DNA of 64,000 nt, taken from positions 41,429-105,428 of the forward strand of contig CALZDP010000003.1 of NCBI GenBank assembly GCA_945638575.1. Direction: 5' to 3'. Under the pieces are notes generated by a model. It was not told where the DNA came from. It saw only the letters and a list, made by a program, of their open reading frames with translations, and did no database searches. Position 1 is the stretch's first letter. Each line of letters begins with the position of its first letter. Positions 1 through 64,000 of this stretch are shown one piece after another. The position numbers were made by a program, and so were the translations under genes. Source of the DNA: an uncultured Clostridia bacterium. GTDB lineage: Bacteria; Bacillota; Clostridia; Christensenellales; Borkfalkiaceae.

Positions 1-846
1 AAGTCCGAGTTCCACGCCCATATCCAAAATACAGCCGGCTTGTGAAATACCTTTGCCGTAAATTACGTCGAATTCCGCAGTCTTAAACGGAGGGGCAAGT
101 TTATTTTTTACGATTTTTGCTTTCGTTCTGTTACCGATAATACCTGTCGCGTCTTTTAAAGCGTCTGCCTTTCTTACGTCGATACGAACGCTTGCGTAGA
201 ACTTAAGCGCCTTACCGCCGGTAGTGGTTTCGGGGTTACCGAACATAACGCCGATTTTTTCACGAAGTTGGTTAATAAAAATCAAGCAAGTATTGGTTTT
301 GTTTATAACGGGGGTAAGTTTGCGCAATGCTTTGGACATAAGTCTTGCCTGCATACCGACTGCGCTGTCGTCCATCTCGCCTTCGATTTCCGCCTTGGGC
401 GTAAGCGCCGCAACCGAGTCTATAACGATAAGGTCGATTGCAGAACTTTCCACAAGCATTTCCGCAATATTTAAAGCCTGTTCACCGCAGTCCGGCTGAG
501 AAATGTAAAGTTTGTCAAGGTCAACGCCCAACTTTTGAGCGTAAATAGGATCGAGCGCGTGTTCGGCGTCTATAAAGGCCGCAATACCGCCGGCTTTTTG
601 GGCTTCGGCAATGGCGTGAAGCGCAAGCGTAGTTTTACCGGAGGATTCCGGACCGTAAATTTCAACCACTCTGCCGCGCGGAAGTCCGCCGATACCGAGT
701 GCAACGTCAAGCGCGATACATCCGGTGGAAATAGTATCTATCCCCTGTGCGGCAACGTTTTGATCGAGTGTCATAATAGCACCCTTGCCATATTCTTTTT
801 CGATTTCGTGAACCACTTTCTCAAGTGCTTTCAATTTGTCTTCCAT
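1..846 (-). CDS. recA: Recombinase RecA, N-terminal 282 codons (cut by window edge)
   Basis: This is the strand-exchange ATPase of homologous recombination, which also triggers LexA self-cleavage in the SOS response. It is missing from the ORF track because it runs off the left edge. Reading the minus strand from the ATG at 846 gives [10 protein letters not shown], a Walker A GPESSGKT at residues 65-72, the core IDAEHALDP and the L1/L2 region motifs [19 protein letters not shown] and [17 protein letters not shown]. The ATG is preceded by a GGAGG-like site. The C-terminal ~60-70 residues lie outside the window. It follows cinA with a 91-bp gap, the classic cinA-recA arrangement. No LexA box is visible in that gap, so any SOS control would have to act further upstream. 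Confidence 0.98.
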
Positions 847-911
847 GATTCCTCCGTATATAAAAGATTTATTTTTTACAGTGTAATTATTTTGCGACTG
901 TTTTAGACAAT

Positions 912-951
912 AAAAAATCACAAACCATCTAAAAAAATCACAAACTATCTA
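912..951. repeat. 20-bp tandem duplication at the 3' end of cinA
   Basis: Two head-to-tail copies of AAAAAATCACAAACYATCT lie side by side and differ at one base. One copy spans the cinA stop codon and the second lies just downstream. This looks like a slipped-strand duplication of the gene end. Confidence 0.7.
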
Positions 952-2002
952 AGTTTTCGACCGTCTTAATCGCCAAAAAAATGGCGGTGTTGGCGGCTTT
1001 TTCTATATTTTCGTTACGTTTACCCGAAAAACGGTATTTGTAAACTTGAATTTTTTGTTCTGTGCCGATGCCGATATAACATAAACCGTCGTCTGCGGAC
1101 GGATGCGCGTCGGAACCTGCGTAACCGGTAATCGAGATTGCCAAAGTACAGTTTTTTTGACTTAAAAGCCCTTTTGCCATTTCGTAAGCGACTTCTTCGG
1201 AAACCACCGTGTGCGCCATAACCGTACTGTGATTTACGTTTAAACGCCTTTCCTTTGCTAAGGTGTCGTAAGTTACCAAAGACTCGTAAAACACGTCGCT
1301 TGCGCCGTCTACGGAAACGATTTTAGCGGCGATTTTACCGCCGGTCATGGATTCAGCCGTACACACTTTTTGCTTTCTTAATTTTACCACGTCGTAAAAG
1401 CGTCGCGCCAAACTAACGTCGTCTTCGGCATAAATATGGTTTTTAAGGGATTTTATAACCCCCCTTACCGCCTTGTCCACCTGTTTTTTCGGCGCGGTAT
1501 CGTCGTACACAAGACTTACTTTTAAGTCGCCGAAAGTTTCGCAGACGTTAAAATACACGCAAGGGATTTCTTCTGTGATTTTAGCGGTAACTTCTTCGAC
1601 GTCTTCCGTTTTAACGCCGTAAAGTTTAAAGGTAAGTTTTTCAAAAGAAACTTTAAATCTGTTTTCCAAAGCCCTTTCAAAATTTTCGCGGTAGCCTTCC
1701 TTATAGTCGTAAGGAACGACCGAAACCACCTTTTTATCGCCGTAAAAGCCTTCTTTATCGGGTACTAAGTTAAGTTTAGTAAGTACCGACGGCAAATAAA
1801 AACCCGAGCTGTCGCTTTTAAGCACAAACATTAGGTCGTATTCGTCGGAAAGCGCCCCTATAAGCCCGTTATCGTCATCTTTTGATAAAATTACGACCTT
1901 GTCTACGTAAACGGTATAATCGTTTAAAAAGTCTATAAAACCCCTTTCGTAGTCGTAATCATTATCCGTTCTTTTCCTAAACGAAAGAACAACGGTTTTC
2001 AT
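938..2002 (-). CDS. cinA: CinA-family protein with PncC-type nicotinamide-nucleotide amidase domain and degenerate N-terminus
   Basis: The C-terminal ~150 residues carry the CinA/PncC amidase signature ([23 protein letters not shown]), which deamidates nicotinamide mononucleotide in NAD recycling. The middle (~residues 105-200) resembles the KH-like linker of full CinA. The N-terminal ~100 residues occupy the place of the molybdopterin-binding-like (MoCF) domain but lack its GTEL and GGLGPT motifs, and the protein (354 aa) is shorter than the usual ~410 aa. The pyrophosphatase half is therefore probably lost or highly divergent. The start overlaps the pgsA stop by 4 bp (ATGA), so translation is likely coupled. 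A copy of the window's dispersed palindromic repeat lies inside the gene near 1848-1873. Confidence 0.88.
1848..1873 (+). repeat. Dispersed palindromic repeat, copy 1 (inside cinA)
   Basis: Reads GAAAGCGCCC, CTATAAGCCCG, TTATC. On the coding strand it is read as NGLIGA. The left arm is weaker than in intergenic copies. Confidence 0.6.
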
Positions 2003-2616
2003 TTTCCGGCCTCCAAATCACCGCCGTAAACAGCCATGTAATGAATACCCGATACCACAGTCATTATTACCGCTAAGCCGAAAAGGGCAAAACCGATATA
2101 TAAAATTACGCTGTGCCAAACTGCGGATAAATTGGTAAACTGCGAACTTATCGTTCCGTTTGTACCGAGTTCGCCTGCCAAAAGGAAGAAAATTATGGAT
2201 ACGTCCTGTAAAATGGTTTTTACTTTACCGAGTTTGTCGGCAGCCATTACAACGCCTTTCGCCGCCGTAACCATTCTTAAACAGGAAACTAAAATTTCTC
2301 TTGCCAAAATAAGGGAAACGCAGACGCCGCCTACGAAAGTCGGCAGTACGCCGCCCGTTAAAAGTCCGCCGTCGAGAAGCAGAATAAGCGTAGTCAACAC
2401 CAAAACTTTATCGGCGCTGGAATCCAAAAATTTACCGAGGTCGGTAATTAAGTTATACTTTCTTGCGATGTGCCCGTCCAGAAAGTCGGTAAACGCCGCC
2501 AAACCAAATAGCGCGCAGGAAACAATATAGTGGAAGGGAAAGTTTACGTAAAAAGTAATCATTATTACGGGAATAAGAAGTAGCCTTATCACCGATAGTT
2601 TGTTAGGTAAGTTCAT
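1999..2616 (-). CDS. pgsA: CDP-diacylglycerol--glycerol-3-phosphate 3-phosphatidyltransferase
   Basis: This integral membrane enzyme makes phosphatidylglycerol phosphate, the first committed step to phosphatidylglycerol and cardiolipin. The 205-aa protein has the CDP-alcohol phosphotransferase signature DG-x2-AR-x8-G-x3-D-x3-D as DGHIARKYNLITDLGKFLDS at residues ~47-67, and several hydrophobic membrane spans before and after it. Length is normal for the family. It overlaps rimO upstream by 14 bp and cinA downstream by 4 bp, so rimO-pgsA-cinA-recA reads as one transcript, a common Firmicutes order. Confidence 0.93.
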   Translation of the reverse strand: MNLPNKLSVIRLLLIPVIMITFYVNFPFHYIVSCALFGLAAFTDFLDGHIARKYNLITDLGKFLDSSADKVLVLTTLILLLDGGLLTGGVLPTFVGGVCVSLILAREILVSCLRMVTAAKGVVMAADKLGKVKTILQDVSIIFFLLAGELGTNGTISSQFTNLSAVWHSVILYIGFALFGLAVIMTVVSGIHYMAVYGGDLEAGK

Positions 2617-3922
2617 ACAATATTTCTCCTACAAGGTCCAAACCGCGTCTTTTGATAATTTTAACTTTATATTTTTTGCCTTGTTCAATCAAATTATCCC
2701 ATTTTAATATGACTTTTCCGTCTATATCGGGGGCGGAAAACCACGCCCTTCCGCAAAAGGCGGAAAAACCTTGGTCTAAGCCGTCCGATATCACGTTAAG
2801 TTCACGGCCTATAAAACCGTCCAAAATTTCTTTCATTATTTCGTTTTGGACTTTGTAAAGGTATTTGACTCTTTTTTTCTTTTCACGCGAAGGAAGTTGC
2901 CCGTCAAGATTATATGCCGGCGTGTCCTTTTCTCTGGAATAGGCAAAAAAGCCGGCATTGAAAAGTTTTGCTTTTTTTAAAAAGTCCGCTAAAACTTCGA
3001 CGTCATCTTGCGTTTCACCGGGGAAACCGGCAATAAAAGTGGAACGTATCGCAATACTCGGAACAGCGCTTTTAAGCCTGTTTATAAGCGCAAGGTTATC
3101 TTTATAACTACCCTTTCTGCCCATCCTTTTAAGTACGGCGTCCGAAGCGTGCTGCAGGGGAATGTCTATGTATTTTAAAAGTTTATCGTTATTTTTAAAC
3201 TCATCGATAAGTTCGTCGGTAACAAGTTCGGGATAGCAGTATAAAAGGCGGATTTTTTTAATGTTTTCAAGTTCGGACAGTTTGCGGATAAGTTGGCAAA
3301 TCATAGGCTTGCCGTAAAGGTCCATACCGTATTTTGCGGTGTCTTGCGCTACCAAAATAAGTTCTTCCGTGTCCGAAAGCGATTTTGCCTCATCTAACAA
3401 GTACTCTATTTTTTCCGACTTAAAGGCTCCGCGAATCTTTGGTATAAGGCAGTAAGTGCAGTGATTATTACAGCCGTCCGCTATCTTTAAATAAGCGTAA
3501 TGGTCGGGCGTTGTCAAATATCTTCGGCACTTTAAAACTTCGCCTTTGCCGACGTAACTTACGCGTAAACCTGCGTATAGGTCGGTTATCAGCCTTTTTA
3601 GAAGGCTTCCGTCGAAAGTTCCCAAAAAGCCGTCGACCTCCGGAAGCGCCTCAAAAATTTCATCGATAAACTTTTGAGGCAAACAACCGGTCATGATAAT
3701 TTTTTCGAGATTTCTTTCTTTATACGGAAGATAAGAAAACACCGTTTCGATGGATTCTTTTCTTGCGGACTCTAAAAAAGCGCAGGTATTGATTATTAAA
3801 ATCTGTGTTTTTTCGATGTCGTTGGTAATTTCGTAATCGTCAGATAAAAAGCCCAAAAGCCTTTCGCTGTCCGCTCGGTTTTTATCACACCCGAGCGAAA
3901 TTATTCCGACTTTCTTTTTCAT
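2603..3922 (-). CDS. rimO: Ribosomal protein uS12 methylthiotransferase RimO
   Basis: This radical-SAM enzyme adds a methylthio group to an aspartate of ribosomal protein S12. Visible domains in order are the N-terminal methylthiotransferase (UPF0004) domain beginning GIISLGCDKNRADSERLLG, the radical-SAM CX3CX2C motif in DGCNNHCTYCLIP, and a C-terminal TRAM domain ending in GEILYE. The ORF track starts at an upstream TTG (3952). I place the start at the ATG at 3922 because AAAGGAT sits just ahead of it and the conserved domain begins directly after. The resulting 439 aa is typical. It overlaps pgsA. Confidence 0.93.
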   Translation of the reverse strand: MKKKVGIISLGCDKNRADSERLLGFLSDDYEITNDIEKTQILIINTCAFLESARKESIETVFSYLPYKERNLEKIIMTGCLPQKFIDEIFEALPEVDGFLGTFDGSLLKRLITDLYAGLRVSYVGKGEVLKCRRYLTTPDHYAYLKIADGCNNHCTYCLIPKIRGAFKSEKIEYLLDEAKSLSDTEELILVAQDTAKYGMDLYGKPMICQLIRKLSELENIKKIRLLYCYPELVTDELIDEFKNNDKLLKYIDIPLQHASDAVLKRMGRKGSYKDNLALINRLKSAVPSIAIRSTFIAGFPGETQDDVEVLADFLKKAKLFNAGFFAYSREKDTPAYNLDGQLPSREKKKRVKYLYKVQNEIMKEILDGFIGRELNVISDGLDQGFSAFCGRAWFSAPDIDGKVILKWDNLIEQGKKYKVKIIKRRGLDLVGEILYELT

Positions 3923-4015
3923 GGTAAATCCTTTTTGGCAAATTTTCGCCAAGCAAGTTTTATTTGGTAGTAACTTCGTTTGTTGCGACTGTATTCGGGT
4001 GCGGCGACATTCGGG

Positions 4016-7000
4016 TTATTTTGTAATATCCTCGTTAAACGGTTCGCCGAAAACCTGTTCGTAAGTAGGTTTGTCAATGCGGATTTCACGCTGTTTGTTG
4101 TCGGTAACGCAGGAAATAAATCCCTGACTTTCCATCCAATCGATTATGCGCGCCGCTTTATTGTAACCTATGCCGAGTTTGGTTTGCAACATTGATTTTG
4201 AAGTGGTTTTTTGTGTAATTACAGCCCTTACCGCCCGACGGTAGATTACCGGCATATCGGCAGGGTTACCTGTTTCGCCGAGGTCCATGGACATCTGCTC
4301 GTGATCGCGGTCGCCGCTTTGCGTTTGACCGAAGGTTTTAGCCATCTTTTGCACGTACTCAAACATCTTCTTGTCGTAATAGCAAGTGTTGTTTTGAATA
4401 ATATATGAAACAACATTGACTATTTCTTCATCGCTAAGGTACGCGCCTTGAGCCCTTTCCATAGGTCCGCCGATTTTGTAAAGCAAATCGCCCTTGCCGA
4501 GCAATTTTTCCGCGCCGGCTTCGCCCAAAACTACCTGAGAGTTGGTGTAATCCGCCGTTTGGAAACAAATACGCGCAGGGAAGTTGTTTTTAATAGTGCC
4601 GTCGATTACGTCGGTAGTAGGTCTTTGCGTGGCAAAGATGAGAGATATGCCTGCCGCCCTTGCAAGTTGAGCAAGCCTTTGAATACTTGCTTCGATATCC
4701 TTTTTGGCAAGTTCGTTTTGAGACATTAGGTCGGCGAACTCGTCAATCAAAACTATAATGTAAGGAAGTTTTTTGGTTACCCTTTTATCTATCGCCTGAT
4801 TATAAGCGGATATCTTTTTAACCCTCGCGTTGGAAAACAAAGTGTATCTTCTGTCCATTTCCGTAACGATGCTTCTTAAAAGCGCCGCCGCCTCATCCGC
4901 CTTAGTTATAATCTTGTTAAACATAAGATGGGGTACGCCTTGGAAATTAACGAATTCAAGTTGTTTGGGGTCGACTATTACTATTCTTAAATCCTGCGGA
5001 GAATAGGTATAAAGAAGGGTTACCAACATGGAATTTAAAAATACCGATTTACCTGTACCCGTTGCGCCTGCCACCAAAAGGTGGGGCATTTCGGTAAGGT
5101 CTTTAAAAATAGGTTCGCCCATAACGTTTTTACCGATGGGGATAAAAATGTCGCCCGGTACGATTTTTCTAAACTGCGGTGAAGCAATCATTTCTTTAAG
5201 CGCTACGTTTGTACGAACGCCGTTAGGCACTTCTATACCCACCCTTGAAGTTCCGGGTATCGGGGCGATTATTCGGATTTCACCCTTGGCGTGCAACCAA
5301 ACGGCTATATCCGCTTGGTTTTGGCTGAAACTTTTTACCGAAGTATCGATGGGCATGCTGTACTCGAAACGGGTGGTCGACATACCGAAAACTATATCTT
5401 CCAAAGTGATTTTTACACCGCGCTTTTCAAAGTTTGCCTGCACAAGTTCGGCAAGCCCCCTTAACCGCTCTCTTTCTTTAAACACCTTGTTTTGGTCGAC
5501 TACCACGCTGTTTAAAAGGTCCAAATTGGGCTTTACGTAACGGTAATTTATAGGCATTTCCTCAATGGAATAATAGCCTTCGTTAGGATCAAATTCATTT
5601 GTTGAAGGCGCTTCGTAAGAGAAATCGGCTGCGTTTGTATCCGAGCCGTAAGGCGCGCTTGGCTCTTGGTATTCGAAAGTCGCTGTAGTCGAAGGTGCGG
5701 TTCTTGCGCTTCTTTCACCGTTACCGACAAAAGTCTTATTATCTGTAACGCTTCTGTCCGTAACGCTTCTCGTTGCACGTCCGCCGAAGCCGACCGACCT
5801 TTCATCGTTATCGGCAATATCGTCGTTTGCAATATCATCGGCTTTGTTGAAATCGGGTACGTTAGATTTGGTTAATTCCCTTTCGGAGTCAAAAACGCGC
5901 TCTTTATGGCTAAATCCGCCGCGTTCTGCATTAGAAAAGTCATCTTTACTGCCGGCAAAAATATCATCGGCTTCCGACGAACGGATTGAATCTTCCGCTG
6001 TCTGTTGTTTGCCTCGGCTTACGCCCAACCTGTCCTCTATATCCCTATTAAAACCGCCCGATCTATCGGCGCTTTGACTTCCGCCCCTTGCGAAACTTCT
6101 TTCAACGCCTTGACTGACGCTTCCGCCAAAACCGTTTCCGCTAATGCCGTTTCCGCCCCTTTGTGAGGAAGCCCTGCCGAAATTTCTTTCAAGGTCGGTG
6201 TCCGCAGAGCCTCTTTCGGAAAAACTATCGGAACCCGACGGAGATTCGCGCCTGTCGAAAAGTCCGCCCCGAGGATCGCGCGCGCTTCTTGCGCCTGTTT
6301 GGGCTTCTCCGCCCGAATGGTTACCGGTCGGGAAGGTGTAAACTGCACCGCTCAAAGCGAAATTATCGAAATCGGGAGCGTTTTCATGACGATCGTCCAC
6401 CTTTTGCGAAGGGTTAGTCGCCTTAGTCGGAGACTGACCTATGTCTTCCGGACGGAGAGGAGGAGGCGTCATAATGTATTCGGCTTCTTTACTCAAATTC
6501 TTTTTGTAACTGTCGCTGTAACTACTGTTGGCGCTAACCTTTCCGCCTTGATTTCTTGTGCCGAAGTTACCTGCCATAATATCTATTTGGCGACCTTCGC
6601 GCGCGTAATCGCGTTTGGTTTTCATTTTGAACTCTTCGTTCATAACGTAAAAAGGCAAACCGCTTGATTCGGAAGAAGAATCCTCGTCGGAAGAAACTTC
6701 CGCTTCGTCTACGTCTTTAGTATCCTTTTTGCCAACTTTTGCGGGTTTTTTAACATTTTTAAACAGTTTGACTATTTGTTTTCTGAATGCCGCGCAAAGC
6801 AAAATCACTATCGACAAAGAGAATAAAACGTAACAGCCTGCGCTTCCGATAATCGAACCAAGGGGATTGATTATAAGCATCGAGCAAGCGCCCAATAGAG
6901 TACAGTCGGTAAAATCGGCAGAGCCTTTGCCGTAACATAAGGAAAAATTTTGTTTGAAACTTAAAGCCCTGTCGTAGGATAATGCCGTTTGTACTATTGC

Positions 7001-7303
7001 CATTACCAAAAAGGCACATATCAAAAGGTAAGTAACTATTCTTCTTGCGTCGTCCGAAAGGACTGAACGGTCAAACAACAACCTTAGTCCCAAAAGGACG
7101 ATTAAGCCTATGACGGCAAATGAAAAATAGCCGAAAAGCCCAAGGAAAAACCCACGAACGGATGCGCCGATCGTGTAAAAAATAACGTCACCGGTTATTA
7201 AACACAGTAAAGACAGCAAGGAAAACAGAAGTAATCCCATGCCTATGCTTACTTTTGCAAAACCGCCTTTTTCATTTTTATTGCTTTTTACGCCCTTGCT
7301 CAA
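4016..7303 (-). CDS. ftsK: FtsK/SpoIIIE-family DNA translocase
   Basis: This membrane-anchored hexameric motor pumps chromosomal DNA through the division or sporulation septum. About four hydrophobic spans at the N-terminus are followed by a long low-complexity linker (roughly 400 residues, rich in G, S, R, N and D, with RGG- and GFGG-like runs). The RecA-like motor follows, with Walker A GATGTGKS and Walker B-like IVLIDEFADL. A C-terminal winged-helix gamma domain (TTSKSMLQTKLGIGYNKAARI) reads orientation signals on DNA. The track starts at a TTG at 7384, inside an AT-rich promoter-like region. The TTG at 7303, just before the first membrane segment and after GGGGTTCGGAAAG, is my preferred start, but the choice is uncertain. 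Confidence 0.93.
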   Translation of the reverse strand: MSKGVKSNKNEKGGFAKVSIGMGLLLFSLLSLLCLITGDVIFYTIGASVRGFFLGLFGYFSFAVIGLIVLLGLRLLFDRSVLSDDARRIVTYLLICAFLVMAIVQTALSYDRALSFKQNFSLCYGKGSADFTDCTLLGACSMLIINPLGSIIGSAGCYVLFSLSIVILLCAAFRKQIVKLFKNVKKPAKVGKKDTKDVDEAEVSSDEDSSSESSGLPFYVMNEEFKMKTKRDYAREGRQIDIMAGNFGTRNQGGKVSANSSYSDSYKKNLSKEAEYIMTPPPLRPEDIGQSPTKATNPSQKVDDRHENAPDFDNFALSGAVYTFPTGNHSGGEAQTGARSARDPRGGLFDRRESPSGSDSFSERGSADTDLERNFGRASSQRGGNGISGNGFGGSVSQGVERSFARGGSQSADRSGGFNRDIEDRLGVSRGKQQTAEDSIRSSEADDIFAGSKDDFSNAERGGFSHKERVFDSERELTKSNVPDFNKADDIANDDIADNDERSVGFGGRATRSVTDRSVTDNKTFVGNGERSARTAPSTTATFEYQEPSAPYGSDTNAADFSYEAPSTNEFDPNEGYYSIEEMPINYRYVKPNLDLLNSVVVDQNKVFKERERLRGLAELVQANFEKRGVKITLEDIVFGMSTTRFEYSMPIDTSVKSFSQNQADIAVWLHAKGEIRIIAPIPGTSRVGIEVPNGVRTNVALKEMIASPQFRKIVPGDIFIPIGKNVMGEPIFKDLTEMPHLLVAGATGTGKSVFLNSMLVTLLYTYSPQDLRIVIVDPKQLEFVNFQGVPHLMFNKIITKADEAAALLRSIVTEMDRRYTLFSNARVKKISAYNQAIDKRVTKKLPYIIVLIDEFADLMSQNELAKKDIEASIQRLAQLARAAGISLIFATQRPTTDVIDGTIKNNFPARICFQTADYTNSQVVLGEAGAEKLLGKGDLLYKIGGPMERAQGAYLSDEEIVNVVSYIIQNNTCYYDKKMFEYVQKMAKTFGQTQSGDRDHEQMSMDLGETGNPADMPVIYRRAVRAVITQKTTSKSMLQTKLGIGYNKAARIIDWMESQGFISCVTDNKQREIRIDKPTYEQVFGEPFNEDITK

Positions 7304-7538
7304 CTTTCCGAACCCCACGCAACAATATATTTTGTTAGTATAAAGTATAACATAGTTTAATAAAAAATTAAAGCATTTTGGCAATTATTTTTTCTTTGAC
7401 AAGGTGAATTTTTTGTGTGCAACCATTATTAGATAAAATTCGACTTTTCTCTTTTCCGCTTTTCCCCTTTTTGGCTTTTTATTACCTGCTTTTAATCCTT
7501 TGATAAAAACACGTCTTAAATAAGAAAATTTTTGCACG

Positions 7539-7573
7539 AAAAAAGGCAGACTTTTTTACAAAAGTCCGCCTAT
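7539..7573 (-). terminator. Rho-independent terminator after acpP
   Basis: On the minus strand AGGCGGACTTTT, a GTA loop and AAAAAGTCTGCCT form a long stem with one G-T pair, followed directly by a T run. It sits 25 bp after the acpP stop. Its 5' arm is shared with a copy of the dispersed palindromic repeat. Confidence 0.85.
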
Positions 7574-7585
7574 AAGTCCGTTAAA
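7560..7585 (+). repeat. Dispersed 26-bp palindromic repeat, copy 2 (intergenic)
   Basis: Matches the family pattern (left arm AAAAGT, core CTATAAG, right arm CGTTA). It lies between acpP and its terminator tail. Confidence 0.75.
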
Positions 7586-7597
7586 CGGTGATTTACA

Positions 7598-7819
7598 TTA
7601 GCCGTCAATAAGGTCGACAATGTCGCCGACAGTTACAAGGTTTTGCACTTTATCTTCATCGACGGTAACGCCGAATTCATCTTCCAGCGCCATGATAAGT
7701 TCCACGATATCAAGTGAGTCCGCACCTAAGTCGGCTATAACCTTGCTGTTTTTCGTAATAGTATTGCCGTCAATACCCAACTGTTCGGCAATTATTTCTT
7801 TAACCTTGTCAAAAGTCAT
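7598..7819 (-). CDS. acpP: Acyl carrier protein
   Basis: This 73-aa acidic protein carries growing acyl chains in type II fatty-acid synthesis on a 4'-phosphopantetheine arm. The attachment serine is in the diagnostic DLGADSLDIVELIMALE motif around residue 36. The start is fixed by AGGAGG seven bases ahead of the ATG. It is transcribed alone: a TTGACA-17-TACAAT promoter overlaps the end of tex just upstream, and a strong terminator follows. No other fatty-acid genes are adjacent. Confidence 0.97.
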   Translation of the reverse strand: MTFDKVKEIIAEQLGIDGNTITKNSKVIADLGADSLDIVELIMALEDEFGVTVDEDKVQNLVTVGDIVDLIDG

Positions 7820-7846
7820 AAGTAATACCTCCTAATAGATATTTTG

Positions 7847-7875
7847 ATTGTAACAGATTTTTACCCTATTGTCAA
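7847..7875 (-). promoter_or_regulatory. SigA-type promoter of acpP
   Basis: TTGACA (7870-7875) and TACAAT (7847-7852) are separated by 17 bp on the minus strand. The -35 box overlaps the stop codon of tex. The 5' leader is about 20 nt. Confidence 0.75.
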
Positions 7876-10046
7876 GCGTTTTTCTTTTGTGAACGCATTG
7901 TAAGGGAAATACGGTTTCGTTTAACGTCAACCGACAGCACCGTAACGGTTACCACCTGACCGACTTTTAAAGCCTCGGAAGGATGTCTTATATAATTATC
8001 CGAGATTTCCGAAATATGCACCAAACCGTCCTGATGGACGCCGATATCGATAAATGCGCCGAAGTCCGTAACGTTACGAACGGTTCCCTTTATTTGCATA
8101 CCTGCAATAAGGTCTGCAATACTCATAATGTCTGAGCGGAGCATGGGCTTGGGAAGGGAATCACGCACGTCCCTGCCCGGTTTTAAAAGTTCGCTTAAAA
8201 TATCTTTCAAAGTAGGAACGCCCAATCCGCAAAGAGCGGCGGTTTTTTCCTCGCCGAACTGTTTGATTTTTTCGGAAAGTTCCGAAACTTTGCCAAGTTT
8301 AACGTCCTCGGGCGTATAGCCGAAAACTTCCAAAAGTTTGACGGTTGCTTTGTAACTTTCGGGGTGAACGCCGGTATTATCCAAAACGTTTTTGCCGTCC
8401 TGTATGCGCAAAAAACCTGCGCACTGTTCAAAAGCCTTTTCTCCAAGTTTAGGTACTTTTAAAAGTTCCTCTCTTGACGAAAACTTGCCGTTTTCCTCTC
8501 TGTATTTAACGATATTTTTTACTATTGCGCTGTTTAAGCCGGATACGTAAGACAAAAGCGAACTGCTTGCCGTGTTAAGATTAACGCCGACTTTGTTAAC
8601 GCAATCTTCCAAAACGCCCTTTAAAACTTCGTCAAGCCTTGCTTGAGGCATATCGTGTTGGTATTGACCTACGCCGATTGATTTTGGATCGATTTTGATA
8701 AGTTCCGCCAAAGGGTCTTGCAATCTTCTTGCGATAGATACAGCCGACCTTTCGGAAACGTCGTAATCGGGGAATTCTTCGGCGCCGAGTTTGGAAGCCG
8801 AGTATACCGAAGCGCCTGCTTCGCTTACCACGATATAACTTACTTTATGGTCGATAAGCGGATTTTTGATAAGGTCTGCGACAAAAATTTCCGATTCCTT
8901 TGAAGCAGTGCCGTTACCTATGGAGATGACGTCGACTTTGTACTTATTGATAAGTTTGATTAAAGCAGCGGTCGCTTCTTCCACCTTTGACTGCGGAGGA
9001 GTGGGGAAAACTACGGTTTTGTCCAACACCTTGCCCGTTTCGTCAACAACGGCGATTTTACAACCCGTTCTGTACGCGGGGTCGAAGCCCATTGTAACTA
9101 CGTCTTTTATAGGCGGTTGCATGAGTAACGGTTGAAGATTGACTTCAAACATCTTGATTGCCTGCTCGTCCGCAGAATCGGTTAAACTGTTTCTTATTTC
9201 ACGCTCGATGGACGGATAGATAAGTCTGTCATAACTGTCGCAAACGGCGGCTTTTACAAGTTCTGTGGAAATACTGTTCTCTTTTACGAAGGTGGCTTGA
9301 CAAACCCTATAAGCAAAATCCTTGTCAACGGCTACTTTAACGCGTAAAAAACCTTCTTTTTCACCTCGGTTAAGCGCCAAAACGCGGTGGCTTTTTATTT
9401 CGGAAACGGCTTCGTGATAATCGGCGTACATTTCGTAGACGGAAGCCCCTTCTTCTTCGGGTTTAAGAAGTTTAGAGGAAATTTCGCCGTTTCTCATAAA
9501 GATGCGGCGCAACTTTTTGCGAAGTTCCGCGTCGTCGGAAACCCTTTCGGCAATAATGTCCTGCGCGCCTTGTAAGGCTTCTTTTTCCGACTTGACTTCC
9601 TTTTCTTCGGAAAGGTAAGGCTTTGCCAAATCTTCCAAAGTTCCCGTTTTGATATCTTGCGCCTGCAAAATATCCGCCAAAGGTTCCAACCCCTTTGCGA
9701 TAGCAACGGTAGCGCGAGTTTTTTTCTTTTGTTTGTAAGGTCTGTAAATATCTTCGACTTCGGTAAGGGTTTCTGCTTTAAATAGGCTTTCGGCAATTTC
9801 TTCGGTAAGTTTGCCTTGCTCTTCGATTGCCGATTTAACGTCTTCTTTGCGTTTTTCAAGGTTTCTTAAATAAGTAAGTCTGTCGTTAAGTTCCCTTAAA
9901 ACCTGATCGTCGATATGTCCTGTAAGTTCCTTACGGTAACGCGCTATAAAAGGAATGGTGTTATCTGCGTCTAAAAGTTCGACTATGTTTTTTACGTGGT
10001 CCAAGCGCAGATTAAACTCGCTTGTGATTCTTTCAAGTATGTCCAT
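7872..10046 (-). CDS. tex: Tex-family RNA-binding protein with S1 domain
   Basis: Tex proteins are nucleic-acid-binding transcription accessory factors. The 724-aa sequence shows the full architecture: an N-terminal helical Tex domain, a YqgF/RNase H-like domain (TMGFDPAYRTGCKIAVVDETG), tandem helix-hairpin-helix motifs (LNTASSSLLSYVSGL and LLKVPKLGEKAFEQCAGFL) and a C-terminal S1 domain (GTVRNVTDFGAFIDIGVHQDGLVH). GGAGATAAACA precedes the ATG. It follows the amylase gene by 45 bp and could be the distal gene of the glycogen transcript. The short gap holds a copy of the palindromic repeat. Confidence 0.94.
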   Translation of the reverse strand: MDILERITSEFNLRLDHVKNIVELLDADNTIPFIARYRKELTGHIDDQVLRELNDRLTYLRNLEKRKEDVKSAIEEQGKLTEEIAESLFKAETLTEVEDIYRPYKQKKKTRATVAIAKGLEPLADILQAQDIKTGTLEDLAKPYLSEEKEVKSEKEALQGAQDIIAERVSDDAELRKKLRRIFMRNGEISSKLLKPEEEGASVYEMYADYHEAVSEIKSHRVLALNRGEKEGFLRVKVAVDKDFAYRVCQATFVKENSISTELVKAAVCDSYDRLIYPSIEREIRNSLTDSADEQAIKMFEVNLQPLLMQPPIKDVVTMGFDPAYRTGCKIAVVDETGKVLDKTVVFPTPPQSKVEEATAALIKLINKYKVDVISIGNGTASKESEIFVADLIKNPLIDHKVSYIVVSEAGASVYSASKLGAEEFPDYDVSERSAVSIARRLQDPLAELIKIDPKSIGVGQYQHDMPQARLDEVLKGVLEDCVNKVGVNLNTASSSLLSYVSGLNSAIVKNIVKYREENGKFSSREELLKVPKLGEKAFEQCAGFLRIQDGKNVLDNTGVHPESYKATVKLLEVFGYTPEDVKLGKVSELSEKIKQFGEEKTAALCGLGVPTLKDILSELLKPGRDVRDSLPKPMLRSDIMSIADLIAGMQIKGTVRNVTDFGAFIDIGVHQDGLVHISEISDNYIRHPSEALKVGQVVTVTVLSVDVKRNRISLTMRSQKKNA

Positions 10047-10067
10047 TGTTTATCTCCAAAATATTAT

Positions 10068-10093
10068 AAAAGTTGGGCTATAAGCCGATTATC
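10068..10093 (+). repeat. Dispersed 26-bp palindromic repeat, copy 3 (between amylase and tex)
   Basis: Reads AAAAGTTGGG, CTATAAGCCG, ATTATC and agrees with the family pattern at nearly every position. It fills most of the 45-bp gap. Confidence 0.85.
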
Positions 10094-11894
10094 AAAGGTT
10101 TTTATCTTTAATTTGTTTTAAAATAACAACCGAATAAGGTTTAATTTCACATTCTGTTTTCGGTGTAAAATCCTTATTAAGAAGGTCTATAACAGGCTGT
10201 GAAAATTTAAGTTTTGCGCTAACCGATTTAACGGAAGCCGCAACGATTATACGCTCAAAGCCGTCAGTTCTATCGAAAACAAGAAGGTTTTTATCGTAAT
10301 ATAAAATGTTAAGTTCGCCTTCCGCAAACAAACCTTCGCTGTTTCTTACATAAGCCAAAGTTTTAATAAATTCAATAAAGTCTTCGTCCTCTTTACCCCA
10401 AGGATAGCACCGTCTGTTGTAAGGATCCAAGTCCCCCGTCATACCGGCTTCGTCGCCGTAATATATGCAAGGGCTTCCGTAAACGGTAAACAGCAACGCA
10501 TACGCCATTTTGGCAAAGCATTTGCCTTTTTTTAATTCTTCGTCGTTTAAGTAGACCTCTCTTAACCTATCTTTATCTGTAACGATAGTGCTTCTTCCGA
10601 GATTATTGATAATCCTTACCGTATCGTGGGTGGAAAGCAGGTTCATAAGGTTATCCAGCGCACATTTGGGATAATTGTTTTTTTGTGTTTCTAAAACGTG
10701 CACCAAATAATAAGTCGATCTGTGCAATAAAAAGTCGCAAATGCCGTCGCGCAGTTGATAATTCATAACCGAATCAAGTTCGTTTCCCAAAAAGTATTTA
10801 CGACGAACGCCGTAAGCAACTTTGTTGGTGGCGTCTTCCCAAACTTCGCCAATGACCGCCGCCCCGTACTTTTTGGCGACTTTACGGATTTTTGTCACAA
10901 AATCGTCGGTAAGTTCGTCCACGACGTCAAGCCTTACGCCTTTAAAACCCATCTTAAAATAGTGCGGAAGCACTTCTTCCAAAATAAAGTTTTGATAACT
11001 TAAAGAATCCTTTTTTATGGACGGAAGGCTTTTAAAGTTCCACCAAGAGGCGTAGCCGTCGGGATAATTATAAAAATCGTACCAGTCGTAATAGGGGGAA
11101 TTTTTGTCGTTGTACGCACCGTACGGAGGATAATTACCGCACCTGTTAAAATACTTGCTGTCTTCACCCGTGTGGTTGTACACCCCGTCAAAAATAAATG
11201 AAATACCTATTTTATTTGCGGCGGAAAGCAAAGTTTTAAGATCTTCTTCCGTTCCGAGTAAGGGGTCGACTTTAAGGTAATCGCCCGTGTCGTAACGATG
11301 CGAGGAGTATGCTTTTACTATGGGATTAAGATAGACAACGTTTACGCCTAAACTTTTAAGGTAATAAAGTTTTGAAGTAATGCCTTTAAAGTCGCCGCCG
11401 AAAAATTCGTTGTTTAAAACCTTTCCGTCTTGGTTGCGATAGGTAGGCGTTGCGCCCCAATCCCTGCAAAGAATTTTTCCTTTTTCTATCCTGCCGTTAC
11501 CCGCCCTGCAAAATCTGTCCGGAAATATTTGATAAATTATTGCCCCTTTTAAAAGGTCGGGCGTTTGGTAATCTTTTAAAGTTACCGTAAGTTGGTAATC
11601 CCCGTAACCTTCAGGCGGTTTTTTTGCCCATAGGTCGTTAGAAGAATAATACCTGCCTTCGTCGGTTTCAAAATGATAGAAGTATAAACCTTGCTCTAAT
11701 CTTTCAAGACGTACGAAAAAACAACCCTCTGACCCCTTCGTCATAGAGTAACGGTCGTATCCGTTACCGTCTTTGGAAATCATTAGATTAACCCAACTGT
11801 TGTCCGTGGTAACGGAAATATAACAATTTTCTTCTACGTCTATTGCACCTAATAAGGATTTATGTTCCTTAACGTTTGGATTAAATTTGAACAT
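10092..11894 (-). CDS. Alpha-amylase-family glycoside hydrolase (GH13, neopullulanase/cyclomaltodextrinase-like)
   Basis: A 600-aa cytoplasmic enzyme (no signal peptide) expected to hydrolyse alpha-1,4 or alpha-1,6 glucans, here probably glycogen-derived dextrins. An N-terminal beta domain (residues 1-110) resembles the CBM34-type module of neopullulanases. The TIM barrel starts at YQIFPDRF (residues 121-128). The three catalytic acids are in GVRLDVVDE (Asp near 320), VIGEVWED (Glu near 350) and LLSTHDTV (Asp near 421). It is the last glycogen gene of the cluster, 117 bp after glgP. Exact specificity (pullulanase, neopullulanase or maltogenic) cannot be read from motifs. Confidence 0.9.
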   Translation of the reverse strand: MFKFNPNVKEHKSLLGAIDVEENCYISVTTDNSWVNLMISKDGNGYDRYSMTKGSEGCFFVRLERLEQGLYFYHFETDEGRYYSSNDLWAKKPPEGYGDYQLTVTLKDYQTPDLLKGAIIYQIFPDRFCRAGNGRIEKGKILCRDWGATPTYRNQDGKVLNNEFFGGDFKGITSKLYYLKSLGVNVVYLNPIVKAYSSHRYDTGDYLKVDPLLGTEEDLKTLLSAANKIGISFIFDGVYNHTGEDSKYFNRCGNYPPYGAYNDKNSPYYDWYDFYNYPDGYASWWNFKSLPSIKKDSLSYQNFILEEVLPHYFKMGFKGVRLDVVDELTDDFVTKIRKVAKKYGAAVIGEVWEDATNKVAYGVRRKYFLGNELDSVMNYQLRDGICDFLLHRSTYYLVHVLETQKNNYPKCALDNLMNLLSTHDTVRIINNLGRSTIVTDKDRLREVYLNDEELKKGKCFAKMAYALLFTVYGSPCIYYGDEAGMTGDLDPYNRRCYPWGKEDEDFIEFIKTLAYVRNSEGLFAEGELNILYYDKNLLVFDRTDGFERIIVAASVKSVSAKLKFSQPVIDLLNKDFTPKTECEIKPYSVVILKQIKDKNL

Positions 11895-11922
11895 TTGTGA
11901 TATTGCGAAGATATGTCATCTT

Positions 11923-11983
11923 AGACGCACTTATCGGTTTTCCTAAATGCAAATCATTTTTAAAAATGCAAATAAGTGCGTCT
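11923..11983. repeat. Inverted repeat with 12-bp perfect arms between glgP and the amylase gene
   Basis: AGACGCACTTAT (11923-11934) is the exact reverse complement of ATAAGTGCGTCT (11972-11983), with a 37-nt AT-rich spacer. The right arm is the left half of a dispersed repeat copy. The left arm looks like a decayed copy in the opposite direction. Confidence 0.75.
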
Positions 11984-11997
11984 ATAGGTCGATTATC
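11972..11997 (+). repeat. Dispersed 26-bp palindromic repeat, copy 4 (between glgP and amylase)
   Basis: Reads ATAAGTGCGT, CTATAGGTCG, ATTATC. Confidence 0.85.
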
Positions 11998-12011
11998 TTT
12001 AGTTTTTAGAT

Positions 12012-14456
12012 TTATTTTATCGTGCTTTTGGTAACATTTTTCAAGTCCCAAATATTGTCTGCGTACTCTTTAATGGCGCGGTCGGCAGAGAAGAAACCCG
12101 CCGAAGCGATGTTAAACAAAGACTTTCTGTTCCAAGCCGTTCTGTCAAGATAATCTTTGTCCATTTTCTCTTTGGTTTCCGCATAAGAAGCGAAATCCGC
12201 AAGACACATATACGGGTCGGCAACCGGCGAGCCGGTGGTTAAATACTGAGCAAAAGATTCAAAACTTATGCCGGAATACCCCTTTCTTAAAGCCTCTATA
12301 ATCCTGTAAATCTTGTGATTGTTGTGATAATAAGAGATAGCGTCGTAGCCGTCCGCCCACATTCTTTCCACTTCTTTGGCCTTTAAGCCGAAAATGTAAA
12401 TGTTGTCGTCGCCGACAAGTTGGCGCATTTCAACGTTTGCGCCGTCCAAAGTGCCGACGGTCAGGGCGCCGTTAATCATAAACTTCATATTACCGGTACC
12501 GCTTGCTTCCTTGCCGGCAAGAGATATCTGTTCGGAAATCTCGGTTGCGGGCATTAAACTTTCGGCTATGGTTACGGAATAGTCTTCCATATAAACCACT
12601 TTCAACTTTTCTCTGATACGGGGGTCGGGATTGTTGTTGATATCGTCCGCCAAGCAACAGATAAGTTTAATAATCTGTTTTGCCATGTAATATCCCGGCG
12701 CCGCCTTTGCCCCGAATATAAAGGTTTTGGGAAGCATTTCTTTATCGGGGTTAGCCTTTAATTCTTCATAAAGGTTTATGATGTACATAACGTTTAAAAG
12801 TTGACGTTTGTACTCGTGCATACGCTTAGCCTGAACGTCGAAAACGGAATTTGTATCTACGATAATACCGTTTCTTTCGGCAATCATTTTGGCAAGTTGC
12901 TGTTTTTTAATCTTTTTAATAGCCTCTAAACGACTTAAAACCTGCTTGTCGTCGGCAAAACCTTTAAACTTTTCAAGTTCTTCGGAATGATGAACGAAGC
13001 CGTCGCCGATACACTCTTTAATGAGTTCGGAAAGTTCCGGATTGCATTGGCAAAGCCATCTTCTGTGGGCGATACCGTTTGTTACGTTCGTAAACTTTTC
13101 GGGGGTATCGAGATAGAAATCTTTGAAAATGCTATCTTTAATGATATCGCTGTGCAAAGCCGATACGCCGTTTACCTTGTGTGAGCCGACTACCGAAAGG
13201 TTTGCCATTCTAACTTTGCCGTAAGACATAAGGGACATTCTTTCGATTTTAGCCCAATCGCCGGGGTATTTTTGCCAAAGTTCGTTGCAGTAACGGCGGT
13301 TGATTTCCTTTATAATGGAATAAATCCTCGGCAATCTTCTTTCGATAAGGTCTTCGTTCCAAACTTCCAAGGCTTCGGGAAGCACAGTGTGGTTGGTGTA
13401 AGCAACGGTTCTTACCGTAATGTCCCAAGCCTTTTCCCAAGGATATCCGTGTTCGTCGACAAGAAGTCGCATAAGTTCGGGCACAGAAAGGGCGGGGTGG
13501 GTATCGTTGAGATGTATTGAAACCTTTTCGGGAAGGTTATCGTAGGTACGATAACGTTTAAAGTGGTCGAAAAGTATGTTTTGCAAAGACGCCGAAACCA
13601 ATAAATATTGCTGTTTTAACCTTAAAGCCTTGCCTTCGAAGTGGTTATCGGAAGGATATAAAACCTTGGTTATAAGTTCGGCTTCGTTGTTTTCCTTCAT
13701 ACAGCGCATATAATCCCCTTGCGAGAATAAGTGCATATCGAAGGTTTTTGCGGAACGCGCCGCCCAAAGCCTTAAAACGGAAACCGCTTCGCTGTCTTTA
13801 CCGGAAATCATCATATCGTAAGGAACGGCTTCGATTTCGTCATAGTCAACGTGATTTACCCTCATACCGTTTGGGGTCCATTCTTCCTCTATTTTTCCGT
13901 CGAACTTAACTTTATAAGTCCTGTCCGAACGGCGGGTAAGCCAAACTTCACCGCCCGGCAACCATTCGTCGGGAAGTTCCATCTGCCAACCGTTGACTAT
14001 TTTTTGCTTAAATAAACCGTATTCGTAACGAATGGAAAAGCCGTAAGCAGGATAGTTTTGAGTGGCTAAGCCGTCCATATAGCAAGCGGCAAGCCTGCCT
14101 AAACCGCCGTTGCCGAGTCCTGCGTCGGGTTCCATTTCGTACAAATCGTCAAGGGTAACGTTAAAACTTTTAAGCGCGCCCTTTAATGATTCTTCGAGAT
14201 TCAGATTATAAACGTTATTTTTAAGCGATCTTCCAAGCAAAAACTCCATGCAAAGATAATAGACTTTTTTTGATTGATCTTTTTTAGTGGTTTCGTGGTA
14301 CTGTTGGCGTTTGTCAAGTAAAATATCCTTAACGGTTAATACCACCGCTTTATAAAGAATATCTTTGGTACATTCGTTTTCTTCCACGCCGAAAAATTTG
14401 GTAAGTTTGCCGTTTATCAACTCTTTCATCTGTTTGCTTGTTAAATTACCGTTCAT
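12012..14456 (-). CDS. glgP: Glycogen/maltodextrin phosphorylase
   Basis: This PLP enzyme releases glucose-1-phosphate from glycogen chain ends. At about 814 aa it has normal family length. The PLP-lysine region EASGTGNMKFMINGALTVGT is present near residue 655, together with the conserved GNGGLGRLAACYMDGLATQ near the N-terminus and RMHEYKRQLLN. The ORF track uses a TTG at 14462. The ATG at 14456 is better because TAGGAG lies six bases ahead of it. It sits between glgA and the GH13 gene, so synthesis and breakdown genes share a transcript. Confidence 0.96.
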   Translation of the reverse strand: MNGNLTSKQMKELINGKLTKFFGVEENECTKDILYKAVVLTVKDILLDKRQQYHETTKKDQSKKVYYLCMEFLLGRSLKNNVYNLNLEESLKGALKSFNVTLDDLYEMEPDAGLGNGGLGRLAACYMDGLATQNYPAYGFSIRYEYGLFKQKIVNGWQMELPDEWLPGGEVWLTRRSDRTYKVKFDGKIEEEWTPNGMRVNHVDYDEIEAVPYDMMISGKDSEAVSVLRLWAARSAKTFDMHLFSQGDYMRCMKENNEAELITKVLYPSDNHFEGKALRLKQQYLLVSASLQNILFDHFKRYRTYDNLPEKVSIHLNDTHPALSVPELMRLLVDEHGYPWEKAWDITVRTVAYTNHTVLPEALEVWNEDLIERRLPRIYSIIKEINRRYCNELWQKYPGDWAKIERMSLMSYGKVRMANLSVVGSHKVNGVSALHSDIIKDSIFKDFYLDTPEKFTNVTNGIAHRRWLCQCNPELSELIKECIGDGFVHHSEELEKFKGFADDKQVLSRLEAIKKIKKQQLAKMIAERNGIIVDTNSVFDVQAKRMHEYKRQLLNVMYIINLYEELKANPDKEMLPKTFIFGAKAAPGYYMAKQIIKLICCLADDINNNPDPRIREKLKVVYMEDYSVTIAESLMPATEISEQISLAGKEASGTGNMKFMINGALTVGTLDGANVEMRQLVGDDNIYIFGLKAKEVERMWADGYDAISYYHNNHKIYRIIEALRKGYSGISFESFAQYLTTGSPVADPYMCLADFASYAETKEKMDKDYLDRTAWNRKSLFNIASAGFFSADRAIKEYADNIWDLKNVTKSTIK

Positions 14457-14548
14457 ATACAACTCCTAATTGCTGAATTTACCTTATAAGCCGATTTTAC
14501 ACACGGCTTTTTTTGATTTTAAATAATATATTTTGACCGTTAAAAGAT

Positions 14549-16072
14549 TCAGTCGTTTTTAAGTTTTAGATAAAGTTTTTCATATTCCGAGGCGGATTTT
14601 TTCCACGAAAAGTCCGTCGTCATAGCCTCTTTTACTATTTTTGCAAAAGTTTCTTTGTCTTTATAGGTTTCGGCAGCCTCCTCGATAACGCGCAACATAC
14701 CTTCGGCGTTATAATCGTTGAAAGCAAAACCGTTACCGCTGACTTTGGTTTCGTTGTAAGGCGTAATGGTATCCCTTAAACCGCCCGTCCTTCTAACAAT
14801 GGGAACGGCGCCGTAGCGTGCCGCAATCATTTGGGAAAGACCGCAAGGTTCCGAACGCGAAGGCATCAAAAACAGATCCGCACCCGAATAAATTTTTGAG
14901 GACAAATCTTTGTTATAAGCAATTATCGCCTTCAATTTGCCCTTGTAAACTTCGGACATATAGGCAAAATAATTTTCGTATTCGACATCCCCTTTGCCAA
15001 GAATAACCACCTGCACGTCAAGACTAAGTATTCTTTCCAAAACCTGTCTTACAAGGTCGAGCCCTTTGTGAGGAACAAGGCGTGAAATCATAGCGATGAC
15101 CGGCACGTCCTTTTTAACGGGAAGGTTCAAAAGTTTTTGAAGTTCGGCTTTGCAAACCTCTTTGCCCGAAAGGTCGTCTGCGGTATAATTTTTAAAAATC
15201 GCGCCGTCGGTTTCCGGATTAAAGGCTTTTACGTCGATACCGTTGACGATACCGCAAAGTTTGTTTTTGGCGTCGTTTACGGCGTATTCAAGTCCGCAAG
15301 CGTATTCCGACGATAAAATTTCGTCGGCGTAAGAGGAACTTACCGTCGAAACGTAATCGGAAAACACCAATGCGCCTTTCATAAGGTTGAGTCCGCCGCT
15401 ATAGTCCAATGCCGGAATATATTTCGGATCTAACCCGAAAAGATCGGTAATGTCGTCGTGGGGGTATCTGCCTTGATATTCTATGTTGTGAATGGTGAAC
15501 AATGATTTTATTCCTTGATAAGCAGGTCTGTCCGCATAAACGGTCTTTAAATAAACGACCGCAAGCGCCGCCTGCCAATCGTGGCAGTGCATTATGTCGG
15601 GATAGTATTCCAAATGCGACATTGTTTCCAAAACCGCGCGCGAAAAGAATGCAAACCTTTCGCCGTCATCGTAATAACCGTAAAGATTTTCACGCTTGAA
15701 ATAGTATTCGTTGTCTAAAAAATAGAAAGTAACGTTTTTGCGTTTATAATAGAAAAGTCCGCAATACTGGTTACGCCAACCGACCGGAACGTTGAAGTTG
15801 GTTACGTAAGTTAAATGATTTTTAAAACCTTCTTCCATACCGCCGTAAAGGGGAAGTATAACCCTTACGTCAAGATCCTTTTCCGCAAGAGAAACCGGAA
15901 GCGAACCGAGTACGTCCGCCAATCCGCCCGTTTTGATAAACGGAGTTGCTTCCGACCCGACAAGCAGTACGGAAATTTTAGGCTCAACCGTAACCGTTAT
16001 CGGTTTGACACGGCTTTTGGTCTTAGCGGTTTTGGTGGTTTTTAAGTTGCTGCTTTTATTAACTTCGCTCAT
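14549..16072 (-). CDS. glgA: Glycogen synthase (ADP-glucose, GT5)
   Basis: It extends alpha-1,4-glucan chains from ADP-glucose. The GT-B fold signatures are present: the ADP-glucose loop KTGGLADVLGSLP, MHCHDWQAALA, and the C-terminal RSEPCGLSQMIAARYGAVP with its catalytic Glu. The 507 residues exceed the usual ~480 because of an N-terminal tail of about 30 residues rich in Lys and Thr (KTTKTAKTKSRVKP) before the first beta strand ISVLLVGSEATPF. A similar basic tail is on GlgB of this cluster. AAAAGGAGAAAAGA precedes the ATG. The 113-bp gap to glgD holds a perfectly palindromic repeat copy. Confidence 0.96.
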   Translation of the reverse strand: MSEVNKSSNLKTTKTAKTKSRVKPITVTVEPKISVLLVGSEATPFIKTGGLADVLGSLPVSLAEKDLDVRVILPLYGGMEEGFKNHLTYVTNFNVPVGWRNQYCGLFYYKRKNVTFYFLDNEYYFKRENLYGYYDDGERFAFFSRAVLETMSHLEYYPDIMHCHDWQAALAVVYLKTVYADRPAYQGIKSLFTIHNIEYQGRYPHDDITDLFGLDPKYIPALDYSGGLNLMKGALVFSDYVSTVSSSYADEILSSEYACGLEYAVNDAKNKLCGIVNGIDVKAFNPETDGAIFKNYTADDLSGKEVCKAELQKLLNLPVKKDVPVIAMISRLVPHKGLDLVRQVLERILSLDVQVVILGKGDVEYENYFAYMSEVYKGKLKAIIAYNKDLSSKIYSGADLFLMPSRSEPCGLSQMIAARYGAVPIVRRTGGLRDTITPYNETKVSGNGFAFNDYNAEGMLRVIEEAAETYKDKETFAKIVKEAMTTDFSWKKSASEYEKLYLKLKND

Positions 16073-16093
16073 TCTTTTCTCCTTTTTAAGGGT

Positions 16094-16119
16094 AATAATC
16101 GACCTATAGGTCGGTTTTT
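16094..16119 (-). repeat. Dispersed 26-bp palindromic repeat, copy 5 (between glgD and glgA)
   Basis: The core CGACCTATAGGTCG is a perfect 14-bp palindrome. The flanks (AATAAT left, GTTTTT right) place it on the minus orientation of the family. Confidence 0.85.
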
Positions 16120-16185
16120 AGGCGTTTAGCCCAACTTTGCGACGCAATATTCAAGCACAAACTTAAATATCTGCGCCGTAATGTT

Positions 16186-17298
16186 TTAAACTGTTAAATC
16201 TTTCTTCAAATAGAAAGGAAGTTCGTCGCAGCCTGCCAAGACCTTTCTGTCCCTTATGACTACGTTTTTGTCGGTAATTACAGATGTTAAGTTGGCGTAA
16301 TCACCTACCGAAGTGTTCTTCATTAAAATGCAGTTTTTAACAACCGCCCCGCGCGATACTTTTACTCCGCGGAAAATTATGCTGTTGTAAACTTCGCCTT
16401 CTATTATGCAACCGTCGGAAATAAGCGAGTTATTAACCACTGCGTTAACTCCGTACTCGGTAGGCGCCGAGTCTTTGATTTTGGTGTAGACTTCGGCAAC
16501 GCCGAAAAGGCTGTCTCTGGTCTTTTTGTCAAGCAAAGCCAAGTTTACGTTGTAAAAACGCTGTAAGGAAGAAATCTCTTCAAAATAACCGGTGTGCTTA
16601 TAGCCGACAACCTTCATTGCGTTAAGATTTTTCGCAATGGTATCTTTAATAAAGTGCCTTTTGCCGTGTGCAATGGCGTCGCTTACCAATGAAACCAACA
16701 AATCTTTACGCAAAATACAAATGTTTCCGTAAATATTTACCTTTCCGCTTACCTTAGGGTCAACGGAAAGTTCTTTAACTACGCCGTTTGCGTCGACCTT
16801 TAAAATAACGTTGTTGGTACCGGATACATCCTTCATATCCTTTTGCGCATATAAAAGAGTAACCGCCGCCTGCGAATCGATATGATACTTTAACATCTTA
16901 TTGAAGTCGATGTTGTAAACCGAGTTGGTATCGGACATTACTATGTAAGTTTCGGTACAGCGGTTTATAAAACCGAGTACCGTTTTTAAGGCTTCAAGCC
17001 TTGTGGAATAAAGGGTGTCGGAATCCTTTTCGCCGAAAGGCGGTAACAATACGAATCCGCCGTTTTTTCTGGCTAAGTCCCATTCCTTTCCGCTGCCGAC
17101 GTGGTCGATTAAAGACCTATAGTTACGCTTTGTAACGCAACCGACGTGGGTTATGCCGGAGTTTACCATGCTTGACAAAGTAAAGTCTATAAGGCGGTAT
17201 CTTCCGGCAAATGGAATTGCGCCGATAGTTCTGTTCATGGTGAGTTCCGGAACGTTGTTATCGTGAATATTTGAAAATATAATACCTAATGCGTTCAT
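16186..17298 (-). CDS. glgD: GlgD, non-catalytic-type glucose-1-phosphate adenylyltransferase subunit
   Basis: This 370-aa GlgC paralog partners GlgC in Firmicutes ADP-glucose pyrophosphorylase. It keeps the fold (FAGRYRLIDFTLSSMVNSGI, C-terminal left-handed beta-helix repeats) but lacks the GGxGxRL nucleotide loop seen in GlgC, having SNIHDNNVPELTMNR in that place, which is typical of GlgD. It directly follows glgC with a 28-bp gap, supporting a heteromeric enzyme. In described Firmicutes pairs GlgD modulates activity or stability; that role is inferred here from family knowledge. Confidence 0.93.
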   Translation of the reverse strand: MNALGIIFSNIHDNNVPELTMNRTIGAIPFAGRYRLIDFTLSSMVNSGITHVGCVTKRNYRSLIDHVGSGKEWDLARKNGGFVLLPPFGEKDSDTLYSTRLEALKTVLGFINRCTETYIVMSDTNSVYNIDFNKMLKYHIDSQAAVTLLYAQKDMKDVSGTNNVILKVDANGVVKELSVDPKVSGKVNIYGNICILRKDLLVSLVSDAIAHGKRHFIKDTIAKNLNAMKVVGYKHTGYFEEISSLQRFYNVNLALLDKKTRDSLFGVAEVYTKIKDSAPTEYGVNAVVNNSLISDGCIIEGEVYNSIIFRGVKVSRGAVVKNCILMKNTSVGDYANLTSVITDKNVVIRDRKVLAGCDELPFYLKKDLTV

Positions 17299-17326
17299 TT
17301 CTTATCCCCCCTGTTGATTTTAGCGA

Positions 17327-18511
17327 TTAGTCTTTATCCTCGACTATTTCACCGGGTTCGACCACACCCTTATCGGGCAAAACGTAATCTCTGCCGATAA
17401 CGGAAATTTTACGCTTGGGTTGTGCGCCTCCGCCGACTTTACAGTTTTTGCCGACAACCACGCCCTCGTCTAAAATAGCGTTTTCGATAACGGAATTTTC
17501 GCCGATGACTACGCCTTTAAAAAGAACGCTGTTTTTAACCACTGCACCCTTTTTAACGGTTACGTGGTCGGATAAAACGGAATTTTCCACCTTGCCGTAA
17601 ATTTCACCGCCGAGGGAAACTATGCTGTTTCTGACAACGCCGGTTTCTCCGACGTAGTGAGGCGGAGCGATAGGGTTTCTCGAATGAATACGCCAATCGC
17701 TTTTAAGGTCGAATTTGGGGTTATCGCCCAAAAGGTCCATATTAGCGTCGAAAAGGGAATCTATGGTTCCCACGTCCTTCCAATAGCCTTCAAACTTGTA
17801 AGCGAACATTCTTTCACCTTGGTTAAGCATAGCGGGAAGAATATCTTTACCGAAGTCGTTTGAAGTGTCTTTTTTCAAAGCGTCCTCTTCAAGATATTTG
17901 TAAAGTTTTTCGGCGGTAAAGATATATATGCCCATCGAAGCAAGGTTGGATTTGGGATTTGCCGGCTTTTCTTCAAATTCGTAAATACTGCCGTCGGGGT
18001 TGGTATTTAAAATACCGAAACGCGAAGCCTCTTCGGTTGGGACTTCGATAGCCGCTATGGTACAGTCGGCGTTATTTTGTTTATGCGCCGAAAGCATTGC
18101 GGCATAGTTCATTTTGTAAATATGATCGCCCGAAAGTATAAGCACGTAATCGGGATTGTATTGCTTTATAAAGGCTATGTTTTGGTAAATGGCGTTGGCC
18201 GTTCCCAAAAACCAATCACTGCCCTTTTTGGCTTGATAGGGCGAAAGAATATGTACTCCGCCGAACGACCTGTCTAAGTCCCACGACTGGCCGTTACCGA
18301 TATAATCGTTTAAAAGCAGCGGTTGATATTGCGTAAGTACGCCGACCGTGTCTAAATCGGAGTTGACGCAGTTGGAAAGCGGAAAGTCTATAATTTTGTA
18401 CTTACCGCCGAAAGTAACGGCAGGTTTTGCCACTTTGCTTGTAAGGGCGTAAAGTCTGCTACCCTGTCCGCCGGCAAGAAGCATCGCCACACATTCTTTT
18501 TTAATTGCCAT
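17327..18511 (-). CDS. glgC: Glucose-1-phosphate adenylyltransferase, catalytic subunit
   Basis: It makes ADP-glucose from glucose-1-phosphate and ATP, the committed step of bacterial glycogen synthesis. The 394-aa protein has the pyrophosphorylase loop [12 protein letters not shown] near the N-terminus, the substrate motifs [11 protein letters not shown] and [11 protein letters not shown], and a C-terminal beta-helix of hexapeptide-like repeats. It is the second gene of the cluster, 107 bp after glgB, with a repeat copy in the gap. Confidence 0.96.
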
Positions 18512-18585
18512 AATTCCCCCTGAATTTGTTTATCATATTTTTTATATCGCCTTGCGATTAAATTTTTGTTTTGAATATTTTTTAT

Positions 18586-18611
18586 AAAACAGGGCTATAA
18601 GCCCGTTATTG
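18586..18611 (+). repeat. Dispersed 26-bp palindromic repeat, copy 6 (between glgB and glgC)
   Basis: Reads AAAACAGGG, CTATAAGCCCG, TTATTG immediately after the end of glgB. Confidence 0.85.
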
Positions 18612-18618
18612 GCTGTTT

Positions 18619-20592
18619 TTACTTTTCTTTAACAAGATACATAAAGGAAAGCGGTGCAAGATTTACCCTTATAGACTTATTTCTGCCGTGGGCGTGAATA
18701 GATTCCGCGGTAAACACCCAGTCGCCGAACTTGTTGTAACCGCCGTATCTTTCGTCGTCGGATAAAAAGGCAAGTTTGTATTTTGAACCGTTTACGCCGA
18801 TCCTGTAATCGTAATGGGAAACGCCCGAGAAGTTAATTACGCACAACAACACTTCACCGCTGTAACCCTTTCTTTCGTAGGCGACCACGTTGTTTTGGGC
18901 GTCGTCCGCAACCAACCATTCAAAACCGTCCCAACTGTTGTCAATGGAATACAATGCGTCGTGTTCCTTATAAAAACGGTTAAGGTCTTTAAAGAAAAGT
19001 TGCATCTTTTTGTGCGCGTCGTATTCGTCGACGAGGAAGTATTCCAAGCCTTTTTTGTAATCCCATTCCGCGAACTGACCGAATTCCTGTCCCATGAAGA
19101 TGAGTTTTTTGCCGGGGTGGGACATCATATACCCCATAAAAGCCCTTACTCCGCCGAATTTATCAACGTAGTTTCCGGGCATTTTGTTTATAAGCGAACC
19201 TTTGCCGTAAACTACTTCGTCGTGCGAGATAGGCAAAATGTAGTTTTCGGAATAGGCGTACATCATTGAAAAGGTCAATTCGTTGTGATGATAATATCTG
19301 TACATAGGGTCGGTCTTTACGTAACTTAAAACGTCGTTCATCCAACCCATGTTCCATTTGTGGGTAAATCCAAGTCCGCCCACGTCAATCGACCAGGTTA
19401 CCTTGGGGAAGGCTGTGGATTCTTCGGCAACGGTAATAGCGTAAGGATATGCGCTTCTTACCGCGGAATTGAATTTTTGGAAAAATGCAACCGCTTCTAA
19501 GTTTATATTGCCGCCGAAACTGTTTTTAGCCCATTCGCCGTCTTTTTTGCCGTAGTCAAGATATAACATTGCGGCAACGGCGTCCACCCTTAAACCGTCA
19601 ACGTGATACTTGTCGAACATAAACATTGCCGAGGAAACCAAAAAAGACTGAACTTCCGTCTTGCCGTAGTCGAAAATCCTCGTTCCCCATTCCTTGTGTT
19701 CACGGCGTAACGGGTTGGAATCTTCATACAGGCAGGTTCCGTCAAATTCGTATAATCCGTATCCGTCTTTGGGGAAATGCGCCGGTACCCAATCCAAAAT
19801 TACGGCTATTCCGTTTAGGTGAAAACTGTCGATAAGGTGCATAAAGTCCTTAGGGGTGCCCATTCTCGACGTAGGCGCAAAATATCCGGTTACCTGATAA
19901 CCCCAACTGGGTTCAAAAGGATATTCGGTGATAGGCATAAACTCCACGTGAGTGTAGCCCATTTCTTTTACGTAAGGCACTAACTCGTCCGCAAGTTGAA
20001 GATAGGATAGCGGAGAACCGTCGGGATTGCGCTTCCAACTTAAAAGGTTGACTTCAAAAATGTTGACGGGCGAATTATATACGTCCCTGTTTTTTCTTTC
20101 TTCCTCGTAATCGACGGACAACCATTCGTAACCGTCTAAGTCATAAATTTTGGAAGCCGTTTCCGGCGGAGTTTCGGTGTGGAAAGCAAAAGGGTCCGCT
20201 TTATAACTAAAACCTGCCCCAGAAGTAGGTGTTTTTAATGCGTATTTATATATGTCGTACTGCTTTAAACCTTCGACAAAACATTCCCAAATGCCGGCGT
20301 TGTTTATGCGAACCATTTGGTTTGCGTTGGTATCCCAACCGTTAAAATCGCCGACAACGGAAACCTCTCGGCAGGCAGGCGCCCATACTCTGAAAACGAC
20401 GCCCTTTTTACCGTCCGATTCCGTAAAATGCGCACCTAAAAATTCGTAGGAACGGAAATTGGTACCTTCGTGAAAAAGATATACGGGAACGTCGTTGCCG
20501 TAATTGATTTGTTTTTTAGTAGGTCTTCCGACGCGCTTTTTAGTTGCGTCTGCGACCGATAATCTGGATTTTGTTGCAGTAACCTTTGACAT
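18619..20592 (-). CDS. glgB: 1,4-alpha-glucan branching enzyme
   Basis: It introduces alpha-1,6 branches into glycogen. The 657-aa protein has an N-terminal CBM48 module (VFRVWAPACREVSVVGDFNGW) and a GH13 barrel with catalytic motifs GLRVDAVAAMLYLDYG, TVAEESTAF and LPISHDEVVYGKG. The first ~33 residues form a basic tail that includes KKRVGRPTKK, an AT-hook-like GRP core flanked by lysines, which is not part of the usual enzyme. It is the first gene of the glycogen transcript; a weak promoter-like sequence lies about 35 bp upstream. Confidence 0.95.
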   Translation of the reverse strand: MSKVTATKSRLSVADATKKRVGRPTKKQINYGNDVPVYLFHEGTNFRSYEFLGAHFTESDGKKGVVFRVWAPACREVSVVGDFNGWDTNANQMVRINNAGIWECFVEGLKQYDIYKYALKTPTSGAGFSYKADPFAFHTETPPETASKIYDLDGYEWLSVDYEEERKNRDVYNSPVNIFEVNLLSWKRNPDGSPLSYLQLADELVPYVKEMGYTHVEFMPITEYPFEPSWGYQVTGYFAPTSRMGTPKDFMHLIDSFHLNGIAVILDWVPAHFPKDGYGLYEFDGTCLYEDSNPLRREHKEWGTRIFDYGKTEVQSFLVSSAMFMFDKYHVDGLRVDAVAAMLYLDYGKKDGEWAKNSFGGNINLEAVAFFQKFNSAVRSAYPYAITVAEESTAFPKVTWSIDVGGLGFTHKWNMGWMNDVLSYVKTDPMYRYYHHNELTFSMMYAYSENYILPISHDEVVYGKGSLINKMPGNYVDKFGGVRAFMGYMMSHPGKKLIFMGQEFGQFAEWDYKKGLEYFLVDEYDAHKKMQLFFKDLNRFYKEHDALYSIDNSWDGFEWLVADDAQNNVVAYERKGYSGEVLLCVINFSGVSHYDYRIGVNGSKYKLAFLSDDERYGGYNKFGDWVFTAESIHAHGRNKSIRVNLAPLSFMYLVKEK

Positions 20593-20624
20593 AATTTACC
20601 TACCGAATAGTTTTTTGCACCTTT

Positions 20625-20652
20625 ATTTTACCACATTTTAGGATTTTTGCAA
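20625..20652 (-). promoter_or_regulatory. Candidate promoter of the glycogen operon
   Basis: TTGCAA (20647-20652) and TAAAAT (20625-20630) are separated by 16 bp on the minus strand, about 35 bp upstream of glgB. The -35 match is weak. Confidence 0.45.
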
Positions 20653-20702
20653 TATAAATACGGGCATAAATAAGCATTTTATGATAATTTGATTATATTA
20701 AG

Positions 20703-20830
20703 TGAGTTTAAATAAAGATATTAGGAAGTTTAGATAAAGATATCGGAGCACAACCCCTCTGTCGGCAAAGCCGAATCTCCCCTTGCTAAATAGGCAACAT
20801 AGGAGTATGGTTCGGTACTTGGTAGTATTC
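20703..20830. repeat. Non-coding tract with a tandem repeat and hairpins
   Basis: The 307-bp gap between glgB and the SDR gene has no credible gene. It starts with two near-identical ~22-bp units around AAGTTTAGATAAAGATAT. These are followed by a CCCCTCTGTCGGC, CTCCCCTTGCTAAATAGG-like block resembling the degraded short repeats common between Clostridia genes, and a hairpin ACTTGGTAG-TATT-CTACCTAAGT. It may be a decayed miniature element. Confidence 0.4.
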
Positions 20831-20870
20831 TACCTAAGTTTTGTGTGTCGGCAGCCAATTTTTAGTCGTT

Positions 20871-20897
20871 AAAAAAGCACGGAAAATTTCCGTGCAT
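20871..20897 (-). terminator. Terminator after the SDR gene
   Basis: GCACGGAAA and TTTCCGTGC form a stem followed by six T residues on the minus strand, directly after the stop codon. Confidence 0.85.
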
Positions 20898-20899
20898 TT

Positions 20900-21613
20900 T
20901 TAACACTGCATACCGCCGTCCACCGGTATTATTGCGCCTGTCAGATAGGTGTTTTTCACTAAAAAGCAAACGGCGTTCGCTACGTCCTCGGTTGTGCCGA
21001 TACGCTTTAAAGGAAGTTCTTTGCAAAAACTTTCCCGTTCTTCTTTTGTAATATGGGCGTTCATGTCGGTATCGATAAACCCCGGTGCAACTGCGTTAAC
21101 CCGAATATTGGCGTCGGCTACCTCTTTAGAAAGCGCCTTTGTAAAAGCGTTTATCCCCCCTTTGGTTGCGGAATAAACGGCCTCGCACGAACCGCCCTTT
21201 TCGCCGTAAACGGAAGAAATGTTAACGATTATTCCGCTGCGGTTTGCTATCATATTTTCAAGCACCGCTTTGCTTACAAGTATTGTTCCCATAAGGTTTA
21301 CGTTTACAACCCGTAAGGCTTCCTCGTAACTTACGTCAAGCAGTACCTTTTGTTTTAAGGCTATTCCGGCGCAGTTTACCAAAAGATCTATTTTGCCAAA
21401 CTTTTCTATTATAAAAGAAACCATTTTATTAACTTCTTCTTCCTTTGATACGTCGGCTTTTACGGAACAAAAATCAAACTCTTCACACGCTTTTTTTGCG
21501 GCAACGTCGTCCGAAAAGTAGTTGATAACGGGCTTATAGCCCAACTTTTTTAATTTTTTGGCAATTTCTAATCCGATGCCTTTATTACCGCCGGTAACAA
21601 GCGCGATTTTCAT
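20900..21613 (-). CDS. Short-chain dehydrogenase/reductase, FabG-like
   Basis: A 237-aa NAD(P)-dependent oxidoreductase of the classical SDR type, most similar in layout to 3-oxoacyl-ACP reductases. It has the cofactor motif TGGNKGIG at residues 7-14, the catalytic Ser in VNISSVYG and the YSATK active-site Tyr/Lys near residue 150, and a FabG-like end (TGAIIPVDGGMQC). It stands alone between efp and glgB with its own terminator, so fatty-acid synthesis is not proven by context. A dispersed repeat copy lies within the coding sequence (21524-21549) and is read as LGYKPVI without changing the domain length. Confidence 0.85.
   Translation of the reverse strand: MKIALVTGGNKGIGLEIAKKLKKLGYKPVINYFSDDVAAKKACEEFDFCSVKADVSKEEEVNKMVSFIIEKFGKIDLLVNCAGIALKQKVLLDVSYEEALRVVNVNLMGTILVSKAVLENMIANRSGIIVNISSVYGEKGGSCEAVYSATKGGINAFTKALSKEVADANIRVNAVAPGFIDTDMNAHITKEERESFCKELPLKRIGTTEDVANAVCFLVKNTYLTGAIIPVDGGMQC
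21524..21549 (-). repeat. Dispersed 26-bp palindromic repeat, copy 7 (inside SDR CDS)
   Basis: On the minus strand it reads AAAAGTTGGG, CTATAAGCCCG, TTATC, almost identical to intergenic copy 3. It encodes KLGYKPVI. Confidence 0.8.
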
Positions 21614-21633
21614 TTTAAACTCCTTTTAACACT

Positions 21634-21660
21634 AAAAAAAGGGCATAAAGCCCCCTTTTT
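21634..21660 (-). terminator. Terminator after efp
   Basis: On the minus strand GGGGGC-TTTAT-GCCC is followed by seven T residues, 30 bp beyond the efp stop. Confidence 0.8.
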
Positions 21661-21689
21661 ATTCTGAATAAATTTTGGTTAAACTTTGA

Positions 21690-22250
21690 TTATTTTTTAA
21701 CCCTTTCCATGTATTCGCCCGTTCTGGTGTCAACCCTTATGGTATCGCCTTCATTAACGAACATAGGCACCTGAATGGTTACGCCGGTTTCCAAAGTCGC
21801 ATTTTTGGTAGCGTTGGTAGCGGTGTTGCCTGCAACGCCGGGGTCGGACTGGGTAATTAAAAGTTCAACGAAGTTTTCACATTCAACCGAGAAAGCCGCG
21901 CCTTTATAGAATTTAACCGTAACGGGGTCGTTTTCCTTTATCCACTTTAACGAATCTTCAACTTGGTCGTAATTAAGCGGAATCATGTTGAATTCTTCGT
22001 CCATAAAGTAATAAAGTTCGCCGTCGTTGTAAGAATAAGTCATCTTCTTAGTTTCGATTACGGCATTTTCAAACTTTTCGGTGGGGTTAAAGGTAAGTTG
22101 TAAAACTCTGCCGTCTACGATGTTTTTAAGGGTTGTTCTTACGAAAGCAGCGCCTTTGCCGGGTTTAACGTGCAAAAAGTCAACTACAACGTAAATTTTA
22201 CCTTCGTATTCGATAGTTACGCCTTTTCTTAAATCACCTGCTGATACCAT
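21690..22250 (-). CDS. efp: Translation elongation factor P
   Basis: EF-P rescues ribosomes stalled on polyproline stretches. The 186-aa protein has the normal three-domain length, and the modifiable lysine loop reads VKPGKGAAF with Lys32 at the tip, the position that carries modification in Bacillus. The C-terminal domain has the expected end ([12 protein letters not shown]). The Met-Val-Ser-Ala-Gly-Asp start follows AGGAGAACATT. It is followed by its own terminator. A repeat copy lies upstream. Confidence 0.97.
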
Positions 22251-22303
22251 ATAATGTTCTCCTAATGTTTTAATCTTTTACTTAAATTTGTTATATTTTT
22301 ACC

Positions 22304-22329
22304 GATAACCGACCTATAGACCGATTTTT
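22304..22329 (-). repeat. Dispersed 26-bp palindromic repeat, copy 8 (between the M24 peptidase gene and efp)
   Basis: On the minus strand AAAAATCGGT, CTATAGGTCG, GTTATC. A weaker half copy (GACTTATATGCCGATTA) lies directly next to it at about 22330-22346. Confidence 0.85.
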
Positions 22330-22378
22330 GACTTATATGCCGATTAGGTTTTAATTTTTATTTTGTTTAATTTACTTC

Positions 22379-23407
22379 TTATTTTATCGTAATAAGTTTT
22401 TTGGGGAAGGTCATAAACGATTTGACTTTGCCATCTTCGATTGTAACGCTGTCCTCTATCCTTATGCCGAACTTCCCGTTAAAATATACGCCCGGTTCAA
22501 TGGAAAACACCATTTTGGACCTCAAAACGCCCTGTCCCTTAGGGGAAAGCGCAGGAGCCTCATGAATGTAAACGCCGATACCGTGTCCCAAAGAATGGGT
22601 AAAATATTCCGCCATGCCGTATTCCTTTAAAACATTTCTGGCGTACCCGTCGGCAACCGAACATTCGGTACCTTCGATAATATTTTCGGCGGCAGTCATA
22701 TGCGCTTTATAGACGGCTTCGTAAGCATTTTTAAATTCTTCCGTAGGTTTACCGTAATAAAACGTCCTTGTCATGTCCGAACAAAAGCCCTTATAAATAC
22801 ATCCGAAATCTATAAGTACGGGCATACCCTTTTTCAGCACCGTTTCACCCGTAACGTGATGGGGTACGGCTGAATTTTCGCCGAAAGCGACTATTGTTTC
22901 AAAAGAAGTTCCCGAAGCGCCGAGCATCTTCATGCGATACTCTAACTCCGCCGCAAGTTCCCTTTCCTTTATGCCTTCACGGATAAGGGGCATAATCTTT
23001 TTAAGAGACTTTTCGGCAATAGCGCAGGCCTTTGCAATCTTTTTAAGGTCGTCGGAAGATTTTACCGTCATAGCCTCTTTAAGTTCGCAAGATATATCTT
23101 TAAGGCTGTAACCCATTTCCGTAAAAGTGTTGTAATCGGAAATGCCTGTTTTTGTAAAATCTATGCCGAGGGTGGTAGAACCTGTTTCCTCCATAATGGC
23201 TTTCAACGGAAGATAGCCCGAACCTAAAATGACCTTTACGCCCTTTTTGGTAAGTAATTTTTGCGCCGCATGGAAGTAGCGGTTATCTATTACGAAATAG
23301 GTAAAATTTTCGCCTAAAACAAGATATCCGTCCGTACTTTGATAGCCCGTGTAATATAGACGTTGTTTTTCGTCGGTAATCAAATAAGCTTCGTTTTTGT
23401 TAATCAT
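22379..23407 (-). CDS. pepP: M24 metallopeptidase (Xaa-Pro aminopeptidase family)
   Basis: It probably cleaves N-terminal residues ahead of proline in peptides. The creatinase-like N-terminal domain is followed by the pita-bread fold with all metal ligands visible: LIDFGCIYKGFCSDMTRTF (two Asp), HSLGHGIGVYIHE (His), FSIEPGVYF (Glu) and RIEDSV (Glu). The track's 23497 start adds 30 residues without support. The ATG at 23407 (MINKNEAYL) fits the family and lies just after a TTGACT-18-TAATAT promoter. At 342 aa its length is typical. It is next to efp, a common Firmicutes pairing. Confidence 0.93.
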   Translation of the reverse strand: MINKNEAYLITDEKQRLYYTGYQSTDGYLVLGENFTYFVIDNRYFHAAQKLLTKKGVKVILGSGYLPLKAIMEETGSTTLGIDFTKTGISDYNTFTEMGYSLKDISCELKEAMTVKSSDDLKKIAKACAIAEKSLKKIMPLIREGIKERELAAELEYRMKMLGASGTSFETIVAFGENSAVPHHVTGETVLKKGMPVLIDFGCIYKGFCSDMTRTFYYGKPTEEFKNAYEAVYKAHMTAAENIIEGTECSVADGYARNVLKEYGMAEYFTHSLGHGIGVYIHEAPALSPKGQGVLRSKMVFSIEPGVYFNGKFGIRIEDSVTIEDGKVKSFMTFPKKLITIK

Positions 23408-23424
23408 AGTTATATACCTAATAA

Positions 23425-23454
23425 ATATTACCACATTACTGCCGATAAAGTCAA
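23425..23454 (-). promoter_or_regulatory. Promoter of the M24 peptidase gene
   Basis: TTGACT (23449-23454) and TAATAT (23425-23430) are separated by 18 bp on the minus strand and end ~18 bp before the ATG at 23407. Confidence 0.6.
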
Positions 23455-23530
23455 TATCTAAAAGGATTTTTTTTATTTTTTTGTTCCATTTTTGCAAGGT
23501 TTTATCATTTTTAGGCGGAAATTTACCTCT

Positions 23531-23556
23531 TTTTGACTTATAAGTCCGTCATAAAC
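23531..23556 (+). repeat. Dispersed palindromic repeat, copy 9 (degenerate, intergenic)
   Basis: Core GACTTATAAGTC is a perfect 12-bp palindrome. The right arm CGTCATAAAC matches copy 2 and the left arm is weak. The rest of the 467-bp gap around it holds only the promoter and SOS elements listed separately. Confidence 0.55.
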
Positions 23557-23801
23557 AGGCTTTTTGCTTTAAAAAACTAAATAGTAACCTTACCTCGCCG
23601 ATTATTATCCCGTTTATTTTAGCGGTAAAATACTTTAAAAAATTTTCCCTCTTAAAAGTAGTAATGCAATTTTGCTATTCTGCTATTTGTGCGCGGTAAG
23701 CGATTTTAACCCCTTTACAAAACAAAAAGGCATCTTTAAATAACAGCGGCGATCAGTACGCTTAAATGGTAAATAAAACCTAAAAATACCTTTAAAATTA
23801 T

Positions 23802-23815
23802 CGAACATTTGTTTG
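23802..23815 (+). promoter_or_regulatory. LexA (SOS) box 1
   Basis: CGAACATTTGTTTG fits the Gram-positive LexA pattern CGAAC-N4-GTTYG and overlaps the -35 box of the radical-SAM promoter. Confidence 0.85.
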
Positions 23816-23842
23816 ACAATATACCGCCGTAAAGGGTATAAT
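23813..23842 (+). promoter_or_regulatory. Consensus SigA promoter of the SOS-controlled rSAM operon
   Basis: TTGACA (23813-23818) and TATAAT (23837-23842) are both perfect, with an 18-bp spacer. A LexA box sits on each side, so a bound repressor would block RNA polymerase at both elements. Confidence 0.9.
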
Positions 23843-23847
23843 ATTAT

Positions 23848-23861
23848 CGAACATTTGTTTT
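23848..23861 (+). promoter_or_regulatory. LexA (SOS) box 2
   Basis: CGAACATTTGTTTT repeats the first 13 bases of box 1, centred 46 bp downstream, just after the -10 box and 14 bp before the ATG. Confidence 0.85.
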
Positions 23862-23874
23862 AAGCGGAGTAACA

Positions 23875-25125
23875 ATGATTGACAAAGAAAGACTGAAAAT
23901 TTTAACCGAAAGCGCAAAATACGACGTGTCTTGTTCTTCATCGGGGTCGGCGCGCAAAAACAACGGCGGTGTGGGAAACGCAAGTTACGGCGGAATCTGC
24001 CATTCCTTTACACAGGACGGGCGGTGCATATCCCTTTTGAAAATTCTTATGTCCAACAAATGCTCTTACGACTGTCTGTACTGCGTAAACAGGTATTCAA
24101 ACGATATTCCGAGAGCCTCTGCAACGCCGGACGAAATTTGCGAACTTACCATGGAATTTTACAAGCGCAACTATATAGAAGGCTTGTTTTTATCGTCGGC
24201 GGTGGAAGGTTCGCCCGACAGGACTATGGAACTTATGTTGGAAACGGTTATCAAACTAAGAAAGGTTTACGGCTTTTACGGATATATCCACCTAAAGGGC
24301 ATCCCCGGTGCGGATAAAATTTTACTTGACCGCGCAGGAAGTTACGTTGACAGAATGAGTTATAATATAGAACTGCCTTCCGAAAAAAGCCTTAAACTTT
24401 TAGCGCCACAAAAAAGCAAAAAATCCATTTTAGTGCCTATGGCGAACACGGCGGAAGAATACATTATCGCAAGAAAGGAAAAAAATCACCGCTTTTTGCC
24501 TGCGGGACAAACCACCCAAATGATAATAGGCGCTTCGCCCGAAACGGACGGACAGATAATTAGGCTTACCGAAGGGCTTTATGATAAATTTCAGTTAAAA
24601 CGGGTATACTATTCTTCGTACGTGCCGACAAACAGTAAAACCGCCCTGCTTCCGCAAGATCCCGTAGGGCTTTTAAGAGAGCACAGGCTTTATCAAGCCG
24701 ATTGGCTTTTGCGTTTTTACGGTTTTAAAGCGGAAGAACTTATCGATAAAGATGAAAATTTGGACCCGACCGTTGACCCTAAATGCAGTTGGGCGCTGAA
24801 AAACATTCACCTTTTCCCCGTAGAAGTCAACACCGCTTCGCCCGAAATGCTTTTGCGCGTTCCTGGGATAGGTTTTAAAAGCGCAAGCAAAATAGTCGCG
24901 GCAAGAAGGTACGCCAAACTTGATTTTTGCGACCTAATTAAAATGCGAGTGGCTTTAAAGCGCGCCGTTCACTTTATCACCTGCGACGGAAAATTCGGCG
25001 GACAGGAAAAACCTACGGCGATAAAAAACCTTATTGCGCTATCCGAAAGGGCGGATACTTTTGAACAGATGAGCATGTTTTCAAACGGAGAAATTTCCTT
25101 TTCCGTTTTGGGTGGAGAGTTATGA
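23875..25125 (+). CDS. SOS-inducible radical-SAM protein with helix-hairpin-helix domain (putative DNA modification/repair, TIGR03916-like)
   Basis: The 416-aa protein has a radical-SAM CX3CX2C cluster motif (CSYDCLYC near residues 62-70) and a C-terminal helix-hairpin-helix DNA-binding motif (VNTASPEMLLRVPGIGFKSASKIVAAR, about residues 320-345). That layout matches what I recall of the 'putative DNA modification/repair radical SAM protein' family, whose reaction is not established. GGAG precedes the ATG. The gene has a perfect promoter flanked by two LexA boxes, so it should be induced by DNA damage. The stop overlaps the next gene by 4 bp. Its product is expected to act on DNA with the downstream partner. 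Confidence 0.85.
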   Translation: MIDKERLKILTESAKYDVSCSSSGSARKNNGGVGNASYGGICHSFTQDGRCISLLKILMSNKCSYDCLYCVNRYSNDIPRASATPDEICELTMEFYKRNYIEGLFLSSAVEGSPDRTMELMLETVIKLRKVYGFYGYIHLKGIPGADKILLDRAGSYVDRMSYNIELPSEKSLKLLAPQKSKKSILVPMANTAEEYIIARKEKNHRFLPAGQTTQMIIGASPETDGQIIRLTEGLYDKFQLKRVYYSSYVPTNSKTALLPQDPVGLLREHRLYQADWLLRFYGFKAEELIDKDENLDPTVDPKCSWALKNIHLFPVEVNTASPEMLLRVPGIGFKSASKIVAARRYAKLDFCDLIKMRVALKRAVHFITCDGKFGGQEKPTAIKNLIALSERADTFEQMSMFSNGEISFSVLGGEL

Positions 25126-25940
25126 TTGCCTATAAAATCAGCAAAGAAAAGGACGCGATTTTTTGCGCTTTATTTGAAAGTTTTACTTTAAAAGAAAGAC
25201 CTATCGCAGTATTTTCGGGCGCCTTTCAACCTTCCTTCGATTGTCAGGTTAAAACAATAAATTACATCAAAAATAACGCCGAAAGAGTGAAGAAAGGTAT
25301 AATAAAATGTGGGGGTATAAGCCTGTTATCGACGCTTTTTTATGTAATGCGGTCTTCTGACGACCTTATGGAAAGCATAGTCTTTTCGGTTGCCCATAAA
25401 TGCCTGTCTGCAAGAAAAAACTTAACCGATAATTACAGCGATCCCGATATGCTGGCGTTTTACGAGTTGAAAACAAAAATCTCGCACGAGGTCCATATTA
25501 TGACCGGTTTTGTAAGATTTGAAAAAACCTTAAGCGGAGTATGGTATTCCCATATAACGCCCGATAACGACATAGTTGACCTTATCGCACCGCATTTTAA
25601 AAAAAGGTTACCAAACGAAAAATTTATACTGCACGATACAAAACGTAACATTTTAACCGCTTACGACGGTAAAAACCTTATTACCCTTAAAAGCGATAAG
25701 CCCGTAACCGTCTATCTTGACAAGGACGAAATAGAATTTCAAAATCTGTGGCAGACCTATTTCGACTATGCGCCCGTATTTGAGCGAAAAAACTTACGCC
25801 AACAGGCAAATTTCCTGCCCCATAGATACCGCCGTAATATGAGCGAGTTTTTAGGCACACTTGAAAGCGAAATCGCTTGCGCACCGCAAGTTTCAGACTT
25901 AAACGGTTTATATAAACCAGACGTTACGGACGACGACTGA
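25122..25940 (+). CDS. Putative DNA-metabolism protein, partner of the radical-SAM gene (TIGR03915-like)
   Basis: This 272-aa protein overlaps the radical-SAM gene by 4 bp (ATGA) and is surely co-translated under the same SOS control. The N-terminus (MIAYKISKEKDAIFCALFE) and the C-terminal LPHRYRRNMSEFLGT motif fit my recollection of TIGR03915, a family linked to this radical-SAM group. In many relatives it is fused to a uracil-DNA-glycosylase-like domain. No such domain is present here: the protein ends shortly after the TIGR03915 region. Biochemical function is unknown. A dispersed repeat copy lies in the gene (25304-25330), read as KCGGISLLS. Confidence 0.75.
   Translation: MIAYKISKEKDAIFCALFESFTLKERPIAVFSGAFQPSFDCQVKTINYIKNNAERVKKGIIKCGGISLLSTLFYVMRSSDDLMESIVFSVAHKCLSARKNLTDNYSDPDMLAFYELKTKISHEVHIMTGFVRFEKTLSGVWYSHITPDNDIVDLIAPHFKKRLPNEKFILHDTKRNILTAYDGKNLITLKSDKPVTVYLDKDEIEFQNLWQTYFDYAPVFERKNLRQQANFLPHRYRRNMSEFLGTLESEIACAPQVSDLNGLYKPDVTDDD
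25304..25330 (+). repeat. Dispersed palindromic repeat, copy 10 (inside TIGR03915-like CDS)
   Basis: Reads AAAATGTGGGG, GTATAAGCCTG, TTATC, in a different reading frame from the other coding copies. Confidence 0.65.
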
Positions 25941-25944
25941 TAAG

Positions 25945-25973
25945 CAAATAACGGGCTATAAGCCCGTTATTTG
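25945..25973. terminator. Bidirectional terminator formed by a dispersed repeat (copy 11)
   Basis: CAAATAACGGGCT and AGCCCGTTATTTG are a perfect inverted repeat around ATA, lying between two converging genes. It is the most symmetrical member of the dispersed palindromic family and probably ends transcription from both sides. Confidence 0.75.
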
Positions 25974-25992
25974 TGATTTTGCATATTTTATT

Positions 25993-26817
25993 TTAGATAA
26001 ACGATTCGCGTTTTGCATAAAAAAGATACTGCTGAATAATGCCTGAATTTTCCTTAAAAAGGTCTAAAAAGTACCTGCTTATTTTTGTGCGGTCGGTTAA
26101 CTTTCCGTCAAAATCTTCACGGTAAATTTTTTCTATCCAAGTATCGACGGGGAAACTGTCTCCGCGCCCGAACCCGAAAAGGGTTACGCAGTTAGCCACT
26201 TTATCGCCAACCCCTTTTATTTTAAGAAGTTGCTTTCGTAAATCTTCGGTGGAAAGGGTGGAAAGGTAATCTAAATCCAACTGCTTATCGACGATTTTTT
26301 GTGCGGTTTCCTTTATGTATTCCGCCCTATAACCAAGCCCTGCTCCCCTTAAAAGGGAAATATCCGCCTCCGCAAAAGCCTGCGCCGAAGGAAATGCGTA
26401 ATAGGTTTGATTTTCAAACGTGAAAGGCGCGCCTAAAGAGGCGCAAAGTTTTTCTATAGTAGACTTAATGCGCGGTATGTTGTTGTTTTGAGAAACTATA
26501 AAAGAAAATAAAGCCTCTTCCCTATCCTGACGTAAAATGCGAATACCCGAATATTTTTCGGCAACGTCCAAAACCTTTTTGATGTTGCAGTTTTGAATAG
26601 TTTTAAGAATGCTTCCGTAATCCTTTTCAAGGTCAAAATAGCCCTTAAAATAATCTTCGTCGTCGCTTTTAACATAGGCTTTGCCGTCAAAGTTAAAAAC
26701 TTTTGCAATCTTGTCTTTGGAAATCACCAAATAGCAGTCGTCCTTTTGAAAAAATCTAAAGACCTGACCGCAGTTTAAGGTATCGTGAAAATTTAAAAAT
26801 TTTTCTACAGTAATCAT
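25993..26817 (-). CDS. ogg: 8-oxoguanine DNA glycosylase, OGG-type (HhH-GPD)
   Basis: A bifunctional glycosylase/AP lyase that excises oxidised guanine. The 274-aa protein has an OGG N-terminal beta domain (LNCGQVFRFF), the helix-hairpin-helix LLKIKGVGDKVANCVTLFG with the Schiff-base Lys in GVGDK (near 204), and the catalytic Asp in FPVDTW (near 224). These match Lys249 and Asp268 of human OGG1. It converges on the SOS-controlled rSAM pair, giving a three-gene DNA-damage island. No LexA box was seen near its start. Confidence 0.9.
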   Translation of the reverse strand: MITVEKFLNFHDTLNCGQVFRFFQKDDCYLVISKDKIAKVFNFDGKAYVKSDDEDYFKGYFDLEKDYGSILKTIQNCNIKKVLDVAEKYSGIRILRQDREEALFSFIVSQNNNIPRIKSTIEKLCASLGAPFTFENQTYYAFPSAQAFAEADISLLRGAGLGYRAEYIKETAQKIVDKQLDLDYLSTLSTEDLRKQLLKIKGVGDKVANCVTLFGFGRGDSFPVDTWIEKIYREDFDGKLTDRTKISRYFLDLFKENSGIIQQYLFYAKRESFI

Positions 26818-26840
26818 AATTTTAAAATAAAATCGGGTAT

Positions 26841-26867
26841 AAAAAACGCCGATAAAACTATCGGCGA
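26841..26867 (-). terminator. Terminator after rpmA
   Basis: CGCCGATA-GTTT-TATCGGCG followed by six T residues on the minus strand. Confidence 0.88.
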
Positions 26868-26874
26868 ATTTAAG

Positions 26875-27153
26875 TTAATTTTCTTTAACTTCGATACTAA
26901 CTTGTTTTTTGTCTTTGCCCAATCTTTCAAATCTTACAACGCCGTCGGATAAAGCAAATAAGGTATCGTCTTTACCGATGCCAACGTTTTTGCCGGGGTG
27001 GAATTTAGTACCCCTTTGACGAACGAGAATATTGCCGGCAAGAACAAACTGACCGTCCGAACGTTTAATACCTAAACGTTGCGCAGCACTGTCACGACCG
27101 TTCTTTGAGGAGCCGACACCCTTTTTATGAGCAAATAATCTGAATAAAAACAT
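26875..27153 (-). CDS. rpmA: Ribosomal protein bL27 with cleavable-type N-terminus
   Basis: bL27 reaches the peptidyl-transferase centre of the 50S subunit. The start is the ATG at 27153, preceded by GGAGG at seven bases; the track's longer version reads through the rplU end. The product begins [22 protein letters not shown]. The first seven residues resemble the short extension that Firmicutes remove with the protease Prp (cut before the Ala of A-x-KKG). It lies 22 bp after rplU. The prp (ysxB) gene that usually sits between the two is absent from this locus. Confidence 0.95.
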
Positions 27154-27175
27154 ATTATTGTCCTCCATATTTAAA

Positions 27176-27484
27176 TTAGTCAGCTGAAATAGACTCAATC
27201 TTAACAGCCGTGTAAGGTTGTCTATGACCTTGTTTCTTTCTTTCCTGCTTTTTGGATTTGTATTTGAACACGATAATTTTTCTGAACTTATCCTGTTTAA
27301 GCACTTCACCCGTTGCCTTGAAAGAAGTAGCGTCGCTACCTACCTTGATGCCGTTTTCGTCGGAAACCAATAAAACGTTGAACGAAACCTTGTCGCCTAC
27401 GTTAGCATTAAGTTTTTCAAACTTAACGACGTCACCTTCCGAAACACGATACTGCTTGCTACCGTTTTCGATAATTGCGTACAT
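27176..27484 (-). CDS. rplU: Ribosomal protein bL21
   Basis: A 102-aa large-subunit protein that binds 23S rRNA. The start [18 protein letters not shown] is the standard bL21 beginning; the ATG at 27484 has GGGAGGT nine bases ahead, and the track's 15 extra residues are leader. The C-terminal [22 protein letters not shown] matches the family. It is first in an rplU-rpmA operon with its own promoter and a structured leader. Confidence 0.97.
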
Positions 27485-27590
27485 TGTTAAATACCTCCCT
27501 GTCCAATCTCGCCGAGATAAATACATCAAAGGATATATCGGGCGCTGCGTAAAAGCGCAGTCTTAAAAAAGCCCGCCTCGTGCGGTTCCT
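27485..27590 (-). ncRNA. Structured 5' leader of rplU (likely L21-type leader)
   Basis: About 105 nt separate the promoter from rplU. It contains a CTGCGC-TTTTA-GCGCAG type hairpin and a GGCGAGATTGGACAG segment near the ribosome-binding site. Firmicutes have a conserved L21 autoregulatory leader at this position; I recognise the place and general shape but could not fold or match it formally. Confidence 0.5.
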
Positions 27591-27594
27591 AACT

Positions 27595-27623
27595 AATTTA
27601 TCATAAATAATTATCAATGTCAA
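27595..27623 (-). promoter_or_regulatory. Promoter of rplU-rpmA
   Basis: TTGACA (27618-27623) and TAAATT (27595-27600) are separated by 17 bp on the minus strand. Confidence 0.7.
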
Positions 27624-27677
27624 ACATTTTTACATAAAAATCGCCATTTTGGACATTTTATCTTTGAGGTGATAATT

Positions 27678-28118
27678 ATGACAGATCCAAAACTAAACAA
27701 AGAAGAAGCAAATAATATTTTCCAAAACGCAAACATCGCGCTTCAGTCTATTTCCAACGTAATGCCGGAATGTTCTTCAAAAAAGATGCAAGAAGAATTG
27801 CAGGAAGAATACGAAGGCTATCAAAAGTTCATCGGTGAACTTACCAAGTTTATGCATGAAAAGGGTTACGAACAAAAGGACGTAAACGTAATGAAAAAGG
27901 CTATGCTTTATACTTCGGTAAAAATGAACACTTTGACGGACGACTCTATGTCGCACGTTGCGGAAATGATGATTAAAGGCACCGTTATGGGAATAACCGA
28001 ATTAAAGCAACTTATTTCACGCGGGCAGGATAAAGTAGACCAAGAAATTTTAGATTACGCTTCACGCTTACTAAAACTTGAAGAGGACTACGAAAGGCGC
28101 TTAAAAACCCTTTTATAA
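27678..28118 (+). CDS. Small helical protein of unknown function
   Basis: A 146-aa soluble protein, predicted almost wholly alpha-helical, rich in Glu, Lys and Met (FQNANIALQSISNV, MKKAMLYTSVKMNTL, ASRLLKLEEDYERRLKTLL). It may form a helical bundle, but I do not recognise the family. The track begins at a GTG (27669). The ATG at 27678 is better because TGAGGTG lies seven bases ahead. It is divergent from rplU and converges on a lipoprotein gene, sharing a strong terminator with it. Confidence 0.75.
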   Translation: MTDPKLNKEEANNIFQNANIALQSISNVMPECSSKKMQEELQEEYEGYQKFIGELTKFMHEKGYEQKDVNVMKKAMLYTSVKMNTLTDDSMSHVAEMMIKGTVMGITELKQLISRGQDKVDQEILDYASRLLKLEEDYERRLKTLL

Positions 28119-28158
28119 GGCGCAAATTCACAGTCTTAAATTCACGTTATAAAATGTA

Positions 28159-28184
28159 AAAAGTCCGTGTATAGGCCGTTTATC
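28159..28184 (+). repeat. Dispersed 26-bp palindromic repeat, copy 12 (intergenic)
   Basis: Reads AAAAGTCCGTG, TATAGGCCG, TTTATC, just ahead of the shared terminator. Confidence 0.75.
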
Positions 28185-28196
28185 GCCCTATTTTGT

Positions 28197-28227
28197 AAAA
28201 AGCCGTCGGTTATGCCGACGGCTTTTT
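28197..28227. terminator. Bidirectional terminator
   Basis: AAAAAGCCGTCGG-TTAT-GCCGACGGCTTTTT is a near-perfect stem with A and T runs on the two sides, between converging genes. Confidence 0.92.
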
Positions 28228-28251
28228 GGTTTTGTTTGAATTTTATGCCGA

Positions 28252-30414
28252 CTAAGCAGGCGTAGAAGACTTTAATTGCTGTAAAGCCTCGATAATAGTG
28301 CCGACTTTGGCGTCGCCCAAAAGTTCGCAAAGGGCAAGTTTTTTGGCTTCTTTAGTAGCGGTAGGATCGCTGTAAACCTTTAAAAGGTTAATAAGTTCCT
28401 GCGCGGTAATGTCGAATACATTACCGTCGTTAGCGGTATAGGTAAACAACACTTTATCTTGCGTATCGGGGGTAGAAGTTTCGCCCTTCATACTCATATA
28501 ATCGTCCAAAACCATGCCTATATTTTGACCGTACGCCGTCAAGACGAGGCTGATTGCCGTTGTCGGATTTTGCTTAACGGCGTCAAGATTATCGCGTACC
28601 CCTTTAAACAGTAAAGTATCTAAAATGTCGTAACCGAATTGTTGATTAAGAGAATCAAAGTCCACGCCGACAAACAGTACAGTTTTCAAATAATTTAAAA
28701 TTTGGGTTTGAGAATCCAAATAGAAGTCGCATAAAGCGCCTAAGTAATTGACGGTTGACCCCCCTTGCCCGTCGGTTATGGTGTTATTCTTTATATATTG
28801 GTCTATAAGCGCAACGTAAGTAGATAGATCAACGCTTAAAAGTGCGGAAATTTTTGTTTTAAGTTCGGCGTAAGTAAGATTTGCCATAACTGCGCTTGCG
28901 CTGTCAAGGTCTTGCGCAAATTCCGCTTCCAAAATTCTGAAAAACTCTGTTACATCCAAAGTCATATTACCGTCGGGATCTTCGGTAAAGGATCTTTGTA
29001 AAACGCCGACCAAAGCGCCGACGGTCAAGGCATTATATATAACCGCGCCGTCCAAATCCTGTTTATAACCTGTTAAAAGATAGGTTACAAACCCGTAAGT
29101 ATTGAATCCGCTTACAGCCCCGTTTTCGTCGGTAATGACGTTTTGCGTGATACCGTCAACCATTCCGCCGACCGTAAGACTGCCTACAAGCGCGACGTCT
29201 TTAATCTTTTGATAAGCGTCGCCGAAAGCCTTTTGCAAGAATTCCTTAACGGTAACGGCTTTGTTTGCTATTTCGGCAATGTCGCCGACGGTAGTGTCCA
29301 AAACCGCTTTATATTGCGCGTAAAAGGCTTCGTACTTGGTCTGCGTGGCTTCGTCTGCAGGAAGAGCGGCTTTGATAATTTTGTTTAAAGTAAGAGTGCT
29401 TGTATATTCGAGAAGGTAATCTTTAAGGGTTCCTTCTGCGGCGGCGTTTAGTATGCCGTAAACGGTCATGGTATGGATTTCACGAAGATATCCCGCGTCT
29501 CCTTCGCTTACCCCGAAAACATCGCCAAGGCTGACGCCCTTATAAAGTTCGGCGACCGTTTTTAAGGCTTCTTGCGCGGTGGCAGAGGAAGAAATAGCGT
29601 CTATATCGGAAATCTTCACGTTAAGGGTTGCCGCCACAAACTTGTTGGATTTTACGGTATCGGGTAAAAAAGTGCCGGCTAAGGAAGAAAGGGAAACTTC
29701 GCCAAAGTTTTTAACTATGATCGCCTTTCGTTCTTCCTGCGTACCGCTGTATAAGGTTTTGGCTTCGTTTAAAGTGGTGTAAGCAATACCGCTTAACAGG
29801 GGCGAACTTGAAAATACCGCCTTTAACAGCCAGTTTCTGTCCATATTGACAAGCGGTTCGCTGTAATCAAAGAATATGTACGCCAAAGTCTTTTCGCCGT
29901 AAAGGCTATAGTCTATCGTTAACTTTTCGCTGCCGTCTATTTTACAATTCAAAATGCCGTTTAAGCAGGAATTTACTTCCACAACGTTTTCGGCGTACAC
30001 CCTGTACCAGTTGCCGTCGTTACCGCGGTAAACGTTTATGCCCATGGCGTTAAGATTTATGCCGGCAGGCAAACTTCCTTCTATGGCAGTTAACGCTTTA
30101 TTTACAACTTCGGTGTAAACATCGCCTATCAAAAAGCCTTGCAGACTTGCAGACGCTTGATTTTGATTAACCCAGTCTTTTGCATATGTATCCGAAACCT
30201 TTTCGGAAAGCGACGCTAAAGTGTAAGCGGTCCTGTCTTGAGGGTCGGTCGGCTCAAGCACCGGCGGTTCGGGCTCCGGCTTAACTATATTGGTTCCCGT
30301 GTTGCTGCTGCCGGTATCGTCAGGCTTGGTATCCGTACAGGCGGAAAATACAAAAGTAAAAGCCATCGAAACGATAAGCATTATCGAAACGAGCAAATAA
30401 CCTAATCTTTTCAT
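28252..30414 (-). CDS. Large secreted lipoprotein of unknown function with a recurring VGD-like motif
   Basis: A 720-aa protein with a lipoprotein signal peptide (MKRLGYLLVSIMLIVSMAF, lipobox FSAC at about residue 26) and a Gly/Ser/Thr/Pro-rich linker to about residue 56, so it should be anchored to the outer face of the membrane. The body has at least six recurrences of a (T/S/L)(V/I/L)G(D/G/A/T) step after a hydrophobic stretch (FLIGDVYTEV, SLGDVFGV, TVGDIAEI, TVGGMVDGI, TVGALVGVL, KVGTIIEAL), suggesting a repeated helical unit. I do not recognise a family. It has a perfect SigA promoter and a ~100-nt leader. Confidence 0.75.
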   Translation of the reverse strand: MKRLGYLLVSIMLIVSMAFTFVFSACTDTKPDDTGSSNTGTNIVKPEPEPPVLEPTDPQDRTAYTLASLSEKVSDTYAKDWVNQNQASASLQGFLIGDVYTEVVNKALTAIEGSLPAGINLNAMGINVYRGNDGNWYRVYAENVVEVNSCLNGILNCKIDGSEKLTIDYSLYGEKTLAYIFFDYSEPLVNMDRNWLLKAVFSSSPLLSGIAYTTLNEAKTLYSGTQEERKAIIVKNFGEVSLSSLAGTFLPDTVKSNKFVAATLNVKISDIDAISSSATAQEALKTVAELYKGVSLGDVFGVSEGDAGYLREIHTMTVYGILNAAAEGTLKDYLLEYTSTLTLNKIIKAALPADEATQTKYEAFYAQYKAVLDTTVGDIAEIANKAVTVKEFLQKAFGDAYQKIKDVALVGSLTVGGMVDGITQNVITDENGAVSGFNTYGFVTYLLTGYKQDLDGAVIYNALTVGALVGVLQRSFTEDPDGNMTLDVTEFFRILEAEFAQDLDSASAVMANLTYAELKTKISALLSVDLSTYVALIDQYIKNNTITDGQGGSTVNYLGALCDFYLDSQTQILNYLKTVLFVGVDFDSLNQQFGYDILDTLLFKGVRDNLDAVKQNPTTAISLVLTAYGQNIGMVLDDYMSMKGETSTPDTQDKVLFTYTANDGNVFDITAQELINLLKVYSDPTATKEAKKLALCELLGDAKVGTIIEALQQLKSSTPA

Positions 30415-30519
30415 AAAAAACCTCCGTAATTTTTGTAAAAATCTCTCTTGAACGAGGCGCCGAAACGGGAATACTTCCTTTTTGCGCCGTTAGGGGGCTG
30501 TCGTACTTATTGTGAATAT

Positions 30520-30548
30520 ATTATATCACTTAACCCCGAAATTGTCAA
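30520..30548 (-). promoter_or_regulatory. Perfect consensus promoter of the 28252-30414 lipoprotein gene
   Basis: TTGACA (30543-30548) and TATAAT (30520-30525) are separated by 17 bp. The resulting leader contains a GGCGC...GCGCC hairpin with an inner GGAA-GTA-TTCC stem. The remainder of this 538-bp gap shows no gene. Confidence 0.85.
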
Positions 30549-30890
30549 CAACAAAACTGCTTTTGCCTTTGACAAGTTATGGATGTGTTTGACTTTTACC
30601 GCCGTCGGCTATTTTGGCGGTAAATATTTTATTACACAATTTGTTAAGTAATCGGTACACACATTATACTATGCGATAAGGATTTTCGTTTGACTTTTTT
30701 TGCGGTAAATTGGATATTTCACCGCATTTTCATTTTCGGTAATTTTTAAGCGAGGTTTATACTTGTTGATTTTGCCTTTTTCATTGAATAAACGACGTCT
30801 TGCGCGGTCGTTATCGCCTGTTAAAAGTCGGGTTTGATATCCTCGGTTAGCGCAAATATATTGTTCTATTTTATTTATCAAAAATGCGAT

Positions 30891-30916
30891 ACCCCGAGCG
30901 GAATTCCGCTCGGGGT
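30891..30916. terminator. Perfect palindrome, probable terminator of the surface-protein gene
   Basis: ACCCCGAGCGG-AATT-CCGCTCGGGGT is an exact inverted repeat 37 bp after the surface-protein stop. T-rich sequence follows on the minus strand after a short gap. Confidence 0.7.
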
Positions 30917-30952
30917 GCAAATTAAATTGTCATAAACAGATTTTTAAGCAGC

Positions 30953-33900
30953 TTATGCCGCGACGTAAACCACTTCAATAGAGGTGATTCTTACCTGACC
31001 GTTAGTTGCAGTGCCTGTATTTCCGACGCTAAACGCAATACTTGTTCCGTCAACAGTTACTGTAGTACCCGTTGCGACATTTACACTGTCTTTTGTTAAA
31101 ACGCCGGTTTTATATGAAGTATAATTGATTTTTACGGAAACAATCTTATAACCTTGTTTCGCACTGATTGTTATTGTCGGACTCTCGGTTTGATAAACAC
31201 GAATTGCAGAATCTGATGTATAATACTTGCCGGAATTGCTGCCGCCTTTTATTTTAACGCTGATATTACTGTCAAGGTCAAAATTCTTATGTTGCGTTCG
31301 ATTTGACCAATTGTAATTACTAATAGTAACACTTACGGTTTGATCTTTCGGTTCTTCCGAGCCGATAGCCAATACTTTTACGGTAAACGTTTTTGTGTCG
31401 GTTGTTTCACCGCATTCAATGGTTGCGGTAAGCGTTACGGTTTGTACTTCGGCGGTCTGCGTTACGGTTGCTTGACCGTCTGCAATCGCTATTGCCGTAT
31501 TATCGGAAGCCCAAGTAATAGTAACGTCTTCAAACTTTGAAGTAGGAAGTTCTAATTTATCGGTAACTTCTTCGGGAACAGTTAACTCATCTTTAGTTTG
31601 CGACACCTTGATTGATTCGGGAACGCCTTTATTTTCCACTAATCCGGAGCCAACTGCTTCAATTGTGCTTCTGAAAGTAGTTTTAGCGGAAACTAATACT
31701 ACGTGCATACCAACTTCAACGCCTAAGGTGTTAAACTCTTTAAGGTTATTGAAACTGCTGCCGGAATATTCCATCTTTTGAGCGCAAAGACCGTAAACAT
31801 ATACGATTGTTGTGCCATCGGTGATGTAGAAGTTGCCGTATGTGGTGTTAATTATTTCGGTAACAACGCCTTCGATTGTATAGAAGTTTTCGTTGCTGTC
31901 CTCTAATGCGATAAAGTCAGCCAAAGTTTTGTATTCGTAAAGGTATTCACCGCAAACGTCGCACTTGTAATCATTATTTTCATACTTATGTCCGGCAGGG
32001 ATAGGTAGTTGTTGTTGCTTATGGCAACTTGTACATTCACAAAGTTTAACACCATCGGTGGTGCAAGTTGCTTCGGTGGTAACCGTACCTTCGTTCCAAA
32101 CGTGTTTTGTTTCGTCAACGGGGATAGTATAAGTTGCTTTATCTTCTTCGGCAATTTCTTGCGTACCTGCCTCGTCGGTAAACCACTTGTGGCAGACCGA
32201 ACATTCATAATGCGCTTTAATGCCGGTTGCACCGCAAGTTGCCTCAACTTCAACAAGTTGTAAACTGTGTCCGGTTGCAGGAATGGTTTCTGTCTTCGTT
32301 TCGCCACATACTGTGCACTTATAAGACGTAGAACCTTCTTCAGTACAAGTAGGTTCGGTAGCGGTTACAACTTCCCAAGTGTGTGAAGCCGGCGTAGTAA
32401 CGGTCATTTCAACAGTGTTAAAACGAGCCTGTTTAGTCAATGAAGATATAACAAAACTATTTTGAGGGTTGTTTAATACAACCGTTATTACTTTGCCATT
32501 GGTCGTTACTGTACAATCTTTGATATCGCCTGAATTAAGCAAGTAGCCAGTTTCGCATGTAAACACGATTTTAGTTATTTTTGCGTTTGTATCGTTTAGA
32601 GCAATCGTAATTTTAGAACCAACATAGCAACGAATAGGGACAGCATCGTTTACGTTAGTATTGCTTGACGCTTTATCGTTAATAAACGTTGCATCTTCAT
32701 TTTTTGAGTTCCAAACCTGTTTATCATTCGTACGCGATAAACGATTTTTAACATCGGTAAAGTCAAATGATACAGTATTTTCTTTAGGCTTTGCTAATGC
32801 TGCTATTTGTTTGTAAGTTGTATAATCACAACGGGTACACGTGTCATAGGCTTCATAACCGGTTTCTGTGCAAGTTGCGGGCTTTCCGTCGTGGTGCACT
32901 AAATCGTGTCCGATTGCTTCGGTTTCATTAGCCGTATAAGTATGATTGCAGTTTTTACAAGTGTAAGTTGTGTAACCTTTTTCTGTACAAGTAGGTGCGG
33001 TTACTACGGTTGTATAATCGTGTCCGGTTGCTTCGATTTCACGAGTTTCAACATGTTCTTCGTTATGCTTGCAAACACGTTTTTCCAAGCCTTTTTCGGT
33101 ACAAGTGGCTTCTGTTACCACAGCCCATTCGCCCCAATCGTGGTTATTTTCGTTAATGGCGAGAATAACGGACGATTTATCGGTAATTTCGTTTTCGCCC
33201 CTGACGTCGGCAAAATAATTACCGCATTCACTGCATACGTAATAGGTTATGTTGCCTTGCGTGGTACAAGTAGGCTTGACAGCGTCAACCTTTGTTAAGA
33301 CGTGCTGTTTGATGGGGATAATCACGCTTTCTTTGGCGATTTCGTTTTCACCATTTTCATCGCTGAAATACTTTCCGCAAACGGGACATTCATAATAGGC
33401 AATATGACCGGCAACTTTGTCGGTAGCAGGTACTTCCTCAACAAAGTTTAAGGTATGGCCGGTTGCTTTTAAGATTACGGCGGATTTATCGGTAATTTCG
33501 GTTTTGCCTTCGCTGTCGGCGAAGTATTTATCACATTCTTCGCATACGTAATAGGTTATGTTGCCCTGCTCGGTACAAGTAGGCGCAACTGCCGCAATAT
33601 TTTTTAATGCGTGCCCTTTAGCAGGGATAACGACTGCGTTTTTGTCGGTAATTTCGGTTTCACCCTTTTCATCACTGAAATATTTTCCGCATTCAATACA
33701 TTCATAGTATGCTTTGTTGCCGTCTTCGGTGCAGGTGCAAGATTGGGCTTCAACAAAGTTTAAGGTATGCGGTTTTGTGGTTATAACGCTTTCTTTGGTA
33801 ATTTCGTTTATACCCTTTTCATCGCTATAGAACCTTCCGCAGTCGGGACATTCATAATAACCGATATGTCCGTTTTCAGTGCAGGTCGCTTTTACTTCGC

Positions 33901-34114
33901 TGACAAAAACCACCTTATGGGTAGGGTCAACAAAGTCTTCACGGTAACTTTCACCGCAGGAAGAACAAACGTATTCGGTGTAACCTTGGTTACAGCCAGG
34001 TTCAACTACGGTTTTGACATAATGATGTGCGTTTTGGACTCAAGCAGACAAACCAAACGATAAGCACACCATTGCAAAAATGGCTAAAGTTGCTGTTAAC
34101 AGTTTTCTTTTCAT
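30953..34114 (-). CDS. Large Cys-rich repeat surface protein with an in-frame UGA at the lipobox cysteine
   Basis: The track gives 986 aa from a GTG at 33913. The real start is the ATG at 34114, with GGAGG six bases ahead and a TTGACA-17-TATGCT promoter. It encodes signal peptide MKRKLLTATLAIFAMVCLS, then FGLSA, then TGA at codon 25 (34040-34042), then VQNAHHYVKT. The TGA sits where a lipobox (LSA-C) needs Cys. No other stop follows for 1,028 codons. The mature part has about ten CxxC units of the type TCTExGxxxYYxCxxCGKYF, two related beta domains, an OB-like segment (YTIEGVVTEI) and an Ig-like aBig-type domain (TLTATIECGETTDTKTFTV). It is either a recent nonsense mutation, a sequence error or a recoded UGA. 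Confidence 0.8.
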
Positions 34115-34186
34115 TTTTGTCCTCCAAAAATTTTTGTCGCTTGCGATTTTTCTTAAAATGAAACCGAAAAACTCACTTACGCTATA

Positions 34187-34215
34187 AGCATAATACTTTT
34201 TGGTTGCGTTGTCAA
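34187..34215 (-). promoter_or_regulatory. Promoter of the surface-protein gene
   Basis: TTGACA (34210-34215) and TATGCT (34187-34192) are separated by 17 bp on the minus strand, giving a ~65-nt leader to the ATG at 34114. Confidence 0.7.
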
Positions 34216-34288
34216 TAGTTGTCGGCGCGCAGTATATGTATTTATAAATAATATTTTTATAAAATTTTGTAATAGTTGCAATAAAGTT

Positions 34289-34423
34289 ATGGTAATTGTA
34301 ACTACCGCACCGGTCGCAACAACTTTCGCAATCACAATGACTGCCGTAATGACGGCTTTAAGGAATGTTTTAAAGACTGCGAAAGCAAATGATTTGGCTA
34401 TGACAAATTGTGATTGCGCTTAA
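34289..34423 (+). CDS. Possible 44-aa hydrophobic peptide (unsupported small ORF)
   Basis: An ATG-to-TAA frame encodes MVIVTTAPVATTFAITMTAV, a hydrophobic Thr/Ala/Val-rich first half, then a basic middle (RNVLKTAKAND) and a Cys-containing end (NCDCA). It lies in a ~500-bp gap with no other gene. No clear ribosome-binding site precedes it, so it may be chance. If real it resembles a small membrane peptide. Confidence 0.2.
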   Translation: MVIVTTAPVATTFAITMTAVMTALRNVLKTAKANDLAMTNCDCA

Positions 34424-34633
34424 AAAAAAGTTATCGGCATAATTTTTGCGGTAAAAAGGTTTTTTGGGATTTTGGGAAACCACGCCCTGTAACGGTTGCG
34501 TTTTTATAGGGTTTTATAACCGAACGAGCGCGTAATCGTAACAAACGCAGTCAAAACATTTTGCGCCTTTTAATCGATATTCGCACACATACAAAGGGGG
34601 GTAAAAATGTAAAACGGCATATAAAAAACCAAC

Positions 34634-34659
34634 GATAACCGACCTATAGGCGCACTTTT
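34634..34659 (-). repeat. Dispersed 26-bp palindromic repeat, copy 13 (downstream of rnpB)
   Basis: On the minus strand AAAAGTGCGC, CTATAGGTCG, GTTATC. Confidence 0.85.
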
Positions 34660-34705
34660 TAATGTTAATCGCCGAAGTAATCACTTTAAAATTACGCCGA
34701 CAAAT

Positions 34706-34739
34706 AAAAAAACCGACGGCAAAACCGACGGTAAAAAAG
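34706..34739 (-). terminator. Terminator after rnpB
   Basis: On the minus strand CCGTCGG-TTTTG-CCGTCGG folds with a single T-T mismatch and is followed by seven T residues, immediately after the RNase P RNA. Confidence 0.75.
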
Positions 34740-34740
34740 T

Positions 34741-35083
34741 AACAAGCCGACCTATAAGCCGAGTTCTGTCTGGTGCGACTATCTATCTAGTTCCGCCGTT
34801 ACCGACGGACTCAAGCGACGTTTGGCGAAGATACCGCGGCGAGCAACCGCATTTCGGTATCTTCCTATCTTGCTTCGAATGGGGTTTACACTGACGCCGT
34901 ACGTTACCGTACAGCCGGTGAGCTTTTACCTCCCCTTTTCACCCTTGCCGAATTTTCGGCGGTTATTTTCTGTTGCACTTTCCCTGAAGTCACCTTCGGC
35001 GGACGTTATCCGTCATTCTGCTCTGTGAAGCTCGGACTTTCCTCGTTGAACTGAATCACCGCAGTCGCACAGTCGACTTGTTA
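34741..35083 (-). ncRNA. rnpB: RNase P RNA (class A type)
   Basis: This is the catalytic RNA that trims tRNA 5' ends. Read on the minus strand it contains the universal P4-strand block GAGGAAAGTCCGAGCTTC near the 5' end and the matching AGACAGAACTCGGCTTATAG near the 3' end. The ends AACAAGTCGAC and GTCGGCTTGTT pair as helix P1. The ~343-nt length is normal. A TTTACA-17-TATAAT promoter places the start at about 35084, agreeing with P1, and a terminator follows. The 63-66-aa frames crossing it are not genes. Confidence 0.95.
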
Positions 35084-35090
35084 CACGGTT

Positions 35091-35119
35091 ATTATAACAC
35101 TTAAAAAATCATTTGTAAA
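35091..35119 (-). promoter_or_regulatory. Promoter of rnpB
   Basis: TTTACA (35114-35119) and TATAAT (35091-35096) are separated by 17 bp and lie 7 bp before the predicted 5' end of the RNA. Confidence 0.85.
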
Positions 35120-35129
35120 ATATTTTATT

Positions 35130-36248
35130 TCACTTTTTTAAAGCAACCCCTTTAAAGGACAGAATATCCGAATCAAACTCGTACGCATTGCCCTTTTTTG
35201 ACAGACTTTTTTTAAAGGCTTCTTGCAATAAGTCGGTCAATAGGTCGGTTAAGCCGCTTATTTTGTCATAAAACAGGTAATACGCCATGCTTCCCGGAAC
35301 GGTATTTATTTCGTTTAAATACACAGTTTCCTCTTTAACGATGTAATCCATTCTCACCACGGAAGAAAAACCGAACTCGTCGTAAACTTTTTCGGTAATG
35401 TCTTTTACTTCGTTGCGAATTTTATCTGAAACTTTTGCTGGAAACTCTCTTTTTTTACACCCCGTTTTATTGCCGGAATATTTGTCCTCGAAGGTCAAAA
35501 ACCGATGTGAAGATATAGGTTTTTCAAGTTCGCTTACCAAAATTTTTCCGTTGCTTCGATAAGCGGCGCAGTTAACCTCGGTAAAATCTTGAATGTATTT
35601 TTCGGCAATAGCCTTTTCGTCGAACCTTAAAGCATAGGTAAGCGATTTTTTCAGTTCTTCATAGCCGTTTGCGACCGTTATCCCTATCGAGGACCCCGTG
35701 TCTGCAGGCTTTACTATCACGGGAAACCCTAAAGCCTCTTTAACCTCATACACGGTCTTTTCAATGTCTTTGTAAAAGTCCACTCGTAAAACCGTTTTAT
35801 AGTCAACTACCTTTACGCCGAAGTTTTTTAAGATGATTTTAGTAAGCGTTTTATCCATTGCCATCTTTGCGGTAAAGGTATCCGTCGTTACGCAAGGAAT
35901 GTTGCAAAGTTCAAAAAGTGCCCCTATAAGCCCGTTTTCGCCATTTCCGCCATGCATACAGTTTATTGCGCCGGCAACCGCATATAACGGTTTATTGCCT
36001 TTATATGCGTACAAAACGTTTTCCCCTGCGGATAGAGTTACCCTTGTAAGTTTCTTTTCGGAATACTCTTTATAAAAGCCGAGATTGAATAATTTTTTGT
36101 CTGTAAACCATTCTCCCCTTTTATTGACATAAACGGGCACAGGCTGAAATTTACTTTTGTCAAGGCTGTTTAGGGTTAAACAGCCCGTAATAATCGATAC
36201 GTCGTGCTCGGGTGAAACCCCGCCGAAAATTACAATAATCTTTTTCAA
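35130..36248 (-). CDS. ddl: D-alanine--D-alanine ligase
   Basis: It joins two D-alanines for the peptidoglycan stem peptide in the cytoplasm. The 372-aa ATP-grasp protein has the N-terminal FGGVSPEHDVSIITG, the substrate motif HGGNGENGLIGALFE, the ATP-binding VKPADTGSSIGI, and the C-terminal LNEINTVPGSMAYYLFYD with the metal ligands. MurF lies next upstream, so the two enzymes that build and attach D-Ala-D-Ala are together. A dispersed repeat copy (35914-35939) coincides with the conserved NGLIGA segment. D-Ala versus D-lactate preference cannot be told from this reading. Confidence 0.94.
   Translation of the reverse strand: MKKIIVIFGGVSPEHDVSIITGCLTLNSLDKSKFQPVPVYVNKRGEWFTDKKLFNLGFYKEYSEKKLTRVTLSAGENVLYAYKGNKPLYAVAGAINCMHGGNGENGLIGALFELCNIPCVTTDTFTAKMAMDKTLTKIILKNFGVKVVDYKTVLRVDFYKDIEKTVYEVKEALGFPVIVKPADTGSSIGITVANGYEELKKSLTYALRFDEKAIAEKYIQDFTEVNCAAYRSNGKILVSELEKPISSHRFLTFEDKYSGNKTGCKKREFPAKVSDKIRNEVKDITEKVYDEFGFSSVVRMDYIVKEETVYLNEINTVPGSMAYYLFYDKISGLTDLLTDLLQEAFKKSLSKKGNAYEFDSDILSFKGVALKK
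35914..35939 (+). repeat. Dispersed palindromic repeat, copy 14 (inside ddl)
   Basis: Reads AAAAGTGCCC, CTATAAGCCCG, TTTTC. It overlaps the conserved NGLIGA of ddl, so functional constraint on the protein could explain part of the match. Confidence 0.55.
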
Positions 36249-36367
36249 AAAAAATACCTGAAAACTAATTCCTCTTTAGCGCATTTTTGCTTTTTCGGAA
36301 GTGTTTTCAGATATTTTTCATGTGTTTTAATCGCTTTAACCGAAAATCGGTTTAACCATAGCGCTGT

Positions 36368-38062
36368 TTAATTAAATTTGTCGGGCAAATCGTTTTCAAA
36401 CAGCACTACGTCGCCCTCTTTGGATATACTTTGCAAAAACTTTATACCTTCGTTTAAGTTCGGCAAAATTTTAATATTTTCGTAAGGGAATTCCGAATCC
36501 AAAAGTCCGTCCCTTATTTTGTAAGCGTTTGGACCGCCTATAATTATAGCGAAGTCAACCACTTTTGCGATTCTTCTGCCGAAACGGAAGTTTTCTAAAT
36601 CTTCAAACCTGCCGAGTTCCACCAAACCGGGGGTAATGATTATTTTTCTTCCGTTAAAACCGGAAAAAACTTCTAACGCCGCAACAGTTCCGTCCACATT
36701 GGAATTGTAACTGTCGTCGATAATGGTCATTCCCATGTCGTTTTTCATAACTTCAAGTCGATGACGAATGGGCTTTATAAGGGAAATACCTTCTGCGATT
36801 TCTTCGGGCGTAAGACCTAATTCATACGCAAGCCTTACCGCCGCCATGATGTTGGAAACGTTATGCTTACCAATAAGCACTGTAGTTGCTTTTATCGTTT
36901 TGTCCTTAAAACAAATGGTAAACTTGCTTCCGTCTGCCCCCGTTACGATATCTTTACAGTAAACGCTGTCCGCGCGCTCGCTTTTAACGCCGGCGGTCAA
37001 AACCTTTATTCGCTTTTCGGCTTTTGCTCTTTCGCTTAACTTGTATGTGTTTTCGTTATCGGTTGCAAACACTACCGCACCGCCCTCTTTTACGCCGAGC
37101 GCAAGTTCATATTTGGTGTTCATAACCGCCTCAACGCTGCCGAAGGTTTCTAAGTGCTGGTTGCTTACCCCCGTAATTATACCGTAATCCGGCTTTACGA
37201 TGTCCGTAAGTTCCTTAATTTCGCCTGTGCGCCTTGCACCCATTTCCGCAATAAAAACGTCCTGCGTGCCGTCGTAACGGGTAACGCTTTTACATATTCC
37301 CATAGGCGTGTTGTATGATGCAGGCGTTGATAAAACGTTATATTTTACCGATAAAATGGTTCGCAAAATTTCTTTAACCGAAGTCTTGCCGTAACTTCCC
37401 GTAAGCCCGATTTTTATAAGCCCGTCGGCGTCGCTCAAAGTTTTTTTGCACCTTATAATATACTTTTTGTTATGGGCGTTTTCAAACGGCTTATTTAAAA
37501 AGTTGGAAAATTCCACCATAATCGGTATCATTGCAGGAGTTACGCACAACATTCCGAACCTTACGTCCAAAAAGTAATAGTTCTCTATAAGCAAATATCC
37601 GAGCATTTGCATTACGATAAGCACGAGCAATGTAAACAGGTAATAGGTTACGACAAAGGTTGCAAGCAACCTTACCGCGCGCCCCGTCAGAACAAGCAGG
37701 GACTTGTTTTTTCGTTTAAAATCAAAATGAATGTATATAACCGCAAAAAAGGCGTAAAAAACAAAGCCGAAATAAGAGTTCCACTGCATTTTGGTATAGG
37801 AAAACCCTACGCTGAACAACAAATACGCCATGCTTGAAAGCATTACCATCATCCATAGTCTTGTGATGTATATGTTGTCGAAGCGGTAAGTCCATTTGTC
37901 GTAAGCGCTTCTTACGTAACCGCAACTTTGCATTATCTGCATGAACTTTCTTGCGATAATCGCCGCAAAAACCGTGTTTATTAACGCGGCTATACAAGCA
38001 AATATGAAAAACTCCGTACTGAAAATTTCGGAAAATTTAGTTACTCCGTCGTAATTTATCAT
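36368..38062 (-). CDS. murF: MurF-like Mur ligase with N-terminal membrane domain
   Basis: The C-terminal ~370 residues are a Mur ligase: ATP loop GLTGSYGKTSVKEIL (near 212-226), EMGARRTGEIKELTDI, a central-domain LIGKHNVSNIMAAVRLA and a C-terminal DDSYNSNVDGTVAALEVF, the pattern of UDP-MurNAc-tripeptide:D-Ala-D-Ala ligase. Unusually, the first ~190 residues are a membrane region with about five hydrophobic spans, so the enzyme would be membrane-bound. The total of 564 aa compares with ~450 for standard MurF. The ATG overlaps the hydrolase stop by 4 bp. MurF-like function is supported by ddl directly downstream. Confidence 0.85.
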   Translation of the reverse strand: MINYDGVTKFSEIFSTEFFIFACIAALINTVFAAIIARKFMQIMQSCGYVRSAYDKWTYRFDNIYITRLWMMVMLSSMAYLLFSVGFSYTKMQWNSYFGFVFYAFFAVIYIHFDFKRKNKSLLVLTGRAVRLLATFVVTYYLFTLLVLIVMQMLGYLLIENYYFLDVRFGMLCVTPAMIPIMVEFSNFLNKPFENAHNKKYIIRCKKTLSDADGLIKIGLTGSYGKTSVKEILRTILSVKYNVLSTPASYNTPMGICKSVTRYDGTQDVFIAEMGARRTGEIKELTDIVKPDYGIITGVSNQHLETFGSVEAVMNTKYELALGVKEGGAVVFATDNENTYKLSERAKAEKRIKVLTAGVKSERADSVYCKDIVTGADGSKFTICFKDKTIKATTVLIGKHNVSNIMAAVRLAYELGLTPEEIAEGISLIKPIRHRLEVMKNDMGMTIIDDSYNSNVDGTVAALEVFSGFNGRKIIITPGLVELGRFEDLENFRFGRRIAKVVDFAIIIGGPNAYKIRDGLLDSEFPYENIKILPNLNEGIKFLQSISKEGDVVLFENDLPDKFN

Positions 38063-38796
38063 ATCAAAAAATCCTTTACGATAATATTGAAAGAACGATA
38101 ATCGTCAATAAAAGCAAAATGTCCGCCGTTTAAGGTTACAAGCGCACTGTTTTTTATCCCCTTGTTTAGCCTTTTTGCCATATACATAGGGGTTTCTTTA
38201 TCATTTTTGCCTTCTACGATAAGCGTGGGCGCGGTTATATATTTTAACTTGTAGTCAAGATGCTCGTTTACGATTTTTATAAAACTCAATCTGTTGTTTT
38301 CGGGCATGCTTTCTATACCGCTTTTGTTGAATTTTGCACTGAATTTTTTAGCGCGGTCTTTACCGAAAATGGCTTTAATCGACTTATAGCCCCACTTTTT
38401 TGCGTAGTAGCCTATGCTTCTTTTGGGTTTTAGCCCTGCGGCGCCCGTTAAAACGATTTTGCTAAAATCGTAAGGTGAAATCTTTAAAACTATTCTTGCC
38501 CCGAAAGAATGTGCTATAACCGAAAATTTATTACCCTTTTCACATTCGCCCGTTTCTTTTATAAAGGAAAGAACCGAATTTGCGTAATCTTCGAGCGAAT
38601 AAGGATAGTTTAGCGGAGTCTTAAATCCCGGTAAATCCGGACAGTATACCTTGAAAAATTGAGAAAAGTATTCAAGTTGATAATAAAAACTTTCTTTTGA
38701 CGAACCGTAACCGTGTAAAAATAACAACGGCGCGCCGTCTCCGCCGACGAAAGTTTCCATACCGTTAATATTAGTGATTATAAAAGGTCCTCGCAA
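38059..38796 (-). CDS. Alpha/beta-fold hydrolase
   Basis: A 245-aa cytoplasmic hydrolase of unknown substrate. The oxyanion-region FLHGYGSSKESF, nucleophile elbow AHSFGARI (Ser near 96) and a terminal catalytic His in NGGHFAF are visible, with the acid probably in VEGKNDKETP. It overlaps rimI by 19 bp and murF by 4 bp, so it is tightly coupled to cell-wall and tRNA-modification genes. A dispersed repeat copy in the middle is read as KWGYKSI; the same seven residues, encoded by nearly the same 22 nt, occur in the AraC protein at 41802-42566. Confidence 0.85.
   Translation of the reverse strand: MRGPFIITNINGMETFVGGDGAPLLFLHGYGSSKESFYYQLEYFSQFFKVYCPDLPGFKTPLNYPYSLEDYANSVLSFIKETGECEKGNKFSVIAHSFGARIVLKISPYDFSKIVLTGAAGLKPKRSIGYYAKKWGYKSIKAIFGKDRAKKFSAKFNKSGIESMPENNRLSFIKIVNEHLDYKLKYITAPTLIVEGKNDKETPMYMAKRLNKGIKNSALVTLNGGHFAFIDDYRSFNIIVKDFLI
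38374..38399 (-). repeat. Dispersed 26-bp palindromic repeat, copy 15 (inside hydrolase CDS)
   Basis: On the minus strand AAAAGTGGGG, CTATAAGTCG, ATTAAA. It shares 22 consecutive bases with copy 19 in the AraC gene and is in the same reading frame. Confidence 0.8.
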
Positions 38797-39215
38797 TCAA
38801 ACGACATTAAAATAGCGTCCTCGTCGCCGTAATAACCCTTTCTTACGCCGTCGCATTTAAAACCGCATTTAGCGTAAAGGCATTTTGCAGGCGTGTTGGA
38901 AGCCCTTACTTCCAAAAAAATCTTTTCCGCAGAAAGGCTTTTACTTAAGTTCTTCGCCCTGTCTATAAGAAGAGTCCCGTAACCAAGGTTTCTACACCTT
39001 TTATCAACCGCGATATTTATAATTTCAAACAAATATTTTGTGGCGATAACCGACATATAGGCAGAGATTTCGCCCTTTTCTTCTATAACGAAACTTTTAT
39101 AAACGGGGTTTAAAAACAAATCGGAAAACATACCTTCCGTCCACGGATCTTTAAAACTTTCCCGTTCGATTTTCATTACCTTGTCAAGGTCGAAGAAAGT
39201 CATTTCACGAATCAT
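38778..39215 (-). CDS. rimI: Ribosomal-protein-alanine N-acetyltransferase RimI
   Basis: A 145-aa GNAT acetyltransferase that in its family acetylates the N-terminus of ribosomal protein S18. It has the acetyl-CoA loop VDKRCRNLGYGTLLIDRA and the RimI-type tail LEVRASNTPAKCLYAKCGFK. It overlaps tsaB by 4 bp; tsaB-rimI adjacency is the standard Firmicutes order and supports the name. It contains a partial repeat copy (39045-39070). Confidence 0.92.
   Translation of the reverse strand: MIREMTFFDLDKVMKIERESFKDPWTEGMFSDLFLNPVYKSFVIEEKGEISAYMSVIATKYLFEIINIAVDKRCRNLGYGTLLIDRAKNLSKSLSAEKIFLEVRASNTPAKCLYAKCGFKCDGVRKGYYGDEDAILMSFDCEDLL
39045..39070 (-). repeat. Dispersed palindromic repeat, copy 16 (inside rimI)
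   Basis: The right half on the minus strand, CCTATATGTCGGTTATCGCC, matches the family; the left arm is diverged. Confidence 0.55.
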
Positions 39216-39820
39216 TTTCTGCCTTCTTCCGCTTGAGATAAGCGAAGATAGAAAGGATGAAGATCGTCGACGTTTTCCGTTATGCGTGAAGTATTGCCTT
39301 CAACGGCGTTAATAAGTCCGCCGATTAAATCGGGAACTTTGTCGCAAAACCCCTCTATAAGCCCGTTAGCGACTATTTTATACTCTTTTTGAAGGTCAAT
39401 AAGTTCTTCTTTCGAGATAAACTTCGGTTGGATGGTTACCATGTCGCCATTGAAACCTTGAGCGTAAAAATGGTCGTGCTTAGCATCTATTACGGCAAGT
39501 CGTTTGCCATTTTCAGTATATGCGATAGCCTCTAAGGTTGTTACGGGAAGCACAGGTTTATTGTAAGCGTCCGCAAAGCCTTTAACGGTCGCCACGCCGA
39601 TTCTTATTCCCGTAAAAGAGCCGGGACCTACCGTAGAGCAAAAAAAGTCTGCGTCTTTTAAATCAAGATTGCAGTTTTTTGCCGTTTCTTCGATAGCCGG
39701 CATTAGGGAAACGGAGTGTTTAACCCCTGCCATTTCCGAATAATAGGTCTTATAAACTTCACCGTTACGGCAAATAACGCTTAAATAATCACCGCTGGTG
39801 TCTATCGCAAGGTATTTCAT
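39212..39820 (-). CDS. tsaB: tRNA threonylcarbamoyladenosine biosynthesis protein TsaB
   Basis: TsaB is a scaffold partner of TsaD in making t6A37 on ANN-decoding tRNAs. The 202-aa ASKHA-fold protein begins MKYLAIDTSGDYLSV and has the conserved FCSTVGPGSFTGIRIGVATV block. It overlaps tsaE (4 bp) and rimI (4 bp). TsaD is not in the window. A repeat copy (39346-39371) is read through as NGLI. Confidence 0.95.
   Translation of the reverse strand: MKYLAIDTSGDYLSVICRNGEVYKTYYSEMAGVKHSVSLMPAIEETAKNCNLDLKDADFFCSTVGPGSFTGIRIGVATVKGFADAYNKPVLPVTTLEAIAYTENGKRLAVIDAKHDHFYAQGFNGDMVTIQPKFISKEELIDLQKEYKIVANGLIEGFCDKVPDLIGGLINAVEGNTSRITENVDDLHPFYLRLSQAEEGRK
39346..39371 (+). repeat. Dispersed palindromic repeat, copy 17 (inside tsaB)
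   Basis: Reads AAAACCCCT, CTATAAGCCCG, TTAGCG. The left arm is weak; the coding requirement NGLI could also explain part of the match. Confidence 0.5.
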
Positions 39821-40221
39821 AAAGTAATAATCCTTTTTTGGTTTTCCACCGTAATTTTTACGATTTTACAGTTTTTAGGCAACACCGATTTGATGTTTTC
39901 AGCCCACTCTATAAGACAGATTCCGCCTGCTTCAAAGTAGTCGGTAAGCCCGAGCGCAAGGGCTTGTTCACCGCTCGATAACCTGTAACAGTCGTAATGA
40001 TACAGCACGCCGTCGTAATCGTTCATATATGCGTAAGTGGGGCTTACCACGCTTTGCGTTATTCCAAGCCCGTCGGCAACCCCTTTTGCGAATACCGTTT
40101 TACCTGCGCCCATTTCGCCTTCCAACAATACGACGTCGTTTTTATTAAGTGTTTTTGCGTACGAAGAAGCGATTTTAAAAGTTTCTTCGGGACTGTTTGA
40201 CAGATAAACCATTTTAGTCAC
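39817..40221 (-). CDS. tsaE: tRNA threonylcarbamoyladenosine biosynthesis ATPase TsaE
   Basis: The ATPase that resets the TsaBD complex in t6A synthesis. The 134-aa protein shows Walker A EGEMGAGKTVFAKG, SPTYAYMNDY and the family's YHYDCYRL and LIEWAENI motifs. It overlaps the ECF gene upstream by 8 bp and tsaB downstream by 4 bp, within a six-gene coupled run. Confidence 0.96.
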   Translation of the reverse strand: MTKMVYLSNSPEETFKIASSYAKTLNKNDVVLLEGEMGAGKTVFAKGVADGLGITQSVVSPTYAYMNDYDGVLYHYDCYRLSSGEQALALGLTDYFEAGGICLIEWAENIKSVLPKNCKIVKITVENQKRIITL

Positions 40222-40819
40222 CTATTTTGTTAATAAGTTTGGTTAACGATTTATAAAGTAAGAACGTTATGACAGACGCCAGCAAGCACCTTAACAGGTT
40301 GAAGGGTATGACCGCACCGAATGTGTAATAGGTGTAAAAGTTATTTTCGGTAACGTTAAAGGACGGGGGGCAAAGGGAAGCAATTTTATCAAGCGTGAAT
40401 CCCATAACTTTAAGATAAAGCGGTATCATAATATACAGGTTGCAAACGGTTGCCACTAAAATAGAACAGACCGAACCTATAATCAAAGAGATTACCGCGC
40501 CTTTTTTGGTCCTATTGTATTTATAGAAAAGGGAAGAAGCAATTACGAACGTAAGCCCGTTCAGCAGGTCGGATAATTCCCCTACGCACATGGTGTGCGA
40601 AAAAGGCAGTTTTAACAAAATTTTTACCAAAACGATAATTCCGCCGGCGATAGGCCCCATAGAAAATCCGCCGATAAGCGCAGGCACGTCGGATAAATTT
40701 AGCGCCAAAAAGGAAGGAAACATAAACGCAAGGGGGATATTGATTAAATACAATACGTATGATAGCGCCGTCATAATGGCGATTTTTGCAATTTTTCTTG
40801 CCGTAAAATAATTTTTCAT
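40214..40819 (-). CDS. ECF transporter S component, RibU-like
   Basis: A 201-aa integral membrane protein with about six spans that would bind a vitamin and dock on a shared ECF energising module (not in this window). The segment LNLSDVPALIGGFSMGPIAGGI is the marker I associate with the RibU/flavin S-component group. No FMN riboswitch is visible in the leader, so the riboflavin assignment is tentative. It leads the operon ECF-tsaE-tsaB-rimI-hydrolase-murF behind a TTGACA-17-TAGAAT promoter. Confidence 0.8.
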   Translation of the reverse strand: MKNYFTARKIAKIAIMTALSYVLYLINIPLAFMFPSFLALNLSDVPALIGGFSMGPIAGGIIVLVKILLKLPFSHTMCVGELSDLLNGLTFVIASSLFYKYNRTKKGAVISLIIGSVCSILVATVCNLYIMIPLYLKVMGFTLDKIASLCPPSFNVTENNFYTYYTFGAVIPFNLLRCLLASVITFLLYKSLTKLINKIGD

Positions 40820-40868
40820 ATTTTGTCCTTAGATTATAATGTTAACATATAAAAGTAAAAGCAACTTA

Positions 40869-40897
40869 ATTCTATTATAAAATGAAAACGTTGTCAA
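40869..40897 (-). promoter_or_regulatory. Promoter of the ECF-tsaE-tsaB-rimI-murF operon
   Basis: TTGACA (40892-40897) and TAGAAT (40869-40874) are separated by 17 bp on the minus strand. Confidence 0.7.
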
Positions 40898-40986
40898 GTA
40901 TATATAAAGTCGTAACCGTCTGTATTTGGCGATTACGACAAAATAAAACAATTTGTTTTTTTGAACGGCATATTTTGCAAAAGCGC

Positions 40987-41013
40987 GAATAACCGACCTA
41001 TTGCCCGACTTTT
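40987..41013 (-). repeat. Dispersed palindromic repeat, copy 18 (intergenic)
   Basis: On the minus strand AAAAGTCGGGC, AATAGGTCG, GTTATTC, with one mismatch in the core. Confidence 0.75.
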
Positions 41014-41040
41014 GTCGTTTTTTATTGCGCCGATACGGGG

Positions 41041-41763
41041 TTAACCGTCCACCGCTGCCTTTAAAACTTCGCCCACTTTATCGTGTATAACCAAGTTTGC
41101 CCTATTATCGTAAGAGGTACTGTCTTTGTTTATCAAAACCAAATTTTTGCCCCTGAAATAATCTATAAGCCCTGCCGCCGGATATACGGTTAAAGAGGTC
41201 CCGGCAACTATTAAGGTTTCGCAATTATGAATGGCATTTATTCCGCCATAGTAAGCGTCTTCGGGCAAGCACTCGCCGTACAGGACAACGTCCGGCTTGA
41301 TTATACCGCCGCAGTCGCATTTGGGGACTCCGCGGCTGTTCAAAATTTTATCCGCGCCGTAAAACTTACCGCATTTTTGACAATGATTTTTAAGAACGGT
41401 ACCGTGAAGTTCATAAACGGTTTTACAGCCTGCAAGTTGGTGTAATCCGTCAATGTTTTGCGTAACTATCCCTTTAAGTTTGCCCATGTCCTCAAGTTTT
41501 TTTAAACTGCAGTGGGCAAAGTTTGGCTTAGCGGATAGGCAAATCATTTTTTCACGGTAAAAGTCGTAAAACTCTTCCGTCTTTGACATAAAAAAGTCGT
41601 GGGATAGTATTTCTTCCGGCGGATATTTAAACTTCATATGATAAAGCCCGTCCACGCTTCTGAAATCGGGTATCCCGCTTTCGGTGGAAACACCGGCTCC
41701 GCCGAAAAAAACTATATTGTTCGACTGCTCGATTATTTGTTTTAAAAGTTCAAGTTCGCTCAT
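41041..41763 (-). CDS. cobB: NAD-dependent protein deacylase (sirtuin)
   Basis: A 240-aa class III deacylase using NAD+ to remove acyl groups from lysine. It has the NAD motif FFGGAGVSTESGIPDFRS, TQNIDGLH with the catalytic His following in ELHGT, and a four-Cys zinc site (CQKCGKFY and CDCGG). Length is normal. It is preceded by an AraC-type regulator and probably follows it on one transcript. Confidence 0.95.
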   Translation of the reverse strand: MSELELLKQIIEQSNNIVFFGGAGVSTESGIPDFRSVDGLYHMKFKYPPEEILSHDFFMSKTEEFYDFYREKMICLSAKPNFAHCSLKKLEDMGKLKGIVTQNIDGLHQLAGCKTVYELHGTVLKNHCQKCGKFYGADKILNSRGVPKCDCGGIIKPDVVLYGECLPEDAYYGGINAIHNCETLIVAGTSLTVYPAAGLIDYFRGKNLVLINKDSTSYDNRANLVIHDKVGEVLKAAVDG

Positions 41764-41801
41764 AAATTGCCCCTTTAAAGATAAATTGTCGCCTTAATCT
41801 A

Positions 41802-42566
41802 TTATTGGTCGTCCTCGATTAAACTTCCCACTTGCGCACGCTTTGACGCAGGCTTATCGAATCTGTGCGCATACGCAAGCGGAGAAAGGGAAAATCTTTT
41901 TTTAAACAGTCTGGAAAAATACAAAGGATCGGCGTAGCCGCACAAAGAAGCCACCCTTTTTACGGTGTAATTCATTCTGTCCGCACCCGAAAGCAATGCG
42001 CGCGCCTTATTCATCCTTTTATAAGTCAAATATTCCTTCGGGGTATATCCCGTTCTGCTTTTAAAAAGTTTTTTAAGGTAATTTTGACTGTAAGAAATGT
42101 TTTTCAAATATTGATCGAGTTTAAAATCCGCATTGCCTATATTTTCGTTTATCGTCTTTTTGATTTCCTCGGTAACGCCCGTACTTTCGCCAGCGACATC
42201 TTCACCGATGTAACCGGCAATAAGCGTACCAAGACCTTCCATAACCGTACCGCCGACGTCAAAACATCTTAAAGCCTCTTTAAGGCAAAAAAGCAAAGGT
42301 TTGGTTTCGCCGTCCGTCATCAGATCGGTTGAAGTCTTAAAGGATCCCCCTTTAACTTCCATATAGTAAAATTCCGTATTGTCGGCGGTTTTGCAAATCG
42401 AAGATCCGTTTAACGATAAAAACTGACCGCCGTGTAAAACCCTTTCGGAGTTTCCGAAACCGACCTGCAATTCACCGCAAAAACAGTAAATAATCGACTT
42501 ATAGCCCCACTTATTTGAAAAAGTTTCATCTTTGGAAAAAACTTTTACCAGCGTAATTTCATTCAT
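41802..42566 (-). CDS. AraC-family transcriptional regulator
   Basis: A 254-aa regulator with a cupin-like sensory N-terminus (VLHGGQFLSLNG) and two C-terminal helix-turn-helix motifs (LKNISYSQNYLKKLFKSRTG and VKRVASLCGYADPLYFSRLFKK). The ligand is unknown; homologues often respond to sugars. It starts 4 bp after the HAD gene. A repeat copy near the N-terminus is translated as KWGYKSI. Confidence 0.9.
   Translation of the reverse strand: MNEITLVKVFSKDETFSNKWGYKSIIYCFCGELQVGFGNSERVLHGGQFLSLNGSSICKTADNTEFYYMEVKGGSFKTSTDLMTDGETKPLLFCLKEALRCFDVGGTVMEGLGTLIAGYIGEDVAGESTGVTEEIKKTINENIGNADFKLDQYLKNISYSQNYLKKLFKSRTGYTPKEYLTYKRMNKARALLSGADRMNYTVKRVASLCGYADPLYFSRLFKKRFSLSPLAYAHRFDKPASKRAQVGSLIEDDQ
42489..42515 (-). 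repeat. Dispersed 26-bp palindromic repeat, copy 19 (inside AraC CDS)
   Basis: On the minus strand AATAAGTGGGG, CTATAAGTCG, ATTATT. It shares 22 consecutive bases with copy 15. Confidence 0.8.
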
Positions 42567-42570
42567 ACCG

Positions 42571-43368
42571 TTACCCTAAATTTAAAAGTTTATATATAAG
42601 TTCGGCAACGCCGTCGTCGTCGCAACTGCCGGTTACAAGGTCGCATTTATCTTTTAAGTCCTTGGCGGCGTTACCCATCGCTACCGACAAACCTGCGCCT
42701 TCAAGCATAGGAAGATCGTTATATCCGTCGCCGACGGCTACCGTTTCGGACATATCCGCGCCTAATTCTTCAGCCACTTTTTGAAGCGCCGTCTTTTTGG
42801 AACATTGGGCGTTAACGAACTCTAAAAAATCCGCGCGTGAAATATAGCAAGCACACTTTCCCTGCAAAATCTCTTTCATTTCCTTGCAAAACTTTGGCGT
42901 GGATACGGGATCGTCATACCACAAAACTTTGGTAACCGTATCGTTGCAAACGTTTTTTAAATCGCCGACGAATATTGGCTCTACATTAGAAACGGTCTTG
43001 TAAAAGTCCACCTTTTTACTTGGCTTTTCGGCGTAAAGTTTGCCGTCGTTCCACATAATCATGACGGAATCTCTTTTATGCCCTTCGTCTACTATTGTTT
43101 CCGCAACCCTTTTGGGAAGATTGAGCGCGTAAGCGATTTTACCGCCGTTAACTATCATTGCGCCGTTATAAAGTATAAATGCGCCGTCCGTTAATCCGCA
43201 GGCTTTGGCAACCGACAAAACGCCTTGATAAGGTCTGCCGGTGGAAAGCACCACTTTAAGCCCGTTATCTTCCGCAAGCCTGACAGCCGCCTTAGTAACA
43301 GCGGTTAGTTTGCCTTCGCTGTTTAGTAAAGTGCCGTCCATGTCGCACGCCAAAATCTTATACTTCAT
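42571..43368 (-). CDS. Cof-type HAD-superfamily phosphatase
   Basis: A 265-aa hydrolase expected to dephosphorylate sugar phosphates or flavin-like substrates. It has HAD motif I ACDMDGTLLNSEG, motif II LSTGRP and motif IV VAVGDGYNDLPML, with a C2-type cap between. The ATG at 43368 (MKYKILACDMDG) is preferred over the track's GTG four codons upstream because GGACGGG lies just before it. Confidence 0.9.
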   Translation of the reverse strand: MKYKILACDMDGTLLNSEGKLTAVTKAAVRLAEDNGLKVVLSTGRPYQGVLSVAKACGLTDGAFILYNGAMIVNGGKIAYALNLPKRVAETIVDEGHKRDSVMIMWNDGKLYAEKPSKKVDFYKTVSNVEPIFVGDLKNVCNDTVTKVLWYDDPVSTPKFCKEMKEILQGKCACYISRADFLEFVNAQCSKKTALQKVAEELGADMSETVAVGDGYNDLPMLEGAGLSVAMGNAAKDLKDKCDLVTGSCDDDGVAELIYKLLNLG

Positions 43369-43443
43369 AAACCCGTCCACACATAAAATATTTAATCGAT
43401 TTTATTATATCGCAAATTTAACAAATAACAAAGTAAATTCCGC

Positions 43444-43485
43444 AAAAAAAAATCCTTTGGGGTATTTTACCGCAAAGGATTTTTT
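43444..43485 (-). terminator. Strong terminator after spoIVA
   Basis: AAATCCTTTG and CAAAGGATTT flank an inner GGTA-TTT-TACC stem and are bordered by A and T runs. Confidence 0.92.
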
Positions 43486-43516
43486 ATCGGTTAATTAAAT
43501 ATCTGTTAAATTTTCC

Positions 43517-44965
43517 TTAAATAAGCACGCAAATCATGCCGGATTTTTTCTCGTTTACGGCTTTGGTAACAACCCGTTTTAACTTTACCCTTAAATTATC
43601 GGGAAAATGCTCGCACTTTTTTTGCAATTCTTCGGAAAGAATATCGGATAAAGGTCTGCCGAAAACGGTGGCGTCATAGCCATCCTTTTCCATAAGGGTA
43701 AGGAAGTTTTCGCACTGCTCTTTACTGCCGAAAACAGGGTCGACCTCTTGATTTATGTCGGCGCGTATAATGTGTAAACTTTTACTGTCCACACGCATCC
43801 TTACGCAATATTGCCCTGCCTTTTTTACAACCTGCGGTTCGCCGACGTTACAGTCTGTAAACTCCGAATGTACAATGCCGTATCCGTTTGCTTCAGCCTC
43901 GCTTAACGCGTCTTTAAGTTTGTAATAGTTACGCTTTGCCTCGGTTAAATCCTTAACATAATTCATAAGCGCAGTTTCGTCCGCTACTTCTTCGCCGGAA
44001 GCCTCGGATAGCGCTTTGAAAAACACGCCGTCCATCGCCTTACATTCAAGGCTGACCGTTCCCGTCGCCATGTCTACGGAAGCCTCGGATATAGGCTCAA
44101 ATATATCCGAACCGTCAAACATGGTTTCAAGTACGGCCGAGTCCTTCATTTTACTCACCTTTTTAACGGCGTCTTTTACCTTTGAAAGGGTGTATGAAAG
44201 TATCTTGCCGTCTATGGGAAGGGCTTGCATCCATTTCGGAATATCAAGGTCGACGCTTCTAAGCGGAAACTCTTCCAAAAGTTTGGATAAAATCCTTTCA
44301 AGCCCCTCTTTATTTATCTTGCTTAGGTCTGCGGGGATTACCGCCACGCCGTATTTATTTTGCAATTCGGCGCACTCGTTTTTTACCTTTTCGTCATCCG
44401 GTTTAGAACTGTTAAAAACCACGATAAACGGCTTATTGAGGGACTTTAGTTGATTTACGACCTCTTTTTCGACACTTTCGTAATCACTGCGTTTAAGGTC
44501 TGTAAAACTTCCGTCCGCGGTAACCAAAACCCCTATTGTCGAATGGTCGGTTATAACCTTTTTAGTGCCGTATTCGGCTGCCTTCGAAAAGGGCATCGGC
44601 GATGCCTGCCACGGCGTGGAAACAAGCCTTGTTTCACCGTTTTCTTCACCGCCGAGCGCGCCTTCAACCATATAGCCCACGCAATCGATAAGCCTTACTT
44701 TTGCCGTCATGTTGCCTACGTTTATTTGAACCGCCGACGACGGCACGAACTTCGGCTCGGTCGTCATAACCGTTTTTCCGGAAGCCGACTGAGGCATTTC
44801 GTCCACCGCTACGCTTTTTTTCTTTTCCGCCATATTGGGAAGCACGATTTCTTCCATAAATTTGGTAATAAAAGTGGACTTACCCGTCCTTACGGGTCCC
44901 ACTACGCCGATGTAAATATCCCCGTCCGTACGGCGGGCAATATCACCGTAAATATCGTAATCCAT
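43517..44965 (-). CDS. spoIVA: Stage IV sporulation protein A (spore-coat morphogenetic ATPase)
   Basis: SpoIVA polymerises by ATP hydrolysis on the forespore surface to make the coat basement layer. The 482-aa protein starts DYDIYGDIARRTDGDIYIGVVGPVRTGKST with its Walker A, continues with the conserved VDEMPQSASGKTVMTTEPKFVP, and ends with the SpoIVA-specific region MICVLI. Length is typical (~490). Its presence indicates an endospore former. The 139-bp upstream gap holds no clear SigA promoter; a SigE promoter would be expected but I could not define one. Confidence 0.97.
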   Translation of the reverse strand: MDYDIYGDIARRTDGDIYIGVVGPVRTGKSTFITKFMEEIVLPNMAEKKKSVAVDEMPQSASGKTVMTTEPKFVPSSAVQINVGNMTAKVRLIDCVGYMVEGALGGEENGETRLVSTPWQASPMPFSKAAEYGTKKVITDHSTIGVLVTADGSFTDLKRSDYESVEKEVVNQLKSLNKPFIVVFNSSKPDDEKVKNECAELQNKYGVAVIPADLSKINKEGLERILSKLLEEFPLRSVDLDIPKWMQALPIDGKILSYTLSKVKDAVKKVSKMKDSAVLETMFDGSDIFEPISEASVDMATGTVSLECKAMDGVFFKALSEASGEEVADETALMNYVKDLTEAKRNYYKLKDALSEAEANGYGIVHSEFTDCNVGEPQVVKKAGQYCVRMRVDSKSLHIIRADINQEVDPVFGSKEQCENFLTLMEKDGYDATVFGRPLSDILSEELQKKCEHFPDNLRVKLKRVVTKAVNEKKSGMICVLI

Positions 44966-45139
44966 ATTTCCTCCGATTTTTTCGATTCCTACGTTACTTT
45001 ATGCGGAAAGGTTTTTGATTATGATAGTCTTTAACGGATAGCGATATTTTTTCGCAAAGGCTTGCGGTTAAAGTAATAATATAGACAAAAAATCCCTCAA
45101 ACGGTTGACGGAGGAAATTATTAGTGATAAAATTTACTT

Positions 45140-45216
45140 AAATATTAGGGGTGCCGTAACGGCTGAGATTATACCCGTTGAACCTGACAAGATAATGCTT
45201 GACTGGGATATAAGGT
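45140..45216 (+). ncRNA. TPP riboswitch (THI element)
   Basis: The conserved core is directly readable: GGGGTGCC, GGCTGAGATTATACCC, GTTGAACCTGACAAG and ATAATGC...GGGA in the right order. It lies just upstream of thiT. AGGAGG follows about 20 nt later, with no clear terminator between, so control is probably at ribosome access. The ORF track wrongly extends the thiT frame through this RNA. Confidence 0.95.
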
Positions 45217-45251
45217 ATTTTTTTCGCGCCCCCGTTAGGAGGTTTTTTTTT

Positions 45252-46367
45252 ATGTCGCTTAATCTGAACTTATTAAGTTCCGCCAAATGGTATCTTTTTA
45301 AATTCGACACACCGTTTGACGTCGTAAAAACCGTTGCTTTATGGCTTACGGTTGCACTTGTAATCGCCTTTTTAATCTTATTTTTTACCCTAAAAACAGA
45401 TAAACGCAAAAAATTTACTAAAGCGGCAACTGTTTTTGCGGTAATTTACGCCTGCGTTTTGTCAATTACCTTTTTAACCTTTACTTTTTGGGAAAACCAA
45501 AAAGAAGGTTACACGATACTTCTTCTGCTTATCCCCCTTGCAGTGCTAATTTTATCGTTAGCGGCGCTTATAGTAACCTTGCTTTACGGCAACAAAAAAG
45601 CAAAAATCGTTACGGGTATCATCGCCGCATTAGCCTTTATCGCAACGATTATTTGCATGGGCGTGCATTTTGCAAGCGGCGCCGGCGCGGATATGAACGG
45701 AATAAACAGCGAAAGCGTAAATTCCATTGCCCTGTACATTTGCGCCGTTTTGGTTACCGCCGCGCTTATCGCAGTTGCTTTTATATTCGACAAAGGATAT
45801 AAAGGGTTCGACACGAAATCGGTAACCTATGCAGGCGTTTGCATTGCCATGAGTTTTGCTCTTTCATATTTAAGAATAGTCAAACTTCCCCAAAACGGTT
45901 CCATAACCGTTGCGTCAATGTTACCGCTGATGTTGTATTCATATATCTTCGGAACAAAAAAAGGAGTCTTTGCAGGCGGTATTTACGGACTTTTGCAAGC
46001 GTTACAGGACCCGTTTATCATTCATCCGGCACAGTTTTTACTCGACTATCCGTTGGCTTTCGCCTGTATCGGTCTTGCGGGAATTTTTGCCTGCAACGCT
46101 AAACTTGAAAAACTACCGCAACTTCAGTTCGCCTTAGGCGCCGTCGTTGCGGGAATCGGAAGATTTTTAATGCATTTTTTAGCAGGCGCTTTTGCCTTTT
46201 CCGCCTTTGCCGGAGACCAAAACCCCTTTGTATACAGTTTTGTATATCAATTAGGCTACGTATTCCCCGACGTTGCTATCGTGATCGTCATGGGAGTTTT
46301 GGCGTTTTCAAGCAAATCGTTTACTAAGTTTGTAAGAAGCCGTATGGTCCCCGTTACCGTAAAATAA
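45252..46367 (+). CDS. thiT: Thiamine ECF transporter S component ThiT with extended N-terminus
   Basis: The C-terminal ~190 residues are ThiT, the thiamine-binding membrane component (VTYAGVCIAMSFALSYLRI, YGLLQALQDPFIIHPAQFLLDYPLAFA). The start is the ATG at 45252 after AGGAGG; the track's 45105 start lies upstream of the riboswitch. The 371-aa product is nearly twice the usual ThiT length because about 175 N-terminal residues add roughly four more hydrophobic spans and a soluble segment. It is controlled by a TPP riboswitch, supporting thiamine uptake. It ends in a terminator shared with the Xre gene. Confidence 0.92.
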   Translation: MSLNLNLLSSAKWYLFKFDTPFDVVKTVALWLTVALVIAFLILFFTLKTDKRKKFTKAATVFAVIYACVLSITFLTFTFWENQKEGYTILLLLIPLAVLILSLAALIVTLLYGNKKAKIVTGIIAALAFIATIICMGVHFASGAGADMNGINSESVNSIALYICAVLVTAALIAVAFIFDKGYKGFDTKSVTYAGVCIAMSFALSYLRIVKLPQNGSITVASMLPLMLYSYIFGTKKGVFAGGIYGLLQALQDPFIIHPAQFLLDYPLAFACIGLAGIFACNAKLEKLPQLQFALGAVVAGIGRFLMHFLAGAFAFSAFAGDQNPFVYSFVYQLGYVFPDVAIVIVMGVLAFSSKSFTKFVRSRMVPVTVK

Positions 46368-46407
46368 CGGCGGTAAAATAATTTTTAACGATATTGAATG
46401 TAATTTT

Positions 46408-46439
46408 AAAGGGTACGGACAAATTCCGTACCCTTTTTT
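46408..46439. terminator. Bidirectional terminator between thiT and the Xre gene
   Basis: GGGTACGGA-CAAA-TTCCGTACCC with A and T runs on the two sides. Confidence 0.92.
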
Positions 46440-46446
46440 ATATCGT

Positions 46447-46647
46447 TTAATCGCACAACCCCAAAAGATAGTCTACACTCTCGTTAAAATAAACGGAAAG
46501 CGTAATCAATGCGGAAGCAGTCGGCTCCGTTTTACAAAGTTCCCACTTTGCTATTGCCGACTGGCTAATTCCCGTTTCTTTGGAAAGTTCCATTTGACTC
46601 AGCCCACGGCTTGATCTTAATTCTTTTAATCTTTCACTAAACTTCAT
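46447..46647 (-). CDS. Small Xre-family DNA-binding regulator
   Basis: A 66-aa single-domain helix-turn-helix protein (LKELRSSRGLSQMELSKETG, ISQSAIAKWE) of the Cro/C1 type. It is divergently oriented to a membrane-protein gene, with a 12-bp palindrome in that gene's promoter spacer as a candidate operator. The inducing signal is unknown. Confidence 0.9.
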   Translation of the reverse strand: MKFSERLKELRSSRGLSQMELSKETGISQSAIAKWELCKTEPTASALITLSVYFNESVDYLLGLCD

Positions 46648-46698
46648 GACTTTTTTGACCTATTTGTAATATTATAACAATTTCAAGTAAAAAAAGAC

Positions 46699-46727
46699 TT
46701 GACAGGTCTTATAAGACTTAATATAAT
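46699..46727 (+). promoter_or_regulatory. Perfect promoter with embedded palindromic operator (DUF4234 gene)
   Basis: TTGACA (46699-46704) and TATAAT (46722-46727) have a 17-bp spacer containing GTCTTATAAGAC, an exact palindrome (46706-46717). A repressor there would block the promoter; the adjacent Xre protein is the obvious candidate. Confidence 0.85.
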
Positions 46728-46779
46728 GAAATAATTGAGTATGTTTATTTACTCAAAATTAACAAGGGAGAAGAAAAAA

Positions 46780-47193
46780 ATGCAACAACTAAAAACCAAC
46801 AGAGGCTTATTCATGTATTGCCTGCTATCAGTAATTACTTTCGGTATTTACCCACTGTATTACCTACATCGACTTTCGGTTGAACTCAACCTTGCCTGCT
46901 CAGATGACGGTAAAAAAACATCCGGTCTTATAGTTTATTTGCTTCTGACTCTCGTTACATTCGGTATCTATGCAATCATTTATTGGTGCTTAGCGGTAAA
47001 CAGAATGCATGATTTCTGTCTGAAAAACAACGTTACTCCTCGTCTTAGCGTGGCATCTTACCTTTTATGGAGTATAGTCGGCAGTTTATTGTTCGGCCTT
47101 GGACCTTTAATCGCTATGTATAAGTTTATCCATATGCATAACGATGTAAACGGAATTTACAATGCAAAGGTTCTGAACGCAACTGCTAAATAA
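46780..47193 (+). CDS. DUF4234-type small membrane protein
   Basis: A 137-aa protein with four hydrophobic spans arranged as two repeats of an L(S/T)xxTFGIYxxxY motif (VITFGIYPLYYLHRL and LVTFGIYAIIYWCLA), which I associate with DUF4234. The track starts at a TTG at 46735 within the transcript leader; the ATG at 46780 with GGGAGAAG upstream is better. Function is unknown. It is probably repressed by the divergent Xre protein. Confidence 0.8.
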   Translation: MQQLKTNRGLFMYCLLSVITFGIYPLYYLHRLSVELNLACSDDGKKTSGLIVYLLLTLVTFGIYAIIYWCLAVNRMHDFCLKNNVTPRLSVASYLLWSIVGSLLFGLGPLIAMYKFIHMHNDVNGIYNAKVLNATAK

Positions 47194-47230
47194 TCTTTAT
47201 TATAAAGATCAAACAGAAAAAATCGAAAAT

Positions 47231-47270
47231 ACATCTCGAAGTCTAACAAACTCGTGAGATGTATTTTTTA
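47231..47270 (+). terminator. Terminator after the DUF4234 gene
   Basis: ACATCTC and GAGATGT pair across a ~18-nt loop, followed by TATTTTTT. Confidence 0.7.
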
Positions 47271-47328
47271 ATATAACAAAAAGTTGATGTTAGTATTTTT
47301 TTATGTAATGTTGCAGTAAAAATAAAAG

Positions 47329-47354
47329 CGGTCGGGGATAAAACACCCCGACCG
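47329..47354. terminator. Second hairpin between converging genes
   Basis: CGGTCGGGG-ATAAAACA-CCCCGACCG followed by ATTTTAAAT. It may terminate the minus-strand SWIM gene or back up the DUF4234 terminator. Confidence 0.65.
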
Positions 47355-47378
47355 ATTTTAAATATGTAAAGAATTGTC

Positions 47379-47405
47379 GAATAACCGGCTTATAGCCCGA
47401 CTTTT
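47379..47405 (-). repeat. Dispersed palindromic repeat, copy 20 (intergenic)
   Basis: On the minus strand AAAAGTCGGG, CTATAAGCCG, GTTATTC. A partial half copy follows immediately at about 47405-47430. Confidence 0.85.
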
Positions 47406-47456
47406 AAAAGTAACCGACTTTTTATCCGATTAAAAAACAATACAATCAAAACTTGA

Positions 47457-47909
47457 TTATTTAAAGTTTTTTGTTTCGTCCAAAAACTTATCCAAGTTTT
47501 TATCTGTACATAAATCCATAAGTTCACATATGTAATCTATAAGTTCCGAACGGTCGGCACGCAAAAGATTCTTTTTAAAAGTTCTCTTTTTTATTTCCCT
47601 GTTGTCGTCGGCGGACGGTTTTAAATACTCGTCATAATACCGTTTGGCTTCTGCCGGAAACAACTTAAAATACAGCGCGACGACGTGTTTGCAAACTACG
47701 CGCCTGTTGAAGGCTTGCTTACAGTTACAGGATGATTTTACATTTTTGTTAAGGTCTAAATTTACGCTGAAAACCTCGCCTTTTTCATCCACTATCTTGC
47801 CTTCGTAAACCCGTTTGGAAACCTCGTTAACTTCCTTTACGCATCCGCATTTAAAGCAATAATAACCTTCGTATTTTGCCTTTTGACTCGCATTAGCCAA
47901 AACTTCCAT
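47457..47909 (-). CDS. SWIM zinc-finger protein
   Basis: A 150-aa protein with a SWIM-type metal site CxCx(n)CxH (SSCNCKQAFNRRVVCKHVVALYF, about residues 58-82) and an extra N-terminal CFKCGC pair. SWIM domains bind DNA or protein; here there is no fused helicase, unlike many relatives. The C-terminal half is helical and charged. It is monocistronic. Its partner is unknown. Confidence 0.85.
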   Translation of the reverse strand: MEVLANASQKAKYEGYYCFKCGCVKEVNEVSKRVYEGKIVDEKGEVFSVNLDLNKNVKSSCNCKQAFNRRVVCKHVVALYFKLFPAEAKRYYDEYLKPSADDNREIKKRTFKKNLLRADRSELIDYICELMDLCTDKNLDKFLDETKNFK

Positions 47910-47941
47910 TTTCCCCTCGTTTAAACTTTTAATTTTTAGCC

Positions 47942-47968
47942 GTTAATCGACCTATAGACCGATTTTAA
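47942..47968 (-). repeat. Dispersed palindromic repeat, copy 21 (intergenic)
   Basis: On the minus strand TAAAATCGGT, CTATAGGTCG, ATTAAC. Confidence 0.8.
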
Positions 47969-48053
47969 ATAAAAAATTCCGTTAGCGTTATAGAAAATTC
48001 GGTTTACGGCGGTTATAAACCGCTTACGCCATAAACCGAATTTTACAAGCCCT

Positions 48054-49568
48054 TTAACTATATGACAAGAAGGTTGCCTTCTTTTTTGTAATGTAGTCTT
48101 TAAAGGACATATTCCCGTCGATTCCGCCGGACTTGTTTTCAAAGGCTATGCACAAATTTTTAACAAGCGGAAACTGCGGCACAACGTCGTTTTGATAGTT
48201 TGATTTTGCTAAGTTGAAAACTTTATCAAAATACGTTGGATCGCACCATTCGGAATTAAAAATATCACGAATGTTTTGTGTGAATTGCTCATTGTAATCT
48301 TTAATCACTTTTCCGTTTTCTCTGCCGAGAGTATAGCGAACAAGCGGATTTTGTTGAGATTCGTTTGCGCCTTGCGCCCAGTTTGAATTGTGTTTGACGG
48401 CTGTCATGGCGTTACCTGTCGGATCCCAATCCTTAGTTATGCCGAGGCATCTGTCCCAATCGTACGGAATAAAATACGCCTTACCGCTTTTTTTGCCGAA
48501 ATAAATGTAATAGTTGTTGTAATTGTTACGGAAATCATCGGGATTGCCAAGCACGTATGCAACCGCTTCTTCCATTAAAAAAGATTGCATATCTACATAA
48601 TTTGCAAGAGTATTTTTATTGACGCCGTTGCCGTTTAAAAAGTTTAACAGATTTTTAAGACTTGAGTGGTCGCTCTTCTTTTTGTTGGTTTTTAAATCGT
48701 ACGACGGAAAATAACACTTATCTTCATCTTCTATACCGATCTTTTTCATATCGGACGGTATTGTAAGATCGCCCTTGCCCATCGCCGTGTAACCGACTTT
48801 GTATAAATCGCCGCCGAGTTCTTCATCCGCCATTCTTCTTTCAAAAAAAATATCGTCTACAACTTCCAACACTTCAAACACACCGAGAGATTTTGGCTGT
48901 TCGTTGTCGATTTTCAGGCTGACTTTGCCAAGATTGACTTTGAGCGCCATCACGCCGAATGCGTCAAACATTTTGTAAGCGTAAAGTTGCTTGATGTGTG
49001 TGGCGTCATAGTTTTTGTTCCACTTAAGATCGAGTTTTTGCATATCGAGAAAACGGCGCTCTTTTCTGTCCGCTTTCGACTGGTCAAGTTCATAAGCGGA
49101 TCCGTCATAATAATCGTCGTTAAAAGTTTCGGCAAAGTTGAGTTTGTAATGGATAAGTCCGTCGATTTCACCCTTGTCATTCAAAAAATCGCGCAAAGAG
49201 GTGTTGCCCTTCATCTTTAAACCCACTTGTGTGAAACTGTACTTTTTATCGCCGAAACTAATATCCACATTACACATACGGTTGAGCGGAGATTTACTGC
49301 CCATGTTTTGGTAATGGTGGTAATCTTCGTTTAATTTTCTAAGTTCTTCGCTAGACATATTTATAACGATTTCCACCTTGGTGTTAAGGTCGAAAAACTC
49401 TTCGTACTCGCTGTCTAAAACGGGTGGCTTATCATCGTTGCCGCCGCTTCCGCCGTTACTGCCTGTTCCGCCGTTACTGCCTGATCCGCCGTTGCCCACT
49501 ATGCCGTTACAGGCGCTAAACGCCAAAATCAAAATAACCGATAATAAAATGCCAATTATTTTTTTCAT
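48054..49568 (-). CDS. CotH-family kinase-like lipoprotein
   Basis: A 504-aa surface lipoprotein (signal peptide with lipobox FSAC near residue 20, then a GGSGSNGG-type flexible linker). The body has the CotH/atypical-kinase pattern: GLKMKGNTSLRDF, KLDLKWNKNYDATHIKQLYAYKMF, and the conserved YIYFGKKSGKAYFIPYDWDRCLG with the kinase-like Asp. CotH proteins phosphorylate spore-coat or surface proteins in Bacillus; secreted lipoprotein versions are common in Clostridia but their substrates are unknown. There is no sporulation gene adjacent. Confidence 0.88.
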   Translation of the reverse strand: MKKIIGILLSVILILAFSACNGIVGNGGSGSNGGTGSNGGSGGNDDKPPVLDSEYEEFFDLNTKVEIVINMSSEELRKLNEDYHHYQNMGSKSPLNRMCNVDISFGDKKYSFTQVGLKMKGNTSLRDFLNDKGEIDGLIHYKLNFAETFNDDYYDGSAYELDQSKADRKERRFLDMQKLDLKWNKNYDATHIKQLYAYKMFDAFGVMALKVNLGKVSLKIDNEQPKSLGVFEVLEVVDDIFFERRMADEELGGDLYKVGYTAMGKGDLTIPSDMKKIGIEDEDKCYFPSYDLKTNKKKSDHSSLKNLLNFLNGNGVNKNTLANYVDMQSFLMEEAVAYVLGNPDDFRNNYNNYYIYFGKKSGKAYFIPYDWDRCLGITKDWDPTGNAMTAVKHNSNWAQGANESQQNPLVRYTLGRENGKVIKDYNEQFTQNIRDIFNSEWCDPTYFDKVFNLAKSNYQNDVVPQFPLVKNLCIAFENKSGGIDGNMSFKDYITKKKATFLSYS

Positions 49569-49975
49569 ATTTTCCCTCCGAATGGTTACAAATATAAGGC
49601 TAAACGGTTGTTTAACCTAAATAGTTGCGATATTTTTTTGCGGTTTCGCTACTTAAAGTATTTTTTATTTTAGCACTATTAAGAAAAATTTTCAATAACT
49701 ATGTACAAGTAATTTGCAAATAGCGTTGAATATTTCCGTTTTAGACAATGTTTTGGCGGTTTAGACCGAAGTTGCGCCGATAGGTTTGCGATTTTTAGTC
49801 TTACAAACGCAATGTACTACTTATGCCTTTTTGCGCGCTAAGAATATCACAAATTACGCCTAAATGCAAAAAGGCGCTTTAATAACGTTGTATCAAAAAA
49901 AATGCCCGATTATTTTTTGCTTAATTTTTCAAAAAATAAACTTACAAAAAACCGATATTTATTACAAAATATGCC

Positions 49976-50001
49976 GTTAATCGACCTATAGGCGGACTTT
50001 T
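49976..50001 (-). repeat. Dispersed palindromic repeat, copy 22 (last in window)
   Basis: On the minus strand AAAAGTCCGC, CTATAGGTCG, ATTAAC. The 598-bp gap around it has only this repeat and a terminator; no copy is found in the next 14 kb. Confidence 0.85.
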
Positions 50002-50022
50002 GTGTTTATTTGCATAAAAATA

Positions 50023-50050
50023 GGGCGGCGTAAGTTTGCTTACGCCGCCC
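50023..50050 (-). terminator. Terminator of the carbohydrate locus
   Basis: GGGCGGCGTAAG-CAAA-CTTACGCCGCCC followed by TATTTTT on the minus strand, after the last gene of the locus. Confidence 0.9.
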
Positions 50051-50166
50051 CTTTTTAGTTATAAGTAATTACTTGCTTGGTTGTACATATTTATATAGAT
50101 AAATATTTGCCCAAAAGCAGCAAGCCTTTACTTGTTTACAAGCGTTTAATGGTTGCGCTGTTTTAA

Positions 50167-53097
50167 TTATGCCGTTTTTGTTACGAGTAGATAGTCAATG
50201 GTAAACCAATCGCCGTCGTTTAAAGCATAGAAGTCGATTTCAAACCATTCGCCTGCGGTAATCTGTACGGTTATTGCGTTAGCGCTGGGAACAAAATTAT
50301 CCCATCCAAAAGAACCCGAAAGGGTTGTTTTTTGTTCTTCACCGCCGTTAATTTTATAGGCAACATTTCTGTCCCCCGTGTAACCGTATGCAAGTTGAAT
50401 GTTATAAGTGCCTGTTTCGGTTACTTTGAACCTAAACTTACAGCCGTCGCCCATTTGGTTGATTTCGCCCAAACCGTAGCCAAACGAGCATGTGCCCGTT
50501 CCCCAATTAATGGGACGTTGATTGCCGTTAGCCCAATGCCAACCTGCACATTCAGCCTCGAGTTTATATGTCGTTGCGGACTTATCGGTATTAACGTCGA
50601 AACCTTTGCCTGTGCCTTTAACGCAAACATAGTCTATTTGCGCCCAACCGCCGTTTACCGAGTCTTTTAAAAGATAAAATTCGTTCCAACCGGCAACGAA
50701 GGTCATTTGAACGGTTGCGGTAGCGCTTTTACGGCTATCGCCGAACCAACCTGTGTTCTCGGTATATATCGCTTCGGTTTGTCTTACGCCGTTTACGTAA
50801 ACACCCATATAGGAATCGGGTGAACCTGTCGAATATACGATATCGACGTTGCGTTTGCCTGCTTCGTATGCAAAATAACGGAAATATAAACCTTGACCGC
50901 AATCGTCAATGCCTAAAGCGTAAGCGCCGCCGTGTGCTTTTTCGTCAATGGAAATGTGTTTTTGGGTAAGCGTTGCGTCTTCGGCTTCCAAAATAACGTC
51001 GCCGTCGATAACGAGAACTTTTACGTTAAGCGTTTGGGTCTCGGACAAAGTAGCGCCGCATTTAGCGGTTACTTTGACGGTGTAATCGCCTGCAGGTACT
51101 TGATCGGTTAGGTTATAACTGTTTGTCGTTACGGTTATGCTTTTAACCATTTCGGTATCGGCGTAAACTTCAATAAGGTACTGTTTTGCGTTTGCGACTT
51201 CGTCAAAGGTTAAAAGGTTTACATTGGAAATTGCAAGATTTGCAGGTTTTTCAAGAGAAGCGATAATCGGCTCGGAATATCCGCAAGCACATACGCGAAT
51301 ATTCTGTTCTTCATCTTCCACAAAACTGTGCGCTTCAAAGTCCTTTTTTTCGGTAGTATGCTCGCAGGTTGCGGCATAATAATGTCCGGTAGGATCGGTA
51401 TTGGTTAATTCCGTTGCGAACGTATGTCCTTTGGCTTCGCCGTATTCAAAAGTATTTTGGCTAACTTCTCCGCAATATTTGCAGGAATAGTAATACTTTG
51501 CAGGTTCGGTACAAGTAGCCTCGCTTGCAAGATATTTTTCATCTGTATTTTGATCTGTAAAGTCGTGCAAATGATCGACCTTGGTAATAAGCAAATAGTC
51601 TGTGCACCACCAATTATTACTGTCTTGCGCGGTTAAAGCCGAATAATCGACTGTGTACCATTCGCCTGCGGTAAGTTCCAAACCTATTCCGTTTTGGTCA
51701 AGCGTAACGATATTCCAAGCGCCGGAAGCACCGCTTAATTGATGCGTAAATTCTTCGCCGCCGTTTACGCTTACGGAAGTATTAACGGTAACGCCGTTAG
51801 GTCCGCTGTAAGCAAGTTTAAGGATATATGCGCCCGTTTCGGCAACTTTAAACCTGAACTCAACGCCGTCGCCTGCAGAAGAAATGTTTCCCAAACCGAA
51901 GCCGTGTGAGAACTTGTCCCCTTCGCCCGTCCAATTTGCCGGACGTTCTCCGCCGTTAGCCCAATGCCACTTGGCGGATTCCGCTTCGAGTTTGTAAGTT
52001 TCGGAACTCATATCGAAGTCATTGGTGTAAGATTTGCCCGTTCCTTTAACGCGAATATAATCTATTTGCGCAAAACCGCCGTATGAAGGAGTGTCTGCGC
52101 CCGTTCCGTCTTTCATCAGGGTGATTTCATTCCAGCCTGCCGCAAGGGTAAGAGTAACCGTGGTTGAAGCGGATTTTTCGCTGTCGCCGAACCAACCTGT
52201 TCTTTCGGTAAATACCGCAACGGCTTGTTTAACGCCGTTTACGTAAACGCCCATAAAGGGGTTAATGTCATCGGTCGAATATACTATATCGACGTTGCGT
52301 TCGCCTGCTTCGTAAGCATAGTAACGGAAGTATAAGCCTTGACCGCAATCGTTAATGTCCATAACGTACGCTCCGCCGTGTGCTTTTTCGTCTATCGAAA
52401 CATTCTTTTCGTTAAGCGCCGCGTCTTCGGCTTCCAAAACAACGTCGCCGTCGTATGCGTCGATACGGGTAGATAATTCGGCGGTTTCGGAAACCATTCC
52501 GTCGCAACGGGCGGTAACTTTTATGGTGTAAGTACCGAAAGGTACATGGTTTTCTTTAAGATTTAAGGCAGCCTCCGCAGTAACGAAAGATAAAGTTTCT
52601 TTGCCCTCTTGAGCAAATTCTACCACGTAATCGGAAGCGCCGTTAACTTGGTCGAAAGTAAGCAAAAAGTCGCCGTATGTAAGATTGCTTGGAGCGTTGA
52701 GTTTCAAAAATTTTGAGTAACCGCAAGCACAACTTTCATAACTGCCGTCTTCCGACACAACGAAATTATGTTCGGCGTAGTCTTTTCTTTCTTCGGTATG
52801 TTCGCAAGTGGCGGGATACCAATGTCCGATTTCATCGTAAATAAGTACGGTATCGAAGGTATGACCTGTCGCCGCGACGGTAATATCTTCGATTTTTTTC
52901 TTATCCGCGTCGAAGTCCTTGCCGCAGGTATTGCAATGGTAATGCCCTACTGCGCCGTCGGTGGTACAAGTTGCAGGGACCTCTGCAATCCATTCACCGT
53001 ATTCGTGTACGTGTTCGGTATCGAGACCGCACGCCGTGAGCGTCATAAGCGCCGTAATTAACGCTATAACGACAAGTGCAATAATCTTATTTTTCAT
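50167..53097 (-). CDS. Surface lipoprotein with duplicated CBM-like carbohydrate-binding modules
   Basis: A 976-aa lipoprotein (lipobox LTAC, Cys near 23). After a CxxC unit (ATCTTDGAVGHYHCNTCGKDF) it has two tandem copies of a long block. Each copy has an Fn3-like strand set (LTYGDFLLTFDQVNGASDYVVEF), then a CBM6/CBM35-like fold beginning VVLEAEDAALNEKNVSIDE with GWNEI and FAQIDYIRVKGTG. A second CBM half in each block starts YKLEAE(S/C)A. It has no catalytic motif I can see and probably captures a glycan at the cell surface. It lies 21 bp after the ABC ATPase gene and closes the transport locus. Confidence 0.8.
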   Translation of the reverse strand: MKNKIIALVVIALITALMTLTACGLDTEHVHEYGEWIAEVPATCTTDGAVGHYHCNTCGKDFDADKKKIEDITVAATGHTFDTVLIYDEIGHWYPATCEHTEERKDYAEHNFVVSEDGSYESCACGYSKFLKLNAPSNLTYGDFLLTFDQVNGASDYVVEFAQEGKETLSFVTAEAALNLKENHVPFGTYTIKVTARCDGMVSETAELSTRIDAYDGDVVLEAEDAALNEKNVSIDEKAHGGAYVMDINDCGQGLYFRYYAYEAGERNVDIVYSTDDINPFMGVYVNGVKQAVAVFTERTGWFGDSEKSASTTVTLTLAAGWNEITLMKDGTGADTPSYGGFAQIDYIRVKGTGKSYTNDFDMSSETYKLEAESAKWHWANGGERPANWTGEGDKFSHGFGLGNISSAGDGVEFRFKVAETGAYILKLAYSGPNGVTVNTSVSVNGGEEFTHQLSGASGAWNIVTLDQNGIGLELTAGEWYTVDYSALTAQDSNNWWCTDYLLITKVDHLHDFTDQNTDEKYLASEATCTEPAKYYYSCKYCGEVSQNTFEYGEAKGHTFATELTNTDPTGHYYAATCEHTTEKKDFEAHSFVEDEEQNIRVCACGYSEPIIASLEKPANLAISNVNLLTFDEVANAKQYLIEVYADTEMVKSITVTTNSYNLTDQVPAGDYTVKVTAKCGATLSETQTLNVKVLVIDGDVILEAEDATLTQKHISIDEKAHGGAYALGIDDCGQGLYFRYFAYEAGKRNVDIVYSTGSPDSYMGVYVNGVRQTEAIYTENTGWFGDSRKSATATVQMTFVAGWNEFYLLKDSVNGGWAQIDYVCVKGTGKGFDVNTDKSATTYKLEAECAGWHWANGNQRPINWGTGTCSFGYGLGEINQMGDGCKFRFKVTETGTYNIQLAYGYTGDRNVAYKINGGEEQKTTLSGSFGWDNFVPSANAITVQITAGEWFEIDFYALNDGDWFTIDYLLVTKTA

Positions 53098-53118
53098 ACT
53101 CTCCTCCTTGAGAATTTG

Positions 53119-54570
53119 TTACAAAATTGATTTAGTGTTGGTTTTATCGAACAAGTGAAATTTGTTCAGGTCAAACACAAAGTTGAAATCGGTACCGTCC
53201 GCAATGCGGCGTGTAACCTTGCATTTTGCTATAAGGTCGACGTCGCAGAAAGGCACGTGTACGTGGTATTCGCTGCCGAGAAGTTCTGCCACCGAAACGC
53301 TTTCGCTTATCGGAGCGGAAGGCTTGACGGAGGACGGAAGTTCATAATTTTCATAAACGTCCTCGGGTCTGATACCAAATACCGTTTCATGCTCTTTTGA
53401 AAGGCATTTTTTGTATTTTTCAAGCAAACTTTTAAGTTCTTCGAGCCTGTCGTTTGGGGTTTTGATTTTTACATACTCCGTCTTACCGCGAATTTTGTTT
53501 ATAAGCGATTTAAAGGTAAACTTTTCCCTGTGGTGGGTAAGAAGAAGGTTCATATCGGGCTTTTCGTATTCTCTGCTTTCTATGCGCTTTTCAACGTCGG
53601 CGATACAGTTTAAGTAAAACCGGTCATGACGGGCGATTTGCTCATTGGTAAGAACTATCTTTTTGCCGTCGGGAAAAATAAGTTCGCCCTTATTATAAGT
53701 GCAATTTATCATATTCATCGCAGGGGCGCCTATAAACGTAGCGACAAACATATTGGCAGGATGCGCATAAACCTCTTCGGGCGTGCCTATCTGCTGAACG
53801 TAACCGTTTTTCATAACGACAATACGGCTTGCCATGGTCATGGCTTCCGTTTGGTCGTGTGTTACGTAAATGGTAGTTGCGTTTATGCGCTTGTGAAGTT
53901 TAATGATTTCACTGCGCATAGACACGCGAAGTTTGGCGTCAAGGTTGCTTAAAGGCTCGTCCATCAAAAAGACTTTTGCATCGCGAACTATTGCCCTGCC
54001 CAGCGCCACACGTTGCATCTGTCCGCCGGAAAGTTCTTTGGGGTAACGGTCGAGATATTCGGTTATTTGCAAAATGTCTGCGGCACGCCTGACGCGCTCG
54101 TCGATGTCCTGCTTTTCAAACTTTCTCGTTTGCAAACCGAAAGCCATGTTTTCGTACACGGTAAGGTGGGGATACAGCGCATAGTTTTGAAAAACCATGG
54201 CGACGTCGCGCTCTTTTGCAGTCTTTTCGTTGCAGTACGCGCCGTCTATAAACAAGTCGCCCGTCGTAATGTTTTCAAGCCCTGCTATCATGCGAAGGGT
54301 TGTTGACTTACCGCAACCCGACGGGCCGACAAAAACTATAAGTTCGTGTTCTTGAATATCCAAATTAAAATCAAACACGGCTTGAACGTAATTGTCATAC
54401 ACCTTGTTTATATTGCGCAAGGAAATATACGCGCCTTCGGGCGCGACTTTGGGCGCTTTACGGCCTTCTTCTTCGCTTGCAATCATTTTTTCGTACTGCA
54501 CTTTTATTTCTTCGCGCTGACGTTTAATCTCTTCCGCCTGCGTGCGTTTTTGTGCATTCTTATTACTCAT
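53119..54570 (-). CDS. ugpC: Sugar ABC-transporter ATPase (MsmX/UgpC-type) with insertions
   Basis: This energises sugar import. The 483-aa protein has Walker A GPSGCGKST (near 80), signature LSGGQMQRVALGRA, Walker B VFLMDEPLSNLDAKL and the H-loop YVTHDQTEAM, with a C-terminal TOBE regulatory domain (VFGIRPEDVYENY). It is ~115 residues longer than usual: a ~50-residue charged N-terminal tail (RTQAEEIKRQREEIKVQYEK) and a ~65-residue Lys-rich insertion in the TOBE region. It is separated from the permease genes by an ADP-ribosylglycohydrolase-like gene. Confidence 0.92.
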   Translation of the reverse strand: MSNKNAQKRTQAEEIKRQREEIKVQYEKMIASEEEGRKAPKVAPEGAYISLRNINKVYDNYVQAVFDFNLDIQEHELIVFVGPSGCGKSTTLRMIAGLENITTGDLFIDGAYCNEKTAKERDVAMVFQNYALYPHLTVYENMAFGLQTRKFEKQDIDERVRRAADILQITEYLDRYPKELSGGQMQRVALGRAIVRDAKVFLMDEPLSNLDAKLRVSMRSEIIKLHKRINATTIYVTHDQTEAMTMASRIVVMKNGYVQQIGTPEEVYAHPANMFVATFIGAPAMNMINCTYNKGELIFPDGKKIVLTNEQIARHDRFYLNCIADVEKRIESREYEKPDMNLLLTHHREKFTFKSLINKIRGKTEYVKIKTPNDRLEELKSLLEKYKKCLSKEHETVFGIRPEDVYENYELPSSVKPSAPISESVSVAELLGSEYHVHVPFCDVDLIAKCKVTRRIADGTDFNFVFDLNKFHLFDKTNTKSIL

Positions 54571-54617
54571 TTGATCCTCTTTTTAATATAAATGCGGTTT
54601 AGTCGGGCGAAAGCCGA

Positions 54618-56759
54618 TTACCTGAACATATATTGGGTTTTCCTTAAAACCTTAATGCAACCGATTGCTGCTTTACTACCCGTAAAGTCAATCATTATCG
54701 TATCGGAATCTTTGTCGAAAACATAGGGAATATCCAAATAAGCCTTGCCCGTTGTTGCGTTCTTGCTCGTATTAGACAGTAATACGCCACCAAACCGAAC
54801 ACCGTTACGGATAACGTTTGCGTTTAAGGTTGAGCCTGTGCTGTTACGGTATTCCACACGAATAACAACCTCTTCCCCGTCGCTTAAGCCGTCCGGTTTT
54901 TTGACGGTACGGGTGTATTTATCTTGATAGGCGCGCAAAGCGGAATCGGAAACTTGCGACAATTCCTTGTAATCGACTTCTTCAAGCATAAAGTCGTCAA
55001 AATAAAGCACTTCGCTTTTTGCGGACGACGGGTGGAAACTAAATCCCACTTCCATATTGTCATCCATCGCTTCAAACACAAAAGCCTTGTTGATTAACGA
55101 GGTAACGTTTGCAAAAGTCATTTCCGCGGTTGATTCTTTACTGCGTGCAAAAATTGATACCTGCGTACCGCCCGTTGTTTTTACATAGGTCGACAGTCTG
55201 TAATATTTGCCCTTTTTAAGTCCTGTAAATTTATGATAAACCTCGCCGTCTTTGAGATTTGTCATTTTAAAGCCCGCAAAGCCCGAATGGGTGTTAATGT
55301 TTTCGCCTTCGGTAATTACTTCAAGTTTGCCGTTCTTTGCCGTAAAGCCCTCTTGAGTGCGTTCTTCCGCGTCATAGTTTTTAAATAAGAAGGAGTGGTC
55401 TTTAATAAGCGAAGCGGTTGGAATCAGGTATTTATCCCCTTCCGCTTTACCGCCGTTTTTGACAAGTATCTTTTCAAAATTCTTTCTGTAAAGGTCGATA
55501 ATGTCGTCTATCTTTTGACGGGTGGGGTATTCTTCACTGCAAATACGCGCTTGAAATAAACCTTTTTTTCTGTCTTCTTCCGAATAGGTTGAACCGTCGT
55601 CGTTAAAGTACACGCCTTCGCCGTCGTAATATATGGTCGAATTTATGGCGTCGTACTCCTCGTTGCCCTGTTTAAAGCCCTTTATTATACCCATAACGCC
55701 TGTAACGATTGCCGCCGTACAGTCGCCGTCAAACCCTAAAATCGAAGCATATTTGCAGGAATCAAGGTAGGAATTTTTACCGTAAAGCCAACTTAACAGG
55801 GCAAATGCGCCGTTTATATTGGGATCGGTTTGAACGTTGTCTATACGATACAGTCCGCGGCGCTTGTTAACAATCTCTAACCCTGCCGAACGGTAGTCGT
55901 TAGGGTAATCGTTGTACGCCTTGACGGCGTAATCATACATTTGACGGGGATAGGAGCCTTCGGGAAGGGCCTCTTTAGCCTTTTCCATTACGACAAGAAT
56001 ATCATCTTCAAAGTATGCAAGCGAATACATTGCGGCATAAAACTTAGCCCACACCAACGAATCGAAATAGCCTACGTTTGATGCAAAAGTGTCAACAAGT
56101 TCGGTTGCCACATTGGGCATACCGGGCGCGTTCATACCGAGTGTTTCGTTTTCGATATAAGCCTCCGTACACCAGCCCCAGCGGTTACCGCTTTCGATAG
56201 TGCCCGTAAACGGCGGTAACATATCGTGCGCCGAAATAAGGTCTATAGCGCCTTGTCCGCCGCCCCAATCGCTTACCTTGTACTTTTTCCAAGCCTCTTT
56301 AACGGCGTAACCGGAAATGCCGAACTCGTCGATTATAAGTTGATTGAATATATCTATATGAAAGTCGTCGTCCGAATACACTTCGTTTTTGCCTGTATCG
56401 GGATTAACCCTTAATCTGTCATAACGCCAGGTATCGACGGGGGTGTAGTGTTCATAATTGCCGGCATAAGGACCGTTTAAAAAATCAAACCAAGATTCCG
56501 GCATGCCGATATAAGGGTCTTGACCGTACCAGACGAATTCGTAACCGCTTAAAAAGCCGGAAAACTGACCTAAAAGCCCTGCCAAAGTCTTGTTTAGGTA
56601 CTCTTCCTTTGAAATTTCTTTCATCGTTACGGTAGGATTAAAGACAGTGCCGCCACCGCCCGTTTGATCTTCTGTCGAATTATTGCAAGCGGTCAGCGCA
56701 AATACCGACAACAGCATTATCGCCGCAAACAAAGCCGTTATTTTTTTACTGTATTTCAC
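54618..56759 (-). CDS. Secreted ADP-ribosylglycohydrolase-like lipoprotein
   Basis: A 713-aa lipoprotein (lipobox LTAC, Cys near 25). The middle resembles the ADP-ribosylglycohydrolase fold: LAGLLGQFSGFLSGYE near the start, SDDDFHIDIFNQLII as the first metal motif, and GFDGDCTAAIVTGVMGI in place of the usual GGDTDTxAA metal motif. The C-terminal ~230 residues look like beta-sandwich carbohydrate-binding domains. The GTG start overlaps the binding-protein stop by one base (TAGTG). Sitting inside a sugar-ABC operon, it more likely cleaves a glycosidic bond in a nutrient than removes protein ADP-ribose; that is inference. Confidence 0.78.
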   Translation of the reverse strand: MKYSKKITALFAAIMLLSVFALTACNNSTEDQTGGGGTVFNPTVTMKEISKEEYLNKTLAGLLGQFSGFLSGYEFVWYGQDPYIGMPESWFDFLNGPYAGNYEHYTPVDTWRYDRLRVNPDTGKNEVYSDDDFHIDIFNQLIIDEFGISGYAVKEAWKKYKVSDWGGGQGAIDLISAHDMLPPFTGTIESGNRWGWCTEAYIENETLGMNAPGMPNVATELVDTFASNVGYFDSLVWAKFYAAMYSLAYFEDDILVVMEKAKEALPEGSYPRQMYDYAVKAYNDYPNDYRSAGLEIVNKRRGLYRIDNVQTDPNINGAFALLSWLYGKNSYLDSCKYASILGFDGDCTAAIVTGVMGIIKGFKQGNEEYDAINSTIYYDGEGVYFNDDGSTYSEEDRKKGLFQARICSEEYPTRQKIDDIIDLYRKNFEKILVKNGGKAEGDKYLIPTASLIKDHSFLFKNYDAEERTQEGFTAKNGKLEVITEGENINTHSGFAGFKMTNLKDGEVYHKFTGLKKGKYYRLSTYVKTTGGTQVSIFARSKESTAEMTFANVTSLINKAFVFEAMDDNMEVGFSFHPSSAKSEVLYFDDFMLEEVDYKELSQVSDSALRAYQDKYTRTVKKPDGLSDGEEVVIRVEYRNSTGSTLNANVIRNGVRFGGVLLSNTSKNATTGKAYLDIPYVFDKDSDTIMIDFTGSKAAIGCIKVLRKTQYMFR

Positions 56760-58132
56760 TATAGTTTACCCTCCATACCGTCTACCATAGTTTCATGCAT
56801 AAAGTCGACAAATTCTTTCGCCGACATTTCGCCGTTTATCCAAAGCGCCATTTTTTGGTTGATACGTTGGTCTACGACGTTGTAGTAAGTGGAATAAGGT
56901 ACGTTCGCTTTGTAAGCGATTCCGCCCTTAACCGTTTCAACGCTGTCGGCAAGTTTTGTGCCTTTAATGGACTCGAAATAATTATCTATACAGTCGGTTC
57001 TTATGGGAATACCGCCTACCTGCTTACTGCTTAGCGCGGTTATGGCTTCCTTGCTCATAAGCGCTTTTAATGCGATTTTATCGGCTTCGGGATGACGGGA
57101 ATTACGCGACGCCCAAAATCTGTCGGTAAAAGTGGTTGTGTAAGAGGTGTATTTTTTGTCGGCAACGGGGATTGCCGCAATACCGATTTCAAAATCGCCC
57201 GTATACTTGCAAATATCGTGCATCTGCCAAACGCCGTCGATAAGCATTGCTATATTACCGCCGAGAAATCTTGCCGCGGCGTCCAAAGTCTGCGTATCGG
57301 AAGTCGATGGAGCCGATTTATCGATGACAAGCATTTGGGTAAACCAATCGTAAACGTCATAGAAAGGCTTTGTGTTTATTACGCAGTTGCCGTTAGAATC
57401 GAAAATATTTTCGCCGCCGCTGTTTTTTGCATACATACCTGCATAGGCAAGGAAAGGACCTGCGGATAAACCGAACTTTTTTTGGTCTTTTCCGAGAGCG
57501 GTATAATAATCGGTCATCTTTTTAGCGGTATCCTGTATCTCGGCAAAAGTGGAAGCGTTGTTCCAATCACTGCTTGGATATGCAATCTTATCGGAAGGAT
57601 TGGCTTTGTTGTATTGATCGAAAATGGTCTTGTTGTAGTACATTACCATATGTTGCGTGCCTGAGGGCAACCCGTAATATTTGCCATCATTTTCGGCAAC
57701 GCCCTCAAATGCGGTAGCGTCGTATTCACCGGTAGCAACCAACTCATCGCGAATATCGGTAAGGTCTGCAAGTTGACGTTTATCAACCATCATGGGAATA
57801 TGCGACTCCGCAATACGGCCTATCGTTCCGCCGATATTACCCAAAATGTTGGAAGTAACTTTGGTGTAATATTGATCCCAACTGTCGGTTTTGATAATTT
57901 CGGGCTCGATACGTACCTTTTCGCCGTTACGCTCCAGCACGAGATTAGCGGCTTCAATCATAGCAAGCCAACCGGGGTTTTCGTTGGTACTGTTCATTAT
58001 GGACATGGTAACGACTACGTTGCCGTCGTCGTCTACTTCGTTATCTTTGCAAGCGGTAAGACCGCACGCTAAGCCTACAGATATTGTCAAAGCAAGACAA
58101 AGCGATATAAACTTAGTTAAAAACTTTTTCAT
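56759..58132 (-). CDS. Extracellular sugar-binding lipoprotein of ABC importer (family 1)
   Basis: A 457-aa solute-binding protein (lipobox LTAC, Cys near 28) of the oligosaccharide type, with family-1 features (SIMNSTNENPGWLAM, LPSGTQHMVMYYNKTIFDQY, GGNIAMLIDGVWQMHD). It presents substrate to the two permeases upstream in the operon. The substrate cannot be deduced; the neighbouring glycosidase-like and CBM-like proteins point to a complex glycan fragment. Confidence 0.92.
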   Translation of the reverse strand: MKKFLTKFISLCLALTISVGLACGLTACKDNEVDDDGNVVVTMSIMNSTNENPGWLAMIEAANLVLERNGEKVRIEPEIIKTDSWDQYYTKVTSNILGNIGGTIGRIAESHIPMMVDKRQLADLTDIRDELVATGEYDATAFEGVAENDGKYYGLPSGTQHMVMYYNKTIFDQYNKANPSDKIAYPSSDWNNASTFAEIQDTAKKMTDYYTALGKDQKKFGLSAGPFLAYAGMYAKNSGGENIFDSNGNCVINTKPFYDVYDWFTQMLVIDKSAPSTSDTQTLDAAARFLGGNIAMLIDGVWQMHDICKYTGDFEIGIAAIPVADKKYTSYTTTFTDRFWASRNSRHPEADKIALKALMSKEAITALSSKQVGGIPIRTDCIDNYFESIKGTKLADSVETVKGGIAYKANVPYSTYYNVVDQRINQKMALWINGEMSAKEFVDFMHETMVDGMEGKL

Positions 58133-58180
58133 TTTTCTCTTCCTTTAATATTTATTTGTTGACGTCGTATTAACGACCGA

Positions 58181-59038
58181 TTACTTCATACCCGTGGTTG
58201 CTATCCCCTGCACGAAATACTTTTGACAGGCAAGATAGACTATGGCTATCGGCACTATGCTAAGCGTAGACGCCGCCATTATTCTGCCCCAGTTGGCGCC
58301 TGTCATGTGGGTTTCTTTTAAACCTGCGATTAAAAGCGGTAACGTGGTAAGTTTTTCATCGCTTAGGTATATCAAATGCCCCATGTAATTGTTCCAACTG
58401 CCTATAAAGGTGAATAAACCGAGTGTAACAAGCGCAGGCTTAATAAGTCTTAGCACTATCTTAAAATATTTACCAAACCAACCGCATCCGTCGATTTCGG
58501 CGGCTTCTAAAAGTCCGTTGGGGATAGATACCATAAAGGAACGCAACATAAACACGCCGTACGTGTTAATCATAACCCCCGGAACTATCAGCGGTAAAAA
58601 TGAGTTTGTCCAGCCCACTTTTGCAAACATCATAAACAGCGGCAACATTGTTACCTGACCGGGTATCATAAGGGTTGCAATAAACAGCCCGTATATCGGT
58701 TTGGAACCTTTAAACCTTATCTTTGCAAAGGCAAATGCCGCAAGCGAAGATGTAAACAGAGTGCCTACGGTTTGCAAAGAGGCTATTATAAAGGAATTTA
58801 AGTAGGCGCGCCACAGTAAGCCGTCGCCGTATTCGAAAACCGCTTTGTAACTGTCCCACGTCAGGTCGGTTGTAAACAACTCCGCCGAGCCTTGATTTAT
58901 TAAGTCCGGATTACGAATAGAGTTAAAAATCATCCAATAGAAGGGAAAAATGCACAAAACCGCCGCTATCATAACGATGACGGATATTATCACCGTTTCA
59001 ATTATCTTGCGTTTGGTGCTGCGCTTGAGTTTTTTCAT
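58181..59038 (-). CDS. Carbohydrate ABC transporter permease (MalG/AraQ-like)
   Basis: A 285-aa membrane protein with six spans and the cytoplasmic EAA loop LLEAAEIDGCGWFGKYFKIVLRL that contacts the ATPase. The C-terminus FVQGIATTGMK is typical of the MalG group. It overlaps the other permease gene by 4 bp, forming the heterodimeric channel. Confidence 0.94.
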   Translation of the reverse strand: MKKLKRSTKRKIIETVIISVIVMIAAVLCIFPFYWMIFNSIRNPDLINQGSAELFTTDLTWDSYKAVFEYGDGLLWRAYLNSFIIASLQTVGTLFTSSLAAFAFAKIRFKGSKPIYGLFIATLMIPGQVTMLPLFMMFAKVGWTNSFLPLIVPGVMINTYGVFMLRSFMVSIPNGLLEAAEIDGCGWFGKYFKIVLRLIKPALVTLGLFTFIGSWNNYMGHLIYLSDEKLTTLPLLIAGLKETHMTGANWGRIMAASTLSIVPIAIVYLACQKYFVQGIATTGMK

Positions 59039-59925
59039 TCAAACACCACCTTCTTTTTGATTTTAAACTGAATAACCGTTACAATGCCGACCAGTGCGAA
59101 AAGTACCCAACTTGCAACCGCCGCCCTTCCCATATCGAATTCACGGAAAGCGTAGAAGTAAATATACATCGACAGCGTGTAAGTAGAATAGTCGGGGCCT
59201 CCTGCCGTCATTATAAAGACTTCGTTAAACATATTGAATATGTCTATAAAAAGCATTACGGTAACAAAGAACATAACCGACGACAGCATAGGTACGGTTA
59301 TTTTTGTTATTTTGCGCCACACGGACGCTCCGTCAATATCGGCGGCCTCGTAAAGTTCGGTGGGGATATTTTTCAGTCCTGCGTCAAAAATGATGTAATA
59401 GTAACCCACTTTAAGCCAAATACTGACAACCGAAACGGCTATTCTTGCCCATACCGTGTCTTGCAGCCAGTTTGGCAGGTTTTTTATGCCGAATACCGCA
59501 AGCACCGAATTGAGTATACCGCCGTCCGCCTGATATATAAACATCCATACCATAGCGATAGCGACGGTGGAAGTTACCATCGGCAAAAAGAACGCCGCGC
59601 GGTAAAACTTCATAAGGGGCAGTTTGCGGTTTGTAAGTATTGCAAGGGTAAGCGACGATAACAAAGTCAGCGGTACCACTATTGCAATATATATAAAAGT
59701 ATTGCCTATGGACTTCCAAAATATTGTGTCGTTAAAGACTGCCGTAAAGTTTCTCCACCCGACAAATTCGGGCATATCTATCATATTCCAATCGGAAAAG
59801 CAAAGCACTAACGAAAACACTAACGGGAAAGCGACAAACAGTATAAAGCCGACAAGTTGGGGGGTAATAAATATCCACCCGAGCGCATTGTCGTATCTTT
59901 CTTTTTTTGTCATTCTTCGTCTCAT
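59035..59925 (-). CDS. Carbohydrate ABC transporter permease (MalF/UgpA-like)
   Basis: A 296-aa membrane protein beginning with the family's GWIFITPQLVGFILFV first span, with EAA loop LYEAADIDGASVWRKITKITVP. It overlaps the glycosidase-like gene by 4 bp upstream and the second permease by 4 bp downstream. Confidence 0.94.
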   Translation of the reverse strand: MRRRMTKKERYDNALGWIFITPQLVGFILFVAFPLVFSLVLCFSDWNMIDMPEFVGWRNFTAVFNDTIFWKSIGNTFIYIAIVVPLTLLSSLTLAILTNRKLPLMKFYRAAFFLPMVTSTVAIAMVWMFIYQADGGILNSVLAVFGIKNLPNWLQDTVWARIAVSVVSIWLKVGYYYIIFDAGLKNIPTELYEAADIDGASVWRKITKITVPMLSSVMFFVTVMLFIDIFNMFNEVFIMTAGGPDYSTYTLSMYIYFYAFREFDMGRAAVASWVLFALVGIVTVIQFKIKKKVVFE

Positions 59926-61547
59926 CCGAACTTGCCCTCCGCATACTTTTCAGCCCTTTTTAACACCTTTTTAACTTCATCGAACGCCTTGTCAAGGGTG
60001 TCTTCCACAAGAGATATCGTAGGAATAATCCCCTCTCGAAGGGGAGTTATTCTGTCATCGTTTGTACCTTGTTCGTGAACCCCCGTGGACCCGCGCGAAA
60101 GGTCGCCTATGCAAAGATGGGCAAACTCACGCGAAAACCTTGTAAACAGTTTTTCGGACGCCCTGTCGTGGTAGTGCAGTCTTCCGTCGGTATGCCCCGA
60201 TTGGAATAGCGGCATTGCTTTAGAAAGTCCGTCATAGTATCCTTCGCCGCTTACCAAAAAATCGGGTTTTATGGTGCGTAAACGATTGCAAAACCGCACT
60301 ACCCCTTGGTATATATCCGCGTCCTTGTCATTTACATAACAGGCGGAAATATCAAGAAATGCTCCGTCGAAGCCGAATTTATCCGTAGCGCTTTTTATTT
60401 GCTCAAACAGATAATCGCTCCAACCCTTTTTTGCTATGTTAAGGTTTGCAAATCCACCGAAATCATAGTGGTGGGCGCCTTCCCAGTCGACCGAGCCGTT
60501 TCTGAATCTGCCGCCGCTTACCGTAACGAACTCGTTATCCTCGGCAAGGGCGTCTATTGCGGGAATGACTCGATTGGCCATGTTCATGCCGTACATTGCC
60601 ATGACCTTACAACCAAGGGCGTGCATACCGTCCACAGCGGATTTAAGGGCGGTTTCTCCGCCCATACGCTCGTCGGCAGTGTAATTACCGTATTTATAAT
60701 AATATCTTCCTTCCCAGCCGGCAAGATACACTATAACCTTGCGCCCGTCTATATGTTCGCACAACCTAACCATATCGCGCAACGCGCTTTCATAGGTGTG
60801 AAACATATAGCCGGTAAATGTTTGCATGTGCATTGTAACAACAAGCCCGATATCTTTTAACCAGGACGGCGCAATGGTGCAGTCGGCGAATTCTTCCAAG
60901 CCAAAAGTTTGCTTTATGTAGTCGGAATGTATTGTGTATATCTCGTCGGCGCTGTCCGTAACGCCTATTTCGATACGCGGCGCGTTAAAACTTTCTGAAA
61001 TATCAACACCGCGCGCGTCTTCGACAACGTCTACACGCATTCCGCCGTCAGTCTTTTTGATAAAAAAGCGCTTTTCGCTTACCGTTTTATCCGTACAGCG
61101 TATATACAAAAACCTTCCGTCATTAAGTTTAAAGACAAGCAGCGGAGTGCTTAGGCTGCGCCACCCTTCGGGGTATTTTAGGCATAAGCCGTAATTTGTA
61201 ACCTCTTTGTCTCCGTCGACAAGGCTTATAAGAGTACCGACGGGTAAATTGTCAAAGCGCAGTTTTATACCGCGGATAGGTTTTGTCAGGCGCGCCGAAA
61301 GGTCGAACGCCTTACCTTGGGGAATATCCGAAAGGCTGACCGTAACTTCCCCTTCTTCGCTCTCGTCGTTGCCCCAAACAAGATTACGCGAAAGGTATTT
61401 TCCGCCGTAACGCTCAAACGAGCCTTTTGAAGGAGTATAAACGTTTTCAAGGGTGAAAACCTCGGTAGATACGATAAAGTTCAGGTCTTTACCGACGACG
61501 GTAATGCTGTCATTATTTAATTTGTAGCTTAGATCCTGTGCTTGCAT
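59922..61547 (-). CDS. Putative glycoside hydrolase (TIM-barrel), family unassigned
   Basis: A 541-aa protein without a signal peptide, so it is probably cytoplasmic. The N-terminal ~200 residues are beta-rich. The rest looks like a TIM-barrel glycosidase, with KFGFDGAFLDISACYVND (candidate catalytic Asp) and FLVSGEGYYDG (candidate Glu), and VVTMHMQTFTGY earlier. The layout resembles the alpha-galactosidase-like superfamily or DUF6259-type proteins, but I cannot name a CAZy family. Translational coupling to the permeases suggests it degrades the imported sugar. Confidence 0.65.
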   Translation of the reverse strand: MQAQDLSYKLNNDSITVVGKDLNFIVSTEVFTLENVYTPSKGSFERYGGKYLSRNLVWGNDESEEGEVTVSLSDIPQGKAFDLSARLTKPIRGIKLRFDNLPVGTLISLVDGDKEVTNYGLCLKYPEGWRSLSTPLLVFKLNDGRFLYIRCTDKTVSEKRFFIKKTDGGMRVDVVEDARGVDISESFNAPRIEIGVTDSADEIYTIHSDYIKQTFGLEEFADCTIAPSWLKDIGLVVTMHMQTFTGYMFHTYESALRDMVRLCEHIDGRKVIVYLAGWEGRYYYKYGNYTADERMGGETALKSAVDGMHALGCKVMAMYGMNMANRVIPAIDALAEDNEFVTVSGGRFRNGSVDWEGAHHYDFGGFANLNIAKKGWSDYLFEQIKSATDKFGFDGAFLDISACYVNDKDADIYQGVVRFCNRLRTIKPDFLVSGEGYYDGLSKAMPLFQSGHTDGRLHYHDRASEKLFTRFSREFAHLCIGDLSRGSTGVHEQGTNDDRITPLREGIIPTISLVEDTLDKAFDEVKKVLKRAEKYAEGKFG

Positions 61548-61560
61548 AATCAGTATAATA

Positions 61561-62874
61561 TTATTCCGTTATTTCCTCGATAAAAGTAAGTTCTGCGTAG
61601 TCTATCAAAAGTTCGCCGCCTTCGGCTAAATCTTCCATAAGCACGCAATAGATAAAGTTTTTGCCTGCCTCTAAGGTGATTTCCACCCATTCTTCTGAAA
61701 GTACGGGTTTTTCCGCCGCCGTCGAGTAAGCCAATGCGTTCATCTTCTTTTGCTCATAGTCGTAAAAATCCGCTTCACGAAGGGGCGCGACTTGAGTTTG
61801 CGTAACTATAAACGTGGGGGCGATTGAAGCGGAACCTTCCGTTCCGTAACAAATGCGGATACGATACTTTGCCTTAACCGGCGAATTGAAGTGCCATTCA
61901 ACCCCTTCATACTTGCTTGTGATAGCGCCCATTAAAAAGCCGTTGGAAAAGGTGTAGGAACCGTGGTTTTGGATGCTTGGGTTTTTGCAACCCATAATGC
62001 CCGAACCCATTTTTTTGCGAGGCGAACCCATTTCCGCTTCCAAAATGTAACTTTCGGGGCGTACTCCGTAGGATAAAAGATCGTCCATGTTGTATTTTTC
62101 GCCGTTACCTTTAAGTACGAAGTAATCAAGTTCCGCAAAACTACCGTAATTGTCCGTTTCATCACCGTTTTTCATAACGCTTATCGTGTTCCAACCTTTT
62201 AATAAGGTTATTTTAACAGTTGCCGGCGCGGCGTCGTAAACACCCGTTCCGCCCCAACCGGTTTTTTCGGTAAAATCAAACTTGGCGGAAAAACTACCGT
62301 TTACCCAAACGTCGTTGTGCGCAGGCGCCATATCGGTAGTGTAATATGCGGTAAAGTCATAAGTTCCCGCAACGGGGCAAAGGTAGTTGATGTACACGCC
62401 CTGTCCGGCGTCGTCTATACCGCCTACGTATGCGCCTTTGTGCGCAAGCGAATTGTTGCGGAAACATCCGTCGCGCGTGCCTGTTCCGAAGTTTGCAAGG
62501 TAGTCCTCCGCTTCAAAAACCACTTCGCCAAAGGTTGAAAGTGCAACAAATGTATAGTCTAAGGCTTCCCCTTTAACTTCCCCTTTATATGCGCTTACCG
62601 TAACCGTAATAGTTCCGCCGAGACCGAGGCTTTCAACGTCGATTGCGGTATCCGCTATTCTGTCCTCGTACACAACATCTTCGCCGTGTTTGAAAATTAC
62701 GTCGTAACCTTCGGCGTTTTCAACCGCGTCGTAGGACAAAATACCATCTTCAAAGGCGATGTTGGTCGGCTTGTCGAGTTTAACAGAGTCATCGCCACTG
62801 CAGCCGCACGCCAATAACGCCGTGGTTATAACAGCCGCGCATAATATCAATGTAAAAATCTTTTTAATCATCAT
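61561..62874 (-). CDS. Lipoprotein with Fn3-like and CBM-like domains
   Basis: A 437-aa lipoprotein (lipobox LLACGC). The start is the ATG at 62874, preceded by GGAGAACA; the track's 62931 start adds an unsupported tail. Domains are an Fn3-like unit (PTNIAFEDGILSYDAVENAEGYDVIF), a CBM6/35-like unit (VVFEAEDYLANFGTGTRDGC to FAELDYFVLKGNGEKY) and a second CBM-like half (YILEAEMGSPRKKMGSG). This is the same order as one block of the 50167-53097 protein, so the two genes at the ends of the locus share descent. It is the first gene of the transport operon. Confidence 0.82.
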   Translation of the reverse strand: MMIKKIFTLILCAAVITTALLACGCSGDDSVKLDKPTNIAFEDGILSYDAVENAEGYDVIFKHGEDVVYEDRIADTAIDVESLGLGGTITVTVSAYKGEVKGEALDYTFVALSTFGEVVFEAEDYLANFGTGTRDGCFRNNSLAHKGAYVGGIDDAGQGVYINYLCPVAGTYDFTAYYTTDMAPAHNDVWVNGSFSAKFDFTEKTGWGGTGVYDAAPATVKITLLKGWNTISVMKNGDETDNYGSFAELDYFVLKGNGEKYNMDDLLSYGVRPESYILEAEMGSPRKKMGSGIMGCKNPSIQNHGSYTFSNGFLMGAITSKYEGVEWHFNSPVKAKYRIRICYGTEGSASIAPTFIVTQTQVAPLREADFYDYEQKKMNALAYSTAAEKPVLSEEWVEITLEAGKNFIYCVLMEDLAEGGELLIDYAELTFIEEITE

Positions 62875-62902
62875 TGTTCTCCTTTTTTGCTTTATCAATT
62901 TA

Positions 62903-62931
62903 AGAATACATTTCGCAAAGTAAAATTTCAA
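62903..62931 (-). promoter_or_regulatory. Promoter of the carbohydrate operon
   Basis: TTGAAA (62926-62931) and TATTCT (62903-62908) are separated by 17 bp on the minus strand, about 30 bp before the first gene. Confidence 0.65.
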
Positions 62932-62952
62932 TGCACAAAATCATTTTTTATA

Positions 62953-62981
62953 TTGAAAAAATCACAATCCTGTGCTATAAT
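62953..62981 (+). promoter_or_regulatory. Promoter of the divergent AraC regulator
   Basis: TTGAAA (62953-62958) and a perfect TATAAT (62976-62981) are separated by 17 bp. The transcript would have a ~165-nt leader. The two divergent promoters are only ~20 bp apart, so one bound regulator could govern both. Confidence 0.75.
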
Positions 62982-63153
62982 AAACGTAATTTGGCAATCA
63001 AGCCCCGATTATTGCCTTTTATTTACGACAAAAAACTGCCAATATCGGGTTTAGTTTGCAAAAAAAACTGCACGCTTGACAATAAAAAACAGGCTAAACT
63101 TTAACTACATTGATAATTTCAATGTTCATCGCCATAAGTTTAAGGAGATAAAA

Positions 63154-63933
63154 ATGGATAATTTGAGTTTTGAACGTATGCCGCAATACTGCTTTTCCGC
63201 AAACCGCCAGTTTGAGCCCGGCGAATGTCATATGCACCGTCTGTACAAACTTAGCGTTCTTTTGCTTATCCGTAAAGGAGTGCTTCGTTTTACCGAAGAC
63301 GGCGTGCCCGTTGAAGTCGGCGAAGGAGAATATTATATTCAAAAAGCGGGGCTTATGCAGGAAGGCCCGATACCGAGCGACTCCCCTAACTATTACTTTA
63401 TCCACTTTAAAGGACATTACTGTAAGGCGGGCGCTCTTCCTATCCGCGGAAAGTTCGATATAGACAAAATCCAACCCATAATCGAAAAACTTGATAGGCT
63501 CGGCAGGGCGGCGGAACGCATCGAATACGAATGTTTGTTTTATACCCTTCTTTGCGCCCTTAAAAAACAGTTACCGCAAAAAACGGTTACCGAGCGTCTG
63601 CGCACACATATACTTGAAAATTTTGCGCGCGATATATCCCTTGACGAACTCAGCCGAGTGGCGCTTCTTTCCAAAAACCAAACCATAAACGTTTTTAAAG
63701 ACACTTACGGCGTTACTCCGCACAAATATTTGGTCAATTTCAGACTGCAAAAAGCCAGCGAACTTGTCCTTGCAACAAATATGTCGATTAACGAAATTTG
63801 TTTTGCCGTAGGCTTTTCGGAATATTCCGGCTTTTATAAAGCCTTTTTAAAAAAATACGGCGCCTCTCCGCAAGACTACCGCAACAACCGCACAAGCGAC
63901 AACCTACCCAACGCCACTTATTACATTCCGTAA
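63154..63933 (+). CDS. AraC-family transcriptional regulator of the carbohydrate locus
   Basis: A 259-aa regulator with an N-terminal cupin-type sensor (FTEDGVPVEVGEGEYYIQKAG) and a C-terminal double HTH (ISLDELSRVALLSKNQTINVFKD and SINEICFAVGFSEYSGFYKAFLKKYG). The ATG at 63154 is chosen because AAGGAG lies seven bases upstream; the track's earlier start lies in the leader. It is divergent from the sugar-transport operon and most likely activates it in response to the imported sugar. Confidence 0.92.
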   Translation: MDNLSFERMPQYCFSANRQFEPGECHMHRLYKLSVLLLIRKGVLRFTEDGVPVEVGEGEYYIQKAGLMQEGPIPSDSPNYYFIHFKGHYCKAGALPIRGKFDIDKIQPIIEKLDRLGRAAERIEYECLFYTLLCALKKQLPQKTVTERLRTHILENFARDISLDELSRVALLSKNQTINVFKDTYGVTPHKYLVNFRLQKASELVLATNMSINEICFAVGFSEYSGFYKAFLKKYGASPQDYRNNRTSDNLPNATYYIP

Positions 63934-64000
63934 CAAAAATTTTTGTAAAATGTTTTTGCATACCGCATAGTTTTTTTGATTTAAAACCGCACAGTTTTTT

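Follow-up and report, generated by a model that had tools for sequence, protein, structure and literature searches.

Radical-SAM proteins of the TIGR03916 family and their DUF4130 partners have been met before in bacterial genomes. DUF4130 has been linked to radical SAM and to uracil-DNA glycosylase (UDG) domains (PMC3765255), and the association of the pair with UdgX was already noted in 2013. LexA control has been predicted for the pair CAC3343-CAC3344 of Clostridium acetobutylicum (PMC3828012), and SOS regulation has been reported for the UdgX form of the operon in other phyla (PMC8565304). The pair is thus already known, with both families named, its UdgX link published and its LexA control in C. 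acetobutylicum predicted; we found no paper giving an activity, a phenotype or a structure for TIGR03916 or DUF4130.

Here we analyse such a pair in a 64,000-nucleotide stretch of DNA (the window) from an uncultured Clostridia bacterium. A preliminary description of the locus had proposed a candidate uncharacterised DNA-repair system; a co-inherited, SOS-linked pair with a DNA-binding motif is indeed present, but it is not new (PMC3765255, PMC3828012). The pair is a real, SOS-linked and widespread system, and we read the locus, with a probability of about 0.6, as a LexA-repressed two-gene DNA-damage operon composed of a radical-SAM enzyme and DUF4130, in which the neighbouring OGG glycosylase is not involved. 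The features are collected in Table 1. Elsewhere in the window, the minus strand (30953-33913) encodes a 986-aa protein with repeated cysteine-rich units of the CTExGHxxYYECxxCGxYFxDExG type, probably a surface protein.

Table 1. Features of the radical-SAM/DUF4130 locus, in positions of the window.
Feature	Position	Strand	Remarks
LexA-like box 1, CGAACATTTGTTT	23802..23814	+	overlaps the -35 hexamer; counterparts in relatives
Sigma-70 promoter, TTGACA-18-TATAAT	23813..23842	+	12/12 consensus match
LexA-like box 2, CGAACATTTGTTT	23848..23860	+	immediately downstream of the -10
TIGR03916 radical-SAM gene	23875..25125	+	416 aa; C63/C67/C70 = CX3CX2C; extra conserved C20, C42, C51; HhH residues 316-345
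TIGR03915/DUF4130 partner gene	25122..25940	+	272 aa; ATGA overlap with the radical-SAM gene
Intrinsic terminator-like hairpin between pair and OGG	25944..25974	.	13-nt perfect inverted repeat; 14 pairs by terminator scan
OGG-type 8-oxoguanine glycosylase	25993..26817	-	OGG_N + HhH-GPD; convergent neighbour, outside the operon

Profile searches assign both proteins of the pair to their families above the curated cut-offs. The radical-SAM protein scores 576.3 bits against TIGR03916 (cut-off 343.5), the match covering profile positions 2-403 of 415, and its C-terminal HhH (PF12836, residues 316-345) scores 28.1 bits (cut-off 27), confirming the DNA-binding-type tail that had been noticed from the sequence. 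The partner scores 180.3 bits against TIGR03915 (cut-off 112.25) and 139.1 against PF13566/DUF4130 (cut-off 27). Its start codon lies inside the stop of the radical-SAM gene (ATGA, 25122-25125), so that the 4-bp coupling of the two genes also holds. A sequence search of the PDB returned no close relative for either protein.

Two identical CGAACATTTGTTT boxes, 46 bp apart, flank the 12/12 promoter 5' of the pair. With up to one mismatch, CGAACATTTGTTT is expected 0.27 times in the window, where two exact copies are present; CGAACATNTGTTY occurs three times in the whole 1.67-Mb genome, twice at this promoter. The host genome encodes lexA, and a similar box, GAACGAATGTTT, is located directly upstream of the lexA start. 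LexA-like boxes are found at the same position in 14 of the 16 relatives scored, and in a wider set a box precedes the radical-SAM gene at 56 of 80 loci, as against 45 of 2837 control windows (1.6%), a recognisable box being missing from the other 24. Of the 38 cases in which a box and a near-consensus promoter were both found, 37 have the box at the promoter. Because boxes flank the promoter here, lexA has a similar box and relatives keep theirs, the SOS control claimed in the preliminary description is well supported by sequence, and membership of the pair in the LexA (SOS) regulon can be called strongly supported on these grounds.

Co-occurrence across genomes, the lack of which had been named as an argument against a repair pair, is near perfect. 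Among 41 related genomes, DUF4130 accompanies the radical-SAM protein in 21 of 21, one further genome having a weak DUF4130 match alone. When fragments and clear sub-cut-off matches are scored as present, 67 of 300 genomes of the phylum carry both families, one carries DUF4130 only and three the radical-SAM protein only (Fisher P 4e-62, uncorrected for shared ancestry). The partner adjoins 59 of the 65 radical-SAM genes that score above cut-off in these 300 genomes, and both families are present at 78 of 80 further loci. Moreover, both genes persist when they are separated, about 1.5 Mb apart in the single-contig genome G129 and on separate contigs in G090; this retention of unlinked genes favours a functional coupling over linkage alone. 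LexA-like boxes were searched for at the unlinked genes of both genomes and none was found.

Two neighbourhoods of the pair deserve mention. In the split cases (G090 and G129; L107:721-1464, L102) the DUF4130 gene directly follows queC, which is profile-confirmed in G090, and a Parabacteroides pair (L299) lies near queF and queC. At seven Lachnospiraceae loci (L193, L232, L184, L222, L227, L228 and L231) a gene for a DinG/XPD-type helicase is found downstream of DUF4130 on the same strand; the two that were scanned, L193:2883-5273 and L232:6638-9082, contain DEAD_2 and Helicase_C_2 domains, and the L193 gene begins 46 bp past DUF4130. This helicase is the only clearly DNA-repair-like recurrent third gene at the 80 loci, and we count it in support of a DNA-damage operon.

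The association of these families with UDG-like domains, to which the preliminary description pointed, is seen in the Alphaproteobacteria examined, where the partner is a DUF4130-UDG fusion, in line with PMC3765255. That this domain is absent here is equally true, the TIGR03914 (UdgX) profile having no match in this genome, but the absence is not special, since none of the 300 phylum genomes exceeds the curated cut-off. Pairs without UdgX are also found in Acinetobacter, Spirosoma, Parabacteroides and Pusillibacter. The two-gene arrangement of the window is thus a common form and not a variant in which OGG has taken the place of UdgX.

The cysteines of the radical-SAM protein were compared in an alignment of 161 TIGR03916 homologues from Bacillota, Fusobacteriota, Bacteroidota and Pseudomonadota, a diverged second subfamily included. 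The three cysteines of the CX3CX2C motif (C63, C67 and C70) are invariant, each being present in 161/161. N-terminal to them sits a second triad with the spacing CX21CX8C, in which C42 is kept in 160 sequences, C51 in 161 and C20 likewise in 161, the last count depending on the alignment because the first cysteine is displaced by one residue in the second subfamily (YDVCA replaces YDVSC). The consensus of the region is YDxxC...GxCHSFxxDGRCxSLxKxLxTNxCxxDCxYCxNR. The second subfamily, from Bacillota (L278-L291, e.g. L285:1063-2331:-), scores about 360-445 bits and has its own diverged DUF4130; the extra cysteines occur in nearly all of its members, L291 being without the second one. We found no earlier description of this six-cysteine signature in the literature. 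Most likely, C20, C42 and C51 would hold an auxiliary Fe-S cluster of the LipA/MiaB kind, with the fourth site open or occupied by a non-cysteine ligand, zinc binding or a disulfide being the alternatives; judged from its conserved cysteines, the enzyme probably contains two iron-sulfur clusters.

The predicted structure of the radical-SAM protein has a mean pLDDT of 86.5 and is weaker around the cysteine triad and the tail. Confidence in the triad stretch is modest (block means about 54-85 pLDDT), which would fit an absent cofactor that orders the region. The nearest solved folds of the model are HydE, LIAS/LipA, BioB, ThiH, viperin and MiaB, and spore photoproduct lyase (SPL) is absent from the best 50 fold matches. 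That SPL is missing from these 50, with HydE, LipA and BioB nearest, we regard as evidence against a simply SPL-like enzyme.

For the operon as a whole we infer a DNA substrate, radical chemistry on the lesion, a second cluster and a role for DUF4130, as follows. Upon DNA damage, RecA would inactivate LexA and free the two operators around the promoter, so that the radical-SAM enzyme and DUF4130 would be produced together. The enzyme would bind damaged DNA through its HhH and cleave SAM at the [4Fe-4S] cluster of CX3CX2C, and the resulting 5'-deoxyadenosyl radical would attack the damaged base or sugar. The auxiliary cluster of the triad would serve to bind the lesion, to transfer electrons or to donate sulfur, while DUF4130 would present the substrate to the radical-SAM enzyme. 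In Alphaproteobacteria, the UdgX fusion would target the pair to uracil or to abasic sites; OGG would have no role. A more specific version, which we put forward tentatively, is that TIGR03916 could be a family of radical-SAM enzymes that act on DNA and carry two Fe-S clusters, whose N-terminal three-cysteine cluster directly binds the lesion or supplies sulfur and for which DUF4130 is an obligate substrate-presenting partner. If true, the two-cluster chemistry of TIGR03916 would represent a DNA repair unlike that of SPL. The operon is found in many genomes of at least four phyla and its SOS control is conserved in Clostridia, which suggests that cells meet the lesion handled by this enzyme. 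The six-cysteine signature, the near-strict co-inheritance of DUF4130 and the UdgX fusion provide testable handles.

The DUF4130 protein is confidently predicted (pLDDT 91.2), with conserved charged residues E123, R132, R162, R222 and E242; it probably binds nucleic acid and presents the substrate, with weak catalytic activity or none. A somewhat doubtful sub-hypothesis on the partner, compatible with an SOS repair operon, is that DUF4130 is a diverged DHH/DHHA1 protein (RecJ/NrnA/CDC45-like) which would assist the radical enzyme by trimming or binding nucleotides or the ends of DNA. Indeed, its nine best PDB fold matches all belong to the DHH superfamily (PggH, PAP phosphatase, family II PPase, CDC45), with a best E of 6e-4 and, in the first four, probabilities of 0.96-0.99; its viral fold matches, too, repeatedly include DHH phosphohydrolases. 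However, the superposition is poor (TM-scores only about 0.17-0.35), hhalign gives probabilities of 0.3% against NrnA and 0.1% against RecJ where the positive control, NrnA against RecJ, reaches 89.5%, and the N-terminal DG motif is absent from the protein of the window. The DHH/DHHA1 likeness may be kept as a lead from fold comparison, to which sequence profiles lend no support.

Two other readings concern the target of the enzyme. It could act on RNA or on a free nucleotide that becomes damaged or scarce in the SOS response, for instance by inserting sulfur as a modification, a reading which we consider unlikely. LipA and MiaB are among the best fold relatives, HhH motifs are known in RNA-binding proteins too and by themselves do not prove a DNA target, and the queC and queF neighbourhoods described above would suit such a role; on the other hand, queC does not recur beside the pair at the 80 other loci, and LexA-type control together with the Alphaproteobacterial UdgX fusion points to DNA. 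It is likewise improbable that the enzyme, like SPL, abstracts hydrogen to reverse a thymine photoproduct, with DUF4130 as a helper. The radical-SAM proteins found with DUF4130 have been termed SplB-like (PMC3765255), the known radical-SAM enzyme of DNA repair is SPL, and UV damage would be consistent with SOS control. Against this, the best 50 fold matches (HydE, LIAS/LipA, BioB, viperin and others) leave the SplB-like assignment unsupported, the one further frequent cysteine that was examined, C370, occurs in 116 of 161 homologues, and many carriers are gut bacteria, for which UV is no obvious hazard. The six-cysteine motif of TIGR03916 is not known as a feature of SPL.

Anti-phage defence was rejected, as PADLOC profiles gave no match at E 0.01, and so was phage carriage, with no PHROGs family and no IMG/VR relative. 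Of ten tblastn matches labelled as phage, eight are gut contigs without annotation. The other two are records of a single 240-kb 'Acinetobacter phage MD-2021a' (INPHARED CAKLQH020000003.1 and CAKLQF020000004.1) that carry the operon; the identity of the hit in them, 50.7%, is the same as that of A. baumannii records, so that these two 'phage' records are probably bacterial DNA. In a 538-kb A. baumannii 'plasmid' (PLSDB CP040042.1) the operon has glyQ and the gene for glycyl-tRNA synthetase beta as neighbours, a context from which the phage and plasmid records may be chromosomal DNA.

The glycosylase next door contains OGG_N and HhH-GPD domains and retains the catalytic Lys (KGVGDKVANC) and Asp (FPVDTW), its score against TIGR00588 being 164.6, below the cut-off of 397.85. 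The preliminary description had singled out its position beside the pair, and the gene is indeed present and convergent, tail to tail at 52 bp; a working link is what the evidence does not bear out. OGG adjoins the pair in this genome and in two sister species, and is separated from it by about 2.4 kb in a third and by about 21 kb in a fourth; only some species of the genus show the adjacency. The window contains five GAACN4GTTY sites, of which none is upstream of OGG. That the pair and the adjacent OGG form a base-excision module replacing UdgX is thus very improbable in spite of their closeness here and in the two sister species, for a strong terminator splits the convergent genes, OGG has no LexA-like box, it is found at the pair in 0 of 80 other loci (flanks up to 4 kb), and many genomes without the pair carry it; as a conserved partner it is refuted.

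The LexA-repressed two-gene operon that we favour can finally be set beside known systems. CAC3343-CAC3344 of C. acetobutylicum, a TIGR03916-type radical-SAM protein with a protein of unknown function, is the same pair by family name and context; the window locus differs in having two boxes that flank a perfect promoter. The COG4277-COG1573 operon of Alphaproteobacteria, Bacteroidetes and Verrucomicrobia joins a radical-SAM protein to a UdgX-DUF4130 fusion; like the window pair, it has a homologous radical-SAM protein and a DUF4130 domain (in the Alphaproteobacteria examined) and is SOS-regulated (PMC8565304), but its partner ends in a C-terminal UDG domain, whereas the partner in the window is without it and the genome is without UdgX. 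Lipoyl synthase, MiaB and MoaA, with their three-cysteine auxiliary clusters, likewise have three extra cysteines beside CX3CX2C, placed N-terminally in LipA and MiaB as in our enzyme; the latter differs in its CX21CX8C spacing, HhH tail and SOS control, and shows no close sequence relationship to them. SplB shares with the window enzyme the tie of a radical-SAM protein to DNA repair, but falls outside the top fold matches, and the window enzyme has in addition the extra cysteine triad and the HhH.
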